Of a DNA stretch of 64,000 nt, positions 1 through 64,000 are shown piece by piece; within the stretch, counting starts at the first letter, position 1, and each line of letters opens with the position of its first letter. The notes under the pieces were generated by a model, which was given only the letters and a program-made list of their open reading frames with translations, searched no databases and had not been told where the DNA came from. The stretch comes from Candidatus Handelsmanbacteria bacterium (GTDB lineage Bacteria > Latescibacterota > UBA2968 > UBA8231). A program made the translations under genes and the position numbers. The stretch spans positions 1 to 64,000 of the forward strand of contig VGJS01000001.1 of NCBI GenBank assembly GCA_016867395.1, written 5' to 3'.

Positions 1-738
1 GCCATCGCCCGCAAGGTGGACGGGCTGGGGGTCAGTTGCCCCGACCCGGAGGCCATCCGCCCCAACATCGAGCGCGCCAAGGCCGCCGGTATCCCGGTAA
101 TCGTACTTAACACCGCCGACCCCAAGGCCGGCACCCCCAGGGCTCTGCCCACCCTCTTCTACGTCGGGGCCAGCGAGTACCTGGGCGGCCAGGCCAATGG
201 CCGGGCGGTGCTGGCCGAGGCCGAAAAACGCGGTCTCAAACTCGAACGGGCCCTCTGCCCCATCCAGGAGGTGGGCCACAGCGGCCTGGAGGCCCGGCTG
301 GCCGGCTTCCGCAGTGTCCTGGAGCCAGCCGGGGTGGCGGTGGACGGCCTGACCATCTCCAACGACGTGGAGCAGTCGGCCGGCCTACTCTCTGATTACT
401 TCCTCAGCCACCCCCAGACCCGCGCCATCGCCACCCTGGGCCCCCTGCCGGCCGACGCCTTCTACCTCTACGCCGACGAGCAGGGAAAGCAGCCAGGGGA
501 GATCCTCCACGTCACCCACGACACCAGCCCGGCCATCTTCCAGCACATCCGGCGGGGGTACACCCTCCAGGCCATCGACCAGCAGCCCTATCTCCAGGGC
601 TACCTCACCGTGGTCTTTCTCTACCTCCACCGCGAGTATGGCCTGACCCTGGCCGCCGACGCGCTGACCGGCCCCTTCGCCATCACCGCGGCCAATCTGG
701 GGTCCATCGAAGCCCTGGTGCAGTCCGGGGTGCGCTAG
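1..738 (+). CDS. Sugar ABC transporter substrate-binding protein (5' partial)
   Basis: The reading frame is open from base 1, so the gene begins outside the window; about 245 C-terminal residues are visible. They look like the C-terminal part of a periplasmic sugar-binding protein of the RbsB type (Peripla_BP_4), which would deliver a sugar to the permease and ATPase encoded next. The visible part includes the segments IPVIVLNTADP and VTHDTSPAIFQ and the ligand-site-like stretch QAIDQQPYLQGY. The stop TAG at 736-738 shares its last base with the GTG start of the permease, so translation is probably coupled. The substrate cannot be read from the sequence. Confidence 0.85.
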   Translation, partial: AIARKVDGLGVSCPDPEAIRPNIERAKAAGIPVIVLNTADPKAGTPRALPTLFYVGASEYLGGQANGRAVLAEAEKRGLKLERALCPIQEVGHSGLEARLAGFRSVLEPAGVAVDGLTISNDVEQSAGLLSDYFLSHPQTRAIATLGPLPADAFYLYADEQGKQPGEILHVTHDTSPAIFQHIRRGYTLQAIDQQPYLQGYLTVVFLYLHREYGLTLAADALTGPFAITAANLGSIEALVQSGVR

Positions 739-1736
739 TGGGTCGCCTCTCCCGCCACCCCTCCGCCGGCGCCATGGCCGGCTTCGGGGTCCTCTTCCTC
801 TTCTTTTCCCTGCTCTCCCCCGACACCTTCCTCTCCCACAACTCCCTCTCCTCCATCCTCACCAGCCAGGCCGTGCCCGGCATCGCCGCCATCGGCATCA
901 CCTTGCTGATGATCGGCGGCCAGTTCGACCTGTCGGTGGGCAGCATCATGGGGGTGGCCTCCCTGGTCTTCCTCTACAGCGTGGTGCAGGGGATGGACGT
1001 GCTCCTCGCCGCCTTCCTGGCCCTGGGCGCCGGGGCGCTGCTGGGACTGGTCAACGGGCTCCTGCTCGAATGGACCGGCATCCCCTCCTTCATCGTCACC
1101 CTGGGCACCATGCTGATCTACCGGGGGATCTGTCTGAGCGCCATCTCCGGGGGCAGCATCATCCGCTACGCCGACTACGCCGACCATGACCCCCTGATCC
1201 CCGTCCCCGGCACCTCCTGGCATCTGGACTTCTTCTGGCTGCTCAACGGCCAGGTAGAGGGACTGGAGGGCAACTACCGGCTCTCCATCCTGTGGTGGCT
1301 GCTGCTGGTGGTCCTCTTCGGCGTCCTGCTGAATCACACCCGTTTCGGCAATGCCCTCTACGCCGTTGGCGGCAATCCGCAGGCGGCGCGGGCCCAGGGG
1401 GTGGCCGTGAATCGGGTCCGCCGCTGGGCCTTTGTGTTGTCCGGGTTGCTGGCATCCCTGGGCGGCATCATCCAGGTGGCCCGGCTAAAGAGCGTCGATC
1501 CGCTGCGTGGGGAGGGCCTCGAACTGGAGGTGATCGCCGCCGCGGTGATCGGCGGCACCCTGCTCAGCGGCGGGTACGGCAGCGTGTTGGGCGCCGCGGT
1601 TGGGGTGGCCCTCACCGGCATGCTGCGCACCGGCCTGGTGCTTCTGGGGGTGCCTGCCAACGCCTTCCGCGGCGCCCTGGGCGCCCTGATGATCGCCGCG
1701 GTGGTGATCAACACCCTAGCCCGCAGGAGAACCTGA
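738..1736 (+). CDS. Sugar ABC transporter permease (RbsC/FrcC-like)
   Basis: Inner-membrane channel subunit of the sugar importer, 332 residues, the usual size for BPD_transp_2 permeases. Hydrophobic segments run throughout. Family-typical patches are GGQFDLSVGSIMGVASL near residue 56 and GGTLLSGGYGSVLGA near residue 272. It starts with GTG at 738, overlapping the binding-protein stop by one base, and is followed after 3 bases by the ATPase. The order binding protein-permease-ATPase is that of FrcBCA-like importers. Confidence 0.9.
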   Translation: MGRLSRHPSAGAMAGFGVLFLFFSLLSPDTFLSHNSLSSILTSQAVPGIAAIGITLLMIGGQFDLSVGSIMGVASLVFLYSVVQGMDVLLAAFLALGAGALLGLVNGLLLEWTGIPSFIVTLGTMLIYRGICLSAISGGSIIRYADYADHDPLIPVPGTSWHLDFFWLLNGQVEGLEGNYRLSILWWLLLVVLFGVLLNHTRFGNALYAVGGNPQAARAQGVAVNRVRRWAFVLSGLLASLGGIIQVARLKSVDPLRGEGLELEVIAAAVIGGTLLSGGYGSVLGAAVGVALTGMLRTGLVLLGVPANAFRGALGALMIAAVVINTLARRRT

Positions 1737-1739
1737 GCC

Positions 1740-2483
1740 GTGGACCCCTTGCTCGAACTGCGCGGGGTGGAGCAGACCTTTGGCCGCCTGGTCGCACTCC
1801 ATCCCATCGACCTGAGCCTGAGAGCCGGCCAGATCACCGCCCTGCTGGGCGACAACGGGGCGGGCAAGTCCACCCTCATCAAGGTGATCACCGGCTTCCA
1901 CCCGCCCCGCCGGGGACAACTACTCTACGAGGGCGCTCCAGTGCGCTTCACCTCGCCCCAGCAGGCCCGAGATCGGGGCATCGAGGCGGTGTACCAGGAC
2001 CTGGCTCTGGTCCCTCGGTGCAGCATCGCCCGCAATTTCTTTTTGGGCCGCGAGCCCACCCGCCGGCCCTTTGGGCTTTTGGATCTGGCCGCCATGAACG
2101 AGGGCGCCCGCCGGGCCCTGGGGGAGATCGGCATCGCGATCCGCGACCCCCAGGATCCGGTCGAAACCCTGTCCGGGGGGGAGAGGCAGGCCGTGGCCAT
2201 CGGCCGGGCCGTGTACTTCGGCTCCCGCCTGCTCATCCTCGACGAGCCCACCTCAGCCCTCTCCATCGGCGAGACCCGCAAGGTGCTGGGTTACATGCGC
2301 CAGGCCAGGGACCGGGGCCTGGGGGTGCTCTTCATCACCCACAACCTGCACCACGTCTACGAGGTGGCCGATCACCTGGTGGTGCTCAGCCACGGCCGCG
2401 TAGTGGCCGACGCGCCCCGCGACCAACTCATCCCGGAACAGACTGCCGAGTTGATCATGGAGGGCCGGCTCTCCCCGCGCTGA
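1740..2483 (+). CDS. Sugar ABC transporter ATP-binding protein, single ABC domain
   Basis: ATPase that powers the importer. It has one ABC module in 247 residues: Walker A GDNGAGKST at 37-45, signature LSGGERQ at 144-150 and Walker B LLILDEP at 164-170, followed by the H-loop region FITHNLHH. Ribose-type importers usually have a tandem double-ABC protein (RbsA, about 500 residues). A single module resembles FrcA-type systems, which work as a homodimer. GTG start at 1740, three bases after the permease stop. Confidence 0.9.
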   Translation: MDPLLELRGVEQTFGRLVALHPIDLSLRAGQITALLGDNGAGKSTLIKVITGFHPPRRGQLLYEGAPVRFTSPQQARDRGIEAVYQDLALVPRCSIARNFFLGREPTRRPFGLLDLAAMNEGARRALGEIGIAIRDPQDPVETLSGGERQAVAIGRAVYFGSRLLILDEPTSALSIGETRKVLGYMRQARDRGLGVLFITHNLHHVYEVADHLVVLSHGRVVADAPRDQLIPEQTAELIMEGRLSPR

Positions 2484-2494
2484 GCCGGCCCCTA

Positions 2495-2523
2495 TTGCCC
2501 ACCCCCCCCTTGCGCGTTATTAT
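2495..2523 (+). promoter_or_regulatory. Candidate sigma70 promoter for the small protein at 2560
   Basis: TTGCCC at 2495-2500 and TATTAT at 2518-2523 are separated by 17 bases. It lies 36 bases upstream of the ATG at 2560 and just after the transporter operon, so it could start a separate transcript. Confidence 0.45.
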
Positions 2524-2559
2524 TTGCGAACAGTCATGCTCAGCGGAGGAAGGAGCGCT

Positions 2560-2853
2560 ATGGCAGCGACAGTCGAGGAACTGACCATCCACTACGAGGA
2601 AGAGGGCCAGGTGCTGCGCCGGGAACTGGCCAAAGATATCCTGACCCGCGGGTCGTGGACCACCATCATGTTCCTCTACCAGGATCTCGACCGCAAGAGC
2701 GGCGAGTACGGGCCCCACAAGGTCTCCATCCGGCGCTACCAGAAGCGCGAGGGCTCCTACGTGCAGCGCAGCAAGTTCGAGATCTCCAGCGGTGGCCAGG
2801 CCAAGGAGATCTGCAGGAAGATCCAGGAATGGTTCCCTGAACCTGCCGCCTAA
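2560..2853 (+). CDS. Small conserved protein of unknown function (97 aa)
   Basis: I know this type of sequence only as a conserved small hypothetical protein found in several bacterial phyla. It has no signal peptide and no membrane segment and is charged, with a predicted mixed beta/alpha pattern (EELTIHYEEEGQ, SWTTIMFLYQDLD, YGPHKVSIRRYQK, KEICRKIQEWF). An ATG at 2524 is possible, but the ATG at 2560 has a strong GGAGGAAGGAG ribosome-binding site 5-15 bases upstream. It has its own promoter candidate. No function is assigned. Confidence 0.75.
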   Translation: MAATVEELTIHYEEEGQVLRRELAKDILTRGSWTTIMFLYQDLDRKSGEYGPHKVSIRRYQKREGSYVQRSKFEISSGGQAKEICRKIQEWFPEPAA

Positions 2854-2919
2854 ACACACCTGCCTAGGGCCCCAGCCAGCAGCGGGGGAAGGGCACTGCC
2901 AATCCAGGAGAAGACGCCA

Positions 2920-3978
2920 ATGGCCCAGCCCCCCCTCCGCGCGGTGATCGTCGGGCTGACAGGTATCGGCGCTGCCCGGCCCGCCTCCGATCCCTCGCAG
3001 CCTATCTACCATCCAACCCCACCTTCCCACGCTGCGGCCTATCAACACCACCCCCGCACCGAGTTGGTCGCCGTCTGCGACCTGCGGACCGCTGCCCTCG
3101 AGGATTTCCGCCAGACCTGGCAGGATGTATGGCCCAACCTCCACTACTACACTGATTATGCCCTGATGTTGCGGGAGCAGCAGCCCGAGCTGGTCAGCAT
3201 CGCCACCTCGGATCACGCCCACGCCGACGTCTGTGTGGCCGCCACCCAAAGCGGGGCCAGGGCCATCCTCTGCGAGAAACCCATCGCCACCACCCTGGCC
3301 GATGCCGACCGGATGATCGGCGCCACCGCCGAGCGCGGTGTGCTCCTCTCCGTCGAGCATACCCGCCGCTGGGACCCTCTCTACCTGCGGGTCAGGCAGC
3401 TCCTCCACAGCGGAGAGTTGGGCCCCCTGCGCACCATGACCGCCGAGTTGTTCAGCCCCCGGGCCATGCTCTTCCGCAATGGCACCCACCTCATCGACCT
3501 GTTCAGTTTCTTCGGCGAGGCAGACCCCCTCTGGGTGGTAGCAGACCTGGAGGACGGCTTCGAAGACTACCGGGCGTACAAAGGGGATGGTGGGCGCAAT
3601 CCAGATCTCGAACCCTATGCCTCTGCCTATATACGCTTCGCCGGCGGCATCCGCGGCTTCTACAACTCCTACAAGGCCGCATACCCCGGTTCCGGCTTCA
3701 GTCTGGTCTGCGAGGAGGGGGTGGTGCGCATGACCGACCAAGGCGCACAGGTAAGCGTGGGCCGCAGCTTCACCGAGCTCTGGACCCGGGACCTGGTGCC
3801 GGGGACCTTCCTCCACACCCGGCAACTGGGCGCCCTGGCCGAACTCGTCCATGTACTCGAGAAGGGCGGTACCCTGATCTCCCCCGGCCCCGAGGCCCGC
3901 AAGGCGCTGGCCCTCACCCTGGCCATGCTCGAGTCCCATTGCCGGGGCAATATCCGCGTGGACCTGCCTCAGCCCTAG
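2920..3978 (+). CDS. Gfo/Idh/MocA-family NAD(P)-dependent oxidoreductase
   Basis: Probable dehydrogenase of a sugar or sugar acid, 352 residues, usual family length. The N-terminal Rossmann part begins AVIVGLTGIGAARP, a looser version of the usual GxGxxG. The family motif ILCEKPIATTLADAD (EKP) is clear, followed by the C-terminal substrate domain. AGGAG at 2906-2910 supports the ATG at 2920. It lies downstream of the sugar importer and may act on the imported compound; this is inference. A second family member is at 59264-60424. Confidence 0.85.
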   Translation: MAQPPLRAVIVGLTGIGAARPASDPSQPIYHPTPPSHAAAYQHHPRTELVAVCDLRTAALEDFRQTWQDVWPNLHYYTDYALMLREQQPELVSIATSDHAHADVCVAATQSGARAILCEKPIATTLADADRMIGATAERGVLLSVEHTRRWDPLYLRVRQLLHSGELGPLRTMTAELFSPRAMLFRNGTHLIDLFSFFGEADPLWVVADLEDGFEDYRAYKGDGGRNPDLEPYASAYIRFAGGIRGFYNSYKAAYPGSGFSLVCEEGVVRMTDQGAQVSVGRSFTELWTRDLVPGTFLHTRQLGALAELVHVLEKGGTLISPGPEARKALALTLAMLESHCRGNIRVDLPQP

Positions 3979-3981
3979 CCC

Positions 3982-6120
3982 ATGTGGCGGGCCACCCTCC
4001 TGCTGCTCCTCCCCGCTCTGAGCCAGGCCCAGCCCGCCCTGAAGCCGGTTCCCCTGGACCTGCCCTGCCGCTACGGGGTGATCGGCCTGCGCCCTTCCCA
4101 AGCCGCCCCCGACACCTTGGAGGTGCTGGGCCTGGTCCCCGGCGGGCCGGCCTCGCGCGCCGGCCTGCAAACCGGCGACCGCATCCTGGCCTCCCCCCCT
4201 TACGCCCTGCGCCGGGCAGAGGACCTGGCGCGGCTGGTGCAGAGCCGGGCACCGGGCGACACCCTGAACCTGCTGGTAGATCGGCGGGGCGAGATCTTTT
4301 CCTCCTCCTGCGCGGTCGCCGACCGGCTCGCCCTCTTCAGCTTCATGGGCGCCCCCCCAAGGCCTTTGCCCTTCACCCCCAACCCGGTGGAACAGGGGGT
4401 CGGGGCCCTGCTGTCCCGCCAACCCGGCGCCCTGGAGCGGTTGACCTTTGCCCTGGCAGCCGAGGACCTGGCGTACGGGGCCGACTGCCGCCTCAACCTG
4501 CCCCGCCGCGCCCTGCTCCACCCACTTTCGGCCCGGCAGGTTCTGGCTGAACTCGAAACCGCCGGTGCCGAAACCGATCTGATGCACCTGCTGGCCAGGG
4601 CAGCAGCCCACCTGGACCTGGGCCTGCACTCCCTGGCCCCTACCCCCCTCAAAGGGGATTCCCTGCTGGGGGCACTAGCCCCCGTCTTCCTCGCCAACCA
4701 GTGGGTCGAAACCGCCCTGTCCCCCCTGTCCCCGGAGGAGCTGCAGGCCCTGTGCGCCGGGGCCCCGGCCCTGCTCCGAACCCTGGCCGACCATCCCAGC
4801 CCCGACCTGGGCGACATCCTGCTCGACGCCCAACTGCGGCGGATGCTGGGCCTGGCCAAGCGGGTAGACCTGGCCCCGCTTTTCCGGGCTGCCGCCGGGT
4901 TGGCCTCCCTCTCCACCCCGAGCGCTCTGACTGCCCTGCGCCGGCTCTCCCGATCCCCGACCTCCGTCCCCACCCGCCCCCCAGGAATCGAAGGGGAATT
5001 GCTCTTTGCCCACCTCACCCCCCAGGGCTGGATCCTGGTTGGCGGGGAGGGCCCCAACCACTACCGGGGCGAGGCGACGGTGCTCATCGACCTGGGAGGG
5101 GACGACATATACGAGCTCGATCCCCTGCCCCCGGTCTTCCTGAGCATCGACTACCAGGGGAAGGACCAATACCGGGGTGCGGTCGCCGCCCCAATCGCCG
5201 GGGTGGCCCTGGTGCTGGACCTGGAGGGGGATGATCGGTACGAGGCCGGCTGGCTGGGCCAGGGTGCGGCCTTCTGTGGGGTGGGTGTGCTGCTGGACCG
5301 GGCCGGCAGCGATCAGTACCAGGCCGCCGAGTACGCCCAGGGCGCCGCCCTCTTCGGGGCCGGCCTGCTCCTCGATCAGGAGGGGAACGACACCTACTCG
5401 GCCGCCCGCCATGGCCAGGGCCTGGGCGGCCCCAGGGGCTTTGGCCTGCTGCGCGACGCCCAGGGGGACGACCAGTACCGGGTTGACGGCAAGGTACCCT
5501 CCGCGTACGGGGACGAAGGGCTGTTTGAGGGCTGGGCCCAGGGGGTGGGCTGCGGGGTGCGGGGCTATGCCGAGGGGGGCATCGGCCTGCTCCTCGACCA
5601 GAGGGGGAACGACCAGTACCAGGGGGGGAATTTCGCCCAGGGGACCGGCTACTTCTTCGGCCTGGGGGCCCTGGTGGACCGGGGCGGGGACGACCGGTAC
5701 CTGGGCGGACGCTACGCCCAGGGCACGGCGGCGCACCAGGCCGTGGGCCTGCTCTGCGACCGGGAAGGAAGTGATCGGTACGAAAGCCGACCCGCCCTTG
5801 GCCAGGGCAGCGCCTGGGATGCGGCCCTGGGCGCGTTGTTCGACCTGAGCGGGGACGACCGGTACCGGGGCGGGGAGTTGTCGCAAGGGGCCGGGGCCAT
5901 GAACGGCCTGGGCCTGCTCTACGACCGCCGGGGCCGCGACACCTACCAGGCCCTCTCAGGCCAGGGGGCCGGCGGCAGCCTGGAGTACTGGGGGGGCCGC
6001 GACGCCCCCAACCTGGGGCTGCTGCTGGACGGAGGGGGCCGGGACTCCTACAACCTCCCCGGCCGGGGCGACCGGACCGGGTTCAGCGAGCCGGGCCTGG
6101 GTTTCTTCGAGGATCAATGA
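3982..6120 (+). CDS. Secreted PDZ protein with about 12 DxxGxDxY repeats
   Basis: A 712-residue exported protein. An N-terminal signal peptide (MWRATLLLLLPALSQA) is followed by a PDZ-like domain at about 32-110 (YGVIGLRP, LVPGGPASRAGLQTGDRIL). A less distinctive middle region follows (about 110-360). The C-terminal half (about 360-712) is built of about 12 repeats of 22-46 residues with the consensus LLDxxGxDxYxxxxxxQGxxxxGxG. The DxxGxDxY core recalls the aspartate/glycine turns of calcium-binding beta-solenoids such as RTX repeats. A solenoid fold is inference. It starts 3 bases after the oxidoreductase stop. I do not know its function. Confidence 0.8.
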   Translation: MWRATLLLLLPALSQAQPALKPVPLDLPCRYGVIGLRPSQAAPDTLEVLGLVPGGPASRAGLQTGDRILASPPYALRRAEDLARLVQSRAPGDTLNLLVDRRGEIFSSSCAVADRLALFSFMGAPPRPLPFTPNPVEQGVGALLSRQPGALERLTFALAAEDLAYGADCRLNLPRRALLHPLSARQVLAELETAGAETDLMHLLARAAAHLDLGLHSLAPTPLKGDSLLGALAPVFLANQWVETALSPLSPEELQALCAGAPALLRTLADHPSPDLGDILLDAQLRRMLGLAKRVDLAPLFRAAAGLASLSTPSALTALRRLSRSPTSVPTRPPGIEGELLFAHLTPQGWILVGGEGPNHYRGEATVLIDLGGDDIYELDPLPPVFLSIDYQGKDQYRGAVAAPIAGVALVLDLEGDDRYEAGWLGQGAAFCGVGVLLDRAGSDQYQAAEYAQGAALFGAGLLLDQEGNDTYSAARHGQGLGGPRGFGLLRDAQGDDQYRVDGKVPSAYGDEGLFEGWAQGVGCGVRGYAEGGIGLLLDQRGNDQYQGGNFAQGTGYFFGLGALVDRGGDDRYLGGRYAQGTAAHQAVGLLCDREGSDRYESRPALGQGSAWDAALGALFDLSGDDRYRGGELSQGAGAMNGLGLLYDRRGRDTYQALSGQGAGGSLEYWGGRDAPNLGLLLDGGGRDSYNLPGRGDRTGFSEPGLGFFEDQ

Positions 6121-6124
6121 GCCC

Positions 6125-6544
6125 CTACTTGTGCTCCTTGTACGCGATGCAACTGATCTCCACCTTGAAACCAAAGACCAGGGTCACCCCCCCCACGCAG
6201 GCCCGGGAGGGAAAGCCATTCCTGAAATACGAGGCGTAGACCTTGTTCATGGTGTGGTAGTCCTCGATGTCGGCCAGGTACACCGTGGCGCTTACCACGT
6301 CATCAAAGGTATAGCCGTGCTCACCCAAGATCCGGCCGAGGTTCTCCATCACCTGCCGGGTCTCGGCCTCTACCGACTCCTTTACGTCCTTACCCGCCGC
6401 ATCGCGGGCCACCTGCCCGCTGACGTACAGCGTGTTCCCCGCCTGCCGCGCCGGGCTGAAGGGCAGCTTGCTCAGGGGCACGGACTCCTGGGCTGCAGCA
6501 CCACCGGCCAGCAGGACCAGGGCCCAGATCCAGAACTTTTCCAT
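6125..6544 (-). CDS. RidA-family protein with signal peptide
   Basis: A 139-residue RidA/YjgF/UK114 protein. RidA enzymes hydrolyse reactive enamine/imine intermediates released by PLP enzymes. The family core is present: GNTLYVSGQVARD, the conserved acidic stretch ESVEAETRQVMENL, VVSATVYLAD, and FPSRACVGG with the Arg that usually binds the carboxylate. Unusually, it begins with a hydrophobic export signal (WIWALVLLAGGAAAQ), so the mature protein should be periplasmic. It is divergent from an exported PLP enzyme at 6680 and ends 4 bases from the repeat protein's stop. Confidence 0.85.
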   Translation of the reverse strand: MEKFWIWALVLLAGGAAAQESVPLSKLPFSPARQAGNTLYVSGQVARDAAGKDVKESVEAETRQVMENLGRILGEHGYTFDDVVSATVYLADIEDYHTMNKVYASYFRNGFPSRACVGGVTLVFGFKVEISCIAYKEHK

Positions 6545-6606
6545 CGCTCTTCCTCGCTTGGAGATCCATTGCAGGTATGATGTTTACCACGATAGTCAAT
6601 GCCAGG

Positions 6607-6636
6607 TTGACGGGCAAGTCCCCATGGGCGTATGTA
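6607..6636 (+). promoter_or_regulatory. Weak candidate promoter for the PLP enzyme
   Basis: TTGACG at 6607-6612 and TATGTA at 6631-6636, spacing 18. The -35 is good and the -10 poor. It lies 44 bases upstream of the ATG at 6680. Confidence 0.3.
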
Positions 6637-6679
6637 CGTTCGTGGCCTTGCCCTACCGCCCTTTTCCGGAGATGGAGCC

Positions 6680-7981
6680 ATGGAACGCCGGAGCTTTGTC
6701 AGACATCTGGCTGCCGGCCTGGCCGGCCTGCCCCTGCTGCCCCACCTCAGCGCCGCGGCCAACGAGCAACTCCAGTCCCTGGCCGCCGACCTGCGAACCC
6801 TCGCCCCGGGCCCGGCCCAATGGCGGCGGGTCCGCGACGAGTTCAACTACACCCCGGGCCTGATCCACCTCAACTGCGGCACCATCGGCGCCACCCCCCG
6901 CCCCATCGTCGAGGCCCTCTGCGCCCTGCTGCACGAGCTGGAGAGCAGCCCCTACCACCACACCTTTGAGGGCAGCGGTCTGTACGGCCGCATCGAAGGG
7001 GTGCGGGAGAAGGCCGCGGCCTTCGTGGGGGCCGCCGCCGACGAGATCGCCCTGACCAGCAACACCACCGAGGGCATGAACGGGGTAGCCACCGGCATCG
7101 ACCTGCGCGAGGGCGACGAGGTGCTGACCACCGACCACGAGCACGGGGGGGGCATGGTGGGCTGGCAGTACATGGCCAAACACCGGGGCGCTCGCATCGT
7201 GCAACTGCGGATCCCCCCTCCGGCCCGGTCTGCCCAGCAGATCCTCGACCTGGTGGCCGCCCATCTCAGCCCCCGGACCCGGGTGTGTTTCTTTAGCCAT
7301 GTGGAAACCATCACCGGCACCCTGATGCCCATGGCCCGGATCAGCGACCTGGTCCGCCCCAAGGGCATCCTGCTGGTCTGCGACGGGGCCCAGGCCCCCG
7401 GCATGGTGGACGTTGACCTCAAGGCCCTTGGGGTGGACGCGTATGCATCGAGCAGCCACAAATGGATGCTCGCCCCCAAAGGCAGCGGCCTGCTCTACAT
7501 CCGCAAGGAGGCCCAGGAGCAGATCCACCCGGTGGTGGTCCACTCGGGGTTCGGCGCCTACTCGGCCTCGGTGGGCACCCGCAGTTGGCCCCAGCTCATC
7601 GCCCACGGCCTCACCATGGACTTCCACAATGCCATCGGGCGGCCCCAGGTCCAGGCCCGCTGCCGCCAGCTCAACACCTATCTGCGCCAGCGCCTCGACG
7701 CCCTGCCTCACCTGCGCTGCCTGACCCCCGCCGATCCCGAACTCTCCTCTCCGGGGATCGTCACCTACGCCCTCGACAAGGGCAAGAACGGCGAGATCGC
7801 CGCTCAACTCCACGGCCAGCACAACATCTGGGTCAAACCCGCGGCCGGGACCTACACCCTGCCCGGCGGCCTGCCCCACGAGGACTACAACGCCCTGCGC
7901 TTCTCCACCCACATCTACAACGACGAGGCCCAACTCGACCACGCCGCCGATATCCTGGGGGACATCCTCAAGGCGCTTTGA
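6680..7981 (+). CDS. Class V aminotransferase-like PLP enzyme with Tat signal
   Basis: A PLP-dependent fold-type I enzyme, about 433 residues, similar to isopenicillin-N-epimerase/cysteine-desulfurase-like class V proteins. The Schiff-base lysine is K261 in SSSHKWM. DGAQAPG holds the aspartate that contacts the PLP ring nitrogen. I chose the ATG at 6680 over the in-frame ATG at 6632. It has GGAG 9 bases upstream and starts an obvious twin-arginine signal ([16 protein letters not shown]), so the enzyme is probably exported folded with its cofactor. The substrate is unknown. Confidence 0.85.
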
Positions 7982-8012
7982 CAGCTGTGGAAGGGTTCGT
8001 TTATTAGGGGAT

Positions 8013-9149
8013 ATGACACAGATCAAGCGCAATCCCACCCGGCCGGTGCAGATCGGCCAACTTACCATCGGCGGCGGGGCGCCCGTGGCGGTGCAGAGCA
8101 TGGCCGCCACCCGCACCCAGGACGTGGAGGCCACCCGGAGGCAACTGGAACTCCTGCAGGCGGCGGGCGCCGACCTGGTGCGGGTAGCCGTGGACAGCCG
8201 GCAGGATGTGGATGCCCTGGCCCGGATCAGCGAGGGGGCCAGGGTGCCGCTGAGCGTGGATCTGCAGGAGAACTACCGCCTCGCCGCCCAGGTGGCCCCC
8301 CACGTGCAGAAGCTGCGCTACAACCCAGGGCATCTCCATCACCACGAGCGCGACAAACCGGTGCGCGAGAAGGTGGCCTTCCTAGCCGAGCAGGCGGTCA
8401 AGAACGACTGCGCCCTGCGGGTAGGGGTCAACTGCGGCTCGGTGGACCCGACCCTGACCCAGCGCTTCCCGGCCGGGGACTCAATCTCCCCGATGGTCGA
8501 ATCCGCCCTGGCGCACTGCGCCCTGCTCGACGAACTCGGGTTCACCCGCTACTGCGTCTCCCTCAAGGACTCCGACCCGCAAAAGGTGATCGAGGCCAAC
8601 ACCCGCTTCGCTGCCCAGCGGCCCGAGGTGCCTGTACACCTGGGGGTCACCGAGGCCGGCATGCCCCCAGAGGGGATCATCAAGACCCGCATCGCCTTTG
8701 AGCAACTCCTAACCCAGGGCATCGGCGACACCCTGCGGGTCTCCCTCACCGTGCCCTTCGACGACAAGGGGGAAGAGATCCGCGTGGGCCGGCAGATCCT
8801 CGACGACATCCACACCGGCCGCTTCCGCTCCGTTCCCAAGGTGCTGAGCGATGGCCTCAACATCATCTCCTGCCCCTCCTGCTCCCGGGTGGAAAACAAC
8901 GCCTTCGTCGATCTGGCCCTCAAGGTGCGCGAGGTGACCCAGTACGCCAAGGCACACCGCATCACCATCGCGGTGATGGGCTGCCGGGTCAACGGCCCGG
9001 GAGAGACCGACGATGCCGACCTGGGGCTGTGGTGTGCCCCCAACTTCGTCAACCTCAAGCGCGGCGCCCAGCACCTGGGTCACTTTCCCTACGACCAGGT
9101 GCTGGACCGCCTCAAGGAAGAGGTGGACCGACTGATAGCGAACCGCTAG
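8013..9149 (+). CDS. ispG: 4-hydroxy-3-methylbut-2-en-1-yl diphosphate synthase
   Basis: IspG (GcpE) makes HMBPP from MEcPP in the non-mevalonate isoprenoid pathway, using a [4Fe-4S] cluster. It is 378 residues, the length of the standard bacterial enzyme. The TIM-barrel start is [20 protein letters not shown]. The cluster cysteines are C287 and C290 (SCPSC) and C324 ([10 protein letters not shown]), with the following Glu. Its stop overlaps the DAHP-synthase stop on the other strand by 3 bases, so the two genes converge. Confidence 0.96.
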
Positions 9150-10186
9150 AGCTGGGCGTACGCCTGCCGCAGCATCCGCTCGGTGGTCTCCCAGCCCACG
9201 CAGGCGTCGGTGATCGACACCCCGTACTTGAGGTCCTTCTTGTCCTTGGGGATCTTCTGGTTCCCCTCCGCCAGATTGCTCTCCACCATCATCCCGATCA
9301 GGTCCTGGTTCCCCCCCAGCCGCTGTTGCAGCAGATCCTGCCACACCTCCTCCTGCCGCTCGTGCTTCTTGCTGGAATTGGCGTGGCTGCAATCCACCAG
9401 CAGCACCGACGCCAGCCCGGCCTGGCGCAACTGGGAGGCGGCCGCGGCCAGGCTTTCTGCGTCGTAGTTGGGCTTGGCGCTGCCCCCCCGCAACACCAGA
9501 TGCCCCAACGGGTTGCCCTTGGTGCGCACCAGGCAGGTCCGTCCTTCCTGGTCAATGCCCAGGAAACTGTGGGGGTGACGGGCAGACTCCATGGCATTGA
9601 GGGCCACCTGCAGATCCCCGGCGGTGCTGTTCTTGAAGCCCACGGGCATGGACAGTCCGCTGGCCATCTCGCGGTGGGTCTGGCTCTCGGTGGTGCGGGC
9701 CCCGATGGAGGCCCAGGCAATCAGGTCGGCGTTGTACTGGGGGGTGATGGGATCGAGCATCTCGGTTCCCGCTGGTAAGCCCATTTCGTTGATGTCGAGC
9801 AACAACTGCCGGGCCAGGCGCAGGCCGGTGGCCATGTCGTCGGACCCGTCCAGGTGCGGATCGGAGATCAGCCCCTTCCACCCCACCGTGGTGCGCGGCT
9901 TCTCGAAGTAGACCCGCATCACCACGCAGATTCTGTCCTCCAACTCCATGCGCAAGGCGTTCAGCCGGCCGGCGTACTCGCGGGCCGCCTGGGGGTCGTG
10001 GATGGAGCAGGGCCCGACGATGGCCAGCAGCCTCCTGTCCTCCTGGCGCAGGATGCGCTTCACTGCTTCCCGTCCCGCGACCACCGTCTGGTTGGCCTTC
10101 TCGGACGCCGGCATCTCGGCTTTGAAAGCGCGGGGCGGGGTAAGCTGGATCATCTCGGCGATGTTCAGGTCCTGGGTTTGTTGCAT
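9146..10186 (-). CDS. 3-deoxy-7-phosphoheptulonate synthase, class I (AroF/G/H family)
   Basis: DAHP synthase joins phosphoenolpyruvate and erythrose 4-phosphate in the first step of aromatic amino acid synthesis. It is 346 residues, like the E. coli AroF/G/H isozymes. Typical segments are [36 protein letters not shown] (split here from residue about 185) and [13 protein letters not shown]. The start has GAGGAGG 7 bases upstream. A terminator hairpin and a Phe/Tyr-rich leader peptide precede it, so I infer control by attenuation. Which isozyme it matches is not clear from the protein alone; the leader suggests sensitivity to Phe and Tyr. Confidence 0.95.
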
Positions 10187-10200
10187 GGGTGGGCCTCCTC

Positions 10201-10233
10201 AAAAAAAAAGGCCCCTGATTCTCATCAGGGGCC
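10201..10233 (-). terminator. Attenuator terminator ahead of DAHP synthase
   Basis: On the minus strand a perfect 10-bp stem (GGCCCCTGAT/ATCAGGGGCC, 10210-10219 with 10224-10233) with a 4-base loop is followed by nine T (10201-10209). It lies in the leader, immediately before the ribosome-binding site of DAHP synthase, not after a gene. It should stop transcription before the structural gene unless an alternative hairpin forms. Confidence 0.9.
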
Positions 10234-10259
10234 GGAAGTATGCAGATGCGCGCGCGCCG

Positions 10260-10334
10260 CTACCTCTCGCCCCCTTTGTCAAAGGCATAAAAATAAAAGA
10301 AGTAGAAATAGCGGGGCGCGGTGCTGGGGTTCAT
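10260..10334 (-). CDS. Phe/Tyr-rich leader peptide of the DAHP synthase attenuator (24 aa)
   Basis: A 24-residue open frame, ATG at 10334 to TAG at 10260-10262. It contains the run YFYFFYFYAF at residues 9-18, with five Phe and four Tyr codons. This matches the logic of PheL-type leader peptides, where shortage of charged tRNA stalls the ribosome on the run. Bases 10313-10318 (CGCCCC, before the run) can pair with 10268-10273 (GGGGCG, after the run), and the latter can pair with the 5' arm of the terminator. Stalling would free region 2 to block the terminator. The ribosome-binding site is weak (GAGG further upstream than usual). Confidence 0.85.
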   Translation of the reverse strand: MNPSTAPRYFYFFYFYAFDKGGER

Positions 10335-10360
10335 GGCTTTGACTCAGATTCCTCGCGTGA

Positions 10361-10389
10361 TTGATTGCTTCGCTTGTACGGGTTACAAT
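10361..10389 (+). promoter_or_regulatory. Sigma70-like promoter for the deacylase gene at 10440
   Basis: TTGATT at 10361-10366, 17-base spacer, TACAAT at 10384-10389. It overlaps the -10 of the opposite promoter at 10387-10415, so the two divergent promoters may interfere. Confidence 0.5.
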
Positions 10390-10415
10390 ATAACGCTCCA
10401 CCGAAAGCGCGTCAA
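10387..10415 (-). promoter_or_regulatory. Sigma70-like promoter for the DAHP synthase leader
   Basis: On the minus strand TTGACG (10410-10415), 17-base spacer, TATATT (10387-10392); five of six matches in each box. Transcription would start near 10380 and run through the leader peptide and the attenuator. Confidence 0.65.
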
Positions 10416-10439
10416 CCCACCTGTCCGCAGGAGATCGCC

Positions 10440-11480
10440 ATGCCCCGTCCCGTCGTCCCCCCATCCCAACTCGATTTTGAGTCCCCTGGCCGCCGCGATT
10501 ACCTGGTCTCCCTGGAGCACGACAGTATCTGGGGGGAGTTCCTCATTCCGCTGACCGTGATGGTCGGCCCCAAGGCCGCCCCTGGCCGGGGACTAGTGGC
10601 CTTTGGCTCCAATCACGGCAACGAGTACGAAGGCCCGGTGGTGGTCAAGAACCTGCTGCGGGAGATTGACCCCAAGCAGGTGCAGGGGCGGATCATCCTG
10701 GTGCCAGTGCTCAACGTGGCCGCCTTCAGGGCCGGGACCCGCGAAAGCACCCAGGACGACGGGGTAAACCTCAACCGCGCCTTCGTGGACCAGGCCGGCA
10801 CCACCCCTGCCCTGGCCGGCATCACCCACCGCATCGCCGCCTTTGTTCGCGACTCCATCTGGCCCCAGGTCCACGTGGTCATCGACCTGCACTCGGGGGG
10901 CGAGGTGGCGCGCTTTTCCCTTTGCGCCAACTTCCACCCCATCGACGAGCCGGAGCAGGGCCAGCTGATCGAGCAAAGCGCCCGCTGGTTCGGGGTGCCC
11001 CTGGTGATGGTCTACCAGAACCGCACCCCCGGCCTCTTGCCCAGCGAGGCCGAGCGCCTGGGCAAGATCACCCTGGGCACGGAACTGGGCTGGGGTTCGG
11101 CGGTAAACGAGGAAGGGGTGGCGTACGGACGGCAGGGGGTGTTGGCCGCGGCCATCCACCACGGCCAGTTGCAGGGCCAGATCCGGCCCATCGGCCACCA
11201 CGCCGCCGGCACCCAGCGCAAGGTCGAGATCGTCGATAGGGCCTGCTTTGTGCCCGCCCCCTTCCCCGGCCTGTACCAACCCCTGATGCCCTGTGGGACC
11301 AAGGTAAAGCGCGGCCAGAGTGTGGGCCTGCTCCACGACTTCAACCGCATCGACGAGGAGCCCTGCCCCATCCAGGCCGGAGTGGAGGGCGTGGTCCTGG
11401 CCCAGGCCTGGCGCGCCCGGGTGGAGCAGGGGCAGCACATCCTGGTGGTGGGCCAGGAAAGGGACTGGCTCAGCCCCTGA
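10440..11480 (+). CDS. Succinylglutamate desuccinylase/aspartoacylase-family deacylase
   Basis: A zinc-dependent M14-like deacylase of 346 residues. The zinc motif HxxE appears in FGSNHGNEYEGP, and a later histidine in VIDLHSGGEV completes the site; DGVNLNRAF is also typical. The family removes acyl groups from amino acids or related compounds (AspA, AstE, DoeB types); the substrate here cannot be told. The ATG at 10440 has AGGAG 6 bases upstream. An earlier in-frame ATG at 10365 falls inside the promoter and is rejected. Confidence 0.85.
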   Translation: MPRPVVPPSQLDFESPGRRDYLVSLEHDSIWGEFLIPLTVMVGPKAAPGRGLVAFGSNHGNEYEGPVVVKNLLREIDPKQVQGRIILVPVLNVAAFRAGTRESTQDDGVNLNRAFVDQAGTTPALAGITHRIAAFVRDSIWPQVHVVIDLHSGGEVARFSLCANFHPIDEPEQGQLIEQSARWFGVPLVMVYQNRTPGLLPSEAERLGKITLGTELGWGSAVNEEGVAYGRQGVLAAAIHHGQLQGQIRPIGHHAAGTQRKVEIVDRACFVPAPFPGLYQPLMPCGTKVKRGQSVGLLHDFNRIDEEPCPIQAGVEGVVLAQAWRARVEQGQHILVVGQERDWLSP

Positions 11481-12337
11481 AGCGGTAGGTGGGCGTCCCC
11501 CGCACCCCGGGCCGGCAGACGAAGAGGCCGCCGGCCTGGGGTTCCTTTTTCCAGTCTGCCTCACTCATGTTCATCGAGGCGCTGGTGATGTAGAGGGTGT
11601 CCAGGTCCGCCCCCCCAAAGGCGCAGGCCGTCACCCGCGACACCGGCAGCGGGATGGTCTGCATCACCTCGCCGGTGTTGGGGTTCCACCTGCACACCCT
11701 CGCCCCGTTGTAATGGGCCACCCACAACATCCCCTCCTCATCTAAGGCCATACCGTCGGGCAGCCCCATCCCCTCGGCGAAGCGGCACACCACCTGCTCA
11801 TTGGCGATCTGCCCCGAGGCCGCCTCGAAGTCGTAGGCCCGGATGTCCATCTTCAGGGAATCGATACAGTACATGGTCCGGTGGTCCGGGCTCCAGACGA
11901 TGCCGTTGGAGATGCTGATCTTCCCCAGCACCTGGCGCACGCTCAGGTCCGTCTCCATTCTGTAGAGGTTGGCCGCACCCTTAATGGCAACAAAGGCCAT
12001 GGTGCCGGCCCAAAACCTGCCAGCCGGGTCGCACTTGCCGTCGTTGAAACGGTTCTCGGGCAGGTGGGCCTCGGGATCGGCGAGGATCTTCAGCTCATGG
12101 GCCACGAGGTCCAAGGAGCCCAGGCCGTGCTGGAGGGGCAGCATCAGCCCGCCCTGCTTCCGCACCACCACCGTGCCCACCGGCTGCCCCACATTGATGG
12201 CGGTGTTCACCCCCCTTTGCCGGGTCGTCGATACAGAGCTGGTGGCCGATTATATCCACCCAGTATCAGACCTGCGCCCGCTCGTCCCACAGGGGGCCCT
12301 CCCCCACCTTGGCGCGGAAATCGACCAGCAGCTTCAC
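11470..12337 (-). pseudogene. SMP-30/gluconolactonase-family gene, disrupted
   Basis: The last 246 residues (12210 to 11470) are a clean SMP-30-like beta-propeller: VGQPVGTVVVRK, NDGKCDPAGRFWAGTM, ISNGIVWSPDHRTMYCIDS, GLPDGMALDEEGMLWVA. The usual N-terminal blade is missing from this frame but is readable upstream: VKLLVDFRAKVGEGPLWDE, then a TGA stop at 12266-12268, then YWVDIIGHQLCIDDPAKG. The frame is lost in a run of six C (12210-12215, G on the coding strand). Removing one base joins the halves as DPAKG-VNTAINVGQPVG. So the gene has one nonsense codon and one homopolymer frameshift. The intact family hydrolyses sugar lactones. Confidence 0.75.
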
Positions 12338-12362
12338 CTTAATACCCGCCGGCGTATCCTCC

Positions 12363-12833
12363 TCAGGGAATGATTTTTACCCCCACCCCGTGCCGGTACA
12401 CCATCTCTCCGCCGGTGTAGCCTGCCATCCACAGCAAGACGCATCCCGCTCCGGCCGCAACCAGCCAGAGCGCGAAACGCCCCCCCCGCAGACAGTCCTG
12501 TAATTGCAGAGGCAGCCGGCTCAGGGCCAGGCCGAGAAAGAGCACCGTGGCCCAACTGGCCAAGTCCTCGTGGGCCGAGACCAGGGGCGCCACCTGCGGG
12601 TCGAGGCGGTGCGGGACTGCGGCGGCATTGCCGCTGAGCAGCGCGGCCCCGCTGCTGGCCGTCCCCAACCAGAGCAGGCCGTAGCTGAGTCCCTGCCACT
12701 GGGGTTTTTTCCAGACCAGGGCGCACAGATCCAGCCCAGCGCTGAGGGGCAAAAGCACCAGGGGAAAGTGCACGACCAGGGGATGCCAGCTCTCCATGGC
12801 TGGCAAGATAGTCCCCGCCATTGCCCGTCGCAA
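12363..12833 (-). CDS. DUF2231-like integral membrane protein
   Basis: About 156 residues with four hydrophobic segments. The N-terminal WHPLVVHFPLVLLPLSAGLD is the histidine-bearing first helix seen in DUF2231 proteins; the next helices carry GLLWLGTASSGAALLSG and AHEDLASWATVLFLGLA. Function unknown; such proteins have been linked to redox membranes. The start is uncertain between 12833, 12821 and 12797 (MESWHPLVVHFP), none with a strong ribosome-binding site. Its stop lies 26 bases before the SMP-30 remnant, so the two were probably one operon. Confidence 0.65.
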   Translation of the reverse strand: MRRAMAGTILPAMESWHPLVVHFPLVLLPLSAGLDLCALVWKKPQWQGLSYGLLWLGTASSGAALLSGNAAAVPHRLDPQVAPLVSAHEDLASWATVLFLGLALSRLPLQLQDCLRGGRFALWLVAAGAGCVLLWMAGYTGGEMVYRHGVGVKIIP

Positions 12834-12838
12834 GCAGG

Positions 12839-12867
12839 TTGACAGCCCCGCGGGCCGGCGATATCAT
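12839..12867 (+). promoter_or_regulatory. Strong sigma70-like promoter for ilvD
   Basis: A perfect -35 TTGACA at 12839-12844, 17-base spacer, TATCAT at 12862-12867. Transcription would start about 27 bases before the ilvD ATG, so there is no room for a leader-peptide attenuator. Confidence 0.7.
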
Positions 12868-12900
12868 CTGAGTTCCTTTCACCCCAACCCGAGACCTGCC

Positions 12901-14571
12901 ATGAGCGAGCTGACGCACCAGAGCAAAAACATCACCGCCGGCCCCGCCCGCGCCGGCGCCCGCGCCATGTTCAAGGCCGTGGGCTTCGACGACGTGGCCC
13001 TGTCCAAGCCCCTGATCGGCATCGCCAACACCTGGACCGAGATCGGCCCCTGCAATTTCCACTTCCGCCACCTGGCCGAAAAGATCAAGGAAGGGGTGCG
13101 TGCCGCCGGCGGCACCCCGATGGAGTTCAACACCATCGCCGTCTCCGACGGCATCACCATGGGCACCGAGGGCATGAAGACCTCGCTGATCAGCCGCGAG
13201 GTCATCGCCGACTCCATCGAATTGGTGGCCCGCGGCCACATGCTCGACGGCCTGGTCACCCTCACCGGCTGCGACAAGACCACCCCCGGCGCCCTGTTGG
13301 CCCTGGCCCGTCTCGATCTGCCCGCGGTGATGCTCTACGGCGGCTCCATCATGCCCGGCCAGTACAGCGGTCGCGACGTGACTATTCAGGACGTGTACGA
13401 GGCCATCGGCGCCCATGCCACCGGCCGCATGGACGACGCCCAGCTAAAGCTCATCGAGGACCAAGCCTGCCCAGGGGCCGGCTCCTGCGGCGGGCAGTTC
13501 ACCGCCAACACCATGGCCACCGCCATCGAGGTCCTGGGCATCGCCGCGATGGGCTCTGGCTCGGTGCCGGCGGTGGACCCGCGCAAGGACGAGGTGGCCG
13601 CGGAGGTGGGCAAGCTGGCCGTGGATCTGGTGCGCCGCAAGCTGCGCCCCCGCCAGATCGTCACCCGCGCCGCCATCGAAAACGCCATCGCCTCGGTGGC
13701 CACCACCGGGGGCTCCACCAACAGCGTGCTGCACTTTCTGGCCATTGCCCGGGAGTTCGGCATCCCCCTAGAGATGGAGGATTTTCAGCGCCTCAGCCAG
13801 CGCACCCCCCTCATGGTGGACCTCAAGCCGGGCGGCCGCTTCGTGGCCCCCGACCTCCACCGGGCCGGGGGCATCGGCCTGGTGGCCAAGCGCCTGAAAG
13901 AAGCCGGCCTGCTCCACAACGAGGCCCTCACGGTCAGCGGCAAGACCATCGGCGAGGAGGCCGACGCGGCGTTGGAGACCCCGGGCCAGGAGGTGGTGCG
14001 GCCGGTGAGCAACCCCATCAAGAAAACCGGCGGGCTGGTCATCCTCTGGGGCAACCTCGCCCCCGAAGGCTGCGTGGTCAAACTCGCTGGCCACGAGCGG
14101 GCCACCCACATTGGCCCGGCGAGGGTCTTCGACGGGGAGGACCAGGTGCTGCCGGCCATCAAGGCCGGCCAGGTCAAGCCCGGGGACGTGGTGGTGGTGC
14201 GCTACGAAGGCCCGATGGGCGGACCGGGGATGCGCGAGATGCTGGCCGTTACCGGGGCCATCGTCGGGGCGGGTCTGGGCGAGACCGTGGCCCTGCTCAC
14301 CGACGGCCGCTTCTCCGGCGCCACAAGGGGTTTGATGATCGGCCACGTCTCCCCCGAGGCGGCCCAGGGCGGCCCTCTTGCCCTCTTGCGCGACGGCGAC
14401 CCCATCACGATCGACACGGTGAAACGGCGGGTGGACGTGGGGCTCAGCGAGACAGAATTGGAAGCCCGCCGCCGCGCCTGGAAGGCCCCCGGCCCCCGTT
14501 ACACCCACGGGGTGATGGCCAAGTACGCCAAGCTGGTCTCGTCGGCCTCGCAGGGGGCGACCACCATCTGA
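12901..14571 (+). CDS. ilvD: Dihydroxy-acid dehydratase
   Basis: IlvD converts dihydroxy acids to 2-keto acids in valine, leucine and isoleucine synthesis, using an Fe-S cluster. It is 556 residues, normal for the family. Seen: CNFHFRHLAEKIK, VTLTGCDKTTPGALLA and DQACPGAGSCGGQFTANTMA, which carry the cluster cysteines, and the C-terminal LLTDGRFSGATRGLMIGHVSPEA. The ATG at 12901 follows the promoter. Its TGA overlaps the ATG of threonine synthase (TGATG). Confidence 0.96.
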   Translation: MSELTHQSKNITAGPARAGARAMFKAVGFDDVALSKPLIGIANTWTEIGPCNFHFRHLAEKIKEGVRAAGGTPMEFNTIAVSDGITMGTEGMKTSLISREVIADSIELVARGHMLDGLVTLTGCDKTTPGALLALARLDLPAVMLYGGSIMPGQYSGRDVTIQDVYEAIGAHATGRMDDAQLKLIEDQACPGAGSCGGQFTANTMATAIEVLGIAAMGSGSVPAVDPRKDEVAAEVGKLAVDLVRRKLRPRQIVTRAAIENAIASVATTGGSTNSVLHFLAIAREFGIPLEMEDFQRLSQRTPLMVDLKPGGRFVAPDLHRAGGIGLVAKRLKEAGLLHNEALTVSGKTIGEEADAALETPGQEVVRPVSNPIKKTGGLVILWGNLAPEGCVVKLAGHERATHIGPARVFDGEDQVLPAIKAGQVKPGDVVVVRYEGPMGGPGMREMLAVTGAIVGAGLGETVALLTDGRFSGATRGLMIGHVSPEAAQGGPLALLRDGDPITIDTVKRRVDVGLSETELEARRRAWKAPGPRYTHGVMAKYAKLVSSASQGATTI

Positions 14572-15689
14572 TGTTCCACTGCCCCGGCTGCGGTGCGCGG
14601 CACGCCTGGGGCCTGCGCGCCCACCAGTGCCCCACCTGTGCCGGCCCTCTGGACTTTGCCCTGGAAGAGGTGGCTTTCCCTCGGGAGGCCATCCTTTCCG
14701 GGCCGCCGGGGATGTGGCGCTATGCCGAAGCCCTGCCCCGCTTCGAGCAGCCGGTCTCCCTCGGGGAAACCTTCACCCCCCTGGTCCCTTGCTCCATCGG
14801 GGAAACCGAGGTTTGGTGCAAGGTCGAAACCACCCTGCCCACCGGCTCGTACAAGGACCGGGGCTCGGCGCTGCTAATGAGTTATCTGAAAGAACTGGGG
14901 GTGGAAGAGGCGGTAGAGGACTCCTCGGGCAACGCCGGCGCCTCCCTCGCCGCGTACGCCGCCCGGGCCGGCGTGCGCCTCAAGGTCTTCTGCCCGGGCT
15001 CGGCCTCATCGGGCAAACTGCTCCAGATCCGGCTCTACGGAGCGGAATTGGTGCAAGTAGAGGGCCCCCGCCCCAGGGCCACCGAAGCCCTGCTCGCCTA
15101 CGAGGCCCGCACCAAGACCCCCTACGCCTCCCACCTATGGCACCCATTCTTTTTGGAGGGGGTCAAGACCCTGGCCTTTGAGATGGTGGAACAACTTGAA
15201 TGGCAGGCCCCCGGCACCGTGCTCTGCCCGGTGGGCGCCGGCAGTATCCTGTTGGGGTTGCACAAAGGGTTTTCCGAGTTGCGCCGAGCCGGCGTGATCC
15301 CCCGCCTGCCCCGGTTGGTGGCGGTACAGGCCAGGAATGTCTCCCCGCTGCACCGGGCCTTCCACCAGGGCGAAGAAGACGTGGCCCGCGCCCCGGACCC
15401 GCAGCCCACCCTGGCCGAGGGTATCGCCTTGCCCATGCCCGTGCGTGGGAAAGCCTTGCTGCGGGCCCTGCGGGAATCTGGGGGGACGGTGGTTGCCGTT
15501 TCCGAAGAGGAGATCGCCGCGGGGGTGCGGCACTTCGGCCGCGCCGGCTTCTGCGTGGAGCCCACCTCGGCGGTGGTGTGGGCCGGGGTGGCACGACTGG
15601 ACCGGGAAACAGGATGGGACGGACCTGCAGTCGCGGTGCTCTCCGGCCATGGCCTGAAAGCATCCCAGGCCATTATTTCCCTGCTCTAA
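14571..15689 (+). CDS. thrC: Threonine synthase-like PLP enzyme with N-terminal zinc ribbon
   Basis: A fold-type II PLP enzyme of 372 residues. The N-terminus has two CxxC pairs (CPGC, CPTC), a zinc ribbon typical of one threonine synthase branch. The PLP lysine is in TGSYKDRG, and SSGNAGASLAAYAARAG is the phosphate-binding loop. It would convert O-phosphohomoserine to threonine. It overlaps ilvD by one base, so aspartate-family and branched-chain synthesis may be co-expressed (threonine feeds isoleucine). Related cysteate- or diaminopropionate-forming enzymes cannot be fully excluded. Confidence 0.82.
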   Translation: MFHCPGCGARHAWGLRAHQCPTCAGPLDFALEEVAFPREAILSGPPGMWRYAEALPRFEQPVSLGETFTPLVPCSIGETEVWCKVETTLPTGSYKDRGSALLMSYLKELGVEEAVEDSSGNAGASLAAYAARAGVRLKVFCPGSASSGKLLQIRLYGAELVQVEGPRPRATEALLAYEARTKTPYASHLWHPFFLEGVKTLAFEMVEQLEWQAPGTVLCPVGAGSILLGLHKGFSELRRAGVIPRLPRLVAVQARNVSPLHRAFHQGEEDVARAPDPQPTLAEGIALPMPVRGKALLRALRESGGTVVAVSEEEIAAGVRHFGRAGFCVEPTSAVVWAGVARLDRETGWDGPAVAVLSGHGLKASQAIISLL

Positions 15690-16594
15690 CGCACCTCCAG
15701 CCCCAGCCGCCGCAGCTCCGCCCCCACCGCCGCCCGCACCTCGGGGCTCAGGTCCCGCCTGGGCGGCCGCACCTTACCCCCCACCAGCCCAATCAGGTCC
15801 AGCGCAGCCTTGAGCATCGCGTCCCCGTGCGCCAACCGCAGCCGCTCCAGCGGGGCCAACTGCTCCTGGATCTCGACCATGCGGGGCCAGTCCTGCCGCA
15901 GGGCGGCCCGGTGCAGTTCCAGCTCGTACTCGGGCGCAAAATTCACGAACCCGGAGGTGAACCCTTCGATGCCGGCCTGGTAGCGGAAATGAAGCACCCC
16001 TGGATCGTGGCGCTTGTTGCCGATCCACACAAAGCGGTCTCCCAGCCGGCGTATAGCCCGGAACAGGGGGTGGGGATCGTAACAGGGATCCTTGATCCCG
16101 ATGATGGTCTCGATCTCCGCTAGCCGCACCAAGAAATCTGCTGTCCAGGCCTGGGTGTTGTACGGCATGAGCGCCAGATTCCCAGCCTCGCCCAGCCGGG
16201 CGTAGTAGGCGAACACCCCCTCCAGGTCCTCGGGGGTTTGGTTGCGGATCAGGGGCGGCATGGCCAGGACCACGCGCGCGCCCAGCCTTTCGTAATGGGG
16301 GATCAGCCCCCTGGCCACGGCCAGGTTTCCCGGCAGGGTCGGGATGATCAGCGCCCGGCCACCGGATACCTCCAGCCCCACCTGCGCCAGGGCTTCGAAC
16401 TCCTCCGGCGCCAGGGCCTCGGCCTCCCCTGTCCCTCCCCCCACGTTGATGACCTTGAGTCCGCTGGCGATCAGGAATTCCAGGTTGCGGGCGAGGCCAT
16501 CCAGATCGAGCGCGAAAAGGTCGTCCTTCTCGAAAGGAGATGTCGCGTACGCGTGGACGTTCTTCAACTGTTCGCGCAATTCGGCAGCTTGCAC
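15686..16594 (-). CDS. Dihydrodipicolinate synthase-family lyase
   Basis: A class I aldolase/dehydratase of 302 residues. The Schiff-base lysine is in IIGIKDPCYD and the conserved tyrosine in LALMPYNTQAW. GGGTGEAEAL corresponds to the family GTTGE motif. It is closer in feel to 2-keto-3-deoxy sugar acid lyases/dehydratases than to DapA, because it clusters with a HpcH aldolase and a sugar kinase. The stop overlaps that of threonine synthase, so the genes converge. The exact substrate is unknown. Confidence 0.8.
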   Translation of the reverse strand: MQAAELREQLKNVHAYATSPFEKDDLFALDLDGLARNLEFLIASGLKVINVGGGTGEAEALAPEEFEALAQVGLEVSGGRALIIPTLPGNLAVARGLIPHYERLGARVVLAMPPLIRNQTPEDLEGVFAYYARLGEAGNLALMPYNTQAWTADFLVRLAEIETIIGIKDPCYDPHPLFRAIRRLGDRFVWIGNKRHDPGVLHFRYQAGIEGFTSGFVNFAPEYELELHRAALRQDWPRMVEIQEQLAPLERLRLAHGDAMLKAALDLIGLVGGKVRPPRRDLSPEVRAAVGAELRRLGLEVR

Positions 16595-16660
16595 AGGGAT
16601 CTCCCTTTCTCAAAGCCCGATCTGGTTCTGGCTATCTCTGGGCCAGTGGTCGATGACCAG

Positions 16661-16968
16661 TTATTCCAGGGGTTCGTCGGCGGCATTGCGGCCGGCATGG
16701 GCAGCGTTGCGGGGCACATAGACCATCTCCCGCGACCCGATGAGATGGGTCTGGCCTTCGATGGTGATCTCCATGCGGCCCTGAATCACGAAAAAATCTG
16801 TTCCATGTCGTGCCGGTGCTCCTGAAACCAGCACCCAACTTCGCCGCGTTCAGCCAGGACACTCAGGTCCGCATCGCAGCTTTGGCTGCGCGCCATCAAG
16901 GTGTTAATTACCCGCCGGGTCTTCTCGTCCTTTTCCCTCTGGGTCGAGGTATAGCTGGCCGTGAACAT
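16661..16968 (-). pseudogene. Small cupin-domain protein, frameshifted in a T6 run
   Basis: An ATG at 16968 with GGGAGGA upstream opens a frame that carries the first cupin motif (CWFQEHRHDMEQIF) and then stops at 16786. One frame over, the protein continues exactly where expected: FFVIQGRMEITIEGQTHL, then GSREMVYVPRNAAHAG, ending with TAA at 16661-16663. The break is in six A (16791-16796; T on the coding strand); one more base restores a roughly 102-residue single-domain cupin. Either a real single-base deletion or a sequencing error. It is divergent from the aldolase cluster. Confidence 0.7.
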
Positions 16969-17061
16969 GGCAGTCCTCCCGGGCTATTGTCCGCTCCGTG
17001 CGGAACGTGCATTATAAAAGGTCGCCCAGGCTGCGTCAATCTCTTAACCAGAGGAACACCG

Positions 17062-17805
17062 ATGAAAAATCCCATCCGCCAAGCCCTCCAAGCCGGCCAA
17101 CCTGCGATAGGTGCCTGGCTCAACCTGGCCTCCCCGCTGGCCGCCGAGGTGATGGCCTCCGCGGGCTACCCCTGGCTGGTGGTGGACGCCGAGCACTCCC
17201 CCTTTGACCTGGGTCTCATCGCCCACACCTTCCGCGCCATCGAATCCAGGGGCGCCATCCCCCTGGCCCGCGCCTGGGACCACGACCCGGTGACCCTGGC
17301 CCGCCTCCTGGACGCCGGGGCCTGGGGCATCGTCATCCCCCACATCAGCACCCCGGAGCAGGCCCACACGCTGGCCCAGGCCATGCGCTACCCCCCACGG
17401 GGGACCCGCTCCGCCGGCACCGGCCGCTGCGTCACCCTTTCCTCCGATTATCGCAAGGTCTTCGACGACCTTGTCCTGTGCATTCCCCAAATCGAGGACC
17501 TCGAAGGCGTAGCCAACGCCGAGGCCATCGCCAGGGTCGAAGGGGTGGACATCGGCTTCCTCGGGCCCTCTGACCTGGCCCTGTCAATGGGGTTGGAAGC
17601 CGGGCACCCCGACCACGAGGCCGCACTTCAGCGCTTCCGGGCGGGTTTTGCCCGGGCCGGCAAACCCTGCGGCATCCCCCTAAGCGGGGGTGCAGCAGTG
17701 GTGCGCGAGCGCCTGGCCCAGGGATTCCACTTCATCACCGCCGGGAGCGACTTCCGCCTGCTCGAACTGGGCGCCCGCAAACTGCTGAGTGAGATCCACG
17801 GGTGA
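17062..17805 (+). CDS. HpcH/HpaI-family aldolase
   Basis: A metal-dependent class II aldolase of 247 residues, similar to 2-keto-3-deoxy-L-rhamnonate and 4-hydroxy-2-oxoheptanedioate aldolases. Typical segments are GAWLNLASPLAAEVMASAG, VVDAEHSPFD (His/Asp of the active site), IPQIEDLEGVANAEAIA (metal-binding Glu) and VDIGFLGPSDLALSMG (metal-binding Asp). AGAGGA precedes the ATG at 17062. Its stop overlaps the GTG of the kinase (GTGA). It probably cleaves a 2-keto-3-deoxy sugar acid. Confidence 0.88.
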   Translation: MKNPIRQALQAGQPAIGAWLNLASPLAAEVMASAGYPWLVVDAEHSPFDLGLIAHTFRAIESRGAIPLARAWDHDPVTLARLLDAGAWGIVIPHISTPEQAHTLAQAMRYPPRGTRSAGTGRCVTLSSDYRKVFDDLVLCIPQIEDLEGVANAEAIARVEGVDIGFLGPSDLALSMGLEAGHPDHEAALQRFRAGFARAGKPCGIPLSGGAAVVRERLAQGFHFITAGSDFRLLELGARKLLSEIHG

Positions 17806-18677
17806 GAATCCTCAACTTCGGCTCCCTCAACATCGACCACGTTTACCAGGTCGAGCACATCGTTCGCCCCGGCGAGACCCTGCCCAGCGCCTCCTACCAG
17901 GTCTTTGCCGGCGGCAAGGGAGCCAACCAGTCCGCGGCCCTGGCCAAAGCCGGCGCTGCGGTCTTCCACGCCGGCCGGGTCGGTCCAGAGGGTGGTTGGC
18001 TGGTCGAGAAACTGGCCGGGTTGGGCGCGGACATGCGCTACACCGTGGAGGACCAGGCCCCTACGGGCCATGCACTCATCCAGGTGGACCCCCAGGGCCG
18101 CAACGCCATTGTGCTCTTTCCCGGCTGCAACCAGCGCCTCGATGAGGCCCAGATCGACTCCACCCTGGCGGATTTTGGGTCGGGGGACCTGCTCCTGCTC
18201 CAGAACGAGGTCAACCAACTCCCCCACCTGATGCGCCGGGCCAGGGACCGCGGCTTGCGGATCTGCTTCAATCCCGCCCCCTTTACGCCACCGGTGCAGG
18301 AGTACCCCCTGGAGTTGGTGGATATCCTTGTGTTGAACGAAGTCGAAGGGGAGGGGTTGAGCGGAAAGCAAGAGCCGAGGGGCGTGGTCGAGGCGCTGGT
18401 CAGGCGATATCCCCGCGCCAGCATCGTCCTCACGCTGGGGGCGGAGGGGGTGCTGTACTCCTCGCCCCAGGAGTGTTTTCACGTCCCCGCCCAACAGGTG
18501 CAGGCCGTGGACACCACCGCGGCGGGGGATACCTTTATTGGGTATTTTTTGGTCGGCCTGGCCGCCGGCCAAGCCCCGCGCCAAGCCGCCCAGCGGGCCT
18601 GCCGCGCCGCCGCCCTCTGCGTAGGCCAGCCAGGGGCGATGGATTCGATTCCAGGGAAAGAGGAACTCGGCCCCTGA
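17802..18677 (+). CDS. PfkB-family sugar kinase (ribokinase-like)
   Basis: A sugar kinase of 291 residues. The N-terminal FGSLNIDHVYQV and GGKGANQSAALAKAGAAV are PfkB signature 1, and VDTTAAGDTFIGYF is signature 2 with the catalytic aspartate in GD. It begins with GTG at 17802, overlapping the aldolase stop by 4 bases, so the kinase and aldolase are likely made together. Ribokinase is the closest familiar type; the natural sugar is unknown. Confidence 0.88.
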   Translation: MRILNFGSLNIDHVYQVEHIVRPGETLPSASYQVFAGGKGANQSAALAKAGAAVFHAGRVGPEGGWLVEKLAGLGADMRYTVEDQAPTGHALIQVDPQGRNAIVLFPGCNQRLDEAQIDSTLADFGSGDLLLLQNEVNQLPHLMRRARDRGLRICFNPAPFTPPVQEYPLELVDILVLNEVEGEGLSGKQEPRGVVEALVRRYPRASIVLTLGAEGVLYSSPQECFHVPAQQVQAVDTTAAGDTFIGYFLVGLAAGQAPRQAAQRACRAAALCVGQPGAMDSIPGKEELGP

Positions 18678-18686
18678 GGGCCAGGG

Positions 18687-21600
18687 TCACCGCACCAATA
18701 CCCCCCCCCGCACCTGCACCGACCTGCCCCATTCCGCCCAAAACAGATAGACCCCCGTCGCCGCCAGCCGCCCGGTCTCGTCCCGCCCGTCCCATATCAG
18801 GACCTGCCGGCCGGCCGCCAAGGGGCCGCGGTAGAGCCGCCGAACCCGCTGTCCCAGCAGGTCGAACACCGCGATCTCAACCTCTGCCCCTGCCTCCGGC
18901 ACCTGGACGGGGACAGCCACGGCGCTGTTGAAGGGGTTGGGGAAAACCGGACCCAGCGCCCACGCCTGGGGCCGCACCGGCGAGAGCGCCACGGCGGTCT
19001 GGGTCTGGGGATCGGCAATCTCGACCGGCCCGAAACCTCCGGCATAGTCCAGCGATCCTTCCCCGTTGCCTAAGAAGACCTCCAGCGCATAGCTCCCGAC
19101 CTGGTCGCTGCCAAGGGAAAGGGTCTGGGCGAAACGGCCGCCCTCTACCTCGGCGAAGAAACTCAGGGTGTCCGGCCCGGCAAAGCGCAGGAGCACCTGG
19201 GTGTGTCCTGGGTCCAGCACCTGGGCTTCGACCGGGTACTCCTGTCCGGTCAGGTAGCGGCCCGGCAGCAGACGCACAAAGTGTAATCCGGGGATGTAGT
19301 CGGGCGGCACGAACACCTGGGGCTCGAAGCCTGCCGGCAGGGGGATCAAGAAGGCCCTGGCCCCGGCCCGTGGGTCCACCCGGCCAGCGACCTCTCCCCC
19401 CCCGTGGACCTTGACCAGCGCGATCCCCCTGGGCCGCAGGGAGCCGCGCAGCGCTGGGCCGCCGGCGCGGTGCTCTGGAGCGAAAGGCAGGGGATAGCCC
19501 CGATCCTCGCCGGCCCGCAGCAAGGGGCTTTGGTACTCGAAGCGCGGGTGGGGGAACAACTCCAGGCCGCTTAGGTATAGCTGGACCGCCCATCCCCCCA
19601 TTAGGGCCGGGAAAGCCTCACCGGTGGCCCGCTCGACGTTGTCTCGGTCAGCCAGGCCGGTGTTGACCAGGCGCAGCACCACCCCCTGCCCCAGTCGGTC
19701 GGCCAGGCTGCGGACAAAGAGGTAGGCGGCTCCCCGCTTGCGCCGGTCGAGCAGGGCCTCCCCTGCCAGGCCTACCACCGAAGGCTCGGCGAGGAAGGCA
19801 GCCACCAGTTGCCCTTGCCCGGAGGCGGCGTAATCGGCAACCAGATCCTCGGCCAGGTGGGAGAGCCCTTCGTTGAGCCAGTTGCTCTCGCCTTCGCCGC
19901 CGCGCACCAGCACATGCTGGTTGAAATTTACCAGATGCTGGAATTCGTGGACCAGCAGGGAGCGGTATTCCCTTGCCGGCCGCGAGGGGGAGAGGAACAT
20001 CAGATCCGCCTCGTCCCCGGTGCCTCCCAGGTCGCGGGGCAGGGCAGAGACCGCAGAGAAGAACCCCGCCAAGCCCCCCACCTGATCCACCAGCGGGGTG
20101 AAGAGGAGGCTCACCCTGCCATCCCCGTCCACATCTGAGGGCAAACCGAAGCGGCTGCCGATCAGCCCGTAATCCTCCCCACTAAACTGCGCCAGCACCT
20201 CCTCGACCAAAGCCTGATCCGGGGCCGGAACCCCTTCCTGCACCCAGGCCAGGGCCCTTGGCGCCAGCGCCGTCAGCCGGGCCTGCACTACCTGTTGCCG
20301 CACCTGCCCGAACTCGGGGAAGACAAAGCTCCTGCGCTGCCCCACCTCGGGCTCGGCCAGGGCGGGTTTGGCCGCCGGCAACGGCCGCCCACCCAAGCGC
20401 AGCGCCAGGGCCCGTTCCTGCTCGCGCAGGAATCCCTCCAGTAACTCGCGGTCCTCGGGAGGGGCCGGAATGACCACCGGCTTGGCCAAGGCTCCGCCCA
20501 GAGCAAAGGGGTAGACCGCCGCACTGTCCTCTTCCCCTTCCTCGGTGGCGCAGAGCACCAGCAGATGATCCTGACCCTTGCCCTGCACCTGGAAACGACC
20601 CTCGGCGTCGATCCTCAGCACGCGCAGCGCCACGGGTGGCTCCCCGGCTTTAAGGCCCCGGAGCGCCACCACCGCCACTGGCTGGGCAGGGTCGCTGCTG
20701 TGAAGGCGCAACACCCCCTCCCCGACTGACTCGCCGACCAGGCGCAAACCCACCTGGGCAGAGGCCCCAACCTCCAGGCGCTCTGGGGGCGGCCGCAACA
20801 GAAAGGGCCCCTCCACCTCGCAGCGGAGTCCCTCCAGGGCGGCGTCGCCCAGGTTTGCTACCGGCAGAACAACCTCCTCGCCGGGCCCCAGCCCCAGGGC
20901 CAGGGCGCCCAACTCCAGCCGGGGGGCCGGCGCACGCACCCCTTCCACCCAGAACTCCCCAGCCAGCACCCCCTGCCCCCCCGCATCCTCGGTCACCACC
21001 CGCAGCAGCAACGGGCCCAACTCCTCCCCCCTCAGGCGCAGAGGCAGGGAGAAGCGCCCCTCGTCGAGCCCCACGCGGACCACCCGCACCACCGCCCCCT
21101 CCACCTCAATCCTCATTCCCCGCACCCCCTGCTCCACCGCGCCGGACAGGGCGATCCCCCGCCCCACCGGCAGCCGGGCGGACAGGGGCTGGTCGAGGCG
21201 CAGGCCGGCGAAATACCCCCTGGGGATCAGCACCGGCCCCGTCCCCCGCCGCACCTCCACCTCGAATCCGCCCAGATAGGCCAGGCTGGTCTGACCTGCC
21301 CCACCCAGGTACAGGGCAAGTCGGTAGCGCCCGATCTCCTCGTGCCGGAACACCTGCTCGCCGATGAAGCGGTCCCCGCGCAAGGGCAGATAGAACCGCT
21401 TCTCCTCCCCCCCGTCCAGCGGGGCAAAGACCCACAGCAACTGGCCGTCCTCAAGTAGGGGATCGCTGATGCGGCCGGCCAGCAGCAGCGCCTCGCCGCT
21501 GCTGAACTGGATGGCGAAGGGGGTGTCAAGCACCACCTTGGGGAAGAAGTCCTCTGGCAGGCGGACCGCCCCGCTGCCCAGGCCGATCTCCATCCCCTCG

Positions 21601-21944
21601 TACACCCCGATGAAACCCATTTGCGTTTCCCCAGGCCCGCCGAGGTACACCTCCAGATCATAGGTGCCAGACTGGTCGTGACCAAAGATCTGATACCCGG
21701 CGAAACGCGGGCCATCGAGGTTGAGGAAAAGCTGGAATGGCTCCTCCCCAGTGCGGGGCACAAAATTGAAGAGGATCTGGCCATCCGCCTTGTCACGGTC
21801 GCGGATGGTGCCTTTGAGAGGCAGAGCCTCGCCGGTGAGGTATTGAACGCTGAGGGGGGCATCCAACTCCACCCCCAGGGCCGAGGCGGGGATGGTGGCC
21901 CCCCAGGCCGGGGCTGTTAACAGGAGCGCGGCGAGGAGGATCAT
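18687..21944 (-). CDS. Secreted zinc metalloprotease with C-terminal type IX sorting domain
   Basis: A 1085-residue exported protein. Signal peptide MILLAALLLTAPAWG; two or more related beta-rich repeats in the first 270 residues (SVQYLTGEALPLKGTI and AIQFSSGEALLLAGRI, each ending YLGGxGxT); then a zinc site HEFQH at about H666-H670 and NWLNEGLSHLAED with the third ligand, like M30 hyicolysin-type peptidases. The C-terminus (about the last 95 residues) has GPVFPNPFNSAVAVPVQVP and FDLLGQRVRRLY, a FlgD/type IX sorting-like domain. ATG at 21944 overlaps the hupE-like stop by 4 bases. Target proteins are unknown. Confidence 0.8.
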   Translation of the reverse strand: MILLAALLLTAPAWGATIPASALGVELDAPLSVQYLTGEALPLKGTIRDRDKADGQILFNFVPRTGEEPFQLFLNLDGPRFAGYQIFGHDQSGTYDLEVYLGGPGETQMGFIGVYEGMEIGLGSGAVRLPEDFFPKVVLDTPFAIQFSSGEALLLAGRISDPLLEDGQLLWVFAPLDGGEEKRFYLPLRGDRFIGEQVFRHEEIGRYRLALYLGGAGQTSLAYLGGFEVEVRRGTGPVLIPRGYFAGLRLDQPLSARLPVGRGIALSGAVEQGVRGMRIEVEGAVVRVVRVGLDEGRFSLPLRLRGEELGPLLLRVVTEDAGGQGVLAGEFWVEGVRAPAPRLELGALALGLGPGEEVVLPVANLGDAALEGLRCEVEGPFLLRPPPERLEVGASAQVGLRLVGESVGEGVLRLHSSDPAQPVAVVALRGLKAGEPPVALRVLRIDAEGRFQVQGKGQDHLLVLCATEEGEEDSAAVYPFALGGALAKPVVIPAPPEDRELLEGFLREQERALALRLGGRPLPAAKPALAEPEVGQRRSFVFPEFGQVRQQVVQARLTALAPRALAWVQEGVPAPDQALVEEVLAQFSGEDYGLIGSRFGLPSDVDGDGRVSLLFTPLVDQVGGLAGFFSAVSALPRDLGGTGDEADLMFLSPSRPAREYRSLLVHEFQHLVNFNQHVLVRGGEGESNWLNEGLSHLAEDLVADYAASGQGQLVAAFLAEPSVVGLAGEALLDRRKRGAAYLFVRSLADRLGQGVVLRLVNTGLADRDNVERATGEAFPALMGGWAVQLYLSGLELFPHPRFEYQSPLLRAGEDRGYPLPFAPEHRAGGPALRGSLRPRGIALVKVHGGGEVAGRVDPRAGARAFLIPLPAGFEPQVFVPPDYIPGLHFVRLLPGRYLTGQEYPVEAQVLDPGHTQVLLRFAGPDTLSFFAEVEGGRFAQTLSLGSDQVGSYALEVFLGNGEGSLDYAGGFGPVEIADPQTQTAVALSPVRPQAWALGPVFPNPFNSAVAVPVQVPEAGAEVEIAVFDLLGQRVRRLYRGPLAAGRQVLIWDGRDETGRLAATGVYLFWAEWGRSVQVRGGVLVR

Positions 21945-23020
21945 ATGGGCATGAACTCCAGGTCCAGAACCCGCTCGGCCAACCAGCCCAGGCCCAATAG
22001 CAGGATGAGGCCCGATACCCCCCAGACCACCTGGCGGCGGTACACGCTGCGGCCGGCCCACAGGGTCAGGGGAAAGAGCAGGGCGACGATGCAGAGTTGC
22101 CCTAGCTCCACCCCCACGTTGAAGGCCAGGAGGGAAGCGACCAACCCCTCGGTGGGCAGACCTAGCTCCCGCAGCACATTGGCGAAGCCGAAGCCGTGGA
22201 CCAGGCCAAAGACGAAACTGAGCACCCAGCGGTAGTCGGTGCGATAAAACCAGAAGTTTTCGACCGCCACGTACACGATGCTCAGGGCGATGCCCGCCTC
22301 CACCAGGCGCGAGGGCAGCTCCACCACCTGCAAGGCCGCCAGGATCAGGGTGATGCTGTGGGCTAGGGTGAAGGCGGTGACGATTTTGACCAGGTTGAGC
22401 AGGCGACCTCCCACGATGATGAGGGCCAGCAAAAAGCAGATGTGGTCGTAGCCTAGGAAAATGTGCTCGACCCCCAGGACCAGAAACTCCCAGACCTGGG
22501 CCAGCAGGTCGGCCGGCTCGCTGATCACAAAGCGGTGGTGCGGCGCGTCCCGCGAGAACACCGCCTGGAGCAGGGGTTTATCGGGCACCAGCACCTTGGC
22601 GAGGTTTTTGTGGTTATTCCCCAACTCGGCCACGAAGCCTAGTTCCAGGTCCAGGGTACGCGGCAAATGCCGGATCGGGGCGACGAAATAGAGTTGGAGG
22701 AAGACATTGCCGTCCTGGTCCGAGCTGAACTCCGTGCCGCTATCCGCCAGCGGCACTTCCCCGCTGTCCACTGCCACGCGGAGGCCCTGGCGGACCCGCT
22801 CGCGCACCGCGGGTGCCCCCGTGAGGGCTTCGTCGCGCCAGATAAAGCCATCGGCATTCTGGTCGAGACCGTAGTAGCGGGTCAGGTCTGCCTCGTCGAT
22901 GGCCAGCATCACCTTAAGGGTGTCGGCGTAGGTCAGCACGGTGGTGTAGCTGGTGTTGATCTGGTGGGCGCGTGCGCCCACCGCCAGGAGCAGAAAGGCC
23001 GGGAGGAAGATTCTGATCAT
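21941..23020 (-). CDS. HupE/UreJ-family membrane protein
   Basis: A 359-residue protein: signal peptide (MIRIFLPAFLLLAVGARA), a soluble N-terminal domain of about 170 residues with a possible EF-hand-like loop (DQNADGFIWRDE), then about six membrane helices with the HupE pattern GVEHIFLGYDHICFLLAL, FTLAHSITL and LVHGFGFANVL. The histidines in the helices suggest a metal or redox role; the family is poorly understood. Start at 23020 overlaps the cytochrome stop by 4 bases, and its stop overlaps the protease start, so the three genes form one coupled unit. Confidence 0.85.
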   Translation of the reverse strand: MIRIFLPAFLLLAVGARAHQINTSYTTVLTYADTLKVMLAIDEADLTRYYGLDQNADGFIWRDEALTGAPAVRERVRQGLRVAVDSGEVPLADSGTEFSSDQDGNVFLQLYFVAPIRHLPRTLDLELGFVAELGNNHKNLAKVLVPDKPLLQAVFSRDAPHHRFVISEPADLLAQVWEFLVLGVEHIFLGYDHICFLLALIIVGGRLLNLVKIVTAFTLAHSITLILAALQVVELPSRLVEAGIALSIVYVAVENFWFYRTDYRWVLSFVFGLVHGFGFANVLRELGLPTEGLVASLLAFNVGVELGQLCIVALLFPLTLWAGRSVYRRQVVWGVSGLILLLGLGWLAERVLDLEFMPI

Positions 23021-23388
23021 CGGGATTGGAGGGACTGGACAAAGAGGGCCAGGTGATGCCGGTCCTCGGATCGGATGTTGGGGAAGGCAGGCATCACCCC
23101 GCGGCTGTCGTGTAAGCCCTTCTCGATGGTCTCCTCGATCTGAGCCAAACCAGGCCCCCGCCGGTAGGCCGACGGGTCGGCGAAATCGCGGGGTTTGGAG
23201 CTCAGGTTGCGGGCCACGGGGCCATCCCCACGCCCTTCGTTGCCGTGGCAGACGTTGCAGCCGTTGGCGAGATACAGTTTGCGGCCCAGGGAAACCGGGT
23301 CCCCGGCCTGGTCCGCTTCCCCCCCCTGGCCGCAGCCGGCCATCGCCCCCAGGCACAAAAGTGCCGGCCACAGGCGCCTCCAGCGCAT
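23017..23388 (-). CDS. Mono-haem cytochrome c lipoprotein
   Basis: A 123-residue cytochrome c. The N-terminus has a hydrophobic signal ending in a lipobox-like MAGC, so it is probably lipid-anchored. The single haem site is CNVCH, and the distal methionine is likely in RGVMPAFPNI, as in class I cytochromes. ATG at 23388 has GAGGAG 6 bases upstream (GTG at 23394 is less likely). It overlaps the HupE-family gene by 4 bases. Partner of an unknown electron-transfer step linked to the HupE-like protein. Confidence 0.85.
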   Translation of the reverse strand: MRWRRLWPALLCLGAMAGCGQGGEADQAGDPVSLGRKLYLANGCNVCHGNEGRGDGPVARNLSSKPRDFADPSAYRRGPGLAQIEETIEKGLHDSRGVMPAFPNIRSEDRHHLALFVQSLQSR

Positions 23389-23473
23389 ACACACTCCTCA
23401 GGTAGATTTTGGGTTATTAGGTTTTGGATCATAAAGATAGGAAAGGCCGGGAGCGCCGGCCATCGGGGATGGG

Positions 23474-24850
23474 TCAGGGGGCGGTCTGGAGGGTGAAGCC
23501 GAAGGTGGTCCCCTGCCCCAGGGCGCTGGAAACCCAGAGCTGCTCCCCGTGGACCTCGAAGACGTGCCGCACGATGGACAAACCCAGGCCCGTGCCACCC
23601 AGGGCTCGGGAGCGGCCCCTGTCCACGCAGTAGAAGCGCTCAAAGACCCGCCGCAGCTCCGTGGCGGGGATGCCGATACCACTGTCGGCGACCACCAGGG
23701 CCACGCGCCGCGCCCCGGCCTGGCCGGGCAGGATCTCGACCCGCTCGGCCCCCTCTGCCGGTGCCGGCACCCTCCCAGGATCTCCGGACCACACCCGCAC
23801 CCATCCCCCCTCGGCGGTGTACTTGACGGCGTTGTCCAGCAGGTTGATCAGAGCCTGCTCGACCAGGCGGCGGTCAAATAGGGCCGCCAGCTCGGGGGCG
23901 ATCTCCACCTCGACGCGCAGCCTCTTGGCCGCGGCCGCCTGGGACACCGCGCTCAGACAGGCCTCGACCAGGCTGCGCACCCGGCAACTCTCCTTGTGCA
24001 CCTCCAACTGCTCGGATTCAAGGCGGACGAGGTTGAGCAGATCGTCGAGGAGCCGGGTCAGACGCCCGGCGTGGTCGTCGATGATGCCAACGAAACGGGC
24101 CGTGGCCTGCGGGTCCTGCAAGGCCCCGTCAGCCAGGGTCTCGGCACATCCTTTGATCGCGGTAAGGGGGGTGCGGAGTTCGTGGGAGACATTGGCGACA
24201 AAATCCTTGCGCATCCTTTCGAGGCGGCGGATCCTGGTGAGGTCGTAGAAGAGGGCCACCACCCCCTGGCCCTGCCCCTCGCGGCAGATGGGCACGGCCT
24301 GCACCTCCAACTGCCTGCCGCCGGGCAGGCTCAACTGGCGGGTCTCCGGCCTCCCCTGGCTTAGGGCCAGGTCGATGGCCTCCTGGGCCTGAGCGTTGCG
24401 GGCCACCTCCGGGAGCAGGTTTCCCTCCAGGGGCGGTTGCAAACCAAAAAACTCGATGAGGGCGCGGTTGGCCAGGACCACCCGCCCCTGCGGGTCCACC
24501 ACTACGATACCGGCGGCCACGTTGTCGAGCAGGGCCCCCAGCCGCAGTTGCTCCGATTGGAGTTGGGCCAGTTGGTGCTGCCGCGACTCGCCCAACTCCT
24601 CGAGGGCGACCCCCAGGCTGCGCAGGGGGGCCGGCACCCAGACCCGCCCCGACTCCCCGCTGGCCAGGGCCCGGATCTCCTCGCCCACCTTGCGCAGCGT
24701 GCGGCCCCACAGCCAGGCGTGTGCCGCGCTGTACGCGGCGGCCAGGCCCAGCAGCCCCAGCCCCAGCCAGGTGCCCGAAAACACCGCTCCCAGCGCCAGC
24801 CCACCGCCGGCGAAGGCCACCGGCAGCAACCAGCCCCAGGCCCGGTCCAT
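23474..24850 (-). CDS. phoR: Phosphate-regulon sensor histidine kinase
   Basis: A 458-residue kinase. Two N-terminal membrane helices with almost no periplasmic loop, a PAS domain (about 100-200; LLDNVAAGIVVVDPQGRVVLAN), HisKA with the phospho-acceptor H223 in NVSHELRTPLTAI, and HATPase_c with the N box LINLLDNAVKY, SGIGIP and GGTGLGLSI. This is the PhoR build, which senses phosphate through PstSCAB and PhoU. The start ATG (24850) directly adjoins the phoB stop (24851), and phoU, pst genes follow on the same strand. Confidence 0.92.
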   Translation of the reverse strand: MDRAWGWLLPVAFAGGGLALGAVFSGTWLGLGLLGLAAAYSAAHAWLWGRTLRKVGEEIRALASGESGRVWVPAPLRSLGVALEELGESRQHQLAQLQSEQLRLGALLDNVAAGIVVVDPQGRVVLANRALIEFFGLQPPLEGNLLPEVARNAQAQEAIDLALSQGRPETRQLSLPGGRQLEVQAVPICREGQGQGVVALFYDLTRIRRLERMRKDFVANVSHELRTPLTAIKGCAETLADGALQDPQATARFVGIIDDHAGRLTRLLDDLLNLVRLESEQLEVHKESCRVRSLVEACLSAVSQAAAAKRLRVEVEIAPELAALFDRRLVEQALINLLDNAVKYTAEGGWVRVWSGDPGRVPAPAEGAERVEILPGQAGARRVALVVADSGIGIPATELRRVFERFYCVDRGRSRALGGTGLGLSIVRHVFEVHGEQLWVSSALGQGTTFGFTLQTAP

Positions 24851-25546
24851 TTAGCCGGCCTCCCGGCGGAACCGGTACCCCACCCCGCGCACCGTCTCCA
24901 CCCAGTCGCAAGCCTCGCCCAGCTTCTCACGCAGGCGGCGGATATGGGTGTCCACGGTGCGGCCGTACCCGCTGAACTGGTAGCCCCAGACCACCTCAAG
25001 CAACTCGTCGCGGCTCTGCACCCGACCCCGGCGTTGCACCAGGGTGTGGAGCAGGCGGAACTCGGTAGCCGTCAGCTCCACCGGGCGTCCCGCCACCGCC
25101 ACCTCGTGGGCGCCAGGGTCGATGGCCAAGGAGCCGATCTGGATGCGATCCTCCGCCCCCGGCTCCTCGGGACGGCCGGCCCCCCGGCGGAGGATGGCCT
25201 TGATGCGCAGCACCAGCTCGCGGGGGGAGAAGGGCTTGGCCACGTAGTCGTCGGCCCCCAGCTCGAGGCCGACGATGCGGTCCACCTCCTCGGCCTTGGC
25301 GGTGAGCATCAGCACCGGCACCCGGCGCAGGGTCTCGTGCTGCTTGAGCAGGCGGCACAGCTCCAGCCCATCCATGCCGGGCAGCATCAGATCGAGCACC
25401 ACCAGGTCGGGGGGGGTTTTCTCGGCCTGGCGTAGCCCCTCCTCGCCCTCGGTGGCGGCCTCGACCTCGAAGCCGGCCTGGCGGAGGTTGTAGCTGAGTA
25501 TTTCGAGGATGTCGGGCTCGTCCTCAATTACCAGGACCCTGGCCAT
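24851..25546 (-). CDS. phoB: Phosphate-regulon response regulator
   Basis: An OmpR/PhoB-type regulator of 231 residues. The receiver domain has the acidic pair ED at 8-9, phospho-acceptor D52 in VVLDLMLPGMDG and the lysine in MLTAKAEEVD. The C-terminal winged helix (about 130-231) ends with GYGRTVDTHIRRLREKLG and the recognition region. It should bind Pho boxes, such as the candidate at 32921-32960. It lies 3 bases after phoU and is immediately followed by phoR. Confidence 0.94.
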   Translation of the reverse strand: MARVLVIEDEPDILEILSYNLRQAGFEVEAATEGEEGLRQAEKTPPDLVVLDLMLPGMDGLELCRLLKQHETLRRVPVLMLTAKAEEVDRIVGLELGADDYVAKPFSPRELVLRIKAILRRGAGRPEEPGAEDRIQIGSLAIDPGAHEVAVAGRPVELTATEFRLLHTLVQRRGRVQSRDELLEVVWGYQFSGYGRTVDTHIRRLREKLGEACDWVETVRGVGYRFRREAG

Positions 25547-25549
25547 GCC

Positions 25550-26218
25550 TCAGAGTTTCTCCTTCTGGTGGCGCACAATCCTGCTTTCGGCCAGGTAGAT
25601 GGCGTTCTCGGCGATGTTGGAAGCGTGGTCGCCGATGCGCTCCAGGTGCCGGGAGACCAGGATCAGGTACACCCCACGATCCACGGTGTCGGGCTGGCTG
25701 GTGGCGTGCATGTAGGTCAACAGCTCGCGGAAGATCTGGTCTCGCAGCAGGTCCACCTGCTCGTCAAGGGCGCAGACCTGGCGGGCCTGGACCACGTTCT
25801 TCTGCACAAAGGCGTCGAGGGCGTCCTTGACCATTTTTCGGGCGATCTCGGACATGCGCGGAATGTCGATCAGGGGCTTGAGCAGGGGCATGCTGTTGAG
25901 CACCAGGGCCCGCTGGGCGATGTTGACGGCGTTATCGTTGCAGCGCTCCAGGTCGTAGTTGATCTTGATCAGGGTGGCCAAAAGTCGCAGGTCGCTGGCC
26001 ACCGGGTGCTGGGTGGCCATCAGATTGAGGCACTGCTCCTCGATCTCCACCTCCCAGCGGTCGATGCTCTCTCCGCCCTTGATGACCTCCATGGCCAGGG
26101 CGTTGTCGCGGTTGACCAGCGAGCTGACTGCCTGGTCGATGGACTCCTCCACCGTGGCGCCCATGCGGAGGAAATTGGCCTTGAGTTCCCCCAGTTGCTG
26201 GTCGAAATGCCTCTCCAT
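25550..26218 (-). CDS. phoU: Phosphate signalling protein PhoU
   Basis: A 222-residue protein made of two PhoU repeats of three helices. The acidic metal-binding motifs appear as LERCNDNAVNIAQRA in repeat 1 and LERIGDHASNIAENA in repeat 2. PhoU links the Pst transporter to PhoR and shuts the regulon off when phosphate is plentiful. I chose the ATG at 26218 (MERHFDQQLGELK); the upstream extension is shadow sequence of pstB. Confidence 0.95.
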   Translation of the reverse strand: MERHFDQQLGELKANFLRMGATVEESIDQAVSSLVNRDNALAMEVIKGGESIDRWEVEIEEQCLNLMATQHPVASDLRLLATLIKINYDLERCNDNAVNIAQRALVLNSMPLLKPLIDIPRMSEIARKMVKDALDAFVQKNVVQARQVCALDEQVDLLRDQIFRELLTYMHATSQPDTVDRGVYLILVSRHLERIGDHASNIAENAIYLAESRIVRHQKEKL

Positions 26219-26229
26219 GTTCTGCCTCT

Positions 26230-27012
26230 TTAGCCAAAGCGGCCGGTGACGTAGTCCTCGGTCTGTTTCAGCCCGGGGTTGGTGAAGATCTTGACCGTCT
26301 TGTCGCACTCGACGAGGCGGCCCAGGTAGAAGAAGGCGGTGTAGTCGGAAACCCGCGACGCCTGCTGGAGGTTATGGGTGACGATGACGATGGTGTAGTT
26401 CTTCTTCAGCTCGGCGAGGGTTTCCTCGACCCGGCCGGTGGCGATGGGGTCCAGGGCCGAGCAGGGCTCGTCCATCAGGATCACCCGGGGCTCCACCGCC
26501 AGGGTGCGGGCGATACACAGCCGCTGCTGCTGACCCCCCGACAGGCGCAGGGCGCTGTTCGAGAGGCGGTCCTTCACCTCCTCCCACAGGGCGGCGGCCC
26601 GCAGGCTGCGCTCCACGGCCTGGTCGAGGATGCGCTGGTCCTTCTCGCCGGCGATGCGCAGGCCGTAGGCGACGTTCTCGTAGATGGACATGGGAAAGGG
26701 GTTGGACTTCTGGAAGACCATGCCCACCCGGCGGCGCAGGTCGATCACATCGCAGTCCGGGGCAAAGATGTCCTCCCCCACCACCCACACCTGTCCCCGG
26801 ATGCGGACCGAGGGGATCAGGTCGTTGAGCCGGTTGAGGCAGCGCAGCAGGGTGGACTTGCCGCACCCCGAGGGGCCGATAAAGGCGGTCACCTGGCGTT
26901 CCTGGATGGGCATGTTGATGCCGTGCAGGGCCTGGCTCTGGCCGTAGAAGAGTTCGAGGTGGTCGATCTCGACCACCGGGGGAGGAGCGGTGATGCCTTT
27001 AGTGGCGTCCAT
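26230..27012 (-). CDS. pstB: Phosphate ABC transporter ATP-binding protein
   Basis: The ATPase of the high-affinity phosphate importer, 260 residues. Walker [10 protein letters not shown], signature LSGGQQQR, Walker [14 protein letters not shown] and the PstB hallmark [18 protein letters not shown]. It sits between pstA (11 bases upstream) and phoU (11 bases downstream). Confidence 0.96.
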
Positions 27013-27022
27013 TGAAGGCTCG

Positions 27023-28591
27023 TCAGAAGGCCGAGGAAGCGTAGCGCCGGCGCAGGCGATTGCGTGCGGCGATGGCGATCAGGTTGAGGGCCAGCACGAT
27101 CCCCAATAACAGCAGGGTAGTGGTGAAGACCATCGGTCTGGCGGCCTCCACGTTGGGGGACTGGAACCCCACGTCGTAGATATGGAATCCCAGGTGCATG
27201 AACTTCCGCTCCAGGTGGAAGAAGGGCCAGACCCCGTCCAGGGGCAAGTCCGGGGCGAGTTTAACCACCCCGGTGATCATCAGGGGGGCCACCTCCCCGG
27301 CCCCCCGCGCCGTGGCCAGGATCACCCCCGTGAGGATGCCGGGCAGGGCGCTGGGCAGGACCAGCCGCCAGATCATCTGCAGCTTGGTAGAGCCCAGGGC
27401 CAGGGAGCCCTCGCGAAGTTCGCGGGGCACTGCGGCCAGACCCTCCTCGGTGGCCACGATCACCACTGGGACCGTCAGCAAGGCCAGGGTCATCGAAGCC
27501 CAGAGGATGCCGCCGGTGCCAAAGGTGGGGGAGGGTAGGGCCTCGGAGAAGAAGACTTGGTCGATGGTCCCCCCTACCCCGTAGACGAAGAACCCCAGGC
27601 CGAACATGCCAAAGACGATGGAGGGCACCCCAGCCAGGTTGTTGACGGCGACGCGGATGGCCTGGACCAAGGGCCCCTGGCCGGCGTATTCGCGCAAGTA
27701 CAGGGCCGCCACCACCCCGAAGGGCACCGCGGCCAGGCTCATCAGCACCACCATCAGCACCGTGCCGTAGAGGGCAGGAAAGATCCCCCCCTCTGTGTTG
27801 GATTCGCGCGGCTCCCCGGTCAGGAACTCCCAGGAGCGGCTCAAATACACCCCCGCCTTGGCCGGCCATCCCATCTGGTTAGGCCGGTAGGCCCGCAGGA
27901 TCTCCACTACCTTGACCTGCCGCTCCTCTCCCCCCGCCAGCCGCAGGCTAGCCACGTAGCGCTCGCTCTCGCCCCGCAACCGCCCTAATTCCTCGGCCAA
28001 GGCCTCAAAGCGGGCCTGCAACCGCTCCTGCTCAGCGCCTGGGGCCTCGTCCCCGAGCGCCCGCAACTCCTTTTCCTGCCGGGTTAGATCGGATAGTTCG
28101 CCCCGCTCCAACTCCCTGATCCGCTCCCGCTCCTCCCCAGTCAGCCCCATCAGTCGCTTCAGTTCTGCCCAACCGGCCTCCCCTTCGCCGGCCAGGGGGT
28201 GATCCCCCTCGCGCAACCCGACCAGCTCTCCATACAACTCGCCCCACTCCTGGCGTTCCAGCACCAAGGCCCCCGCCGGCAGCTCCCTTCCGGTCACCTG
28301 CGCCTCGTCCACCCACCGGAAGTCCAGGCCATAGGTGTCGCGGTTGCCCACCTTGAGCTGCACCCGCCAGGCACCCGGTGTTCCTGGGATCTCCTGGCGG
28401 GCCGTCTCCCTGCCCATCACCCGGCTGCCATCGGCCAGGTCCAGCCGCACCAGAGGGGCGGGCCAGAAATGCCCCAGCGCGTTGAAGCCGATCACCCCCA
28501 CCAGGCCGGCCACCATCAGCAGGCAGCACCCCAGGGCGCTGCCAGTCACCCAGATGAAGGGGTCGCCGCTCTTCCAGAAGCCCGGTCTCAT
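27023..28591 (-). CDS. pstA: Phosphate ABC transporter permease PstA, long form
   Basis: 522 residues, well above the about 290 of E. coli PstA. After the first membrane helix (about 15-40) there is a periplasmic insert of about 200 residues, including a charged coiled-coil-like stretch ([18 protein letters not shown]). The standard permease core follows with the EAA-like loop [20 protein letters not shown]. Long PstA forms are known to accompany long PstC forms. ATG at 28591 overlaps the pstC stop by 4 bases. Confidence 0.92.
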
Positions 28592-30789
28592 AGGCGGCTG
28601 TACTTGTCCCGCAGGCGCTGGCGCACCACTTCCGCGACGGTGTTGATCACAAAGGTGATGGCGAAGAGGAGCAGACCGCTGAGGAACAACACCCGGTACA
28701 GGCTGCTGGAATGCGGGGCTTCGGGCAATTCCACGGCGATGTTGGCGGAGATGGCCCGCAGGCCGTTGAAGAGGCTCCAGTCGGTGATGGGGGTGTTGCC
28801 GGTGGCCATCAGCACCACCATCGTCTCCCCCACGGCCCGGCCAAAGCCGATCATGGTGGCCGAGAAGATGCCCGGCAGGGCCATGGGCAGCACCACCTTC
28901 ACCGCGGTCTGCCAGGGGGTGGCGCCCAGGGCCAGGGAGCCGGCCCGCAGGTGGGCGGGCACGGTGGAGAGGGCGTCCTCGCAGATGGTGAAGATCAGGG
29001 GCACGATGGCAAAACCCATGGCAAAACCGACCACCATGCTGTTGCGCTGCTCGTACCGGGTCGCCGCGCTGAGCCACTGGCGCAGATCCCCGCTAAAGAA
29101 GAACCTCTCCACCAGGGGGCCAACTACCCCAAAGGCGAGGAATCCGGCGGCCAACACCAAACCCGTCAGCAAAGCCAACTCGGCCCGGGGCCCCAGCCAG
29201 CGCAGCCGTGCGGCGGGCAGTTGGGCCTTGACCCAGGCCGCTGCTAGCACCATCAGGGGGAGCAGCAGCAGAAAAAAGAACACCCCGTCGAGCCCCTTCT
29301 CTAAGAGCGGGGCCAGCCACAGGCCGGCGAGGAAACCGAGGATCACGCTGGGCAGGGAGGCCATCACCTCCACGGCCGGCTTGACCACCTGCCTCAGTCC
29401 GGGAGAGGCGAATTCGGCGGTGTAGAGGGCGGCCAGCACCGCCAGGGGCAGGGCAAAGAGCAGGGCGTAGCAGGTGCCCTTGAGGGTGCCGAAGAGCAGG
29501 GGCACCAGGCTGAATTTCGGTTCAAAATCGTCGGATCCGCCGGTGGACTGCCAAACATAGGTCGGCTCCGGGTACCCCTCGTACCAGACCTCGCCAAAGA
29601 GGGTCTGCCAGGTCACGTCCGGATGCGGGTTGTCCAGGGAGAAGCGGTGGAGTTCCCCGCCCCGACCCAGGACCAGAAAGCCATTGGCCTTGGGGGCAAA
29701 GAACAGGGCCTGCACCCCAGAGGGGTCCGCAGGGCGTTCGATATAGGTTTCGCCAGTGGTGACGTGGTGCAGGGCCACCTTGCCCCCGGCGTCGGCGCTG
29801 AGGAACTGCCGGTCCCGCCAGGAGTGGGCAAAGGCCGTGACCGGGTGGGCGTGGGCGGCGAAACGATGCACCATCTGGAACTGCCGCCCCTGCCCCTGGC
29901 CCACCTTGAAGCAGACCCCCACCTGCCCGGATGCATCCCCCACGGCCACCGAGTTCTCGCCGAGGATGAAACCAAGGGCCGTCACCGGCGAAGTACTGGC
30001 CCGGAAAGCCCCCTGCCACACCGGCTCCTCCCCCACCTCTCCAAGGGCCCACTCCCACAACTCCCCCTGGTCGGTGCCGATCAGCAGGTGCCGGCCCCGC
30101 CGGTCCAGGAGCAGCGCGGTGGGCCGGCCCTGGGCGGGCGCAGACAAAGACCAGCGGTGCTCCTCCACCGGGCCGGGCCCCAGCAGCCCCTCGCGCTGGG
30201 AGCGCCGGGCCACCACCACGGCCCCCTCCTGGGTGAGGCCGGCGGCGCTGAAACGCGAGTCCCCATCGTGGCGCAGCGCCACCTGGACCAGTGGGCCGGC
30301 CCCCAGGGACAGGGGCGCCCCGAAGCGCAGGCGGGTTTCGATGCGGCGTTGCCCTTCGGCAAAGTGCGGATCAAAGCCAAAGGTGGCGGGCAGGAGGCGA
30401 CCGTCGGCCAGGGCCAGCCCCAGCACCCCGTCCTCTGGGGCTAGGGCCGCGGCCACTACCTTCGACGAGTCAAGCGCCTCCGGCCGGTTGAGACCCAGGG
30501 AGGCCCCGCCCGCCAACTGCCGGAACTCGGCGCCGGTGCTTCCGCCTGTCAGAACCACCTCGCCGTAGGGGTCCATGGCCGCAACCAGCACCCCCGGCCC
30601 CAGGCTCAGCGAGGCGCCGGGTTCCACCCTGGCCCCCTGGATCAGGGGCAGGGACTCGCGGGCGATGAAGAGGAAGATGCCCAGAACCGCGGCGATCACC
30701 CCCACCCCACCCAGGGCGATAAGGTAGCGCCCGAGCCGGTCGAACAACCTGGCCCGGGCGCCTACGGTTCTTTGGCTGAGATTGGACAA
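28588..30789 (-). CDS. pstC: Phosphate ABC transporter permease PstC, long form
   Basis: 733 residues against about 320 in E. coli. The first helix (about 24-45) is followed by a soluble periplasmic insert of roughly 350 residues that reads like a beta-propeller/WD40-like domain (repeats such as LLDRRGRHLLIGTDQGELWEWAL, split after DQGE, and SWRDRQFLSADAGGKVALHH from about 330). The permease core has AHLRAGSLALGATPWQTAVK. The most likely start is TTG at 30789; no ATG lies nearby. The stop overlaps pstA by 4 bases. The insert may sense or bind a periplasmic partner (inference). Confidence 0.9.
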   Translation of the reverse strand: MSNLSQRTVGARARLFDRLGRYLIALGGVGVIAAVLGIFLFIARESLPLIQGARVEPGASLSLGPGVLVAAMDPYGEVVLTGGSTGAEFRQLAGGASLGLNRPEALDSSKVVAAALAPEDGVLGLALADGRLLPATFGFDPHFAEGQRRIETRLRFGAPLSLGAGPLVQVALRHDGDSRFSAAGLTQEGAVVVARRSQREGLLGPGPVEEHRWSLSAPAQGRPTALLLDRRGRHLLIGTDQGELWEWALGEVGEEPVWQGAFRASTSPVTALGFILGENSVAVGDASGQVGVCFKVGQGQGRQFQMVHRFAAHAHPVTAFAHSWRDRQFLSADAGGKVALHHVTTGETYIERPADPSGVQALFFAPKANGFLVLGRGGELHRFSLDNPHPDVTWQTLFGEVWYEGYPEPTYVWQSTGGSDDFEPKFSLVPLLFGTLKGTCYALLFALPLAVLAALYTAEFASPGLRQVVKPAVEVMASLPSVILGFLAGLWLAPLLEKGLDGVFFFLLLLPLMVLAAAWVKAQLPAARLRWLGPRAELALLTGLVLAAGFLAFGVVGPLVERFFFSGDLRQWLSAATRYEQRNSMVVGFAMGFAIVPLIFTICEDALSTVPAHLRAGSLALGATPWQTAVKVVLPMALPGIFSATMIGFGRAVGETMVVLMATGNTPITDWSLFNGLRAISANIAVELPEAPHSSSLYRVLFLSGLLLFAITFVINTVAEVVRQRLRDKYSRL

Positions 30790-30804
30790 GGGTCTGGGAT
30801 ATCC

Positions 30805-31776
30805 CTATTTGGCCGAGAGTTTGGCCAGTTCTTTTTGTGCCACCTCGAAGGGAACGGGCATGTAGCCGTCCTTGATCACGATCTCCTGCCCTTCCTTGGA
30901 AAATACGAACTTGCCGAACTCCCGCACCAGCGGATCGAGTTCCTTGCCCGGCGCCTTGTTGATATAGAGGTAGAGGAAGCGGCCCAGGGGGTAGGCGCCC
31001 TCCATGACGTTTTGGAGGTTTGCTTCCTTGAAGGGCTGGCCCTCCTTGGCGGCCAGGGGCAGGGCGCGCACCCCGGAGGTGATGTAGCCGATGCCGCTGT
31101 AGCCGATGCCGAAGCGGTCCGTGGTGATGCCCTGGACCACCGAGGCCGAACCGGGCTGTTCTTTCACCTCATCCTTGAAATCCCCCTTGGCCAGGGCGTG
31201 GTCCTTGAAAAACCCGTAGGTGCCGGAGGCCGAGTTGCGGCCGTAGAGGCTGATCTTGGCCGCGGCCCGATCCCCCTGGAGCCCCAACTGACCCCAGGTA
31301 TTGATATCCGCGGCCGCCCCGCCCTTGCGGGTCTTGGAGAAGATGGCGTCCACCTGCTGCATACTCAGACCCTGAACCGGGTTGTCCTTGTTGACGAAGA
31401 CGGCCAGGGCGTCCAGCGAGGTCCCCAGTTCCGTGGGTTTGTACCCGAACTTGGCCTCGAACTGGTCGATCTCGGTGGATTTCATCGAGCGCGACATGGG
31501 GCCGAACTGGGCGGTGCCCTCGATCAGCGCCGGAGGTGCGGTGCTGGACCCCTTGCCTTCGATCTGGATGGTGACGTTGGGGTAGAACTTCCTGAAGCCC
31601 TCCAGCCAGAGGGTCATCAGGTTGTTCATCGTATCTGAACCGATGCTGTTGGCATAGCCCGAGACCCCTGAGGTCTTGGCGTAGGGCTGGTACCGGGCAT
31701 CGACGGAGGGAGCCTGAGCCTGGAGGGCGCTGGCCACCAGGACCCCGGCCGCCGCAAGGGTAAGGATGCTGTGCAT
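30805..31776 (-). CDS. pstS: Periplasmic phosphate-binding protein
   Basis: 323 residues with a signal peptide (MHSILTLAAAGVLVASALQA). Phosphate-binding segments: VSGYANSIGSDTMNNLM near the mature N-terminus, GTAQFGPMSRSM, and GRNSASGTYGFFKD. It feeds phosphate to PstCAB. ATG at 31776 has AAGGAG 7 bases upstream; a longer start at 31815 lacks a signal-peptide context. A 10-base palindrome GGGATATCCC (30796-30805) covers the stop codon. Confidence 0.95.
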   Translation of the reverse strand: MHSILTLAAAGVLVASALQAQAPSVDARYQPYAKTSGVSGYANSIGSDTMNNLMTLWLEGFRKFYPNVTIQIEGKGSSTAPPALIEGTAQFGPMSRSMKSTEIDQFEAKFGYKPTELGTSLDALAVFVNKDNPVQGLSMQQVDAIFSKTRKGGAAADINTWGQLGLQGDRAAAKISLYGRNSASGTYGFFKDHALAKGDFKDEVKEQPGSASVVQGITTDRFGIGYSGIGYITSGVRALPLAAKEGQPFKEANLQNVMEGAYPLGRFLYLYINKAPGKELDPLVREFGKFVFSKEGQEIVIKDGYMPVPFEVAQKELAKLSAK

Positions 31777-31888
31777 GGGTTGCTCCTTTGCTGGGGATGG
31801 TTGGGCGCCATCCAACGCCGCTGCTCAAACTGCGCTGACTGCGCGGTGATATGGCGACAGCCAAGTGACGTCTCGGTGTACTCGGAAC

Positions 31889-32851
31889 TCAGAATTCAAA
31901 GAAGCCGGTGAGGCGGGGGGTCAGCTCGGCGTCCTTGCCGCTGTCCTGGAACAAGGTAACGCGCAGGTTGGGCATCAGGTGCAGGTCCTTGGCCAGGGCC
32001 CAGTCCAGCCCGCCGATCAGCAGGGTCTCCTGGTCGTCCTCCGCGTCCCCGTTGGGCTCGTACAGATCGGCCCGGACAAACACCTTCTTGCCCTCCCCCA
32101 CTGGTTTGGCCCCAAAGACCGACACCCCAAAGCCCTTCTGGTCTTCGCCGTCGGCAGCCGTCTTCTTGTCGATGCGGTAGAAACCCTCTACCCCGCCGTG
32201 GAACCCCTCCCCGCTCTTGCTGACAAACCCGGCCAGGGTGGTCTGGTCCTTCCCGCCCTTCTGGGGCTGCATGTCGGCGTAGAGCTTGGCGTCCAGCCCC
32301 CCCACCTTGGTGAGGGCCTGCACCGCCACCTTCTTGTCGTTGTCGGACTCGGCCGAGTAGCCATTGCCGTTGCTGAGCATCAGGGACAGGCTCGACGAGC
32401 CCCCCAATTTGCGGGTCCAGCTGAGCCCCAGGTCCACGGCCGTGCCCTTGGCATGCAAGTCCATGATGGTCTTTTCGATAGGACGGTAACCCCAGACCTT
32501 TTCCTGCAGGGCCCAGGTCAGGGTGGGGACCAGACCGGCGCTGATAGAGCCCTGAGCCTGCTTCCAGGTGATCCCGCACTCCTTCACGTAGGGGATCATG
32601 CGCTCCCGCTTGCCAAAGCCGGCGTCGTTGGCCTCCAGCCGGAAACGGCCGCTCACCTTATCGCTCCACTTGGCGTCGTAGGTGAAGTAGATGCGGTTGA
32701 AGCGGAAGCCGTTCTGCTTCTCGGCCGGGCCGCTCAGGTTGTAGTAGTAGTCCCCGACCATGTAGCCGCTGATCTTGCCCTCTGCCGCCAGGGCCGGCAG
32801 GGCGAGTCCCCCCAGCAGAGCCATGCTCAGGATCGCGGTTTTCAGTCTCAT
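31889..32851 (-). CDS. Outer-membrane beta-barrel porin of the Pho cluster
   Basis: 320 residues with a signal peptide (MRLKTAILSMALLGGLALPALA) and alternating beta strands up to a C-terminal phenylalanine (LTGFFEF), the mark of a BamA-inserted barrel. Position at the head of the pst operon and length suggest a phosphate-inducible porin (OprO/P-like role), but I do not see specific homology. Strong ribosome-binding site AAGGAGGGAAGG. The Pho-box-like array lies about 70-110 bases upstream. Confidence 0.75.
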   Translation of the reverse strand: MRLKTAILSMALLGGLALPALAAEGKISGYMVGDYYYNLSGPAEKQNGFRFNRIYFTYDAKWSDKVSGRFRLEANDAGFGKRERMIPYVKECGITWKQAQGSISAGLVPTLTWALQEKVWGYRPIEKTIMDLHAKGTAVDLGLSWTRKLGGSSSLSLMLSNGNGYSAESDNDKKVAVQALTKVGGLDAKLYADMQPQKGGKDQTTLAGFVSKSGEGFHGGVEGFYRIDKKTAADGEDQKGFGVSVFGAKPVGEGKKVFVRADLYEPNGDAEDDQETLLIGGLDWALAKDLHLMPNLRVTLFQDSGKDAELTPRLTGFFEF

Positions 32852-33143
32852 CCTTCCCTCCTTTTCAGGTGTTTGAGATAATTTCCAAATGTTTCTTATT
32901 CAAGAAGGTACCCGCAACGTGTTACGGGCCGCGGCCGGAATTGTTACGGTTTGATGACAATCGATCTATTTGTTTTAACGTTGTGCGGGCCGATTATGAA
33001 CCCCCGGCGAATCCCATTGTGACGGTCAGCCGATTCCCCGGCGTGGCGCCGATGTTTTTTTCGAGGTACCGACACGGGACCGTAACCCCATCCCAACAAA
33101 TCCCCCCTATGATTGTTGCACCACATCCATAGGAGGGGAGCTA
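32852..33143. other. Divergent intergenic control region of porin and TonB receptor
   Basis: 292 bases of clearly AT-richer DNA without a gene. It holds the Pho-box-like array (32921-32960). Towards the receptor gene there is a weak promoter candidate, TTGATG at 32951-32956 with TTTAAC at 32974-32979 (17-base spacer), overlapping the Pho-box array. Confidence 0.6.
32921..32960 (-). promoter_or_regulatory. Pho-box-like array upstream of the porin/pst operon
   Basis: On the minus strand TTGTCAT (32954-32960), CCGTAAC (32943-32949) and again CCGTAAC (32921-32927) sit at steps of 11 and 22 bases. PhoB half-sites (CTGTCAT-like) repeat every 11 bases, so periodicity and the first site fit; the CCGTAAC sites match only partly. 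The presence of phoB and pst genes downstream supports the reading. Confidence 0.45.
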
Positions 33144-36017
33144 ATGCACCAACCGAATCGGCACTTTGCCCTGTCACTTTTTCTTTTGCTTTTTGCCATC
33201 CTCACCCCAGGAACAGCCCCTGCCCAAAGCCCCGGCGGCTCGATCCAGGGAAAGGTGGTGGATGCCCAGACCGGGGAGCCACTGACCGGCGCCTACGTCT
33301 TCCTCGCCGGCACCCAGGTCGGCGCCGTCTGCGATTTTGAGGGCCGGTACGCCCTGAAAAACGTGGCCCCCGGCACCTACACCCTGACCAGTTCCATGAT
33401 CGGCTACAACCGTATCACCATCGAGAAGGTAACGGTCACCGCCGGCAAAGGGGCCAAACTCGACCTGAGCCTAAATCCCGAGGCCATCAGCACCGAGGAG
33501 GTGGTGATCGAGGCCCAGGCCCTGCGCAGCACCGAGGCGGCCCTGCTCAAGGAACGCCAGAAGGCCGCGGCGGTCAGCGACGCCATCAGCACCGAGCAGA
33601 TCTCCCGCTCGGGCAGCAGCGACGCGGCCGAGGCCATGACCCACGTCACTGGCGCCGCGGTGGAAGGGGGGCGCTACGTGGTGATCCGCGGCCTGGGGGA
33701 CCGCTACAGCGCCGTGCAGCTCAACGGCACCACCCTCCCCAGCGCCGACCCGGACAAGCGGGCCGTGGCCATGGACCTCTTCCCCGCCGGCCTGCTGGAG
33801 AACATCGTCACCGTCAAGACCTTCACCCCGGACCGGCCGGGCAGTTTCACCGGCGGGGCGGTGGACATCGGCACCCGTAGCTTCCCCGAGGCCCTGAGCC
33901 TGTCCCTGTCGGCCTCGACCACCTACAACCCCCAGGTCAGCTTCAAGGAGGGGTATCTCTCTTATGAAGGGGGAAAACTGGATTGGCTGGGGGTGGACGA
34001 CGGCAGCCGCGATCTGCCCAAGGCCGTGGCCACCAGCGGCGAGGTGCCCGACATCGGCGCGGCGTACACCGACGCCCAGAAGGCCCGCGCCCTCGACCGG
34101 CTCTCCAAGTCCTTCTCGCCGGTGATGGCCCCCACTTCCAAGAAAGGCCCTCTGAACCAAAGTTACAGCGCCTCGGTGGGCGGGCAGCCTTCCCTGTGGG
34201 ATCGTCCTCTGGGCCTGCTGGGCACCCTCACCTACGCGCGGGACCACAGCTCCTACGGCGACGGCCTCGCCGCCCGCTGGAAACTGACGGGTCGGGTCTC
34301 CCAGGTGGACGAACTGACCAACAACTACGCCCTGACCGATCACCGCAGCAACGACGCCGTGCTCTGGGGGGGGCTGCTCACCGCCTCGTACAAGCCACAT
34401 CCCAACCACGAACTCTCCCTCACCTCGATGCTCAACCACAGCAGCGACAACACCGCGCGGTACCTCACCGGGAATTTCCCGCGCGACCTGGACGAGGGCG
34501 CCATCTACGAGACGCGGGTGTTGCACTTCTCCGAGCGCCGCCTCGGCTCCCTCCAGGGCAAGGGCAAACACCAGTTGCCTGGCCTGTTCCGCTTCGAGTG
34601 GAGCGTCTCCTCCTCCGAGTCCAGCCTGGAGGAACCGGACCTGCGCTTCTTCACCAACAACTACACCGTCTCCGAGCGGGCCGCCGGCCTGGACACCTTC
34701 TACGCCATCCAGACCTCCATCTACCCCACCCCCACCCGCTATTTCCGCGACCTGGAGGAGAGCAACCGCGAATTCCAGGCCGATCTTTCCCGGCCCCTGG
34801 GGCTGTGGAATGGCTTGGTGGGCTCGCTGAAAACCGGCGGGGCTGCCCTCTCCGTGGAGCGGACCTTTGCCGAGGAGCGCTACGAGTTCCGCCAGGACCA
34901 GGCCCGGTACGATGGTGATCCCTCCCTCTTCTTCTCCGACGCCACCATGGGGCTGGTGGACAGCACCGGCACCCTGTACCAGTTTGGCAACTTCCTGCAG
35001 GACGCCACCCAGTCGGCCAACAACTACAGCGGCCAGCAGCGGATCTGGGCCGGGTACCTGATGGCGGATCTGCCCCTCTCGCCCGCCCTGCGCCTGATCG
35101 GCGGGGCCAGGGCCGAGGGCACGGACCTGGAGGTGCGCAGCGCCGATCCCTCCGTGGCCGAGGGCCGGTTGGAGGTCACCGACCTGCTGCCCTCGCTCAA
35201 CCTGGTCTATCAGCTCCGGCCCACCATGAACCTGCGCGCCGCGTACGGCCGCACCCTGGCCCGCCCCACCTTCCGCGAGCTGGCCCCCTACGCCTCCTTC
35301 GATTTTGTCGGGGATTTCATCCTGATCGGCAACCGCGACCTGAACCGCACCCTGGTGGACAACTACGATCTGCGCTGGGAGTGGTTCCGCCAACCCGGCG
35401 AGCTGTACGCGGCGAGCCTGTTCCTCAAGGAGTTCGACCAGCCCATCGAGAGGGCCATCCTCACCGACAACGGCGAGGTGCAGTTCCAGAACGTCGAGGA
35501 AGCCCGGGTCGCCGGGGTGGAAGTGGAGAGCCGCCAGGGCCTTGCGCCCCTGGGGCCGCGCTTCCGCAACCTCGCCGTGGGGGCCAACCTCTCCCTCATC
35601 CACTCGGAGGTGTCGATCCCGGCCAACGAGCTGGCCATCCGCCGCACCCTGGACCCCAATGCCAAGGCACGGCGCTCCCTCCAGGGGCAATCACCTTACC
35701 TGCTCAACCTGGACCTGGGCTACGACCATCCGGGCACAGGGCTGTCGGCCGGCCTGTACTTCAACCTCTTCGGGGACCGCCTCTCCGAGGTGGGCCTGGG
35801 CGGCACCCCGGACGTCACCGAAAAGGCCCATGGCACCCTGGACCTCACCGCCTCGACGCCGGTGGGTGGCGGCTATCGGCTCAAGTTCTCGGCCTCCAAC
35901 CTGCTCGACCAGGCCAACCGCGAGGTGTATCGCTACAAGGGGCAGGAGTTCACCGCCCAGGAGTACCAGAGCGGCCGCTCCTTCTCCGTGGGGCTGAGTC
36001 ACAAGTTCGACCGTTGA
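33144..36017 (+). CDS. TonB-dependent outer-membrane receptor
   Basis: 957 residues. Signal peptide (ending about 28), a CarboxypepD_reg-like beta-sandwich (about 33-115; GSIQGKVVDAQTGEPLTGAYVFL), a plug domain (about 120-260; VIRGLGDRYSAVQLNGTTLPS), and a long beta-barrel with LRAAYGRTLARPTFRELAP, ending KFDR. Such receptors take up large or scarce ligands with energy from TonB. Strong site AGGAGGGGAG before the ATG at 33144. Being divergent from the Pho-controlled porin, it may import a phosphorus compound (inference). A terminator follows. Confidence 0.92.
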   Translation: MHQPNRHFALSLFLLLFAILTPGTAPAQSPGGSIQGKVVDAQTGEPLTGAYVFLAGTQVGAVCDFEGRYALKNVAPGTYTLTSSMIGYNRITIEKVTVTAGKGAKLDLSLNPEAISTEEVVIEAQALRSTEAALLKERQKAAAVSDAISTEQISRSGSSDAAEAMTHVTGAAVEGGRYVVIRGLGDRYSAVQLNGTTLPSADPDKRAVAMDLFPAGLLENIVTVKTFTPDRPGSFTGGAVDIGTRSFPEALSLSLSASTTYNPQVSFKEGYLSYEGGKLDWLGVDDGSRDLPKAVATSGEVPDIGAAYTDAQKARALDRLSKSFSPVMAPTSKKGPLNQSYSASVGGQPSLWDRPLGLLGTLTYARDHSSYGDGLAARWKLTGRVSQVDELTNNYALTDHRSNDAVLWGGLLTASYKPHPNHELSLTSMLNHSSDNTARYLTGNFPRDLDEGAIYETRVLHFSERRLGSLQGKGKHQLPGLFRFEWSVSSSESSLEEPDLRFFTNNYTVSERAAGLDTFYAIQTSIYPTPTRYFRDLEESNREFQADLSRPLGLWNGLVGSLKTGGAALSVERTFAEERYEFRQDQARYDGDPSLFFSDATMGLVDSTGTLYQFGNFLQDATQSANNYSGQQRIWAGYLMADLPLSPALRLIGGARAEGTDLEVRSADPSVAEGRLEVTDLLPSLNLVYQLRPTMNLRAAYGRTLARPTFRELAPYASFDFVGDFILIGNRDLNRTLVDNYDLRWEWFRQPGELYAASLFLKEFDQPIERAILTDNGEVQFQNVEEARVAGVEVESRQGLAPLGPRFRNLAVGANLSLIHSEVSIPANELAIRRTLDPNAKARRSLQGQSPYLLNLDLGYDHPGTGLSAGLYFNLFGDRLSEVGLGGTPDVTEKAHGTLDLTASTPVGGGYRLKFSASNLLDQANREVYRYKGQEFTAQEYQSGRSFSVGLSHKFDR

Positions 36018-36020
36018 AAC

Positions 36021-36062
36021 ACAAAAACCGGGGCGCCCGACCTTTGGCGCCCCGGTTTTTGT
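36021..36062. terminator. Strong intrinsic terminator after the TonB receptor
   Basis: A 17-bp stem (36021-36037 with 36046-36062) with an 8-base loop; the arms run from A5 through CCGGGGCGCC, so a T run follows the GC core on either strand. It ends the receptor transcript 3 bases after the stop codon. Confidence 0.9.
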
Positions 36063-36181
36063 AACCTCCTCTTCATCTGCCCGCCACTCCCCCGCCACCC
36101 CCCCCCCTTAATCTTATATCGCCAGTCGCCACACGCGCCCAGGGCGTGTGTGATCACCACCCCAACCCAAAGGAGGTTTTC

Positions 36182-38059
36182 ATGCGCCGCAAGCTCCACA
36201 GCCTGCTGCTCGCCCTGGCCCTGCCATCACTGGCGGCAGCCGAGACGGTCCAGGTGACCGACGCCTCGATCCTGCCAGGGCAGAGCGTCACCTGGACCTA
36301 TGGCAATACCTACGTCCTCAACGGCTTTGTCTTCGTCGACTCCTCGGCGACCTTGACCATACAGCCGGGGGTGGTGGTCAAAGGCAAACCCGGCCAGGGC
36401 GCCAACGCCAGCGCCCTGATCGTCGCCCGCGGCGGCAAGATCTACGCCAGCGGCACCCCGAGCCGGCCCATCATTTTCACCGCCGAGGCCGATGACCCCG
36501 ACAAGCCAGACGATCTGGCGGCCAACGCCCGCGGGCTGTGGGGCGGCCTGATCCTGCTGGGCCGCGCCCGCCTCAACTCCTCCCCCGGTCAGACCGCCAT
36601 CGAGGGCATCCCCACCACCGAGCCGCGCGGCAGCTACGGCGGCAGCGACGACAGCGACAACTCCGGGGTGGTCCGCTACGTCTCCATCCGCCACGGCGGC
36701 ACAGTCATCGGGGCCAATAACGAGATCAACGGCCTCACCCTGGGCGGGGTGGGCAACGGCACCACCGTCGAGTACGTGGAGGTCTACAACAACGCCGACG
36801 ACGGCTTTGAGTTCTTTGGCGGCACCGTCAACACCAAGTACCTGGTCAGCGCCTTCAACGACGACGATTCCTTCGATTACGACGAAGGCTGGCGGGGCAA
36901 GAACCAGTTCTGGTTCGCCATCCAGGGCGCCACGGTGGGCAATCGCGGGGCCGAATGCGACGGGGGCACCACCCCCCAGGACGGCACCCCCTACGCCATC
37001 CCTCAGATCTACAACGCCACCTTCATCGGCTCCGGGTCGGCATCCACCAACAGCAGTTCCGATATCGCCCTCATCCTGCGCGAGAACGCCGGCGGCAAAT
37101 GGTACAACAGCATCTTCACCGAGTTCTTCGGCAAGGGTGTGGACGTGCAGGATCTGTCCAGCGGTGAAGACAGCCGCAACCGTCTCGACGCCGGCGACCT
37201 GGTGCTGGCCAACAGCCTGTGGTACGGCTTTGGGGCCGGCAACACCCTCGACAAGATCGCCCCGCAGACCTACGTGCAGACCCACCTCAGCGCCAACAGC
37301 AACCGCTTCGCCGATCCGATGCTGGGCAACATCGACCGCAGCGTGTTCAAGAACCTCGACCCGCGCCCCAAGGCCGGCAGCCCCGCCCTCAGCGGCGCGG
37401 CCACCCCGACCGACGCCTTCTTCACCCCCACCACCTACGTGGGGGCCTTTGGCACCCGCAACTGGATGGAAGGCTGGACGGTGCTCTTCCCGGCCAACCG
37501 CCCGCCGCAGGTCTCCACGCGCATCAACAACCAGAGCCTCAAGGCCAACGGCGCCGATTTCGTCCAGGACCTGAGCGCCGTCTTCAGCGACCCGGACGGC
37601 AATGCCCTCACCTACTGGGTGACCAGCAGCAACCGCAACGTGGCCCTCGCCTCGGTCTCGGGCACCACCCTCAAGGTAACTCCCCGCCGGGCCGGTCTGG
37701 TCCGCATCAAGGTCTCAGCCTCCGACGGCAAGCAGACCACCATCATCACCTTCACCGCGACCGTGGCCGCAGCCAAGGAAGCCGGCGCCCTGCCCCTGAG
37801 CCTGTCCCTCTCACAGAACTACCCCAACCCCTTCAATCCGGGCACCCAGATCAACTACACCCTGCCGGCTGAGGGCATGGTCCGCCTGTCGATCTACGAC
37901 CTGGCCGGCCAGCGGGTGGTCCAGCTCGTGGAAGGGACGCAGGCGGCCGGCCAGCACATTGCCGAGTTCAATGCCGCCGGCCTGCCCAGCGGCACCTATT
38001 TCTACCGCCTCGAAGCCGGCAGCGAGGTATTGACCCGCAAGATGACATTGCTCAAGTAG
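36182..38059 (+). CDS. Secreted surface protein with type IX sorting domain
   Basis: 625 residues. Signal peptide (MRRKLHSLLLALALPSLAAA), a region of about 430 residues with the pattern of right-handed beta-helix surface proteins (TLTIQPGVVVKGKPGQGA, VEYVEVYNNADDGFEFFGG), then an Ig/cadherin-like domain (about 440-530) and a C-terminal sorting domain: SQNYPNPFNPGTQINYTLP and IYDLAGQRVVQLVEG, ending GTYFYRLEAG. AAAGGAGG precedes the ATG. Resembles lipoprotein-like proteins found beside TonB receptors in this type of phylum; ligand unknown. Confidence 0.82.
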   Translation: MRRKLHSLLLALALPSLAAAETVQVTDASILPGQSVTWTYGNTYVLNGFVFVDSSATLTIQPGVVVKGKPGQGANASALIVARGGKIYASGTPSRPIIFTAEADDPDKPDDLAANARGLWGGLILLGRARLNSSPGQTAIEGIPTTEPRGSYGGSDDSDNSGVVRYVSIRHGGTVIGANNEINGLTLGGVGNGTTVEYVEVYNNADDGFEFFGGTVNTKYLVSAFNDDDSFDYDEGWRGKNQFWFAIQGATVGNRGAECDGGTTPQDGTPYAIPQIYNATFIGSGSASTNSSSDIALILRENAGGKWYNSIFTEFFGKGVDVQDLSSGEDSRNRLDAGDLVLANSLWYGFGAGNTLDKIAPQTYVQTHLSANSNRFADPMLGNIDRSVFKNLDPRPKAGSPALSGAATPTDAFFTPTTYVGAFGTRNWMEGWTVLFPANRPPQVSTRINNQSLKANGADFVQDLSAVFSDPDGNALTYWVTSSNRNVALASVSGTTLKVTPRRAGLVRIKVSASDGKQTTIITFTATVAAAKEAGALPLSLSLSQNYPNPFNPGTQINYTLPAEGMVRLSIYDLAGQRVVQLVEGTQAAGQHIAEFNAAGLPSGTYFYRLEAGSEVLTRKMTLLK

Positions 38060-38072
38060 GGCACAAAACCTG

Positions 38073-38109
38073 GTCCCGGGGGCGGCGCCGCACTGGCCGC
38101 GCCCGGGCC
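38073..38109. repeat. Hairpin repeat copy A
   Basis: Starts GTCCCGGGGGCGGCGCC (16 of 17 bases equal to copy B) and closes with CCCGGGCC, so it can fold on itself. No T run follows. Just after the surface-protein gene. Confidence 0.55.
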
Positions 38110-38123
38110 CACGATCTATCCCG

Positions 38124-38167
38124 GTTCCGGGGGCGGCGCCAGACAGGCTGCCTCCGGAACTTTTTTT
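38124..38167 (+). terminator. Hairpin repeat copy B, functional-looking terminator
   Basis: GTTCCGGGGGC (38124-38134) pairs with GCCTCCGGAAC (38150-38160) with a single mismatch, followed by seven T (38161-38167). It is the second of three related hairpins between 38.07 and 38.78 kb. Confidence 0.75.
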
Positions 38168-38299
38168 GCCTCGCCACCCAAACTCCACCAAACCCCCGCA
38201 GTGCTGTTGCGCTTTTGCCACAATGCTGGGCCTTCTTTTTTTAGGCGCAGAACCGAGTATTTCCGCCGCAACCTCCACCCCTCTACACAGAAGTTGACC

Positions 38300-38728
38300 A
38301 TGAGGATGGCCAGTGCTATGCTGGGCCTGCTGCTTGGCGCCGGGGCCGCCCAGGTGCAGGGCCTGGAGTACCTGCTCTCAGAAGGGGAGAGCAGGGTTAT
38401 CTTCTCCACCCATTCCCACCGCTACGACGACGGCTGCACCATGCGCGGGCTCTTCGACGGCCTGGTGTGGATTCCCGCCGGCCCCTACACCGGCAACCGG
38501 GGCTATCTCTTCATGAACAACGAGATCCCCATCGCCAATGACCCGGCGGGCGCCGTCACCCGCCTGACCTACAACTGCGGCCAGATCACCGCCGCCGAGG
38601 ACCGGGCCAGGAATCTGGAGGAGGCCATACTCTGGCTCGGAGAGGAGGCTGAAAACGCCCGCCGCGCCTTTGCCCAGATGGCGGAAGCGGAACGCCTGGC
38701 GCTCTTGACTTTTCTCCGTTCGCTCTGA
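38300..38728 (+). pseudogene. Composite remnant: PhoX-like N-part joined to a di-haem-oxidoreductase-like C-terminus
   Basis: A frame of 142 residues with a possible signal peptide (MRMASAMLGLLLGAGAAQVQG). The first half (DGLVWIPAGPYTGNRGYLF, then MNNEI and GAVTRLTYNCGQ) recalls the N-terminal part of PhoX/DUF839-type secreted proteins. The last 40 residues (EEAILWLGEEAENARRAF, AEAERLALLTFLRSL) look like the C-terminal tail of DUF1111-type di-haem oxidoreductases, with no haem motif. It therefore reads as two gene ends fused by deletion. It is flanked by hairpin repeats. A real small protein cannot be excluded. Confidence 0.45.
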
Positions 38729-38737
38729 TTCTGGCCG

Positions 38738-38774
38738 GGTCCGGGGGCGGCGCGAGGCGGGCTGCTTCTGGGCC
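38738..38774. repeat. Hairpin repeat copy C
   Basis: 29 of 37 bases match copy B (GGTCCGGGGGCGGCGCG... GCTGCTTCTGG). It lies in the gap where the remnant and mgsA converge and is followed by a T-rich stretch, so it may act as a weak terminator. Confidence 0.5.
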
Positions 38775-38783
38775 TTAATGTTT

Positions 38784-39266
38784 TTAAGGCTGGGGCGGAA
38801 CAGCAAGGGATGGGGGCAGCAGTTGCCGATCGAAATCCCCGAGCTGGCGCTGGTACTCCTCCCCCATCAGCGGGGAGGAGATCAGGAAGTCGGCGGTGGA
38901 GCGGTTGCAGGCGATGGGGATATTATACACCACGGCGATGCGCAAGAGGGCCTTGACGTCTACATCGTGGGGCTGGGGTTCGAGGGGGTCCCAGAAGAAG
39001 ATGACGAAATCCATCTCCCCCTCGCAGATCTTGGCCCCCACCTGCTGGTCGCCCCCCAGGGGCCCGCTGCGGAACAGGGAGATCTCCAGGCCCAACTCCC
39101 GGGCCAGGATGGCGCCGGTGGTCCCGGTGGCGTACAGCTCATGCCGCGCCAGGGTGCCCTTGTTGTAGCGCGCCCAGGCCAGCAGGTCCGGCTTGCGGTT
39201 GTCGTGGGCGATGAGCACGATGCGCTTGCGCTTGCCCATGCGCAACGGGGCGGGGTCCATCGCCAT
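38784..39266 (-). CDS. mgsA: Methylglyoxal synthase
   Basis: MgsA turns dihydroxyacetone phosphate into methylglyoxal and phosphate, a bypass that relieves phosphate shortage and sugar-phosphate stress. Up to 160 residues (E. coli 152). Seen: RIVLIAHDNRKPDLL, the phosphate site YATGTTG, GPLGGDQQVG and the catalytic Asp region MDFVIFFWDPL. In-frame ATGs at 39266, 39260 and 39239 are possible; 39260 has the better spaced GAGG. It follows glgC by 2 bases. Confidence 0.93.
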   Translation of the reverse strand: MAMDPAPLRMGKRKRIVLIAHDNRKPDLLAWARYNKGTLARHELYATGTTGAILARELGLEISLFRSGPLGGDQQVGAKICEGEMDFVIFFWDPLEPQPHDVDVKALLRIAVVYNIPIACNRSTADFLISSPLMGEEYQRQLGDFDRQLLPPSLAVPPQP

Positions 39267-39268
39267 CC

Positions 39269-40522
39269 TCAGATCAGGGTGCCGGCGGGGATGATCCCGT
39301 TCTTGGCCACCACCACGATCCCGTCGCGGATGAAGAAGTCCTTGCCGTCGGCCTCCTGCACCCCGGCCTCGTTGAGGATGCGCACCCCGGCGCCGATGCG
39401 GGCGTTCTTGTCGATGATGGCCCGGCGGATCACCGACCCGGCGCCGATGCCGATGGCGGGGATCTTGGAGGTGGTGGACCGTTCCAGATCCGCGGGTGTG
39501 TCGTAGAAATCCGCCCCCATCATCACCGTCTCGGAAAGCAGTGCCCCCGCCCCGATGATGCTGCGCACCCCGATCACCGAGCCTTCGATGCTCTGGGCCA
39601 GGATATGCGATCCCTCGGAGACGATGCTGCGCTCGATGCGGCAGCCCTCGATGCGCGCCCCAGGCAGGAAGCGGGGGCGGGTGTAGATGGGGGTCTTGTG
39701 CTGGTAGAACTCGAAATGGGGCTCCGGGCTGGTCAGGGCCAGGTTGGCGTCGAAGAAGGAGCTGATGGTGCCGATGTCCTCCCAGTAGCCTTCGAACTGG
39801 TGGGCGTACACCCCCACCTTCTGGATGGCGTCGGGGATGATGTGTTTGCCGAAATCCTCCTTCATAGTGGCCATCAGCAGGCTAATTAGCACCTGCGGCT
39901 CAAAGAGGTAGATGCCCATCGAGGCGAGATAGCGCTCCTCTCCTGCCCCCGGCAGGCGCAGTTCCTCCAGTTGCGGGCCGGGCTGGGGTTTCTCGCGGAA
40001 ATCGACGATGCGGCCATCGGGGGCCATCTTGAGGATACCCAGGCCGGGGGCCTGGTCCCGGCCCACCGGCTTGACGGAGATGGAGACCTCGGCCCGGCGG
40101 CGGCGGTGCTCCTCGACAAAGGCGCGGTAGTCCATGCGGTAGAGGTGGTCCCCCGACAGGATCAGACACTGGTCAGCGCGGCGGGACATGATGTGGCGCA
40201 ACTGCTGGCGCACCGCGTCGGCGGTGCCCTGGTACCAGTTGGTGGTGTCCTGGGTCTGCATGGCCGCCAGGATCTCGACGAAGCCGTCGGAGAAATTGTC
40301 AAAGCGGTAGGAATTGCTGATGTGGCGGTGCAGGGAGGTGGAGTTGAACTGGGTAAGGACGAAGACCTTGTCGATACCGGCGTGCAGACAGTTGCTGATG
40401 GGGATGTCGATCAGCCGGTACTTGCCACCGATGGGCACGGCCGGCTTGGAGCGGTACAGGGTCAGCGGGAACAACCTCTTGCCCTGTCCGCCCCCCAGGA
40501 TGATGCCCAGCACGTCCTTCAT
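39269..40522 (-). CDS. glgC: Glucose-1-phosphate adenylyltransferase
   Basis: ADP-glucose pyrophosphorylase, first step of glycogen synthesis, 417 residues. N-terminal nucleotide site LGIILGGGQGKRLFPLT, SKPAVPIGGKYRLIDIPISN, and LSGDHLYRMDY; the C-terminal part has left-handed beta-helix repeats (GARIEGCRIERSIVSEG). In operon with mgsA, so sugar storage and overflow of triose phosphate may be co-controlled. Confidence 0.95.
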   Translation of the reverse strand: MKDVLGIILGGGQGKRLFPLTLYRSKPAVPIGGKYRLIDIPISNCLHAGIDKVFVLTQFNSTSLHRHISNSYRFDNFSDGFVEILAAMQTQDTTNWYQGTADAVRQQLRHIMSRRADQCLILSGDHLYRMDYRAFVEEHRRRRAEVSISVKPVGRDQAPGLGILKMAPDGRIVDFREKPQPGPQLEELRLPGAGEERYLASMGIYLFEPQVLISLLMATMKEDFGKHIIPDAIQKVGVYAHQFEGYWEDIGTISSFFDANLALTSPEPHFEFYQHKTPIYTRPRFLPGARIEGCRIERSIVSEGSHILAQSIEGSVIGVRSIIGAGALLSETVMMGADFYDTPADLERSTTSKIPAIGIGAGSVIRRAIIDKNARIGAGVRILNEAGVQEADGKDFFIRDGIVVVAKNGIIPAGTLI

Positions 40523-40623
40523 AGCGCAGCCCCCCGGCCATGGTCGGTTCGCGACACGCGATCCTCAAGAAAGGGCAAAGGCCGAGTCTGGCGCAAGTCA
40601 AGAAATCGCTTGAGTCGGACTAT

Positions 40624-40642
40624 CCCCGGCCAAAGGCCGGGG
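40624..40642. repeat. Hairpin at the 3' side of the IS200-type element
   Basis: CCCCGGCC (40624-40631), loop AAA, GGCCGGGG (40635-40642): a perfect 8-bp stem 37 bases beyond the end of the restored tnpA frame. IS200/IS605 elements have such subterminal hairpins, recognised by TnpA as single strands. Confidence 0.6.
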
Positions 40643-40679
40643 CGTTACGTCCGGTGCATGGCTTCGCCACCGCAATTTC

Positions 40680-41130
40680 TTAAACGGACACTGACCCTAG
40701 CAAATCCAACTGTTGTGGGCTTTTCTCTTCTTGGCGATGATACTGGACATACCGCTTGATCATTTCGGCCGTAACCTGATCCCCTACCGTGCGGGCAAAG
40801 TACCCGTCCGCCCAAGAACTCCCCTCCCCACAACTCGCGTTTCACCTTGGGGTGTTCCTTAAACACCCGGCTTGCCCAACTGCTCTTCAGCAGACCAACC
40901 ACCTGGGAAATCGAATAGCGCGGTGGAAGCGACAAAGAGATATGCACATGATTCTTGGCTACCTCCAACTCCTCAATCACAAAATCGAAATCTTCGACAA
41001 CCCAATAAAACAGCTCCCGTACTGCCTTAAGCACGTCACCCCGCAAGATCCACTTCCGATACTTGGGAGCCCACACCAGATGATATTGGGTATCAAAGAC
41101 TGCATGACTGGTTCTTCCAACCGCCATCAT
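40680..41130 (-). pseudogene. tnpA: IS200-type transposase TnpA, frameshifted
   Basis: An HUH/Y1 transposase. Seen in frame from ATG 41130 (or 41127): RTSHAVFDTQYHLVWAPKYR, the HUH motif in KNHVHISLSLPPRYS, and LWGGEF. There the frame breaks. One base over it continues WADGYFARTVGDQVTAEM and IKRYVQYH with the catalytic tyrosine, ending TAA at 40680-40682. A surplus T in GAGTTCTTGGGC explains the shift. The intact protein would be about 149 residues, as usual. TnpA is probably inactive. Confidence 0.8.
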
Positions 41131-41170
41131 ACACCTCCAACCGTGGCTGGAACGGTATACGATAAACAGT

Positions 41171-41195
41171 TTTTGCTTGCCTGCGGCAAGCAAAA
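41171..41195. repeat. Hairpin at the 5' side of the IS200-type element
   Basis: TTTTGCTTGCC (41171-41181), loop TGC, GGCAAGCAAAA (41185-41195): a perfect 11-bp stem 41 bases upstream of tnpA. Confidence 0.6.
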
Positions 41196-41268
41196 CTTTT
41201 CCTCTCCATCCAAAGGAAGGGGCATCCAAGTTCTAATGACTCCGTGAAATCTAGAACCACTTCCGGTC

Positions 41269-43328
41269 TTAGGCGTACCCCAGCCCCACCTGCAATTCGG
41301 ATTTGAATCCCAACTCCTCCACCACCTCATCGCGGTGGGCGAAAAGGTTGGCGTCAATGGTGGTGTGGAGGTTGCCTACCAGGTGAACCTGGAGGGAATT
41401 TAAGGACTGCACCGAGAGCCGCCGGGTGGATGCCGCCCCGGCGAAAACCTTCATGCTCGAACCGAGGGCGTTGGCCTTGCCGAACTGCCTGCGGTACTCG
41501 GGCACCACCCCCACCTCGCGCCGGCCCCTGGCGAAGTCCTCCTCCAGGCCCAACCGCGCCTTGCCCTGCGTGCCCAGGCTGCGGTGCAGGCCCGAGCTGA
41601 CCCTTAGGGTCAGGGGGCGCTCCCGGCCGCCCGCCCCGGGTCCACACGGTGTTGAGGTCCAGGGATACGAAGGGGGCCGGCTGTTTCTTTTACCAGGTAA
41701 ACACCGCCTCCACCTGCAAACGATCCGCCGCCTCCCTGGACCTGCCCGCTTCCTGCATCTGCCCTTAACTGGAGCGCAGGTTGGCCGACAAGGTGCCCCC
41801 ACGGGCCTCGCGGTTGCGCTGTCCGTCCACCAGCGAGTTCCAGGTCGTGGCGTCGTTGCCGCCCAGGAAGGCCAGTCCTGGTTACTGGCCCGCCGCCGGG
41901 TTGCGGGCCCTGCGGTTCAGGGAACCGCTCACCTTGGCGCGGCTTTTCCAGGCCCGGCCCACCAGGTGCTCCAGGCCGTTCCGGCGGCGCAGGCCGGGGC
42001 AGCGGGCCAGGTGAGGCGCCACGAACTGGCGCAGGGTGGCCCTGTCTTCGGACTCTTTGGGGCAAAGGGAACCCGGAGGGAAATACTCGTCCCCCCCCCC
42101 TCGGCCAGGTACGCGGTGGTGGCAATCCGGTACAGCTCCTCTGGGTTGAGGGCCCGGCCATTGACCCGGTCAGCGGCCTCGTCGTACCCAGAAAAAAGCA
42201 GCCGCTAGGCCTCCTAGAAGCGGCCCATGCTGCTAACGGCGAGGGGTTGCAGTTCCGCCCCTTTGACCTTGGTGCTGACCGCCGCGTCGTCGAAGCGTAT
42301 CCACTGGGCCACGTCGGCCTCAAAGATGGCGGACTCCAATACCTGGGGCCGCAGGGTGCCCAGGTTGATCACCCCCACGTCGGCCCCCAGGTGTCCCCGG
42401 ATCAGGTCGGCCACCGGCTGGGGGGTATCGGCGATGAGGGCACTAGCCCAGCCGATGACCTCGCTGCGGGCCAGGGCGAAACGGGCCGCCTGGGAGACCA
42501 CCCGCGCCGCCACCAGGGGGTCCTCGGCGAGGGTGGAATCCAGGGGGATCAGCCCAGCCTCGCAGCCCAGCACTGCCACCCCGGCCCCCGAAGTGGTGAA
42601 AAGCCAGGCGCCGCTGGCTAGGCGCCGCTGCCAAGTCCCTCCTCCTCGCTGGGCCGGCTGCCTGAAGCCCCCGGCGATGAAGAGGGGAACCTGGGGAAAC
42701 TCTGCGGCCAGTTGCACCGCGTCCTCCTCCATGTGGACCAGGCCGATGGTCAGGTCGGCCCGGCCCTGGAGGCTGTCGAGGGCCTGGCGCAGCGCCGCTT
42801 TGGGGTTGCCGATCTACAACCCACTGTTGCGCCGGTTGTTGATTATGCGCTGCACCCCTGGCGAGTGAAGGCCCACCACGGCCACGCGCAGCCCCCCCAC
42901 TCGACCACTAACTAGGGGACCACCGCAAGCCCCTGCACCCCGATATTAATGCCCACGATCGCCGGGCCGCCCTCCAGCCGCACCTTGAGGGTGTCCAGGC
43001 CGTAGTCGAACTCGTGGTCGCCAGCCACCACCGCAGTGTACCCCACCGCCCCCATCAGCTCCCAGGCCGGCTTGCCCCCATCCCAGCGCGACAGAGGGTC
43101 CGAACCCAGCGCGTCCCCTCCGTCAACCACAAGGGCCGCTCTGTCGGCGGCCGCCCCTTTCAGGGCCTGGCACAACCGGCGGAAGCCCCCCAGCAACTCG
43201 TCGTAGGAAGGCCCGGGCAGGAGTTGCCCCTGGAGGTCGTTGGTGTGATAGATGGTGAGGGTCTGGGACTGGGCAACGGTGAACCCCATCCGGCAGAGCA
43301 GCCAGACCAGGGCCAGAAGGTGCATCAT
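41269..43328 (-). pseudogene. UshA-like 5'-nucleotidase fused to a beta-barrel, heavily disrupted
   Basis: Start ATG 43328 overlaps the L,D-transpeptidase stop. The first 139 residues are a signal peptide and a metallophosphatase domain (LTIYHTNDLQGQLLPG, VVDGGDAL, VVAGDHEFDYG) ending at TAG 42912-42914. The rest continues with a frameshift in seven C (42892-42898) and further stops: LRVAVVGLHSPGVQRIINN, TAG, LTIGLVHMEEDAVQLAAEF to SSMGRF, TAG, TAG, then the 5'-nucleotidase C-domain (ELYRIATTAYLAEGG), three TAA, and, in another frame, a beta-barrel-like tail ending ELGFKSELQVGLGYA. At least seven lesions, so this is a decaying gene of about 2.06 kb. Confidence 0.75.
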
Positions 43329-44971
43329 CTCCCCCACGCCTCCTGGAGGGCGGCGTCGGCCCCGTACAGATCGGGCCGGAAGTATACCAGGCCCTCCTCG
43401 TCCACCCCGACCGTCCAATAGGCGAAATACACCGGCACCCTGTGCGCCAGGTCCACCTGCCGGGTCTGCCCCGACTCCAGAACCTGGCGGATGCGGCTGC
43501 GACTCCAGTCGGGGTTGCCGGCCAGCAGGTGGACCGCCAGTTCGAGGCTCTTCTCCAGGCGGATACAGCCGTGGCTGAAGTCCCGCGCGGCCCGGAAGAA
43601 GAGTTCGCGGTTGGGGGTATCGTGCAGGTACACATGATGGGGGTTGGGCAGGAGGAATTTTATTTGGCCCAGGGGGTTGTCCGGGCCGGGGTTTTGCATG
43701 AAGGTGTAGGGCCAGTCCTCCTGGTCCGCCCTTTCCCAATCCACCGAATCGGGCGGCACCACCCTGGCCTGGTCCCCAACCCCGCCGACCACCCTGATAC
43801 CCCGCTCCTCCAGGTAGTACGGGTTTTGGCCCAGGGCCGGCAGCACCTCCTCGCGGGCGATGGAGGGGGGGACGTTCCAATAGGGGTTGAGCACGATCTG
43901 TTTCAGATCGCTGTTGAAAAGTGGGGTGCGCCACTGGGCCTTGCCGGCGATCACCTTCATCTCAAGGGCCACCTGCCCCCCCTCGACCAGGTCGAGGGTG
44001 TAGTCGTCGAGGTTGACCAGCAGGTACCGGGCCTGGGGCCCCAGGGGCAGCCAGCGCCAGCGCTCCAGGTTCAGTTCGAGTTGCCTGAGCCGCTCCTCCA
44101 CCCCCACCCCCAGCGCCGCCCCGGTCGGGCTGTCCACCCGGCCATTGACCGCCAGGCCGTGCCGGCGCTGGAACCGGCGCAGGGCGCGGTCTACCTGCTC
44201 TCCGAAACCCGTCCCCCCGATCAGGCTGTCCAAGTCCCCCTCGGCCACCAGGCGGCGGCGCAGGGCCGCCTCGGTCCATCCCTGCCCGCCCTGGCGCGGC
44301 GGGTCAGAACCCACCAGCACCTCCCAACCACCGGCGCTTTGGAGCCGGTGGTACACCGACCACGCCTGCACCAGGCGCCGGTACTGGGGGTGGGCCGGCC
44401 GTAAGCGGTCCAGCACGCCCCCCACCGCCCCATCGGCCAGGGCGCTGTCCAGCAGCAGGTCGGGTTCCACCAGCCCCCCCCCGGTCCACTGGCGCGCCGC
44501 CGGCGGTACCCGGTTGCCCTGGAGTTGGGCCGCCCGGCGCAGGAAGGCATTGGTCAGCAAGAGGTCCAACTCGGCCAGGCGCACCAGGCCCCGGCGGCTT
44601 CCCCCGCCCCGCCGCCAGCCCTGCCAGGCCGCCTCGATGGCCTCCAGGTGGTATCCCTGGCGGGACAACCCCTCCTCCTCCCTGGCCTGCAGCACCTCGA
44701 GGAAGGAGTCGGCAACCGGCAACGGGCCGCCCGCCCCGCTCCAGACCAGGTGGTCGCGGTGCCGGGCGTAGAAAGCGCCCAACTCTGGAGCGGCCGGCAG
44801 CATCACGCCATCCGCCGCGATCAGGGTGCGCCCCTCCGCCTGCCGGATCTTGGGGCGCAGATAGGTGTCCAGCACCGGCGCCTCTCTTGGCAGCGCCGGC
44901 CCCCGTCCCCCCAGGCAGGCTGCACATCCGGCCGCTAGCAGAAACAACCCCACCCTGAACGCCGATTTCAT
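43325..44971 (-). CDS. L,D-transpeptidase, YcbB (LdtD)-like
   Basis: A 548-residue lipoprotein-like or secreted enzyme (hydrophobic N-terminus with LFLLAAGCAACLGG). It has an N-terminal scaffold domain, a peptidoglycan-binding helix set (about 270-310; ALRRFQRRHGLAVNGRVD) and a YkuD catalytic domain with the nucleophile C469 in DFSHGCIRL and the histidine in HHVYLHDTPNR. It makes 3-3 cross-links in peptidoglycan. The start overlaps mgtE by 4 bases and the stop overlaps the nucleotidase remnant. Confidence 0.9.
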   Translation of the reverse strand: MKSAFRVGLFLLAAGCAACLGGRGPALPREAPVLDTYLRPKIRQAEGRTLIAADGVMLPAAPELGAFYARHRDHLVWSGAGGPLPVADSFLEVLQAREEEGLSRQGYHLEAIEAAWQGWRRGGGSRRGLVRLAELDLLLTNAFLRRAAQLQGNRVPPAARQWTGGGLVEPDLLLDSALADGAVGGVLDRLRPAHPQYRRLVQAWSVYHRLQSAGGWEVLVGSDPPRQGGQGWTEAALRRRLVAEGDLDSLIGGTGFGEQVDRALRRFQRRHGLAVNGRVDSPTGAALGVGVEERLRQLELNLERWRWLPLGPQARYLLVNLDDYTLDLVEGGQVALEMKVIAGKAQWRTPLFNSDLKQIVLNPYWNVPPSIAREEVLPALGQNPYYLEERGIRVVGGVGDQARVVPPDSVDWERADQEDWPYTFMQNPGPDNPLGQIKFLLPNPHHVYLHDTPNRELFFRAARDFSHGCIRLEKSLELAVHLLAGNPDWSRSRIRQVLESGQTRQVDLAHRVPVYFAYWTVGVDEEGLVYFRPDLYGADAALQEAWGR

Positions 44972-46368
44972 CCCCAGAGATGGAAAAGCGTCAGGGCGAT
45001 GGTGAAGTACACCAACAGCGACAGGCCGTCGTTTAGGGTGGTGATCAGCGGCCCAGATGCCACCGCCGGGTCCACCCCTACCCGGCGAAACAGGAAGGGG
45101 AGTAGCGCCCCCAGCAAGGAGGCCAGGGTGATGGAGGAAAACATCGCCAGCCCCACGCAGCCGCCCAACAGCCATTGGCCGGTCCACAGCCGGGCCACCC
45201 CGAGGATCAACACCCCCAGGATAAGCCCGATGCTCATGGCCACCCGCAGCTCGCGCCAGATATTTGACCACAGCGCCCTGGCCTTGATATGGCCGGTGGC
45301 CAGGCTACGCACTGTTACCGTCGAGGTCTGCACCCCGGTGTTGCCGCCCATGCCGGCTATGCCGGGCATGAAAATCAGCAACATGCTGCTGGCCGCCACG
45401 ATCTCCTGGTGGAAGCCGTCGATTACCGCCCCGGAAAATATGCTCCCCCCCAGGCAGAATAGGAGCCAGGGAAGGCGGCGGCGCAGCACCCCGGCAATCG
45501 AGCGGGCCTCCAACTCCGTGGCGCTGGTGCCGGCCAGGCCGTAGATGTCCTCGGTGGCCTCGCGGTTGATCACGTCCACCACGTCGTCTACCGTCACCTG
45601 GCCCACCAGCCGGCCCTCCCCGTCAACCACCGGCAGGGCCACCAGGTCGTAGTCGGCAAAGAGCCGGGCGATTTCCTCCTGGTCCATGTCGGCCCGCACC
45701 GAGATGCATTCCCGCTTGGTCAACTCGCTGATCAGGGTGTCCTGCGAGGCCAGCAGCAGGCGCTTGATCGGCGCGGTGCCCAGCAGCCGCTCCCCTTCGT
45801 CTACCACGTAGACGTAGAAGATGTGCTCCTCGTCGGTCAATTCGCGCAGGTGGGCGATGGCGCTGGCCACGTCCATGTCCTCCTGCACCGCCACCAGGCA
45901 CGAGGTCATCAGGCCGCCGCCGGTGTCCTCGGGGTGGGACATCAGCTCGCGGACCTCCGCGACCTCCTCCCCCTCCATTAGTTCGAGCACCCGCTCGCTG
46001 TGCTCCTTGGGAAGGTCGCCCAGGATGTCGGCTGCATCGTCGGGGGCCATCTCCTCGACCAGGTCCGAAAGCACCTCGTGGTCGAGACTTTCGGCGACGT
46101 TCAGCAGGGAGGAGGTATCCAGCTCCGCCAGCATCCGGGCGGCCAGGGGCTTGGCGATGAGGGGCAGGAGGCGCTGCTGGTCCTCGTTTCCCAGGTGGCG
46201 GAACAGGTCGGCCAGGTCGGCGGGGTGCTGGTTGTTGAGCACAAGGCGCAGGGTGGCCAAATCGCCGGCCTCCAATGACTCGCGGGCGGTATGCAGCAGG
46301 ATCTCGCGCCGGCCCTGAAGGCTGCCGATCTCCATGATCTCGTCCTGGGAGCTGGATTCCTCACTCAT
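44968..46368 (-). CDS. mgtE: Magnesium transporter MgtE
   Basis: 466 residues: N-terminal MgtE superhelical domain (about 20-135), two CBS domains (about 140-265; LPVVDGEGRLVGQVTVDDVVD, split after GQVT), and five membrane helices with the conserved pore segment MPGIAGMGGNTGVQTSTV. It imports Mg2+ and is gated by Mg2+ binding to the CBS part. ATG at 46368 is preceded by a G-rich stretch and an inverted repeat; no strong ribosome-binding site. I see no M-box riboswitch. Confidence 0.93.
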   Translation of the reverse strand: MSEESSSQDEIMEIGSLQGRREILLHTARESLEAGDLATLRLVLNNQHPADLADLFRHLGNEDQQRLLPLIAKPLAARMLAELDTSSLLNVAESLDHEVLSDLVEEMAPDDAADILGDLPKEHSERVLELMEGEEVAEVRELMSHPEDTGGGLMTSCLVAVQEDMDVASAIAHLRELTDEEHIFYVYVVDEGERLLGTAPIKRLLLASQDTLISELTKRECISVRADMDQEEIARLFADYDLVALPVVDGEGRLVGQVTVDDVVDVINREATEDIYGLAGTSATELEARSIAGVLRRRLPWLLFCLGGSIFSGAVIDGFHQEIVAASSMLLIFMPGIAGMGGNTGVQTSTVTVRSLATGHIKARALWSNIWRELRVAMSIGLILGVLILGVARLWTGQWLLGGCVGLAMFSSITLASLLGALLPFLFRRVGVDPAVASGPLITTLNDGLSLLVYFTIALTLFHLWG

Positions 46369-46379
46369 GGTCGCCCACC

Positions 46380-46397
46380 CTCCGCGCCGGCGCGGAG
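46380..46397. repeat. 18-base palindrome just upstream of mgtE
   Basis: CTCCGCGCC/GGCGCGGAG, perfect, 11 bases before the mgtE start. It could be an operator or an RNA hairpin in the leader; no evidence for either. Confidence 0.5.
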
Positions 46398-46434
46398 CAA
46401 ACAATACACTGGACCTGGAGCGGTGTTGTTTACT

Positions 46435-46463
46435 AAAATACTCATGGACTTGGTCCGGTTCAA
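46435..46463 (-). promoter_or_regulatory. Candidate promoter for mgtE
   Basis: On the minus strand TTGAAC (46458-46463), 17-base spacer, TATTTT (46435-46440). Four of six matches in each box. Confidence 0.4.
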
Positions 46464-46529
46464 TTTGGTGCACCGGTGACGCGGTAATTCCTGGAGGCTT
46501 TCCCCGAAACATAGCAGAGGATCCCGGCC

Positions 46530-47109
46530 ATGGCCAACCCCGTCCCTCCCACCGGCCGGCGGCGGTGCCCCTGACCGACGAGTAGTGGCAGCTGCTGCCG
46601 CACCGGGTCCGCGAAACCTTCCGCGCCCTGTGCCGCAGCAGGACCAACTCCGGAAACAACTGGCCGAATCCTATCTCGACGGGAACCTGCAGGCATTATT
46701 CGACGAGACCTCGTCGGTGCCTCTACGGGTCCCCATCGCGACCAACCAGAAGTTCCTGGTGGCCGACGATTCGGCTCTCATCCGCAAGCTCGTCCGCACC
46801 CTCACCGACCGATCCGGGGGTCAGCTCCGGCAAGCTGAGGACGGCGCCGAGGCCCTGCGCCTGGTTTAGGAGAACAAGATCGACCTCTTGATTCTCGACA
46901 TTAACATGCCCAAGGTGACCGGTCTGCAGGTGCTTCAGACCCTGCGAGCCCACGGCCGTTTCCGCAACCTGCCCGTGGTGATACTCACCACCTCCAGCAA
47001 TCGCCGCGACGTGGCGCAAGCCATCGCCGGCAAGGTCCAGGCCTATCTGCTTAAGGACAACCGCGAAGATTTGGCCAGCAAACTGTTGCAGGTGCTCCAG
47101 GCCCCGTGA
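46530..47109 (+). pseudogene. Response regulator (receiver domain), disrupted
   Basis: The receiver domain is clear: FLVADDSALIRKLVRTL, then a TAG at 46867-46869, then in the same frame NKIDLLILDINMPKVTG (phospho-acceptor Asp), VVILTTSSNRR and AYLLKDN. All catalytic residues survive. The N-terminal extension is readable only by joining frames: LTDE, TAG at 46583-46585, WQLLPHRVRETFRALC, frameshift, QDQLRKQLAESYLDGNL. Both amber codons are one C-to-T change from CAG. Restored length about 190 residues. Confidence 0.7.
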
Positions 47110-47158
47110 GCCAGGGCCCGTTATTGCGCGGGCGTGGGCCCGCCGTGGAACCCGGCCC

Positions 47159-47995
47159 TTGATCTGGCTCGTGCCCGGCCTCCTGCTCTCCTTTGGTTTC
47201 GGCCAGCTTTTCAAACTCGCCCAGCGTCGCGGCTGTTATGCCCCGGCGGTGGTGTCCGCCAACTACCTCACCACCGCCCTTTTGTTGTTGTTCTACCACC
47301 TCCTCGCCGGGCGGCTGGACCCCGCGCCCCTGGCACTCGAGGTGGGGGTGTTCACCGGCATCACCTTCATCGGGGCAATGCTGCTAATGACCCGCGGCCT
47401 CGAGTTTGTGGCGGTGGGGGCAGTACTCACCTCCTTCCGCCTCGCCATCCTCATCCCGATCTGGGCCTCGGTATATCTTTGGGGCGAGTCCCTCAGCCCG
47501 GTGCAGTTCGGAGGCATCGCCCTGTCGCTGGTGGCGCTGGTGCTGATGACCCGGGGCGGCACCAGCGGCGGCCACCTTTCCCCCCTCCTCAGTCTGGGGC
47601 TCCTGCTGCTCATCTTCCTGGCTCAGGGCATCGCCTTCTGCGGCATGCGCTGGGTCCACTACGCCGGGCTCGATCCGCATTTCCTGCAGGTCCTGCTTTT
47701 CATCACCTTGACTGCTGGCATCCTGGGGGTGTTGTTCATGGGCTGGCAGCGCCGCCGGCCCCGCCGCCAGGACCTGCTGATGGGTGTGGGGATCGGGCTG
47801 TACAACCTGGTCACCTTGTCCGTCAACCTCGTCGCCCTGAGCCAGGTCCCGGGCACCTTGTACTTCCCCCTTCAGGGTTGTGCGGTGGTGCTGCTCGACA
47901 ACCTGTGCGCCCAATTCTGGTGGCGCGAGACCCTCTCCCGGCCTGCCCTGGCCGGCGCGGTGCTGGGGGTGTTGGCGATGTTGCTCGTGCTCTGA
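47159..47995 (+). CDS. DMT-superfamily (EamA-like) membrane transporter
   Basis: 278 residues with about ten hydrophobic segments in two halves (VVSANYLTTALLLLFYHL and ILIPIWASVYLWGESLSP in the first, MGVGIGLYNLVTLSVNLVAL in the second). It resembles EamA-type metabolite exporters. The start is TTG at 47159 if the first helix is included; GTG at 47171 is also possible. It lies 49 bases after the response regulator remnant and 24 bases before the SDR gene. Confidence 0.7.
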   Translation: MIWLVPGLLLSFGFGQLFKLAQRRGCYAPAVVSANYLTTALLLLFYHLLAGRLDPAPLALEVGVFTGITFIGAMLLMTRGLEFVAVGAVLTSFRLAILIPIWASVYLWGESLSPVQFGGIALSLVALVLMTRGGTSGGHLSPLLSLGLLLLIFLAQGIAFCGMRWVHYAGLDPHFLQVLLFITLTAGILGVLFMGWQRRRPRRQDLLMGVGIGLYNLVTLSVNLVALSQVPGTLYFPLQGCAVVLLDNLCAQFWWRETLSRPALAGAVLGVLAMLLVL

Positions 47996-48019
47996 AACCC
48001 TATCGCAGGAGGAGGAGAA

Positions 48020-48754
48020 ATGGCAGGGAAGTTGGCGGGCAAGACCGCCCTGATCACCGGCGGCGGCCGTGGCATCGGCCGGGCCATCGCACTGGGGTTT
48101 TCGCGCGAGGGTGCGCGGGTGGCCGTCGCCGACCTGGACCCGGACACCGCCAGCCAGACGGCGGCCGACCTGCCGATCCCAGGGCTGGGACTGCGCCTCG
48201 ATGTGACGCAAAAGACCCAGGTCCAAGAGACGGTGGCGAGGGTGTTGGCCGAGTTCGGGCAGCTCGACATCCTGGTCAACAACGCTGGGTACGTCACCTA
48301 CTCGACCTTTGAGGAGTGCAGCGAGGAGACCTGGCACCTGATTCTCGACATCAACCTCAAGGGCACCTTCCTGTGCAGCCAGGCGGTGGTCCCGCACATG
48401 AAGGGACGGGGCCAGGGGGTCATCATCAATCTCAGTTCGCTGGCGGCGAAGACCGGCGGCCTGGCCGCCGGTCCGCCCTATGCGGCGGCAAAGGCCGGGG
48501 TCTCCTCCCTGACGATCGGGCTGGCCCGCTACCTGGCCCCGCACCGGGTGCGGGTCAACGGCATCGCCCCGGGGGTCATCGACACGGCCATGACCCGCTC
48601 GCCGCAGCACGACAAGATGGCCACCACCATTCCCCTGGGAGAGAAGGGCCAGCCCGAGGACGTGGCCAACGCGGCGCTTTTCCTGGCCTGCGAGGACAGC
48701 CGGCACATTACCGGCGAGATCCTCGATGTCAACGGCGGGCTCTTTATGGACTGA
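48020..48754 (+). CDS. Short-chain dehydrogenase/reductase
   Basis: 244 residues, a classical SDR. The cofactor motif GGGRGIG is at about 14-20, NNAG follows, and the catalytic Ser-Tyr-Lys appear in INLSSLAAKTGG and GPPYAAAKAG. The acidic residue after beta-2 (ADLD) suggests NAD+. C-terminal DVNGGLFMD is typical. AGGAGGAG precedes the ATG. Substrate unknown. Confidence 0.92.
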   Translation: MAGKLAGKTALITGGGRGIGRAIALGFSREGARVAVADLDPDTASQTAADLPIPGLGLRLDVTQKTQVQETVARVLAEFGQLDILVNNAGYVTYSTFEECSEETWHLILDINLKGTFLCSQAVVPHMKGRGQGVIINLSSLAAKTGGLAAGPPYAAAKAGVSSLTIGLARYLAPHRVRVNGIAPGVIDTAMTRSPQHDKMATTIPLGEKGQPEDVANAALFLACEDSRHITGEILDVNGGLFMD

Positions 48755-48757
48755 GGA

Positions 48758-49060
48758 TTATGGGTGGATGCTGACCTGCAGGCACAGGCCGGCCGGTTTC
48801 AGCTTGGCCAACAGCAAATCCAGCTCGGTGCGGTCCAAGGCGCCGGTGAGGATGAGCGGCAGTTGATCGTTGAGGAGCTGGAAAGTGGGCAGCAGTGCGC
48901 CCACGCCGGGCCCGGCCGGCAAGTCGAGGCTCACCTGCACCGCGCGCAGGCCCCGCACCGCGAGGAGCACCGGGGCGATCATCTAAATGAACACGGAATG
49001 GGTGTGCATCAGCGGGTAATCACAGCTGCCTCAGAATGGCCCTATACTCAACAGCGGGGC
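48758..49060 (-). pseudogene. C-terminal remnant of a URO-D-like methyltransferase
   Basis: In one frame: CDYPLMHTHSVFI, a TAG at 48983-48985, then IAPVLLAVRGLRAVQVSLDL, GPGVGALLPTFQ, LILTGALDRTELDLLL and AKLKPAGLCLQVSIHP. This resembles the C-terminal end of uroporphyrinogen-decarboxylase-superfamily proteins. Upstream, EYRAILRQL lies in a different frame, so a frameshift is likely too. The rest of the gene is gone. The family assignment is tentative. Confidence 0.4.
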
Positions 49061-49305
49061 GGCGACGGCCGTCCAGTCCCAAAAGGCCAGGTGGCGATCG
49101 CGCAGTCTTTTTGGTACCTCTCCGGGTCTTGCCGTGGGTCCTCTTCCGGAAGAGGTCTAAGGTTACTTCAAACGCCGAAAGCCCGTTGCCGTCAAAATCG
49201 CGCCGGATCGCCGTCCGATCTGAGGCGTCTAAGGCTGCCGGTGGCTTGACCCGCCCCCGCCTGCCCCCTAGTTTGCTCGTCACCCCAACAGCGAAAGGCC
49301 CAGCG
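49061..49305. other. Intergenic DNA upstream of rfbA
   Basis: About 245 bases without a convincing gene. It holds the promoter candidate at 49246-49274; the remainder shows nothing I can name. Confidence 0.5.
49246..49274 (+). promoter_or_regulatory. Candidate promoter for rfbA
   Basis: TTGACC at 49246-49251, 17-base spacer, TAGTTT at 49269-49274. Good -35 and weak -10, 31 bases before the ATG. Confidence 0.4.
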
Positions 49306-50187
49306 ATGAAGGGTATCATCCTTGCCGGCGGCGCCGGCTCCCGTCTCTACCCTCTCACCCGGATCGTCTGCAAACAACTCCTCCCCGTGTACGACAAACC
49401 GATGATCTGTTACCCCCTGTCGATCCTGATGCTGGGTGGCATCCGTGAGATCTGCATCGTCTCCACCCCGCGGGACCTGCCCCTCTTCGAGGCCTTTCTG
49501 GGCGACGGCGCGGAACTCGGCCTGAGGTTCTCCTACGTGGTCCAGGTAAAACCCGAGGGGATCGCGCAGGCCTTCCTGCTCGCCAAGGATTTCATCGGCG
49601 GGGACGCGGCCACCCTGATCCTGGGCGACAATGTTTTCTATGGGGATTACTTCTACAACGAGGAGGGTTTCGCGCGGACGGTCCGGGAGTTCAAGGAGGG
49701 GGGCCTGATCTTTGGATATTACGTTAGCAACCCGCAGGAATTCGGGGTGCTCGAATTCGATCAGGACTCAAGGGTGATCAGTATCGAGGAAAAACCCAGT
49801 GCACCCAAATCGAACTACGTCGTCCCCGGCCTCTACCTCTACGACCAGCAGGTCCTGGAGATCTGCCAACACCTCCAACCTTCGGCACGGGGCGAGTACG
49901 AGATCACCGACGTCAACCGGACCTATCTCAACCGCGGGCAGCTGCGGGTGCAGCGCCTTGGCCGCGGCATCGCCTGGCTAGATACCGGGACCCCCTCCAG
50001 CCTTCAGGAGGCCAACGCCTTCATCGAGGCGGTGGAACGGCGCCAGGGTCTCAAGATCGCCTGTCTGGAGGAGATCGCGTACCGGCAGGGTTTCGTGGAT
50101 CGAGGGGGGTTCCAGGCATTGACCGCCCGCTTGCCCAAATGCGACTACCGACATTACCTGGAGCGGGCGCTGGTGCAGGTGGGCTAG
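49306..50187 (+). CDS. rfbA: Glucose-1-phosphate thymidylyltransferase
   Basis: RmlA/RfbA makes dTDP-glucose, the first step to dTDP-rhamnose and other deoxysugars of surface polysaccharides. 293 residues. Typical segments: KGIILAGGAGSRLYPLT, KQLLPVYDKPMICYPLS, LILGDNVFYG, SIEEKPSAPKSNYVVPGLY and GRGIAWLDTGTPSSLQEA. The rmlB, C and D genes are not beside it. Confidence 0.95.
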   Translation: MKGIILAGGAGSRLYPLTRIVCKQLLPVYDKPMICYPLSILMLGGIREICIVSTPRDLPLFEAFLGDGAELGLRFSYVVQVKPEGIAQAFLLAKDFIGGDAATLILGDNVFYGDYFYNEEGFARTVREFKEGGLIFGYYVSNPQEFGVLEFDQDSRVISIEEKPSAPKSNYVVPGLYLYDQQVLEICQHLQPSARGEYEITDVNRTYLNRGQLRVQRLGRGIAWLDTGTPSSLQEANAFIEAVERRQGLKIACLEEIAYRQGFVDRGGFQALTARLPKCDYRHYLERALVQVG

Positions 50188-50416
50188 GAGCGGTAGGGAG
50201 CCACCTCTTTGGGCGGCCCCGAGGCGACAGGCACATCCCGGCGCGGGGTCCAAGACACCGGAGCGGGCCTGGCCTTCCTCTTGCTTCGCCGGACGGTGGG
50301 CAGGGCGCCACCGCGCTCGGCCCGCCCGGTGGGCGGCCTGCGTTCGCGGGTACCCCGACCGTGCGCTCTCTGCAGGGGTCGGGACCCAAACGGTTTTTCG
50401 GGTCGGTCTTGCGAAC
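50188..50416. other. Gap between rfbA and trpA
   Basis: 229 GC-rich bases between two convergent genes. Open frames here lack recognisable motifs and I see no clear terminator or RNA. Confidence 0.5.
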
Positions 50417-51193
50417 CTAATTCCGGGCTGCCACCAGTTCCTCCAAAAGGCGCCGGTACTCGGCGCGTCCCCCCTTCTCCCAGGCCTCCAGCAGCGCCGA
50501 ACCGACGATCGCCACGTCCACCCGCCCCTGCAATCGACGCACGTCCTCCCCCTTCGCCAGGCCGAAACCCATACCGATGGGCTGGTCAGTGGCCTGCCGG
50601 CAACGCTGTACGAAGGCGTAGGTCCCGCCGGCCAGATCGGTCCGGCTGCCGGTAACCCCCTTCCGCGCGACGAGGTACACCAAACCTGTCGCGTGTCGGC
50701 CGATCTGCGCCAGGCGCACGTCCGGGTTGGTGGGGGCCATCAACATCACGGGGTGTAACGCGCAACGCTGGCTATGGGTGAAAAGGTCGCCGTATTCCTC
50801 CACCGGTAGGTCCGGCAGGATAAAACCCCGGCCCCCGTTCGCCTGCAACGCCTCGGCAAAGGCCTGATGGCCCAGCCTGAAGACGGTGTTGTAGTACCCC
50901 ATCATCAGCAATGGGAAAGCAAAACTCTGCGAGGCCCGCTGCATGAGCGCGAAGTACTGTTCCAGGCACAACCCCTGGGCCAGTGCCTGCTGGTTGGCGC
51001 GCGCGAAGGTAGGGCCATCGGCCACCGGCTCACTGAAGGGCATTTGCAACTCCACCAGGTCCACCCCGGCGCGGGCCATCTCCTCGAGCATCTCCCAGTT
51101 CGCGTCCAGGGAGGGGCACCCCGCGATGAGATGGGACATCACCAGGATCTTGTGGCCGCCCAGGCGCTGGCGAATGTAGGCATCGAGGGTCAC
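50417..51193 (-). CDS. trpA: Tryptophan synthase alpha chain
   Basis: 258 residues. TrpA releases indole from indole-3-glycerol phosphate and channels it to TrpB. Seen: the catalytic Glu in VDLVELQMPFSEPVADGP, the aspartate in FILPDLPVEE, and the phosphate loops VARKGVTGSRT, MGFGLAKGEDV and AIVGSALLEAW. GTG start at 51193 overlaps the trpB stop by 4 bases. Confidence 0.95.
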   Translation of the reverse strand: MTLDAYIRQRLGGHKILVMSHLIAGCPSLDANWEMLEEMARAGVDLVELQMPFSEPVADGPTFARANQQALAQGLCLEQYFALMQRASQSFAFPLLMMGYYNTVFRLGHQAFAEALQANGGRGFILPDLPVEEYGDLFTHSQRCALHPVMLMAPTNPDVRLAQIGRHATGLVYLVARKGVTGSRTDLAGGTYAFVQRCRQATDQPIGMGFGLAKGEDVRRLQGRVDVAIVGSALLEAWEKGGRAEYRRLLEELVAARN

Positions 51194-52437
51194 GAGCGCG
51201 CCACCTTGTCGCGGAGGAACTGCACCCAATTCTGGTCCTGCAGGGCACTGGCGATGGTAAAAATATCCTTGTCGCCCCGGCCGGAGAGGTTGATCAGGAC
51301 CTGCTGCTCCGGCAGCAACTTCCCCACCTCGCGCAGGGCGCCAGCCACCGCGTGCGTGCTTTCGAGGGCGCCGATGATGCCCTCAGAGCGCATTACCTGT
51401 TTGAGCGCCGCGATGACCTCCTCGTCGGTGGCGGAGGTAAAGCGGACCCGCCCCCGATCGGCCAGGCAGGCCAGGATGGGACTGACCCCGATGTAGTCCA
51501 GACCTGCGGCCACCGAATGGGTCTCCCGCATCTGGCCCTCCTCGTCCTGGAGGAAATAGGTCTTGTACCCTTGGGCCACACCAACTGCGCTGTGCGCCCC
51601 AACCGCCAACCGCACCGCGTGTTCACCCGAAGCGATGCCGTGTCCGCCGGCCTCGACCCCAACCAGTTCGACTGCTGGATCGTCGAGGAAACCCAGGAAG
51701 ATGCCGGTGGCATTGGAGCCGCCGCCGACACATGCGTAGACGCGGTCTGGCAGCCGGCCGGTGAGTGCCAGCATCTGCTCGCGTGCTTCCTGGCCAATGA
51801 GGCGCTGGAAATAGGCCACCAGCTGCGGAAAGGGGTGCGGGCCACAGGCGGTGCCCAGCACGTAGTGGGTCTGGTCCATCGACGCGGCCCAGTCGCGCAG
51901 GCACTCGTTGATGGCGTCCTTGAGCGTCGCCGAGCCATCGGTGACCGGCACAACCGTGGCTCCCAACTGCTCCATCCAGAACACGTTGGGGCGCTGTCGT
52001 TCCACGTCGACCGCGCCCATGTAGATGGTACATTCGAGGCCGAGGCGGGCGGCCATGGTGGCCGTGGCCACCCCGTGCTGGCCGGCCCCGGTTTCGGCAA
52101 TGACCCGCTTCTTGCCCATGCGTTTGACCAAGAGCCCCTGGCCCATGACGTTGTTGATCTTGTGGGCGCCGGTGTGGTTGAGGTCCTCGCGTTTGAGCAG
52201 GATTCTGGCCCCGCCCAGAGCCCGGCTCAGGTTGTCGAGAGGGGTCAAGGGGGTTGGCCGGCAGGAGTAGGTGCCCATCTCGCGAGTATATTCCTGCCAG
52301 AAGGCCGGATCGCGGCGCGCCTGCTCGAAGGCCTCGCGGAGTTCGGCCAGCGTGGCGTGCAGGATCTCGGGCACAAAGGCACCGCCAAAGGAGCCGTAAT
52401 AGCCCGCGTGCCCCGGGGCGAGGATCTCTTCAAGCAT
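51190..52437 (-). CDS. trpB: Tryptophan synthase beta chain
   Basis: 415 residues; TrpB condenses indole with serine using PLP. The Schiff-base lysine is K93 in NHTGAHKINN, the phosphate loop is CVGGGSNATG. N-terminus GYYGSFGGAFVPE is family-typical. It follows rpsA by 3 bases. The other trp genes are outside the window. Confidence 0.96.
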   Translation of the reverse strand: MLEEILAPGHAGYYGSFGGAFVPEILHATLAELREAFEQARRDPAFWQEYTREMGTYSCRPTPLTPLDNLSRALGGARILLKREDLNHTGAHKINNVMGQGLLVKRMGKKRVIAETGAGQHGVATATMAARLGLECTIYMGAVDVERQRPNVFWMEQLGATVVPVTDGSATLKDAINECLRDWAASMDQTHYVLGTACGPHPFPQLVAYFQRLIGQEAREQMLALTGRLPDRVYACVGGGSNATGIFLGFLDDPAVELVGVEAGGHGIASGEHAVRLAVGAHSAVGVAQGYKTYFLQDEEGQMRETHSVAAGLDYIGVSPILACLADRGRVRFTSATDEEVIAALKQVMRSEGIIGALESTHAVAGALREVGKLLPEQQVLINLSGRGDKDIFTIASALQDQNWVQFLRDKVARS

Positions 52438-52440
52438 GGG

Positions 52441-53658
52441 TTACTGGGCCAGGTGAGCCCGGCGCAGCGCCTCGACCAGGGCGTTGCTGGACTGGCCCTG
52501 GGTCTCCTGCTGCTGCCTTTGGCGGAACTCCTTGAGGTCGGCGTCGGCCTCGGCGCTTTCGGCCTGTTTAATAGACAGCCGCATGCGTTTGCGGCGGGCG
52601 TCCAGCTCCAGCACCAGCACCTTGACCTCCTGGCCCAGGGCCAGCACATCGCGGGGATGGGCCACCCTTTTGTCGGCCAGCTCGGAGACGTGGACCAGGC
52701 CCTGCACCTTTCCCTCCAGTTCAACGAAAGCCCCAAAGGTTTCCAGGGCTGCCACCACCCCCTTCACCACGCTGCCCTCCTTGAGCTGCCCCCGGGCCTC
52801 AGACCAGGGGTCCTGCTGCAGAGCCTTAAGCGAGAGGGAGATCCGGGCCTTGCGGCGGTCGTCGAGGTCCTTAACCTTGAGCACCCGCACCTGCACCTCC
52901 TGGCCCTCGTGTAACACCTCCTTGGGATGCCCCACCCGCTCGTGGCTAATCTCGGAGACATGGATCATGCCCTCGACCCCCCCGCCCAGTTCCACAAAGG
53001 CCCCAAAAGCCTCCATGCGGGTCACCTTGCCGCTGATTTGGGCTCCCTCGCCGAGCTGGCCCTTAACCAGGGTGGCCTGTTCCTTTTGGACCTCTTCGAT
53101 TAGGGCCCGGCGAGAGAGCACGATGTTGCGGCCCTGATCGCTGTAGCGGAGGATCTTGAACTGCATGATCTGGTCCTTGAAACCCTGGGCGTCCTCCACG
53201 TAGCGAGTGTCGATCTGGGACAGGGGGCAGAAGGCCCGCACGCCCTGGATGTCCACCCCCAGCCCCCATTTGTTGATGGCCCTGACCTGACCCTCGACTG
53301 GGATGCCCGCCTTGAAAGCCTGGTAGAGCTTGTCCGCAGCTTGGTCGTGCTGGCCGAAGAAGCGGGTTAGCAGGATCTCGGCCTGGTTCTCCACCACGTA
53401 CGCCTCGATGGGGTCGCCCACCGCCAGGCCGGCCTTGCCCTCGGCGTCGAGCAATTCGGCGGTCTTGAGGCGGCCCTCGCTGCGCCCGCCAAAGTCCACG
53501 AAGCTATCCTCCGGGCCGATCTTCACCAGCACCCCCTGCACCTTTGCCCCCGCCGCCACCTCCACCTTGCCTCCAGCACTTTCCTGGGCGAGCAAGCGGG
53601 CGAATTCCCCCCCTTCCTGGGGCGGGGTCTCTGGGTTCTGTTCCGAGGTTTCCGACAC
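52441..53658 (-). CDS. rpsA: Ribosomal protein S1 / S1 RNA-binding protein, four-domain form
   Basis: 405 residues with four S1 domains at about 36-100, 118-180, 205-275 and 292-360 (for example VLVKIGPEDSFVDFGGRSEG, KVTRMEAFGAFVELGGGVEG, VVAALETFGAFVELEGKVQG). E. coli S1 has six; shorter forms with four are found in many phyla. It binds mRNA and helps initiation. Placement directly upstream of trpBA in one transcript is unusual. Confidence 0.88.
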   Translation of the reverse strand: MSETSEQNPETPPQEGGEFARLLAQESAGGKVEVAAGAKVQGVLVKIGPEDSFVDFGGRSEGRLKTAELLDAEGKAGLAVGDPIEAYVVENQAEILLTRFFGQHDQAADKLYQAFKAGIPVEGQVRAINKWGLGVDIQGVRAFCPLSQIDTRYVEDAQGFKDQIMQFKILRYSDQGRNIVLSRRALIEEVQKEQATLVKGQLGEGAQISGKVTRMEAFGAFVELGGGVEGMIHVSEISHERVGHPKEVLHEGQEVQVRVLKVKDLDDRRKARISLSLKALQQDPWSEARGQLKEGSVVKGVVAALETFGAFVELEGKVQGLVHVSELADKRVAHPRDVLALGQEVKVLVLELDARRKRMRLSIKQAESAEADADLKEFRQRQQQETQGQSSNALVEALRRAHLAQ

Positions 53659-53685
53659 GGTTCGACTCCTTTTGACAAAGCTCCT

Positions 53686-54654
53686 TCAAGGGAGCAAAAG
53701 CACCTTGCCCGTCGTCAGCCGCCCCTGCAAGGCCCGGTGGGCCTCGGCGGCCTGGGCCAGGGGGTAGCGGGCCCCGATGCGCAGGTTGAGCACACCTTCG
53801 CCCAACCAGGAGAGCACCTCACCGGCCCTGGCCAGCAATTCCTGGCGGGTGGTGGTGTAGTGGACCAGGGTGGGCCGGGTCAGGTAGAGCGACCCTTTGG
53901 TGTTGAGCACCCCCGGATCGAGGGGGGGCACCGGACCGCTGGACTGGCCGAAGAGCACCATGTACCCCCGCGGCCGCAGCACGTTGAGCCCCTTGGCGAA
54001 GGTGGATTTGCCCACCGAATCGTAGACCACGTCCACGCCGCGCCCCCCGGTGAGGCGCTTGACCTCGGCTTCGAAGTCCTGCTCGGTGTAGCGGATCACC
54101 TCGTGAGCGCCGGCCTGGCGGGCCAGGGCCTCCTTTTCGGGGGTGGAAACGGTGCCGATGACCCGCGCCCCAAGGCGGCTGGCCAATTGCACCAGCAAGA
54201 GACCCACCCCGCCGGCAGCGGCGTGGATCAGCGCCGTCTCTCCCTGTTTGAGCGGATAGGAGCCGCACACCAGGTAGTGGGCAGTCATTCCCTGGAGCAT
54301 GGCTGCGGCCCCGGTGGCAAAATCGACCGCCTCGGGCAGGGGCACCAGCCGAGCGGCCGGCACCGCGGCCTGCTCGGCATAGGCCCCGATGGTCCCGGCG
54401 TACGCCACCCGGTCACCCACCTTGACCTCTCCTACCCCCTCGCCCAGGGCCACCACCCTGCCGGCCGCCTCCATGCCGGGGGTGCAGGGCAGGGGTACGG
54501 GATAGAGCCCTTCGCGGTGATAGGTATCGATGTAGTTGAGCCCGATGGCCTTGACTTGGACCAGGGCTTGGCCAGCAGCCGGAACCGGGGAGGGAACCTC
54601 TTCGTATTGGAGCACCTCTGGACCGCCGCACTGTTGGAAGCGCACAGCTTTCAT
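53686..54654 (-). CDS. Quinone oxidoreductase, zinc-free MDR family
   Basis: 322 residues, similar to NADPH:quinone reductase (Qor). N-terminal MKAVRFQQCGGPEVLQYEEV, PCTPGMEAAGRVVALGEG, and the cofactor motif HAAAGGVGLLLVQLASRLGA; the zinc ligands of alcohol dehydrogenases are absent. ATG at 54654 is preferred by homology; the ATG at 54666 is also possible. Substrate probably a quinone or enone. Confidence 0.9.
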   Translation of the reverse strand: MKAVRFQQCGGPEVLQYEEVPSPVPAAGQALVQVKAIGLNYIDTYHREGLYPVPLPCTPGMEAAGRVVALGEGVGEVKVGDRVAYAGTIGAYAEQAAVPAARLVPLPEAVDFATGAAAMLQGMTAHYLVCGSYPLKQGETALIHAAAGGVGLLLVQLASRLGARVIGTVSTPEKEALARQAGAHEVIRYTEQDFEAEVKRLTGGRGVDVVYDSVGKSTFAKGLNVLRPRGYMVLFGQSSGPVPPLDPGVLNTKGSLYLTRPTLVHYTTTRQELLARAGEVLSWLGEGVLNLRIGARYPLAQAAEAHRALQGRLTTGKVLLLP

Positions 54655-54680
54655 GGACAATTCCATTTTTTTAGCGGAGA

Positions 54681-54686
54681 ATTATA
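54681..54686 (-). promoter_or_regulatory. Candidate -10 box for the quinone oxidoreductase
   Basis: A perfect TATAAT on the minus strand, 27 bases before the ATG at 54654, in an A+T-rich patch. No good -35 at the right distance. Confidence 0.4.
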
Positions 54687-54734
54687 AATTACGCATTCCC
54701 ACAGCCAGAGACAACCTTTGGGGAGGGGAATCCG

Positions 54735-54763
54735 CCTTGACGGCTGGAAGAAAAGGGAGTAGC
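54735..54763 (+). promoter_or_regulatory. Candidate promoter for the sulfatase-like gene
   Basis: TTGACG at 54735-54740, 17-base spacer, TAGCAT at 54758-54763, 40 bases before the ATG. Confidence 0.5.
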
Positions 54764-54803
54764 ATATCCCTCAACACCTCACCCTCTATCCCCCCGTGTT
54801 GCC

Positions 54804-56216
54804 ATGGCCAGGAAAAAGCTCAACCTCATCCTCTTCGGCGTCGATAGCCTGCGGGCCGACCGCATGAGCTGTTATGGGTACCCGCGCCTGACCACCCCCC
54901 ACATCGACCGGCTCGCCGGCCAGGGGGTGCGCTTCGCCCAGAACTTCTCGCCCCATATCCCCACTACCTCGGCCTACTCGTCCATGCTCACCGGGCTGGA
55001 CGCCTTCTCCACCACGGTGGTGGCCCTGCGCCACAAAGGCGCCCTGCCCGATCAGGTCGCTACCCTGCCCGAGATCCTGCGCCAGGCCGGATACGACACC
55101 TCCTGCGTGGGGTTCTCCGGCAATGCAGCCTCGCGCGGCTTCGACCAGTACCACAACTTCGCCGGCTGGGGGCGTTGGGCCGAAGGCCGCAGCCCCAAGG
55201 CAGAGAACCTCAACGCCGTGGCCATCCCCGAACTGGAGCGGATGGCGGCCCAGGATCAGCCCTTCTTCCTCTTTTTGCGCCACATGGACCCCCACTCCCC
55301 CTACCTACCGCCGGCTCCCTATGAGCGGATGTTTTACAGCAAGGACGAGTGCGCCCCCGACAACCGCTCCATGAAGCCGGTCTTTGCCTTCAAGCCCTTC
55401 TGCGACTACTTCGCCGAGTGGATGCCCCCCGGCATCACCGACATCGAATACGTCACCGCCCAGTACGACGGGGCCGTGGCGTACATGGACGCCTGCATCC
55501 AGCGCCTCCTGACCAGGATCGAGGAGTTGGGACTGGCCGAGAACACCCTGATCGTGCTCAACGGGGACCACGGCGAGACCCTCGACGAGCACGAGTGCTG
55601 GTTTGACCACCACGGCATGTACGAGAACACCCTGCACGTGCCCCTGATCCTGCGCCTGCCCGGGGTGCTGCCATCCGGCCAGGTGGTCCGGGGCATGACC
55701 CTGCACCAGGACCTGGTGCCCACTCTACTCGAACTATTGGGCCTCCGCAGCAAGATCAGGTTCGATGGTTCGTCTTTGATGCCCCTGATCCGCGGCCAGA
55801 AAGCCTCCAACTACTCCGACTTTTACATTACCGAATGCACCTGGATGCGCAAACACGGGTGGCGCACCCCGGAGTGGAAGCTGATGGTCGCCCTCGAACC
55901 GGACTTGCACTTCAAGCCCCCGGTCGAGCTGTACAATCTGCTCAAAGACCCCCTGGAACTGAACAACCTCGCCGACAAGGAACCAGGGGTGGTCGCCCAC
56001 CTGCGCCAGCGCATGGAAGCCTGGATCAACAAGCGCGAGAGGGCCACTGGCCGCTCCAATCCCATGTACACCAACCTCGACTGGCACGGCAAGGACGGGG
56101 TGGGTCCCTTCAAAACCTCGCAACAGGCGTACGACACCCTGCACATCGGCTCGGTGGGCGCTGCCAACCGGCTACAGGGGGGCAAGAAGGCAGAAGTAAA
56201 AAAGAAGAAGCGCTGA
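54804..56216 (+). CDS. Sulfatase-like alkaline-phosphatase-superfamily hydrolase
   Basis: 470 residues, no signal peptide, so cytoplasmic. Metal ligands fit: D14 in FGVDSLRADR, and NGDHGETLDEHECWFDHHG. But the formylglycine motif (C/S)xPxR is missing; at its place is PTTSAYSSMLTG, with T54 where Cys should be. A threonine nucleophile is used by phosphotransferase-type relatives such as LtaS, so a phosphoester or phosphonate substrate is more likely than a sulfate ester (inference). Lysine-rich C-terminus. Confidence 0.8.
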   Translation: MARKKLNLILFGVDSLRADRMSCYGYPRLTTPHIDRLAGQGVRFAQNFSPHIPTTSAYSSMLTGLDAFSTTVVALRHKGALPDQVATLPEILRQAGYDTSCVGFSGNAASRGFDQYHNFAGWGRWAEGRSPKAENLNAVAIPELERMAAQDQPFFLFLRHMDPHSPYLPPAPYERMFYSKDECAPDNRSMKPVFAFKPFCDYFAEWMPPGITDIEYVTAQYDGAVAYMDACIQRLLTRIEELGLAENTLIVLNGDHGETLDEHECWFDHHGMYENTLHVPLILRLPGVLPSGQVVRGMTLHQDLVPTLLELLGLRSKIRFDGSSLMPLIRGQKASNYSDFYITECTWMRKHGWRTPEWKLMVALEPDLHFKPPVELYNLLKDPLELNNLADKEPGVVAHLRQRMEAWINKRERATGRSNPMYTNLDWHGKDGVGPFKTSQQAYDTLHIGSVGAANRLQGGKKAEVKKKKR

Positions 56217-56219
56217 GGC

Positions 56220-57665
56220 TCAGCCCAAGTGGGCGGCCGGGTACAGCCCGTACTCGACCCGGATCTCCGCGTCCTCGACGCTGAGGGGGCCGACCAGGTC
56301 CTCGGGCCGCCGCACCAGGGTGATTTCGAGCAGGTTCTCCCCCTGGCGCAGTTGGGCCCGGTCCAGTTCCAGCGCCACCCACTGCCCCGCGTACGGGTCC
56401 ACGGCCCGCAGCGGTGAGCGCCGGCAGGGCCCGGTAAGGGGCCGGCCGTTCAGCCTTAGCAGCAGGGCGTGGTCCGAAACGAGGTTGGCGATGCCCAGGC
56501 GCAGGCTCACCCGCTGGACCCGGTTGTTGGCCGGCTCGTCGGCGATGGCAAAGCGCAGGGGATGTGGCCGCCCCAACTCTCCGCTGGAAATCTCCAGGGG
56601 CAACTGCCCCGGATAGTCGAACTCGCCCGCCTGCGGACAGCGCCGCCGCAGGAAGTAGTATTTATCCTGGCCGCGGATCAGGTCCTCGTCCCCCAGTTCG
56701 GCCAAGATGCGCCGCTCCGCATCCTCCAGAGGCCAGCTCAGGAACCAGGTGTAGAGGCCGTCGGCCCCCAGGTGCCAGTAGTTGGCCGCTGCGGCCCGCA
56801 TCATTGCCGGGGTGGCGTTGGCCCTGGGGTGGAAGAGCCGGCTGTCGTCGTGGCGGTAGGGCTGCAGCACCGGGTACACCGAGATCTCGCGCTGGTGGGC
56901 CGCGGCCAGCAGCCAGCCGATGGGCAACTGGGCGTCGAGGACCATCGACAGGTAGAGGAGGGGCGCCGCGTAGTCGATCAACCCCTCCTCCAGCCAGGCC
57001 TCCACCGCCAGGCCGGCGCGGTGGTTCAACTCCAGTGTGGGATAAATCCGCACCCCCACCTCCTTGCCTAACCCCTGGGCCAGGAGCGACACCCCCCGCA
57101 CGAACTCGGTCATGGTCTCGGTGTGTGCGGCCACGTCCTCTGGCCGCAGCCAGAAGGCGCTCCCCCCAGGGGCGGCGGCGAAGTCCAACTCCACCCCCTC
57201 CACCTCGTACCGGGTCAGCAACTCCTCCAGCAGGGCCGTCTGGTGGGCGCGCACCTCTGGGTGGGCGAAACCCCGCCCGTCCTTGGCCAGGGTGTACTGG
57301 AGGTCCAGGCCCTCCCAGCCACCCATGCGCACGCTGGCAAAGAACTCCATCCCCTTCTCGTGGGCCCGGCCCACCAGCACCTGCAGGGGGTCCAGGCCGC
57401 GGTCGAGCAGGCTTTGCATATTGTGCCAGACCCGCCAGTAGCAGGCATCGGCAAAGGGGCGCTTGTCAGCCCCGAAGCGCAATCCCACCCGCGAAGGAAA
57501 GAAGAGCCCGTCCCCGCGTGAGACCCCGTACACAAAGGTGTCCACCCCGGTGCCGGCCACCTCGTCCACCGGCCCCCAGGCGTCCTCGATGCGCATGGGC
57601 GGCTCGTGGACAAAGAGATGGTAGTGCCTGGCGTCGTTGAAGTAGATGGTGCGGCGCTGCCTCAT
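56220..57665 (-). CDS. Glycoside-hydrolase-like TIM-barrel protein of unknown specificity
   Basis: 481 residues without signal peptide. The N-terminal about 370 residues look like a TIM barrel similar to GH10-like/DUF4015-type proteins (FFASVRMGGWEGLDLQYTLA, YEVEGVELDFAA, YTWFLSWPLEDAERRIL); the acidic residues in VELDF may be catalytic. The last 110 residues are a beta-rich domain (LALRLNG-like DHALLLRLNGRPLTGP). Start ATG 57665 overlaps the inositol-monophosphatase-like stop by 4 bases. I cannot name the substrate. Confidence 0.6.
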   Translation of the reverse strand: MRQRRTIYFNDARHYHLFVHEPPMRIEDAWGPVDEVAGTGVDTFVYGVSRGDGLFFPSRVGLRFGADKRPFADACYWRVWHNMQSLLDRGLDPLQVLVGRAHEKGMEFFASVRMGGWEGLDLQYTLAKDGRGFAHPEVRAHQTALLEELLTRYEVEGVELDFAAAPGGSAFWLRPEDVAAHTETMTEFVRGVSLLAQGLGKEVGVRIYPTLELNHRAGLAVEAWLEEGLIDYAAPLLYLSMVLDAQLPIGWLLAAAHQREISVYPVLQPYRHDDSRLFHPRANATPAMMRAAAANYWHLGADGLYTWFLSWPLEDAERRILAELGDEDLIRGQDKYYFLRRRCPQAGEFDYPGQLPLEISSGELGRPHPLRFAIADEPANNRVQRVSLRLGIANLVSDHALLLRLNGRPLTGPCRRSPLRAVDPYAGQWVALELDRAQLRQGENLLEITLVRRPEDLVGPLSVEDAEIRVEYGLYPAAHLG

Positions 57666-58483
57666 GCCTGGCCTCCTTCCCCGGCTGAGGTGGAGCGGAG
57701 CAGGGCGACCAGGTCCGCGTGGATGCCAGGGCCGGCGGCGACCACCTCCTCGCCGTACAGGTCGGGGGGCATCCCCGCCGGCACCTCCCCCAGATGGCCG
57801 GTTTGGGCCCCGGCCTCGCGGGCGATCAGGCAGGCGGCGGCAAAGTCCCAGGGCTTGAGGGTCTCGTAGAAGCCGTCCAGGCGGCCGGCGGCCACCCAAC
57901 ACAGATCTAGGGCAGCCGAACCAATGCGCCGGAAATCGCGGCAGTGCTCCAGCACCCGCCCCAGCCGGCGCAGCAGGAGCGGCCGCTGGCTGCGGTCATA
58001 GGGGAAGCCGGTGCCGATCAGGGCCCGGTCCAGCCGGACGCATTCACTGGCGCGGATCGGCGCGCCGTTGAGGGTGGCCCCTCCGCCGCGCCGGCCGCAG
58101 TAGGTCTCCCCGAGAAAGGGGCTGTGGACCACCCCGGCCTGCACCACCCCATCCACGGCATAAGCGATGGAGATGGCCACTGCGGCGAGGCCATAGGCGA
58201 AGTTCACCGTGCCGTCGATGGGATCGATGATCCACAGCGGGCCCCGGTTGCGCTCCTCCTGGGGCATGGCCGGCGAGGATTCCTCGGAGAGGATCTGATG
58301 TCCGGGAAAGGCCGCCCTGATCCCTTCCCCGATCAACTGGTCGGACTTGAGGTCTGCCGAGGTGAGAAGCTCGATCCCCTCCTTGTAGCTGAGGGCCAGA
58401 GCGCCCCGCTCCCTTTCGGCGGAGATGAGGGCGCCGGCCCGGCGGGCCAGGTCAAGGGCAAAGTCCAGTATGGCCTGGCTCAT
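57662..58483 (-). CDS. Inositol monophosphatase-family phosphatase
   Basis: 273 residues. Metal motifs: ILSEESSP (Glu), WIIDPIDGTVNFAYG (DPxDGTxN) and KPWDFAAACLIAREAG (WDxAA). It hydrolyses a small phosphorylated alcohol or sugar; members also act on histidinol phosphate or PAP. Coupled by 4-base overlaps to the PhyH gene before it and the GH-like gene after it. Confidence 0.9.
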   Translation of the reverse strand: MSQAILDFALDLARRAGALISAERERGALALSYKEGIELLTSADLKSDQLIGEGIRAAFPGHQILSEESSPAMPQEERNRGPLWIIDPIDGTVNFAYGLAAVAISIAYAVDGVVQAGVVHSPFLGETYCGRRGGGATLNGAPIRASECVRLDRALIGTGFPYDRSQRPLLLRRLGRVLEHCRDFRRIGSAALDLCWVAAGRLDGFYETLKPWDFAAACLIAREAGAQTGHLGEVPAGMPPDLYGEEVVAAGPGIHADLVALLRSTSAGEGGQA

Positions 58484-59214
58484 GGGAAGTTCTCCTGGAC
58501 CAGGGCGGTGTTCAGATTGGGCCGGCTGAAGAGGTTGCGGATCTGCGGGTCGAGATGCCCGGTCAGGCGCCGGGGCACGATGTTGAAGTTGCTGAGGAAG
58601 GGCTGGGAGCGATGGCCGTAGTAGACATGGACCGTGCGCCGATCCCGCGCTGATGCCTTCACCACCCCGGCGTGGCAGGAGCCCGCGTTGAAGAGGATCA
58701 CCGTGCCGGCTCTGCCGTGCAGCTCCCTGCCACAGACCGCGTCGTGATCCGTGGGCAGTTTCCGCTTGGCCTCGACATCCTCGGGGACCACGGCAAAGCA
58801 GTGGGTGCCCTCGTCCACGTTGGTGAGGTAGAAGACCGCCGAGATATTGCGCAGCACCAGGGGGTGGTCGGGCAGGTGGGCGGTGTCGCGGTGCCAGGTC
58901 GCGGCCGGGGGCTCTCCCTCCAGGGCCTCGCGCACCATGACCGAGTGCTCCTCGAAGCAGAGTTCCTCTCCCATCAGCTCCCTGACCAGGGGCAGCACCC
59001 CGGGATGGAAGAGGGTGAGGTCGAAGGCCGGCTGGGTGAGCAGCACACTGACGCTCTGGAAGCGCCCTCCTTCGCCCCGCTGCATCCACAGCGCCGGGTG
59101 TTTCTGGCGGTCCGCGTCGAGGGCCTGGTTAAGGATCTGCAACTCCGCTGCGGAAAGCACCCCGGGTAACACGCAGTAACCGTTCCGCCTGAAAAATTCC
59201 ACCTGATCGCTCAT
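58480..59214 (-). CDS. PhyH-family Fe(II)/2-oxoglutarate dioxygenase
   Basis: 244 residues. The iron site is HxD in TWHRDTAH with a distal histidine in GSCHAGVVKAS, and the 2-oxoglutarate-binding arginine in RRTVHVYYG. It should hydroxylate a small molecule. ATG at 59214 (MSDQVEFFRRNGYCVLPGVL) is chosen; ATG 59229 is possible. Proteins of this family are abundant in Latescibacteria/Poribacteria-like genomes. Confidence 0.85.
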   Translation of the reverse strand: MSDQVEFFRRNGYCVLPGVLSAAELQILNQALDADRQKHPALWMQRGEGGRFQSVSVLLTQPAFDLTLFHPGVLPLVRELMGEELCFEEHSVMVREALEGEPPAATWHRDTAHLPDHPLVLRNISAVFYLTNVDEGTHCFAVVPEDVEAKRKLPTDHDAVCGRELHGRAGTVILFNAGSCHAGVVKASARDRRTVHVYYGHRSQPFLSNFNIVPRRLTGHLDPQIRNLFSRPNLNTALVQENFP

Positions 59215-59263
59215 AGATCCCGCGTACATTTTACTCACAACATATCCCCAGGACCAAATCCGA

Positions 59264-60424
59264 TCAACCCAACCCCTGCACCTTCTCCCAACCCCGGCTC
59301 CCCCAGGAGCGCTCCATCGCCGCCAGCACCCTGGCCACTCCCAGGGCCTCCTCCAGGCCGGGCTGCCCTTGTTGGTTGCGGGCAATGCTCTCCAGAAACT
59401 GCTGCGCCTCGATGATCTTGAGATCTTCGTACCCCATGCCCACCCCTGGTCCGGGGTTGAAACGGGCGTGGAAGGGGTGTTCTGGCCCTCCAAGGATCTG
59501 GGTGTAGCCCCTGGTCTGGAGGGTGTAGTGTTCCAGTTCGTTCATCCGCTCGAAATCCCAGCGCAGGGCCCCCTCGGTGCCGTGGACCTCGAAGGCCATC
59601 TGGCACTGGGGGCCCTGGATGACCCGGCACACCTCTAGGCTGCCGTGGGCCCCGCCGGCAAAGCGCACCAGGGCCCCGGCGTAATCCTCGTTGCCCACCT
59701 CGCCCATGGGCCCCTCGCCCCCCACCGAGAAGTGGGTGCCCTTGCCCGGCACAGCCAGGGGCCGGCGGGGGATGAAGCACTCGCAATTGCCCACTACCTC
59801 GGCGATGGGACCGGCCAACATCTGGGCCATATCCACCACGTGGGACATGAGGTCCCCCAGCACCCCACTGCCGGCCTCCTCGCGCTGGAAGCGCCAGGAG
59901 AGCACCCCTTTGGGGTTGCTGGCGTATCCGGCGAAGAAGCGGCCCCGGTAGTGGGTAAGCCGGCCCAGAGCCCCATTGCGGATCATTTCCAGTCCGTGCT
60001 GCACCACCGGGGCCCAGCGGTAGTTGTACCCCACCCAACTGAGCACCCCGGCCGCCCGCGCCACCCCGGCGATGCGGGCGGTCTCCTGGGGGCTGCGGCC
60101 CACCGGTTTCTCGCAGAAGAGGTGTTTGCCGCTTGCCGCCGCGGCCAGGGCGATCTCCAGGTGCAGGCGGTTGGGCGCGGCGATGTCCACCACCTGCACC
60201 TCTGGGTGGGCCACCACCTGCCGCCAGTCTCCTGTGGCCTGGTCAAAACCGAAACGCGCCTTCGCTTCGCGGGCCCGCTCCTCCACCTCATCGGCGCAGA
60301 TCACCAGATGCGGATCCAGTGCCCCTTCGGGGAAACGGTCCGCCGCCTGCCGGTATGCCCGGCTGTGTACCCCTCCCATCCATCCCATGCCGATCACCCC
60401 GATGCCCAATTTCCTCTTGGCCAT
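59264..60424 (-). CDS. Gfo/Idh/MocA-family oxidoreductase
   Basis: 386 residues. Rossmann start [23 protein letters not shown] motif in [21 protein letters not shown]-terminal domain with [14 protein letters not shown] (the DxxxH of the active site). A clearer family member than the one at 2920. It heads a same-strand cluster with PhyH, the phosphatase and the GH-like gene, likely a pathway for an unusual sugar or polyol. Confidence 0.9.
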
Positions 60425-60482
60425 GATCCCTGCCTTTTTAATCGACAATTAGCACCAGCCCCTCCGGGGACGCAAGCCCTGC

Positions 60483-60511
60483 TTGACGCCTGGATGCCGG
60501 CGCTTTATACT
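60483..60511 (+). promoter_or_regulatory. Strong sigma70-like promoter for the DUF5069-like gene
   Basis: TTGACG at 60483-60488, 17-base spacer, TATACT at 60506-60511; five of six in each box. Confidence 0.65.
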
Positions 60512-60542
60512 GGCCTCCCACACTTAAACGCAAGGAGAGCAT

Positions 60543-60983
60543 ATGGCTAAGATGGTCCCCCTCATCAGTTCTGGCAACAAGGGGCCCTTGGGCGTGCTGC
60601 ACCTGCCCCGCTTCTGGCAGAAGGTGCTCTTGGCCGCCAAAGGCCAGTTGGCCGACGGGTACCCCGACTGCGGCGGCGGCTACGACATGATGGTGCTTAA
60701 GGCGCTGAAGCTCGACAAGGACGCCACCCTCGCGTACCTGCGCCAGAACCTGCCCTCCTACCCGCAGTTCGAAAAGTGGGTGCTCCAGCAGCGGGGCGGC
60801 AGCATCCCCAAGGCCGAGATCGACGAGATCAACGCCGCCATCGCCGGCTACAACCACGACGACGGCACCCGCAAGGAGATACTCGGGGCCGCCGGCATCC
60901 CAGACGACGGCAGCATCAAGGACGCCGTGCATCTCAACCAGCTAGACGACTGGACCGCCTTCCACACCGCTCTCAAGGGCTGA
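60543..60983 (+). CDS. DUF5069-like small protein
   Basis: 146 residues, soluble. Resembles DUF5069 proteins (LGVLHLPRFWQKVLLAAKGQ, YDMMVLKALKLDKDATLAYL, FEKWVLQQRGG). No known function. Monocistronic: its own strong promoter, AAGGAG site and terminator suggest steady high expression. Confidence 0.8.
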   Translation: MAKMVPLISSGNKGPLGVLHLPRFWQKVLLAAKGQLADGYPDCGGGYDMMVLKALKLDKDATLAYLRQNLPSYPQFEKWVLQQRGGSIPKAEIDEINAAIAGYNHDDGTRKEILGAAGIPDDGSIKDAVHLNQLDDWTAFHTALKG

Positions 60984-61005
60984 GTTCCCGCTTCCGCGAC
61001 ACTTG

Positions 61006-61034
61006 GGCCTGCCTTCCCGAGGTGGGCCTTTTTT
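61006..61034 (+). terminator. Intrinsic terminator after the DUF5069-like gene
   Basis: GGCCTGCCT (61006-61014) pairs with AGGTGGGCC (61020-61028), including two G-U pairs, 5-base loop, then six T (61029-61034). Confidence 0.8.
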
Positions 61035-61119
61035 ATACCCCCTCGGCTTGCCCGCTCCCTGGGGCCGGTTTACCTTGGATGGGCAGTTCCGCCCCCCGCA
61101 CCCTCACCCTGGACCCTTC

Positions 61120-62262
61120 ATGAACTTGGACGTTGTCAAGCTTACCCAGGACCTCATCGCCTATCCTTCCGTGAGTCTCTCCAGCAACGTGGATGTAACC
61201 CGTTTCGTGATCGGTATCCTCGACAGGCTCCGCTTTGAGGTCGAGGAGTTGCCCTATATAGACGTCAATGGGGTAGCCAAACTCTCTATCGTCGCCAAAC
61301 TGGGCAAGGGCAAGGGGGGCCTCTCGCTTCTGAGCCACAACGACGTGGTACCGGCCTTTGCCGAGCAGGGCTGGACGAGCGACCCCTTCAAAGGCCGCCT
61401 CTACCAGGGCAAACTCTATGGCCGGGGTTCCTGCGACATGAAGGGTCCCCTTGCCGCCACGCTCTGCGCCGCCACCCGCTTCAAGGTCGCGGACCTAAAA
61501 GCGCCTCTCCATATCGTCGTCACTTCCGACGAGGAGATCGCTGCGCGCGGAGCCTGGGAAGTGTCCCGAAAGTCCAACCTCTTCAGCGAGGCCAGCACTG
61601 GATACGGACTGATCTGCGAGCCGACCCGCCTGCGGGTGGTCCACGCCCACAAGGGGGCGCTTTATCTGGAGATCCGCTCCAAGGGCAAGGCGGCCCACAC
61701 CAGCACCCTCAAGGGGATCAACGCCAATATCGCCATGATCCCCTTCCTCCAGGAGATGAGAACGATCTACGATCTGGTGCTCCGTTCGCGGAAGTACCGC
61801 AACGCCGAATTTAGCCCGGCCCATTCGGAATGGAGCATCGGCATCAACGACTACAACATCGCCACCAACGTCACCCCGGTGCAGAGCGTCTGCACCATCA
61901 GCTACCGCCCCATGCCCGGGACCGAGGTGGACGAGTTGATCGAGCGCACCCGCCAAAGCGCCAAAAAGCACGGCCTGCGCTTTGCGGTGAAGTTCGACGG
62001 CAAACCGGTCTATACCCCCAAGGACGCCCCCCTGGTCCGCACCGCCCTCCAGCTCAGCGGCACCCGAGCCTCGTCCACGGTGCCCTATGGCACCGACGGC
62101 CTGGCTTTTGCCTCCCGTATGAAGAACCTGGTGGTCCTGGGTCCCGGCGACATCGCCCAGGCCCACACCGTGGACGAATGGGTGGAGATCGAGCAGCTGC
62201 ACCGGGCCGTGGACCTGTACAGCCGCTTCATAGACCACGTCTGCGTGCAGGGTAGGGCATAA
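61120..62262 (+). CDS. M20-family deacetylase (ArgE/DapE-like)
   Basis: 380 residues. Zinc ligands in LLSHNDVVPA, GRGSCDMKGPLAA, VTSDEEIAARGAWE and near the C-terminus GDIAQAHTVDEWV. This is the acetylornithine deacetylase/succinyl-diaminopimelate desuccinylase type; which one cannot be decided. It lies beside lysC (aspartate family), on the opposite strand. ATG at 61120 chosen as the start of the family alignment. Confidence 0.88.
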   Translation: MNLDVVKLTQDLIAYPSVSLSSNVDVTRFVIGILDRLRFEVEELPYIDVNGVAKLSIVAKLGKGKGGLSLLSHNDVVPAFAEQGWTSDPFKGRLYQGKLYGRGSCDMKGPLAATLCAATRFKVADLKAPLHIVVTSDEEIAARGAWEVSRKSNLFSEASTGYGLICEPTRLRVVHAHKGALYLEIRSKGKAAHTSTLKGINANIAMIPFLQEMRTIYDLVLRSRKYRNAEFSPAHSEWSIGINDYNIATNVTPVQSVCTISYRPMPGTEVDELIERTRQSAKKHGLRFAVKFDGKPVYTPKDAPLVRTALQLSGTRASSTVPYGTDGLAFASRMKNLVVLGPGDIAQAHTVDEWVEIEQLHRAVDLYSRFIDHVCVQGRA

Positions 62263-62288
62263 AAAAGGGGCCGGCTCCCGCCGGCCCC
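62261..62288 (-). terminator. Intrinsic terminator after lysC
   Basis: On the minus strand a perfect 9-bp stem GGGGCCGGC/GCCGGCCCC (62267-62275 with 62280-62288) is followed by six T (62261-62266). It touches the stop of the convergent M20 gene. Confidence 0.85.
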
Positions 62289-62312
62289 TCGTCCCGCCGA
62301 ATCCCCAAGACT

Positions 62313-63530
62313 TCAGGAACTCTTGTCCAGTTTGAACGCCGCGTGCAGAGCCCGCACCGCCTTCTCGGCGTCGGGCTGGCCCACCACGCAGGAGATCTTG
62401 ATCTCCGAGGTGCTGATCATGTGGATGTTGATATTGGCCGCGGCCAGGGCCTGGAACATCCCCGCCGCCACCCCGGCATGGCTCCTCATCCCCACCCCCA
62501 CCACCGAGATCTTGGCGATCTGGGCGTCGGCCACCACCTCGTCGGCCCCCAACTCGGCGCGGATGCCCTGGCAGACCTCCAGGGCCCGGTCCAGGTCGGT
62601 CTTGCCCACGGTGAAGGACAGGTCAGTGGAGCCGGCCTCGCTGGTGTTCTGGATGATCATGTCCACGTTGATGTTCTTGTCGGCCAGGGGCCCAAAGAGC
62701 CGCGCCGCCACCCCTGGCCGGTCCGGCACGTGGCGCATGGTGATCTTGGCCTCGCCCAGGTCGTGGGCAATGCCGCGCACCACTACCTCTTCCATCTCCT
62801 CTACCTCCTTGATCAGGGTGCCAGGGTTCTCGTTGAAGCTGGAGCGGACGTGGATGACCACCCCGTATTTCTTGGCGAACTCCACCGAGCGGGACTGGAG
62901 CACCCGGGCCCCGGCGCTGGCCAGTTCGAGCATCTCGTCGGGCGTCACCACCGAAAGCTTGCAGGCCTCGGGCACCACCCGGGGGTCCGCAGTGTAGATC
63001 CCGTCCACGTCGGTGTTCATCTCGCAGACATCGGCCTTGAGCGCGTAGGCCAGGGCCACGGCGGTCAGGTTGGAGCCGCCACGGCCCAGGGTGGTCTCCT
63101 CGGCGTCGGTGGTAACGCCCTGGAAGCCGGCGACGATGAGCACCTGGTCCTTGTGCAGTTCTTCGAGCAGCCGGTCCGGTTTAAGGTCTAGGATGCGGGC
63201 TTTGCGGTGTACCGCGTCGGTGATGATGCCGCTCTGCCCGCCAGTGAGGGACACGGCCGCCACCCCCAGGTCCTGAACCGCCATCGCCAGTAGCGACATG
63301 GAGATGCGCTCCCCGCAGGCCAGGAGCATGTCCACCTCGCGGTCGGGGGGCCGGCTGCTGACCTTGTTGGCCAGGGCCAGCATATCGTCGGTGGTATCCC
63401 CCATCGCCGAGACCACCACCACCATCCGGTGCCCCTGCTTGTGGCGGGAGACAATGCGCTCGGCCACCCGCCGGATCAGTTCCGGGGTGGCCACCGAGGT
63501 GCCCCCGTACTTCTGCACGACCAGCGCCAT
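62313..63530 (-). CDS. lysC: Aspartate kinase
   Basis: 405 residues. LysC phosphorylates aspartate, first step to lysine, threonine, methionine and diaminopimelate. Kinase domain with VQKYGGTSVATPELIRRV and GFQGVTTDAEETTLGRGGS; two C-terminal ACT domains (about 270-400), which bind Lys and/or Thr for feedback control. It follows the apgM-like gene by one base (TAG-T-ATG). Confidence 0.96.
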   Translation of the reverse strand: MALVVQKYGGTSVATPELIRRVAERIVSRHKQGHRMVVVVSAMGDTTDDMLALANKVSSRPPDREVDMLLACGERISMSLLAMAVQDLGVAAVSLTGGQSGIITDAVHRKARILDLKPDRLLEELHKDQVLIVAGFQGVTTDAEETTLGRGGSNLTAVALAYALKADVCEMNTDVDGIYTADPRVVPEACKLSVVTPDEMLELASAGARVLQSRSVEFAKKYGVVIHVRSSFNENPGTLIKEVEEMEEVVVRGIAHDLGEAKITMRHVPDRPGVAARLFGPLADKNINVDMIIQNTSEAGSTDLSFTVGKTDLDRALEVCQGIRAELGADEVVADAQIAKISVVGVGMRSHAGVAAGMFQALAAANINIHMISTSEIKISCVVGQPDAEKAVRALHAAFKLDKSS

Positions 63531-63531
63531 A

Positions 63532-64000
63532 CTAGAGTGCCTTCTTTCCTGTCAACAGATCCATCATCTGGTGGCCGTGGTCCAGGCGCAGGGATCCGGC
63601 CCCGGCCGCCTGCTCCCCGTACGCCTCCATGCCGTCGGCGGCAAAGCCCTCCCCCCACAGCAAAAAGGGCACGGGCTCGCGGCTGTGGGTGCGAAGGCGG
63701 ATGGGGGTGGGGTGGTCCGGGCTGACCAGGATGCGGCAGGGGCCTAAAGACCCGAGCCCTGCCAGGATCGTCCCCACCACCTGCCGGTCGAAGTCCTCGA
63801 TGGCCTGCACCTTGGCCGCCGGGTCGCCGTTGTGGCTGGCCTCGTCAGGCGCCTCCACATGGACGTAGACCATGTCCAGGCGCTTCAGGGCCTCGAGGGC
63901 GTACTGGGCCTTGCCCAGGTAGTTGGTATCCACGTATCCGGTGATCCCCGGCACCGCGATCACCTCCAGCCCCGCGCTGCGGCCGATGCCCCGGACCAGA
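63532..64000 (-). CDS. ApgM-like phosphoglycerate mutase / proposed homoserine kinase (5' partial)
   Basis: The C-terminal about 155 residues of an alkaline-phosphatase-superfamily protein; the start is beyond the window. Seen: GLEVIAVPGITGYVDTNY, YVHVEAPDEASHNGD (metal His/Asp), LVSPDHPTPIRLRTHSREPV and DHGHQMMDLLTG. The family is the archaeal-type cofactor-independent phosphoglycerate mutase. A subgroup next to lysC/thr genes has been proposed to be an alternative homoserine kinase; the tight link to lysC suggests that here. Confidence 0.85.
   Translation of the reverse strand, partial: LVRGIGRSAGLEVIAVPGITGYVDTNYLGKAQYALEALKRLDMVYVHVEAPDEASHNGDPAAKVQAIEDFDRQVVGTILAGLGSLGPCRILVSPDHPTPIRLRTHSREPVPFLLWGEGFAADGMEAYGEQAAGAGSLRLDHGHQMMDLLTGKKAL

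Follow-up and report, generated by a model that had tools for sequence, protein, structure and literature searches.

A decayed nucleotidase and beta-barrel fusion gene and its intact relatives in the Latescibacterota

The fusion of a nucleotidase-like domain and a beta-barrel in one gene is genuine in this phylum, and the intact family has an uncommon architecture, which was not found in the open-access full-text literature (titles and abstract openings, a coverage outside which subscription papers mostly fall). Its members are best read as carrying a conserved, catalytically degenerate UshA-like domain that is tethered beneath, and perhaps gates, an outer-membrane channel. Barrel proteins that carry a conserved pseudo-nucleotidase would represent a new way of arranging nucleotide capture at the outer membrane, and would offer a case, open to testing, in which an enzyme fold has become a receptor. 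The copy in the window (the whole stretch of 64,000 nucleotides analysed here) is a pseudogene, and in itself matters only as one of the four broken copies seen.

The decayed copy and its surroundings

The features of the window that are needed here are the following, with the basis of each assignment in brackets:

41251..43328, minus strand: nucleotidase-barrel fusion pseudogene, whole trace including the stop codon (frame-tolerant alignment to L022)
43263..43328, minus strand: signal-peptide-like N-terminus (sequence and L022 alignment; signal peptide by eye)
42505..43262, minus strand: UshA-like metallophosphatase-fold domain, decayed, borders approximate (L022 alignment; family profile)
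42001..42504, minus strand: 5'-nucleotidase C-terminal domain (PF02872), decayed, borders approximate (Pfam)
41254..41953, minus strand: C-terminal 12-strand beta-barrel, DUF481/DUF3078-like, decayed (barrel profile; models of the homologue L042)
43325..44950, minus strand: L,D-transpeptidase (YkuD) gene, intact, directly upstream of the pseudogene (Pfam, synteny)
44968..46380, minus strand: MgtE Mg2+ transporter gene, next upstream after the L,D-transpeptidase gene (Pfam, synteny)
39269..40522, minus strand: glgC-like gene, downstream neighbour (tblastn synteny)
40640..41235, minus strand: IS200-like (Y1_Tnp) element immediately downstream of the pseudogene and before glgC (Pfam)

The trace was read in three frames and then aligned frame-tolerantly to L022, an intact homologue from the same genus, with which it is collinear over residues 1-720 with identities at 501 of 695 aligned codons; the length and identity of this match exclude a chance alignment. 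The first-pass annotation had described one decaying gene made up of a UshA-like domain, a 5'-nucleotidase C domain and a barrel, broken by at least seven stops or shifts, and this description is borne out by the collinearity and by a count of 11 such lesions (8 in-frame stops and 3 frameshifts); relative to L022 the trace also has a deletion of 15 residues and some smaller in-frame gaps. It had also placed the trace at 41269-43328, of which the start, 43328, holds and the end has to be moved, as the gene runs on to 41251: the last in-frame stop, at about 41271, falls within the final strand, 41254 marks the original C-terminus and the stop codon occupies 41253-41251. The ATG of the fusion gene shares bases with the stop codon that ends the L,D-transpeptidase gene upstream. 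Within the trace, PF02872 (5_nucleotid_C) scores 25.6 bits against a cut-off of 23.6 in the open piece 42214-42732, and the tail, which ends in K-W-F beyond a stop, is matched by the family barrel profile (9.2e-41 and 4.5e-33) and weakly by DUF481.

The decay is confined to the fusion gene, the adjoining L,D-transpeptidase, MgtE and glgC-like genes being open. Substitutions unique to the window copy are distributed as 49/54/65 over codon positions 1/2/3 (624 comparable codons), while the lineage-unique substitutions of three intact relatives in the genus are distributed as 21/14/51, 33/20/63 and 19/11/36, and those of the window's glgC, used as the one control gene, as 9/5/36. Sequencing or assembly error was considered as a source of the stops and rejected, because of the open neighbours and of a codon pattern that is relaxed here and not in this single control. 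A second working copy elsewhere in the genome was likewise rejected, because PF02872 matches this locus only; PF00149 has 11 matches in the genome, and an N-domain relative of 922 aa on contig 4 has no barrel by eye. The window species has lost the fusion gene.

The glgC-like gene, whose name we presume from its sequence, is found downstream in three relatives of the genus, L022, L023 and L024 (tblastn, 85-91% identity). The L,D-transpeptidase gene is also upstream of the fusion gene in L022 and L023, while the contig of L024 ends within the fusion gene and so before that position; the complete order MgtE, L,D-transpeptidase, fusion gene, glgC is retained in L022, and MgtE was not matched in L023. 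Just about 85 bases separate the fusion gene from glgC in L022. The IS200-like element is present at 5 places in the window's genome including 40640-41235 (91-100% identity, two of them partial); the other four show 91-94% identity, and there is one additional piece of 46 bases. The Y1_Tnp match of the copy at 40640-41235 stops at position 96 of the 121 in the model, a sign that the copy could be truncated or contain a shift. Two further observations concern the window at large. Open reading frames at 23477-32851, about 8 kb from the pseudogene, resemble by eye a PhoR/PhoB-PhoU-Pst phosphate cluster, and ARAGORN calls a tRNA-Pro (GGG) of 95 bases at 30765-30859 on the plus strand, which coincides in part with the end of a long ORF on the minus strand and may be spurious.

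The intact family and its active site

Open copies that cover both the nucleotidase and the barrel were counted from the matches of a family alignment search in 18 of 64 phylum genomes (the window's own included), one of them cut at a contig edge. Nucleotidase and barrel are consequently not always separate genes, and the intact homologue that had been suggested to exist in relatives does exist. The four broken copies are those of the window, G023, G025 and G030, and fragments at or near contig ends were found in G012, G031, G036 and G042. In another family, f6, three genomes (G048, G052 and G056) have open frames of 729-750 aa with the same layout, the tail of G048 being matched by the barrel profile (E 2.6e-13) and those of G052 and G056 placed by alignment only. 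G061 gave weak partial matches to the family. In G004, a relative in the genus, neither the barrel, the N-domain nor the L,D-transpeptidase was matched, a result in which gene loss and missing assembly are indistinguishable.

A wider scan of 84,980 species genomes returned 21 loci, of which 14 are titled Latescibacterota/Latescibacteria, 6 Gemmatimonadota/Gemmatimonadetes and 1 uncultured bacterium; it used two peptide patterns and has low sensitivity, so that absence from other groups is not implied. The six Gemmatimonadota/Gemmatimonadetes loci were considered as a second phylum and dropped, as they appear to come from genomes placed in the window's phylum. Two side observations belong here. 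In the G023 copy, about 110 inserted bases with two stops break up the barrel (L026, about 7500-7630, the same place as L051), and in G018 another fusion (L080:1638-3290, plus strand) joins an N-terminal part that no Pfam model matches to a barrel of the DUF3078 type (E 2e-6).

The N-terminal part of the family is of the UshA type. The family profile matches UshA-type PDB chains with E 4e-52 to 4e-45, the corresponding part of the model matches UshA-type structures (Foldseek E 4e-30), and a metallophosphatase-fold domain is followed by a PF02872 domain, as in UshA-type 5'-nucleotidases. The family therefore shares with the UshA/CD73-type enzymes (3ivd, 1ush, 1hp1) both the two-domain fold and a collinear profile match, and the equivalents of D41, D84, N116, H117, H217, the base-stacking aromatic and the GGDxY loop are mostly kept. 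By contrast, it has lost the His of D-x-H and the second-site His, and it is fused to an outer-membrane barrel.

The dimetal ligand set of a UshA-type 5'-nucleotidase consists of D-x-H, GD, GNH, H and GH-x-H/Q, and the complete set was not found in the intact family. With UshA residue numbers and roles assigned to the family columns, D41 is kept in 17/17 members (L043 is cut there), the D84 column holds 15 Asp and 3 Asn (n = 18), and N116, H117 and H217 are each present in 17/18 and D120 in 12/18. H43, the His of D-x-H, is found in 0/17. At the position of the second-site His, H252, a His is present in 1/18, namely L059, which has Asn at H217; the register of the GH motif is uncertain by one column, the His being absent in either register except for L059 in that of UshA. 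In the C domain, the column of the stacking aromatic F429 holds F or Y in 18/18, D504 is kept in 17/18 and the GGDxY loop is mostly kept, whereas an R410-like Arg is lost in the clade that has a TLC-like neighbour (see below). In the aligned columns, the residues of the metal motifs are all missing from the three distant f6 members, whose D-x-H stretch, unplaced by the aligner, reads FGWKT by eye. As a control of the alignment, the metal motifs are present in two soluble paralogues without a barrel, the open frames L016 (475 aa) and L017 (532 aa).

Judging from their codons, the intact copies compared are under purifying selection, with dN/dS of 0.11-0.38 in 27 domain values (9 pairs by 3 domains, not independent because the pairs share members) from families f1, f3 and f4, the window's genus and f6 being left out. 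Taken together with the missing ligands, this argues that selection retains the fused domain for a role different from ordinary hydrolysis with two metals, although one metal and some activity would be possible, since D41, D84, N116 and H217 are kept in most members. The first-pass annotation had called the protein an enzyme, which the loss of defining metal ligands in the intact family makes unlikely.

The barrel and its orientation

Structure prediction of the intact homologue L042 gives a barrel, as had been proposed for the tail. The full-protein model (pLDDT 82.6, pTM 0.60, a value at which the orientation of the domains is uncertain) has 12 strands at residues 484-719, and the barrel-only model (pLDDT 87.3, pTM 0.81) has 12 long strands plus a short one of 4 residues. 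About 16 residues lie between the nucleotidase-like domain and strand 1. The odd-even difference in hydrophobicity along the strands has a mean of 2.26, against 1.17 in shuffles, and was reached by 0/5000 of these; the alternation is weak in model strands 1 and 3 (0.83 and 0.33). A C-terminal K-W-[FLIY] is present in 10/10 tails. An even number of predicted amphipathic strands, this C-terminal signature and a signal peptide (by eye) thus point to an outer-membrane beta-barrel.

The closest sequence family of the barrel is DUF481/DUF3078, which the tails match repeatedly but weakly: at E<=1, DUF481 matches 11/18 and DUF3078 5/18, with scores mostly below the Pfam cut-offs. For DUF481, L033 reaches 23.1 against a cut-off of 21.1, and the other members matched in the same scan fall below it. 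A table in PMC4827864 gives DUF481 12 strands and a length of 277 +/- 41 residues, that is, without a large extra domain, unlike the fusion. No PDB sequence is matched by the barrel profile up to E 10.

In structural comparisons, the best barrel match among those listed by VIA-align is the nucleoside channel Tsx with thymidine (Z 16.7, rmsd 3.1 over 196 residues), followed among the same matches by PcoB (Z 13.9), OmpLA (13.5), NanC (13.5) and the autotransporters EstA (12.7) and NalP (12.4). Although a nucleoside theme is common to Tsx and the family, the identity is 8%, 0/18 barrels match the Tsx family PF03502 at E<=1, and Tsx is not among the best 50 Foldseek matches, in which OmpG (E 2e-6) and other porins come first. 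Moreover, Tsx is not known to have a fused periplasmic domain. The idea of a separate Tsx gene was dropped, since 2/60 relatives gave matches, which were weak, one being above the cut-off. The Tsx match may reflect a shared barrel fold, which by itself shows no function.

Gene neighbours and possible roles

The gene context of the family is mixed: membrane transport is frequent, and nucleotides come in with one clade only. In the window's own family, the neighbours are the L,D-transpeptidase and MgtE genes or a K+ channel and MscS genes, and no TLC-like gene was found beside the fusion gene. Among the neighbours in other clades are genes for a K+ channel with TrkA_N, for MscS channels and for a Na+/Pi cotransporter, and one gene that resembles an amino-acid permease. 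At three loci of another genus of the window's family (one with a broken copy), a nearby gene belongs to a single cluster whose scanned member is a Na+/Pi cotransporter, a weak link to a phosphate context.

In 7/21 loci (L053-L056 and L059-L061), the next same-strand gene downstream comes from one cluster, of which 3/3 scanned members match part of PF03219, the TLC ATP/ADP transporter model (1.6e-8 to 5.1e-10); in L053 and L054 this neighbour is short and covers only about 60 of the 491 positions of the model. A start codon of this gene is at most 25 bases from the fusion stop in 5/6 loci checked and about 85 bases away in L059 (L061 is outside this sample). PF03219 has no match in 14 control genomes or in the genome of the window. 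As a side observation, two TLC-like genes, L089 (G028) and L090 (G032), lie in stretches without a fusion trace (tblastn with the L054 protein), unlike those of sister species.

Several roles could be imagined for such a protein. It had been proposed that the intact homologue would be a self-anchored surface enzyme; its barrel would then export or display an active 5'-nucleotidase outside the cell as autotransporters do. EstA and NalP, which carry exported passengers, are indeed among the structural matches of the barrel, the order passenger-then-barrel fits and several metal ligands are kept. However, the His of D-x-H is missing in 17/17 members and the second-site His in 17/18, three distant members keep no metal motif, and Tsx, PcoB, OmpLA and NanC outscore the autotransporters in VIA-align. 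In addition, the family is without a long linker, and in the model just about 16 residues would be available for a segment spanning the pore. We consider this explanation highly unlikely, and the surface location is not supported, as the topology would rather favour a periplasmic domain.

If the domain is periplasmic, it could still act as an enzyme fixed to the outer membrane, whose active site has been altered to a single metal or remodelled and acts on an unusual substrate. The retention of D41, D84 (or Asn), N116, H117 and H217 in most members, together with purifying selection on the metallophosphatase domain, would agree with this, but residues are lost at both metal sites and the three f6 members retain the architecture without the metal motifs, so that such an enzyme seems unlikely. 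A similarly low probability is given to a structural protein of the envelope or of osmotic stress, in which a DUF481-type outer-membrane barrel would carry the dead nucleotidase domain as a module for interactions in the periplasm, perhaps with a link to peptidoglycan made by the neighbouring L,D-transpeptidase. L,D-transpeptidases can tether barrels, and the corresponding gene overlaps the start of the fusion in the window and lies upstream of it in L022 and L023. MgtE, a K+ channel with TrkA_N and MscS genes are found among the neighbours, and most members (11/18) match the Pfam family DUF481. Nevertheless, the neighbourhoods vary between clades, the L,D-transpeptidase turned up, in the loci compared, in the genus alone, and the aromatic of the nucleobase site is kept.

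What the evidence suggests, instead of a surface enzyme, is that the intact relatives are nucleotide-sensing or gating channels. In the reading that we prefer, and hold with moderate confidence, a nucleotidase-like domain in the periplasm under an outer-membrane pore would bind a nucleotide or nucleoside instead of hydrolysing nucleotides, and would deliver the bound ligand to the channel, receive it from the channel, or gate the channel. The periplasmic placement is proposed because the domain precedes strand 1 of an even-stranded barrel by only about 16 residues, and ligand binding because the C domain has largely retained its base-stacking aromatic and its GGDxY loop. The uptake route would be completed, in one clade, by a TLC/NTT-like carrier of the inner membrane, the gene for which lies immediately downstream; the likeness to NTT/TLC nucleotide carriers concerns the gene context only. 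A broader version, according to which channels with a built-in dead nucleotidase serve throughout the phylum as nucleotide- or nucleoside-binding gates and one clade imports intact nucleotides through its NTT-like carrier, is more tentative and, in our judgement, rather doubtful. If it were true, two steps that are split between UshA and Tsx in E. coli would be joined in one chain, with capture in the place of hydrolysis.

The downstream gene of L059 (L059:4783-8103, plus strand) combines TLC, HEAT and cNMP-binding parts. This NTT-HEAT-cNBD layout is described in PMC5381601, a source from which NTTs are also known in free-living bacteria and in which one table includes a Latescibacteria sequence.
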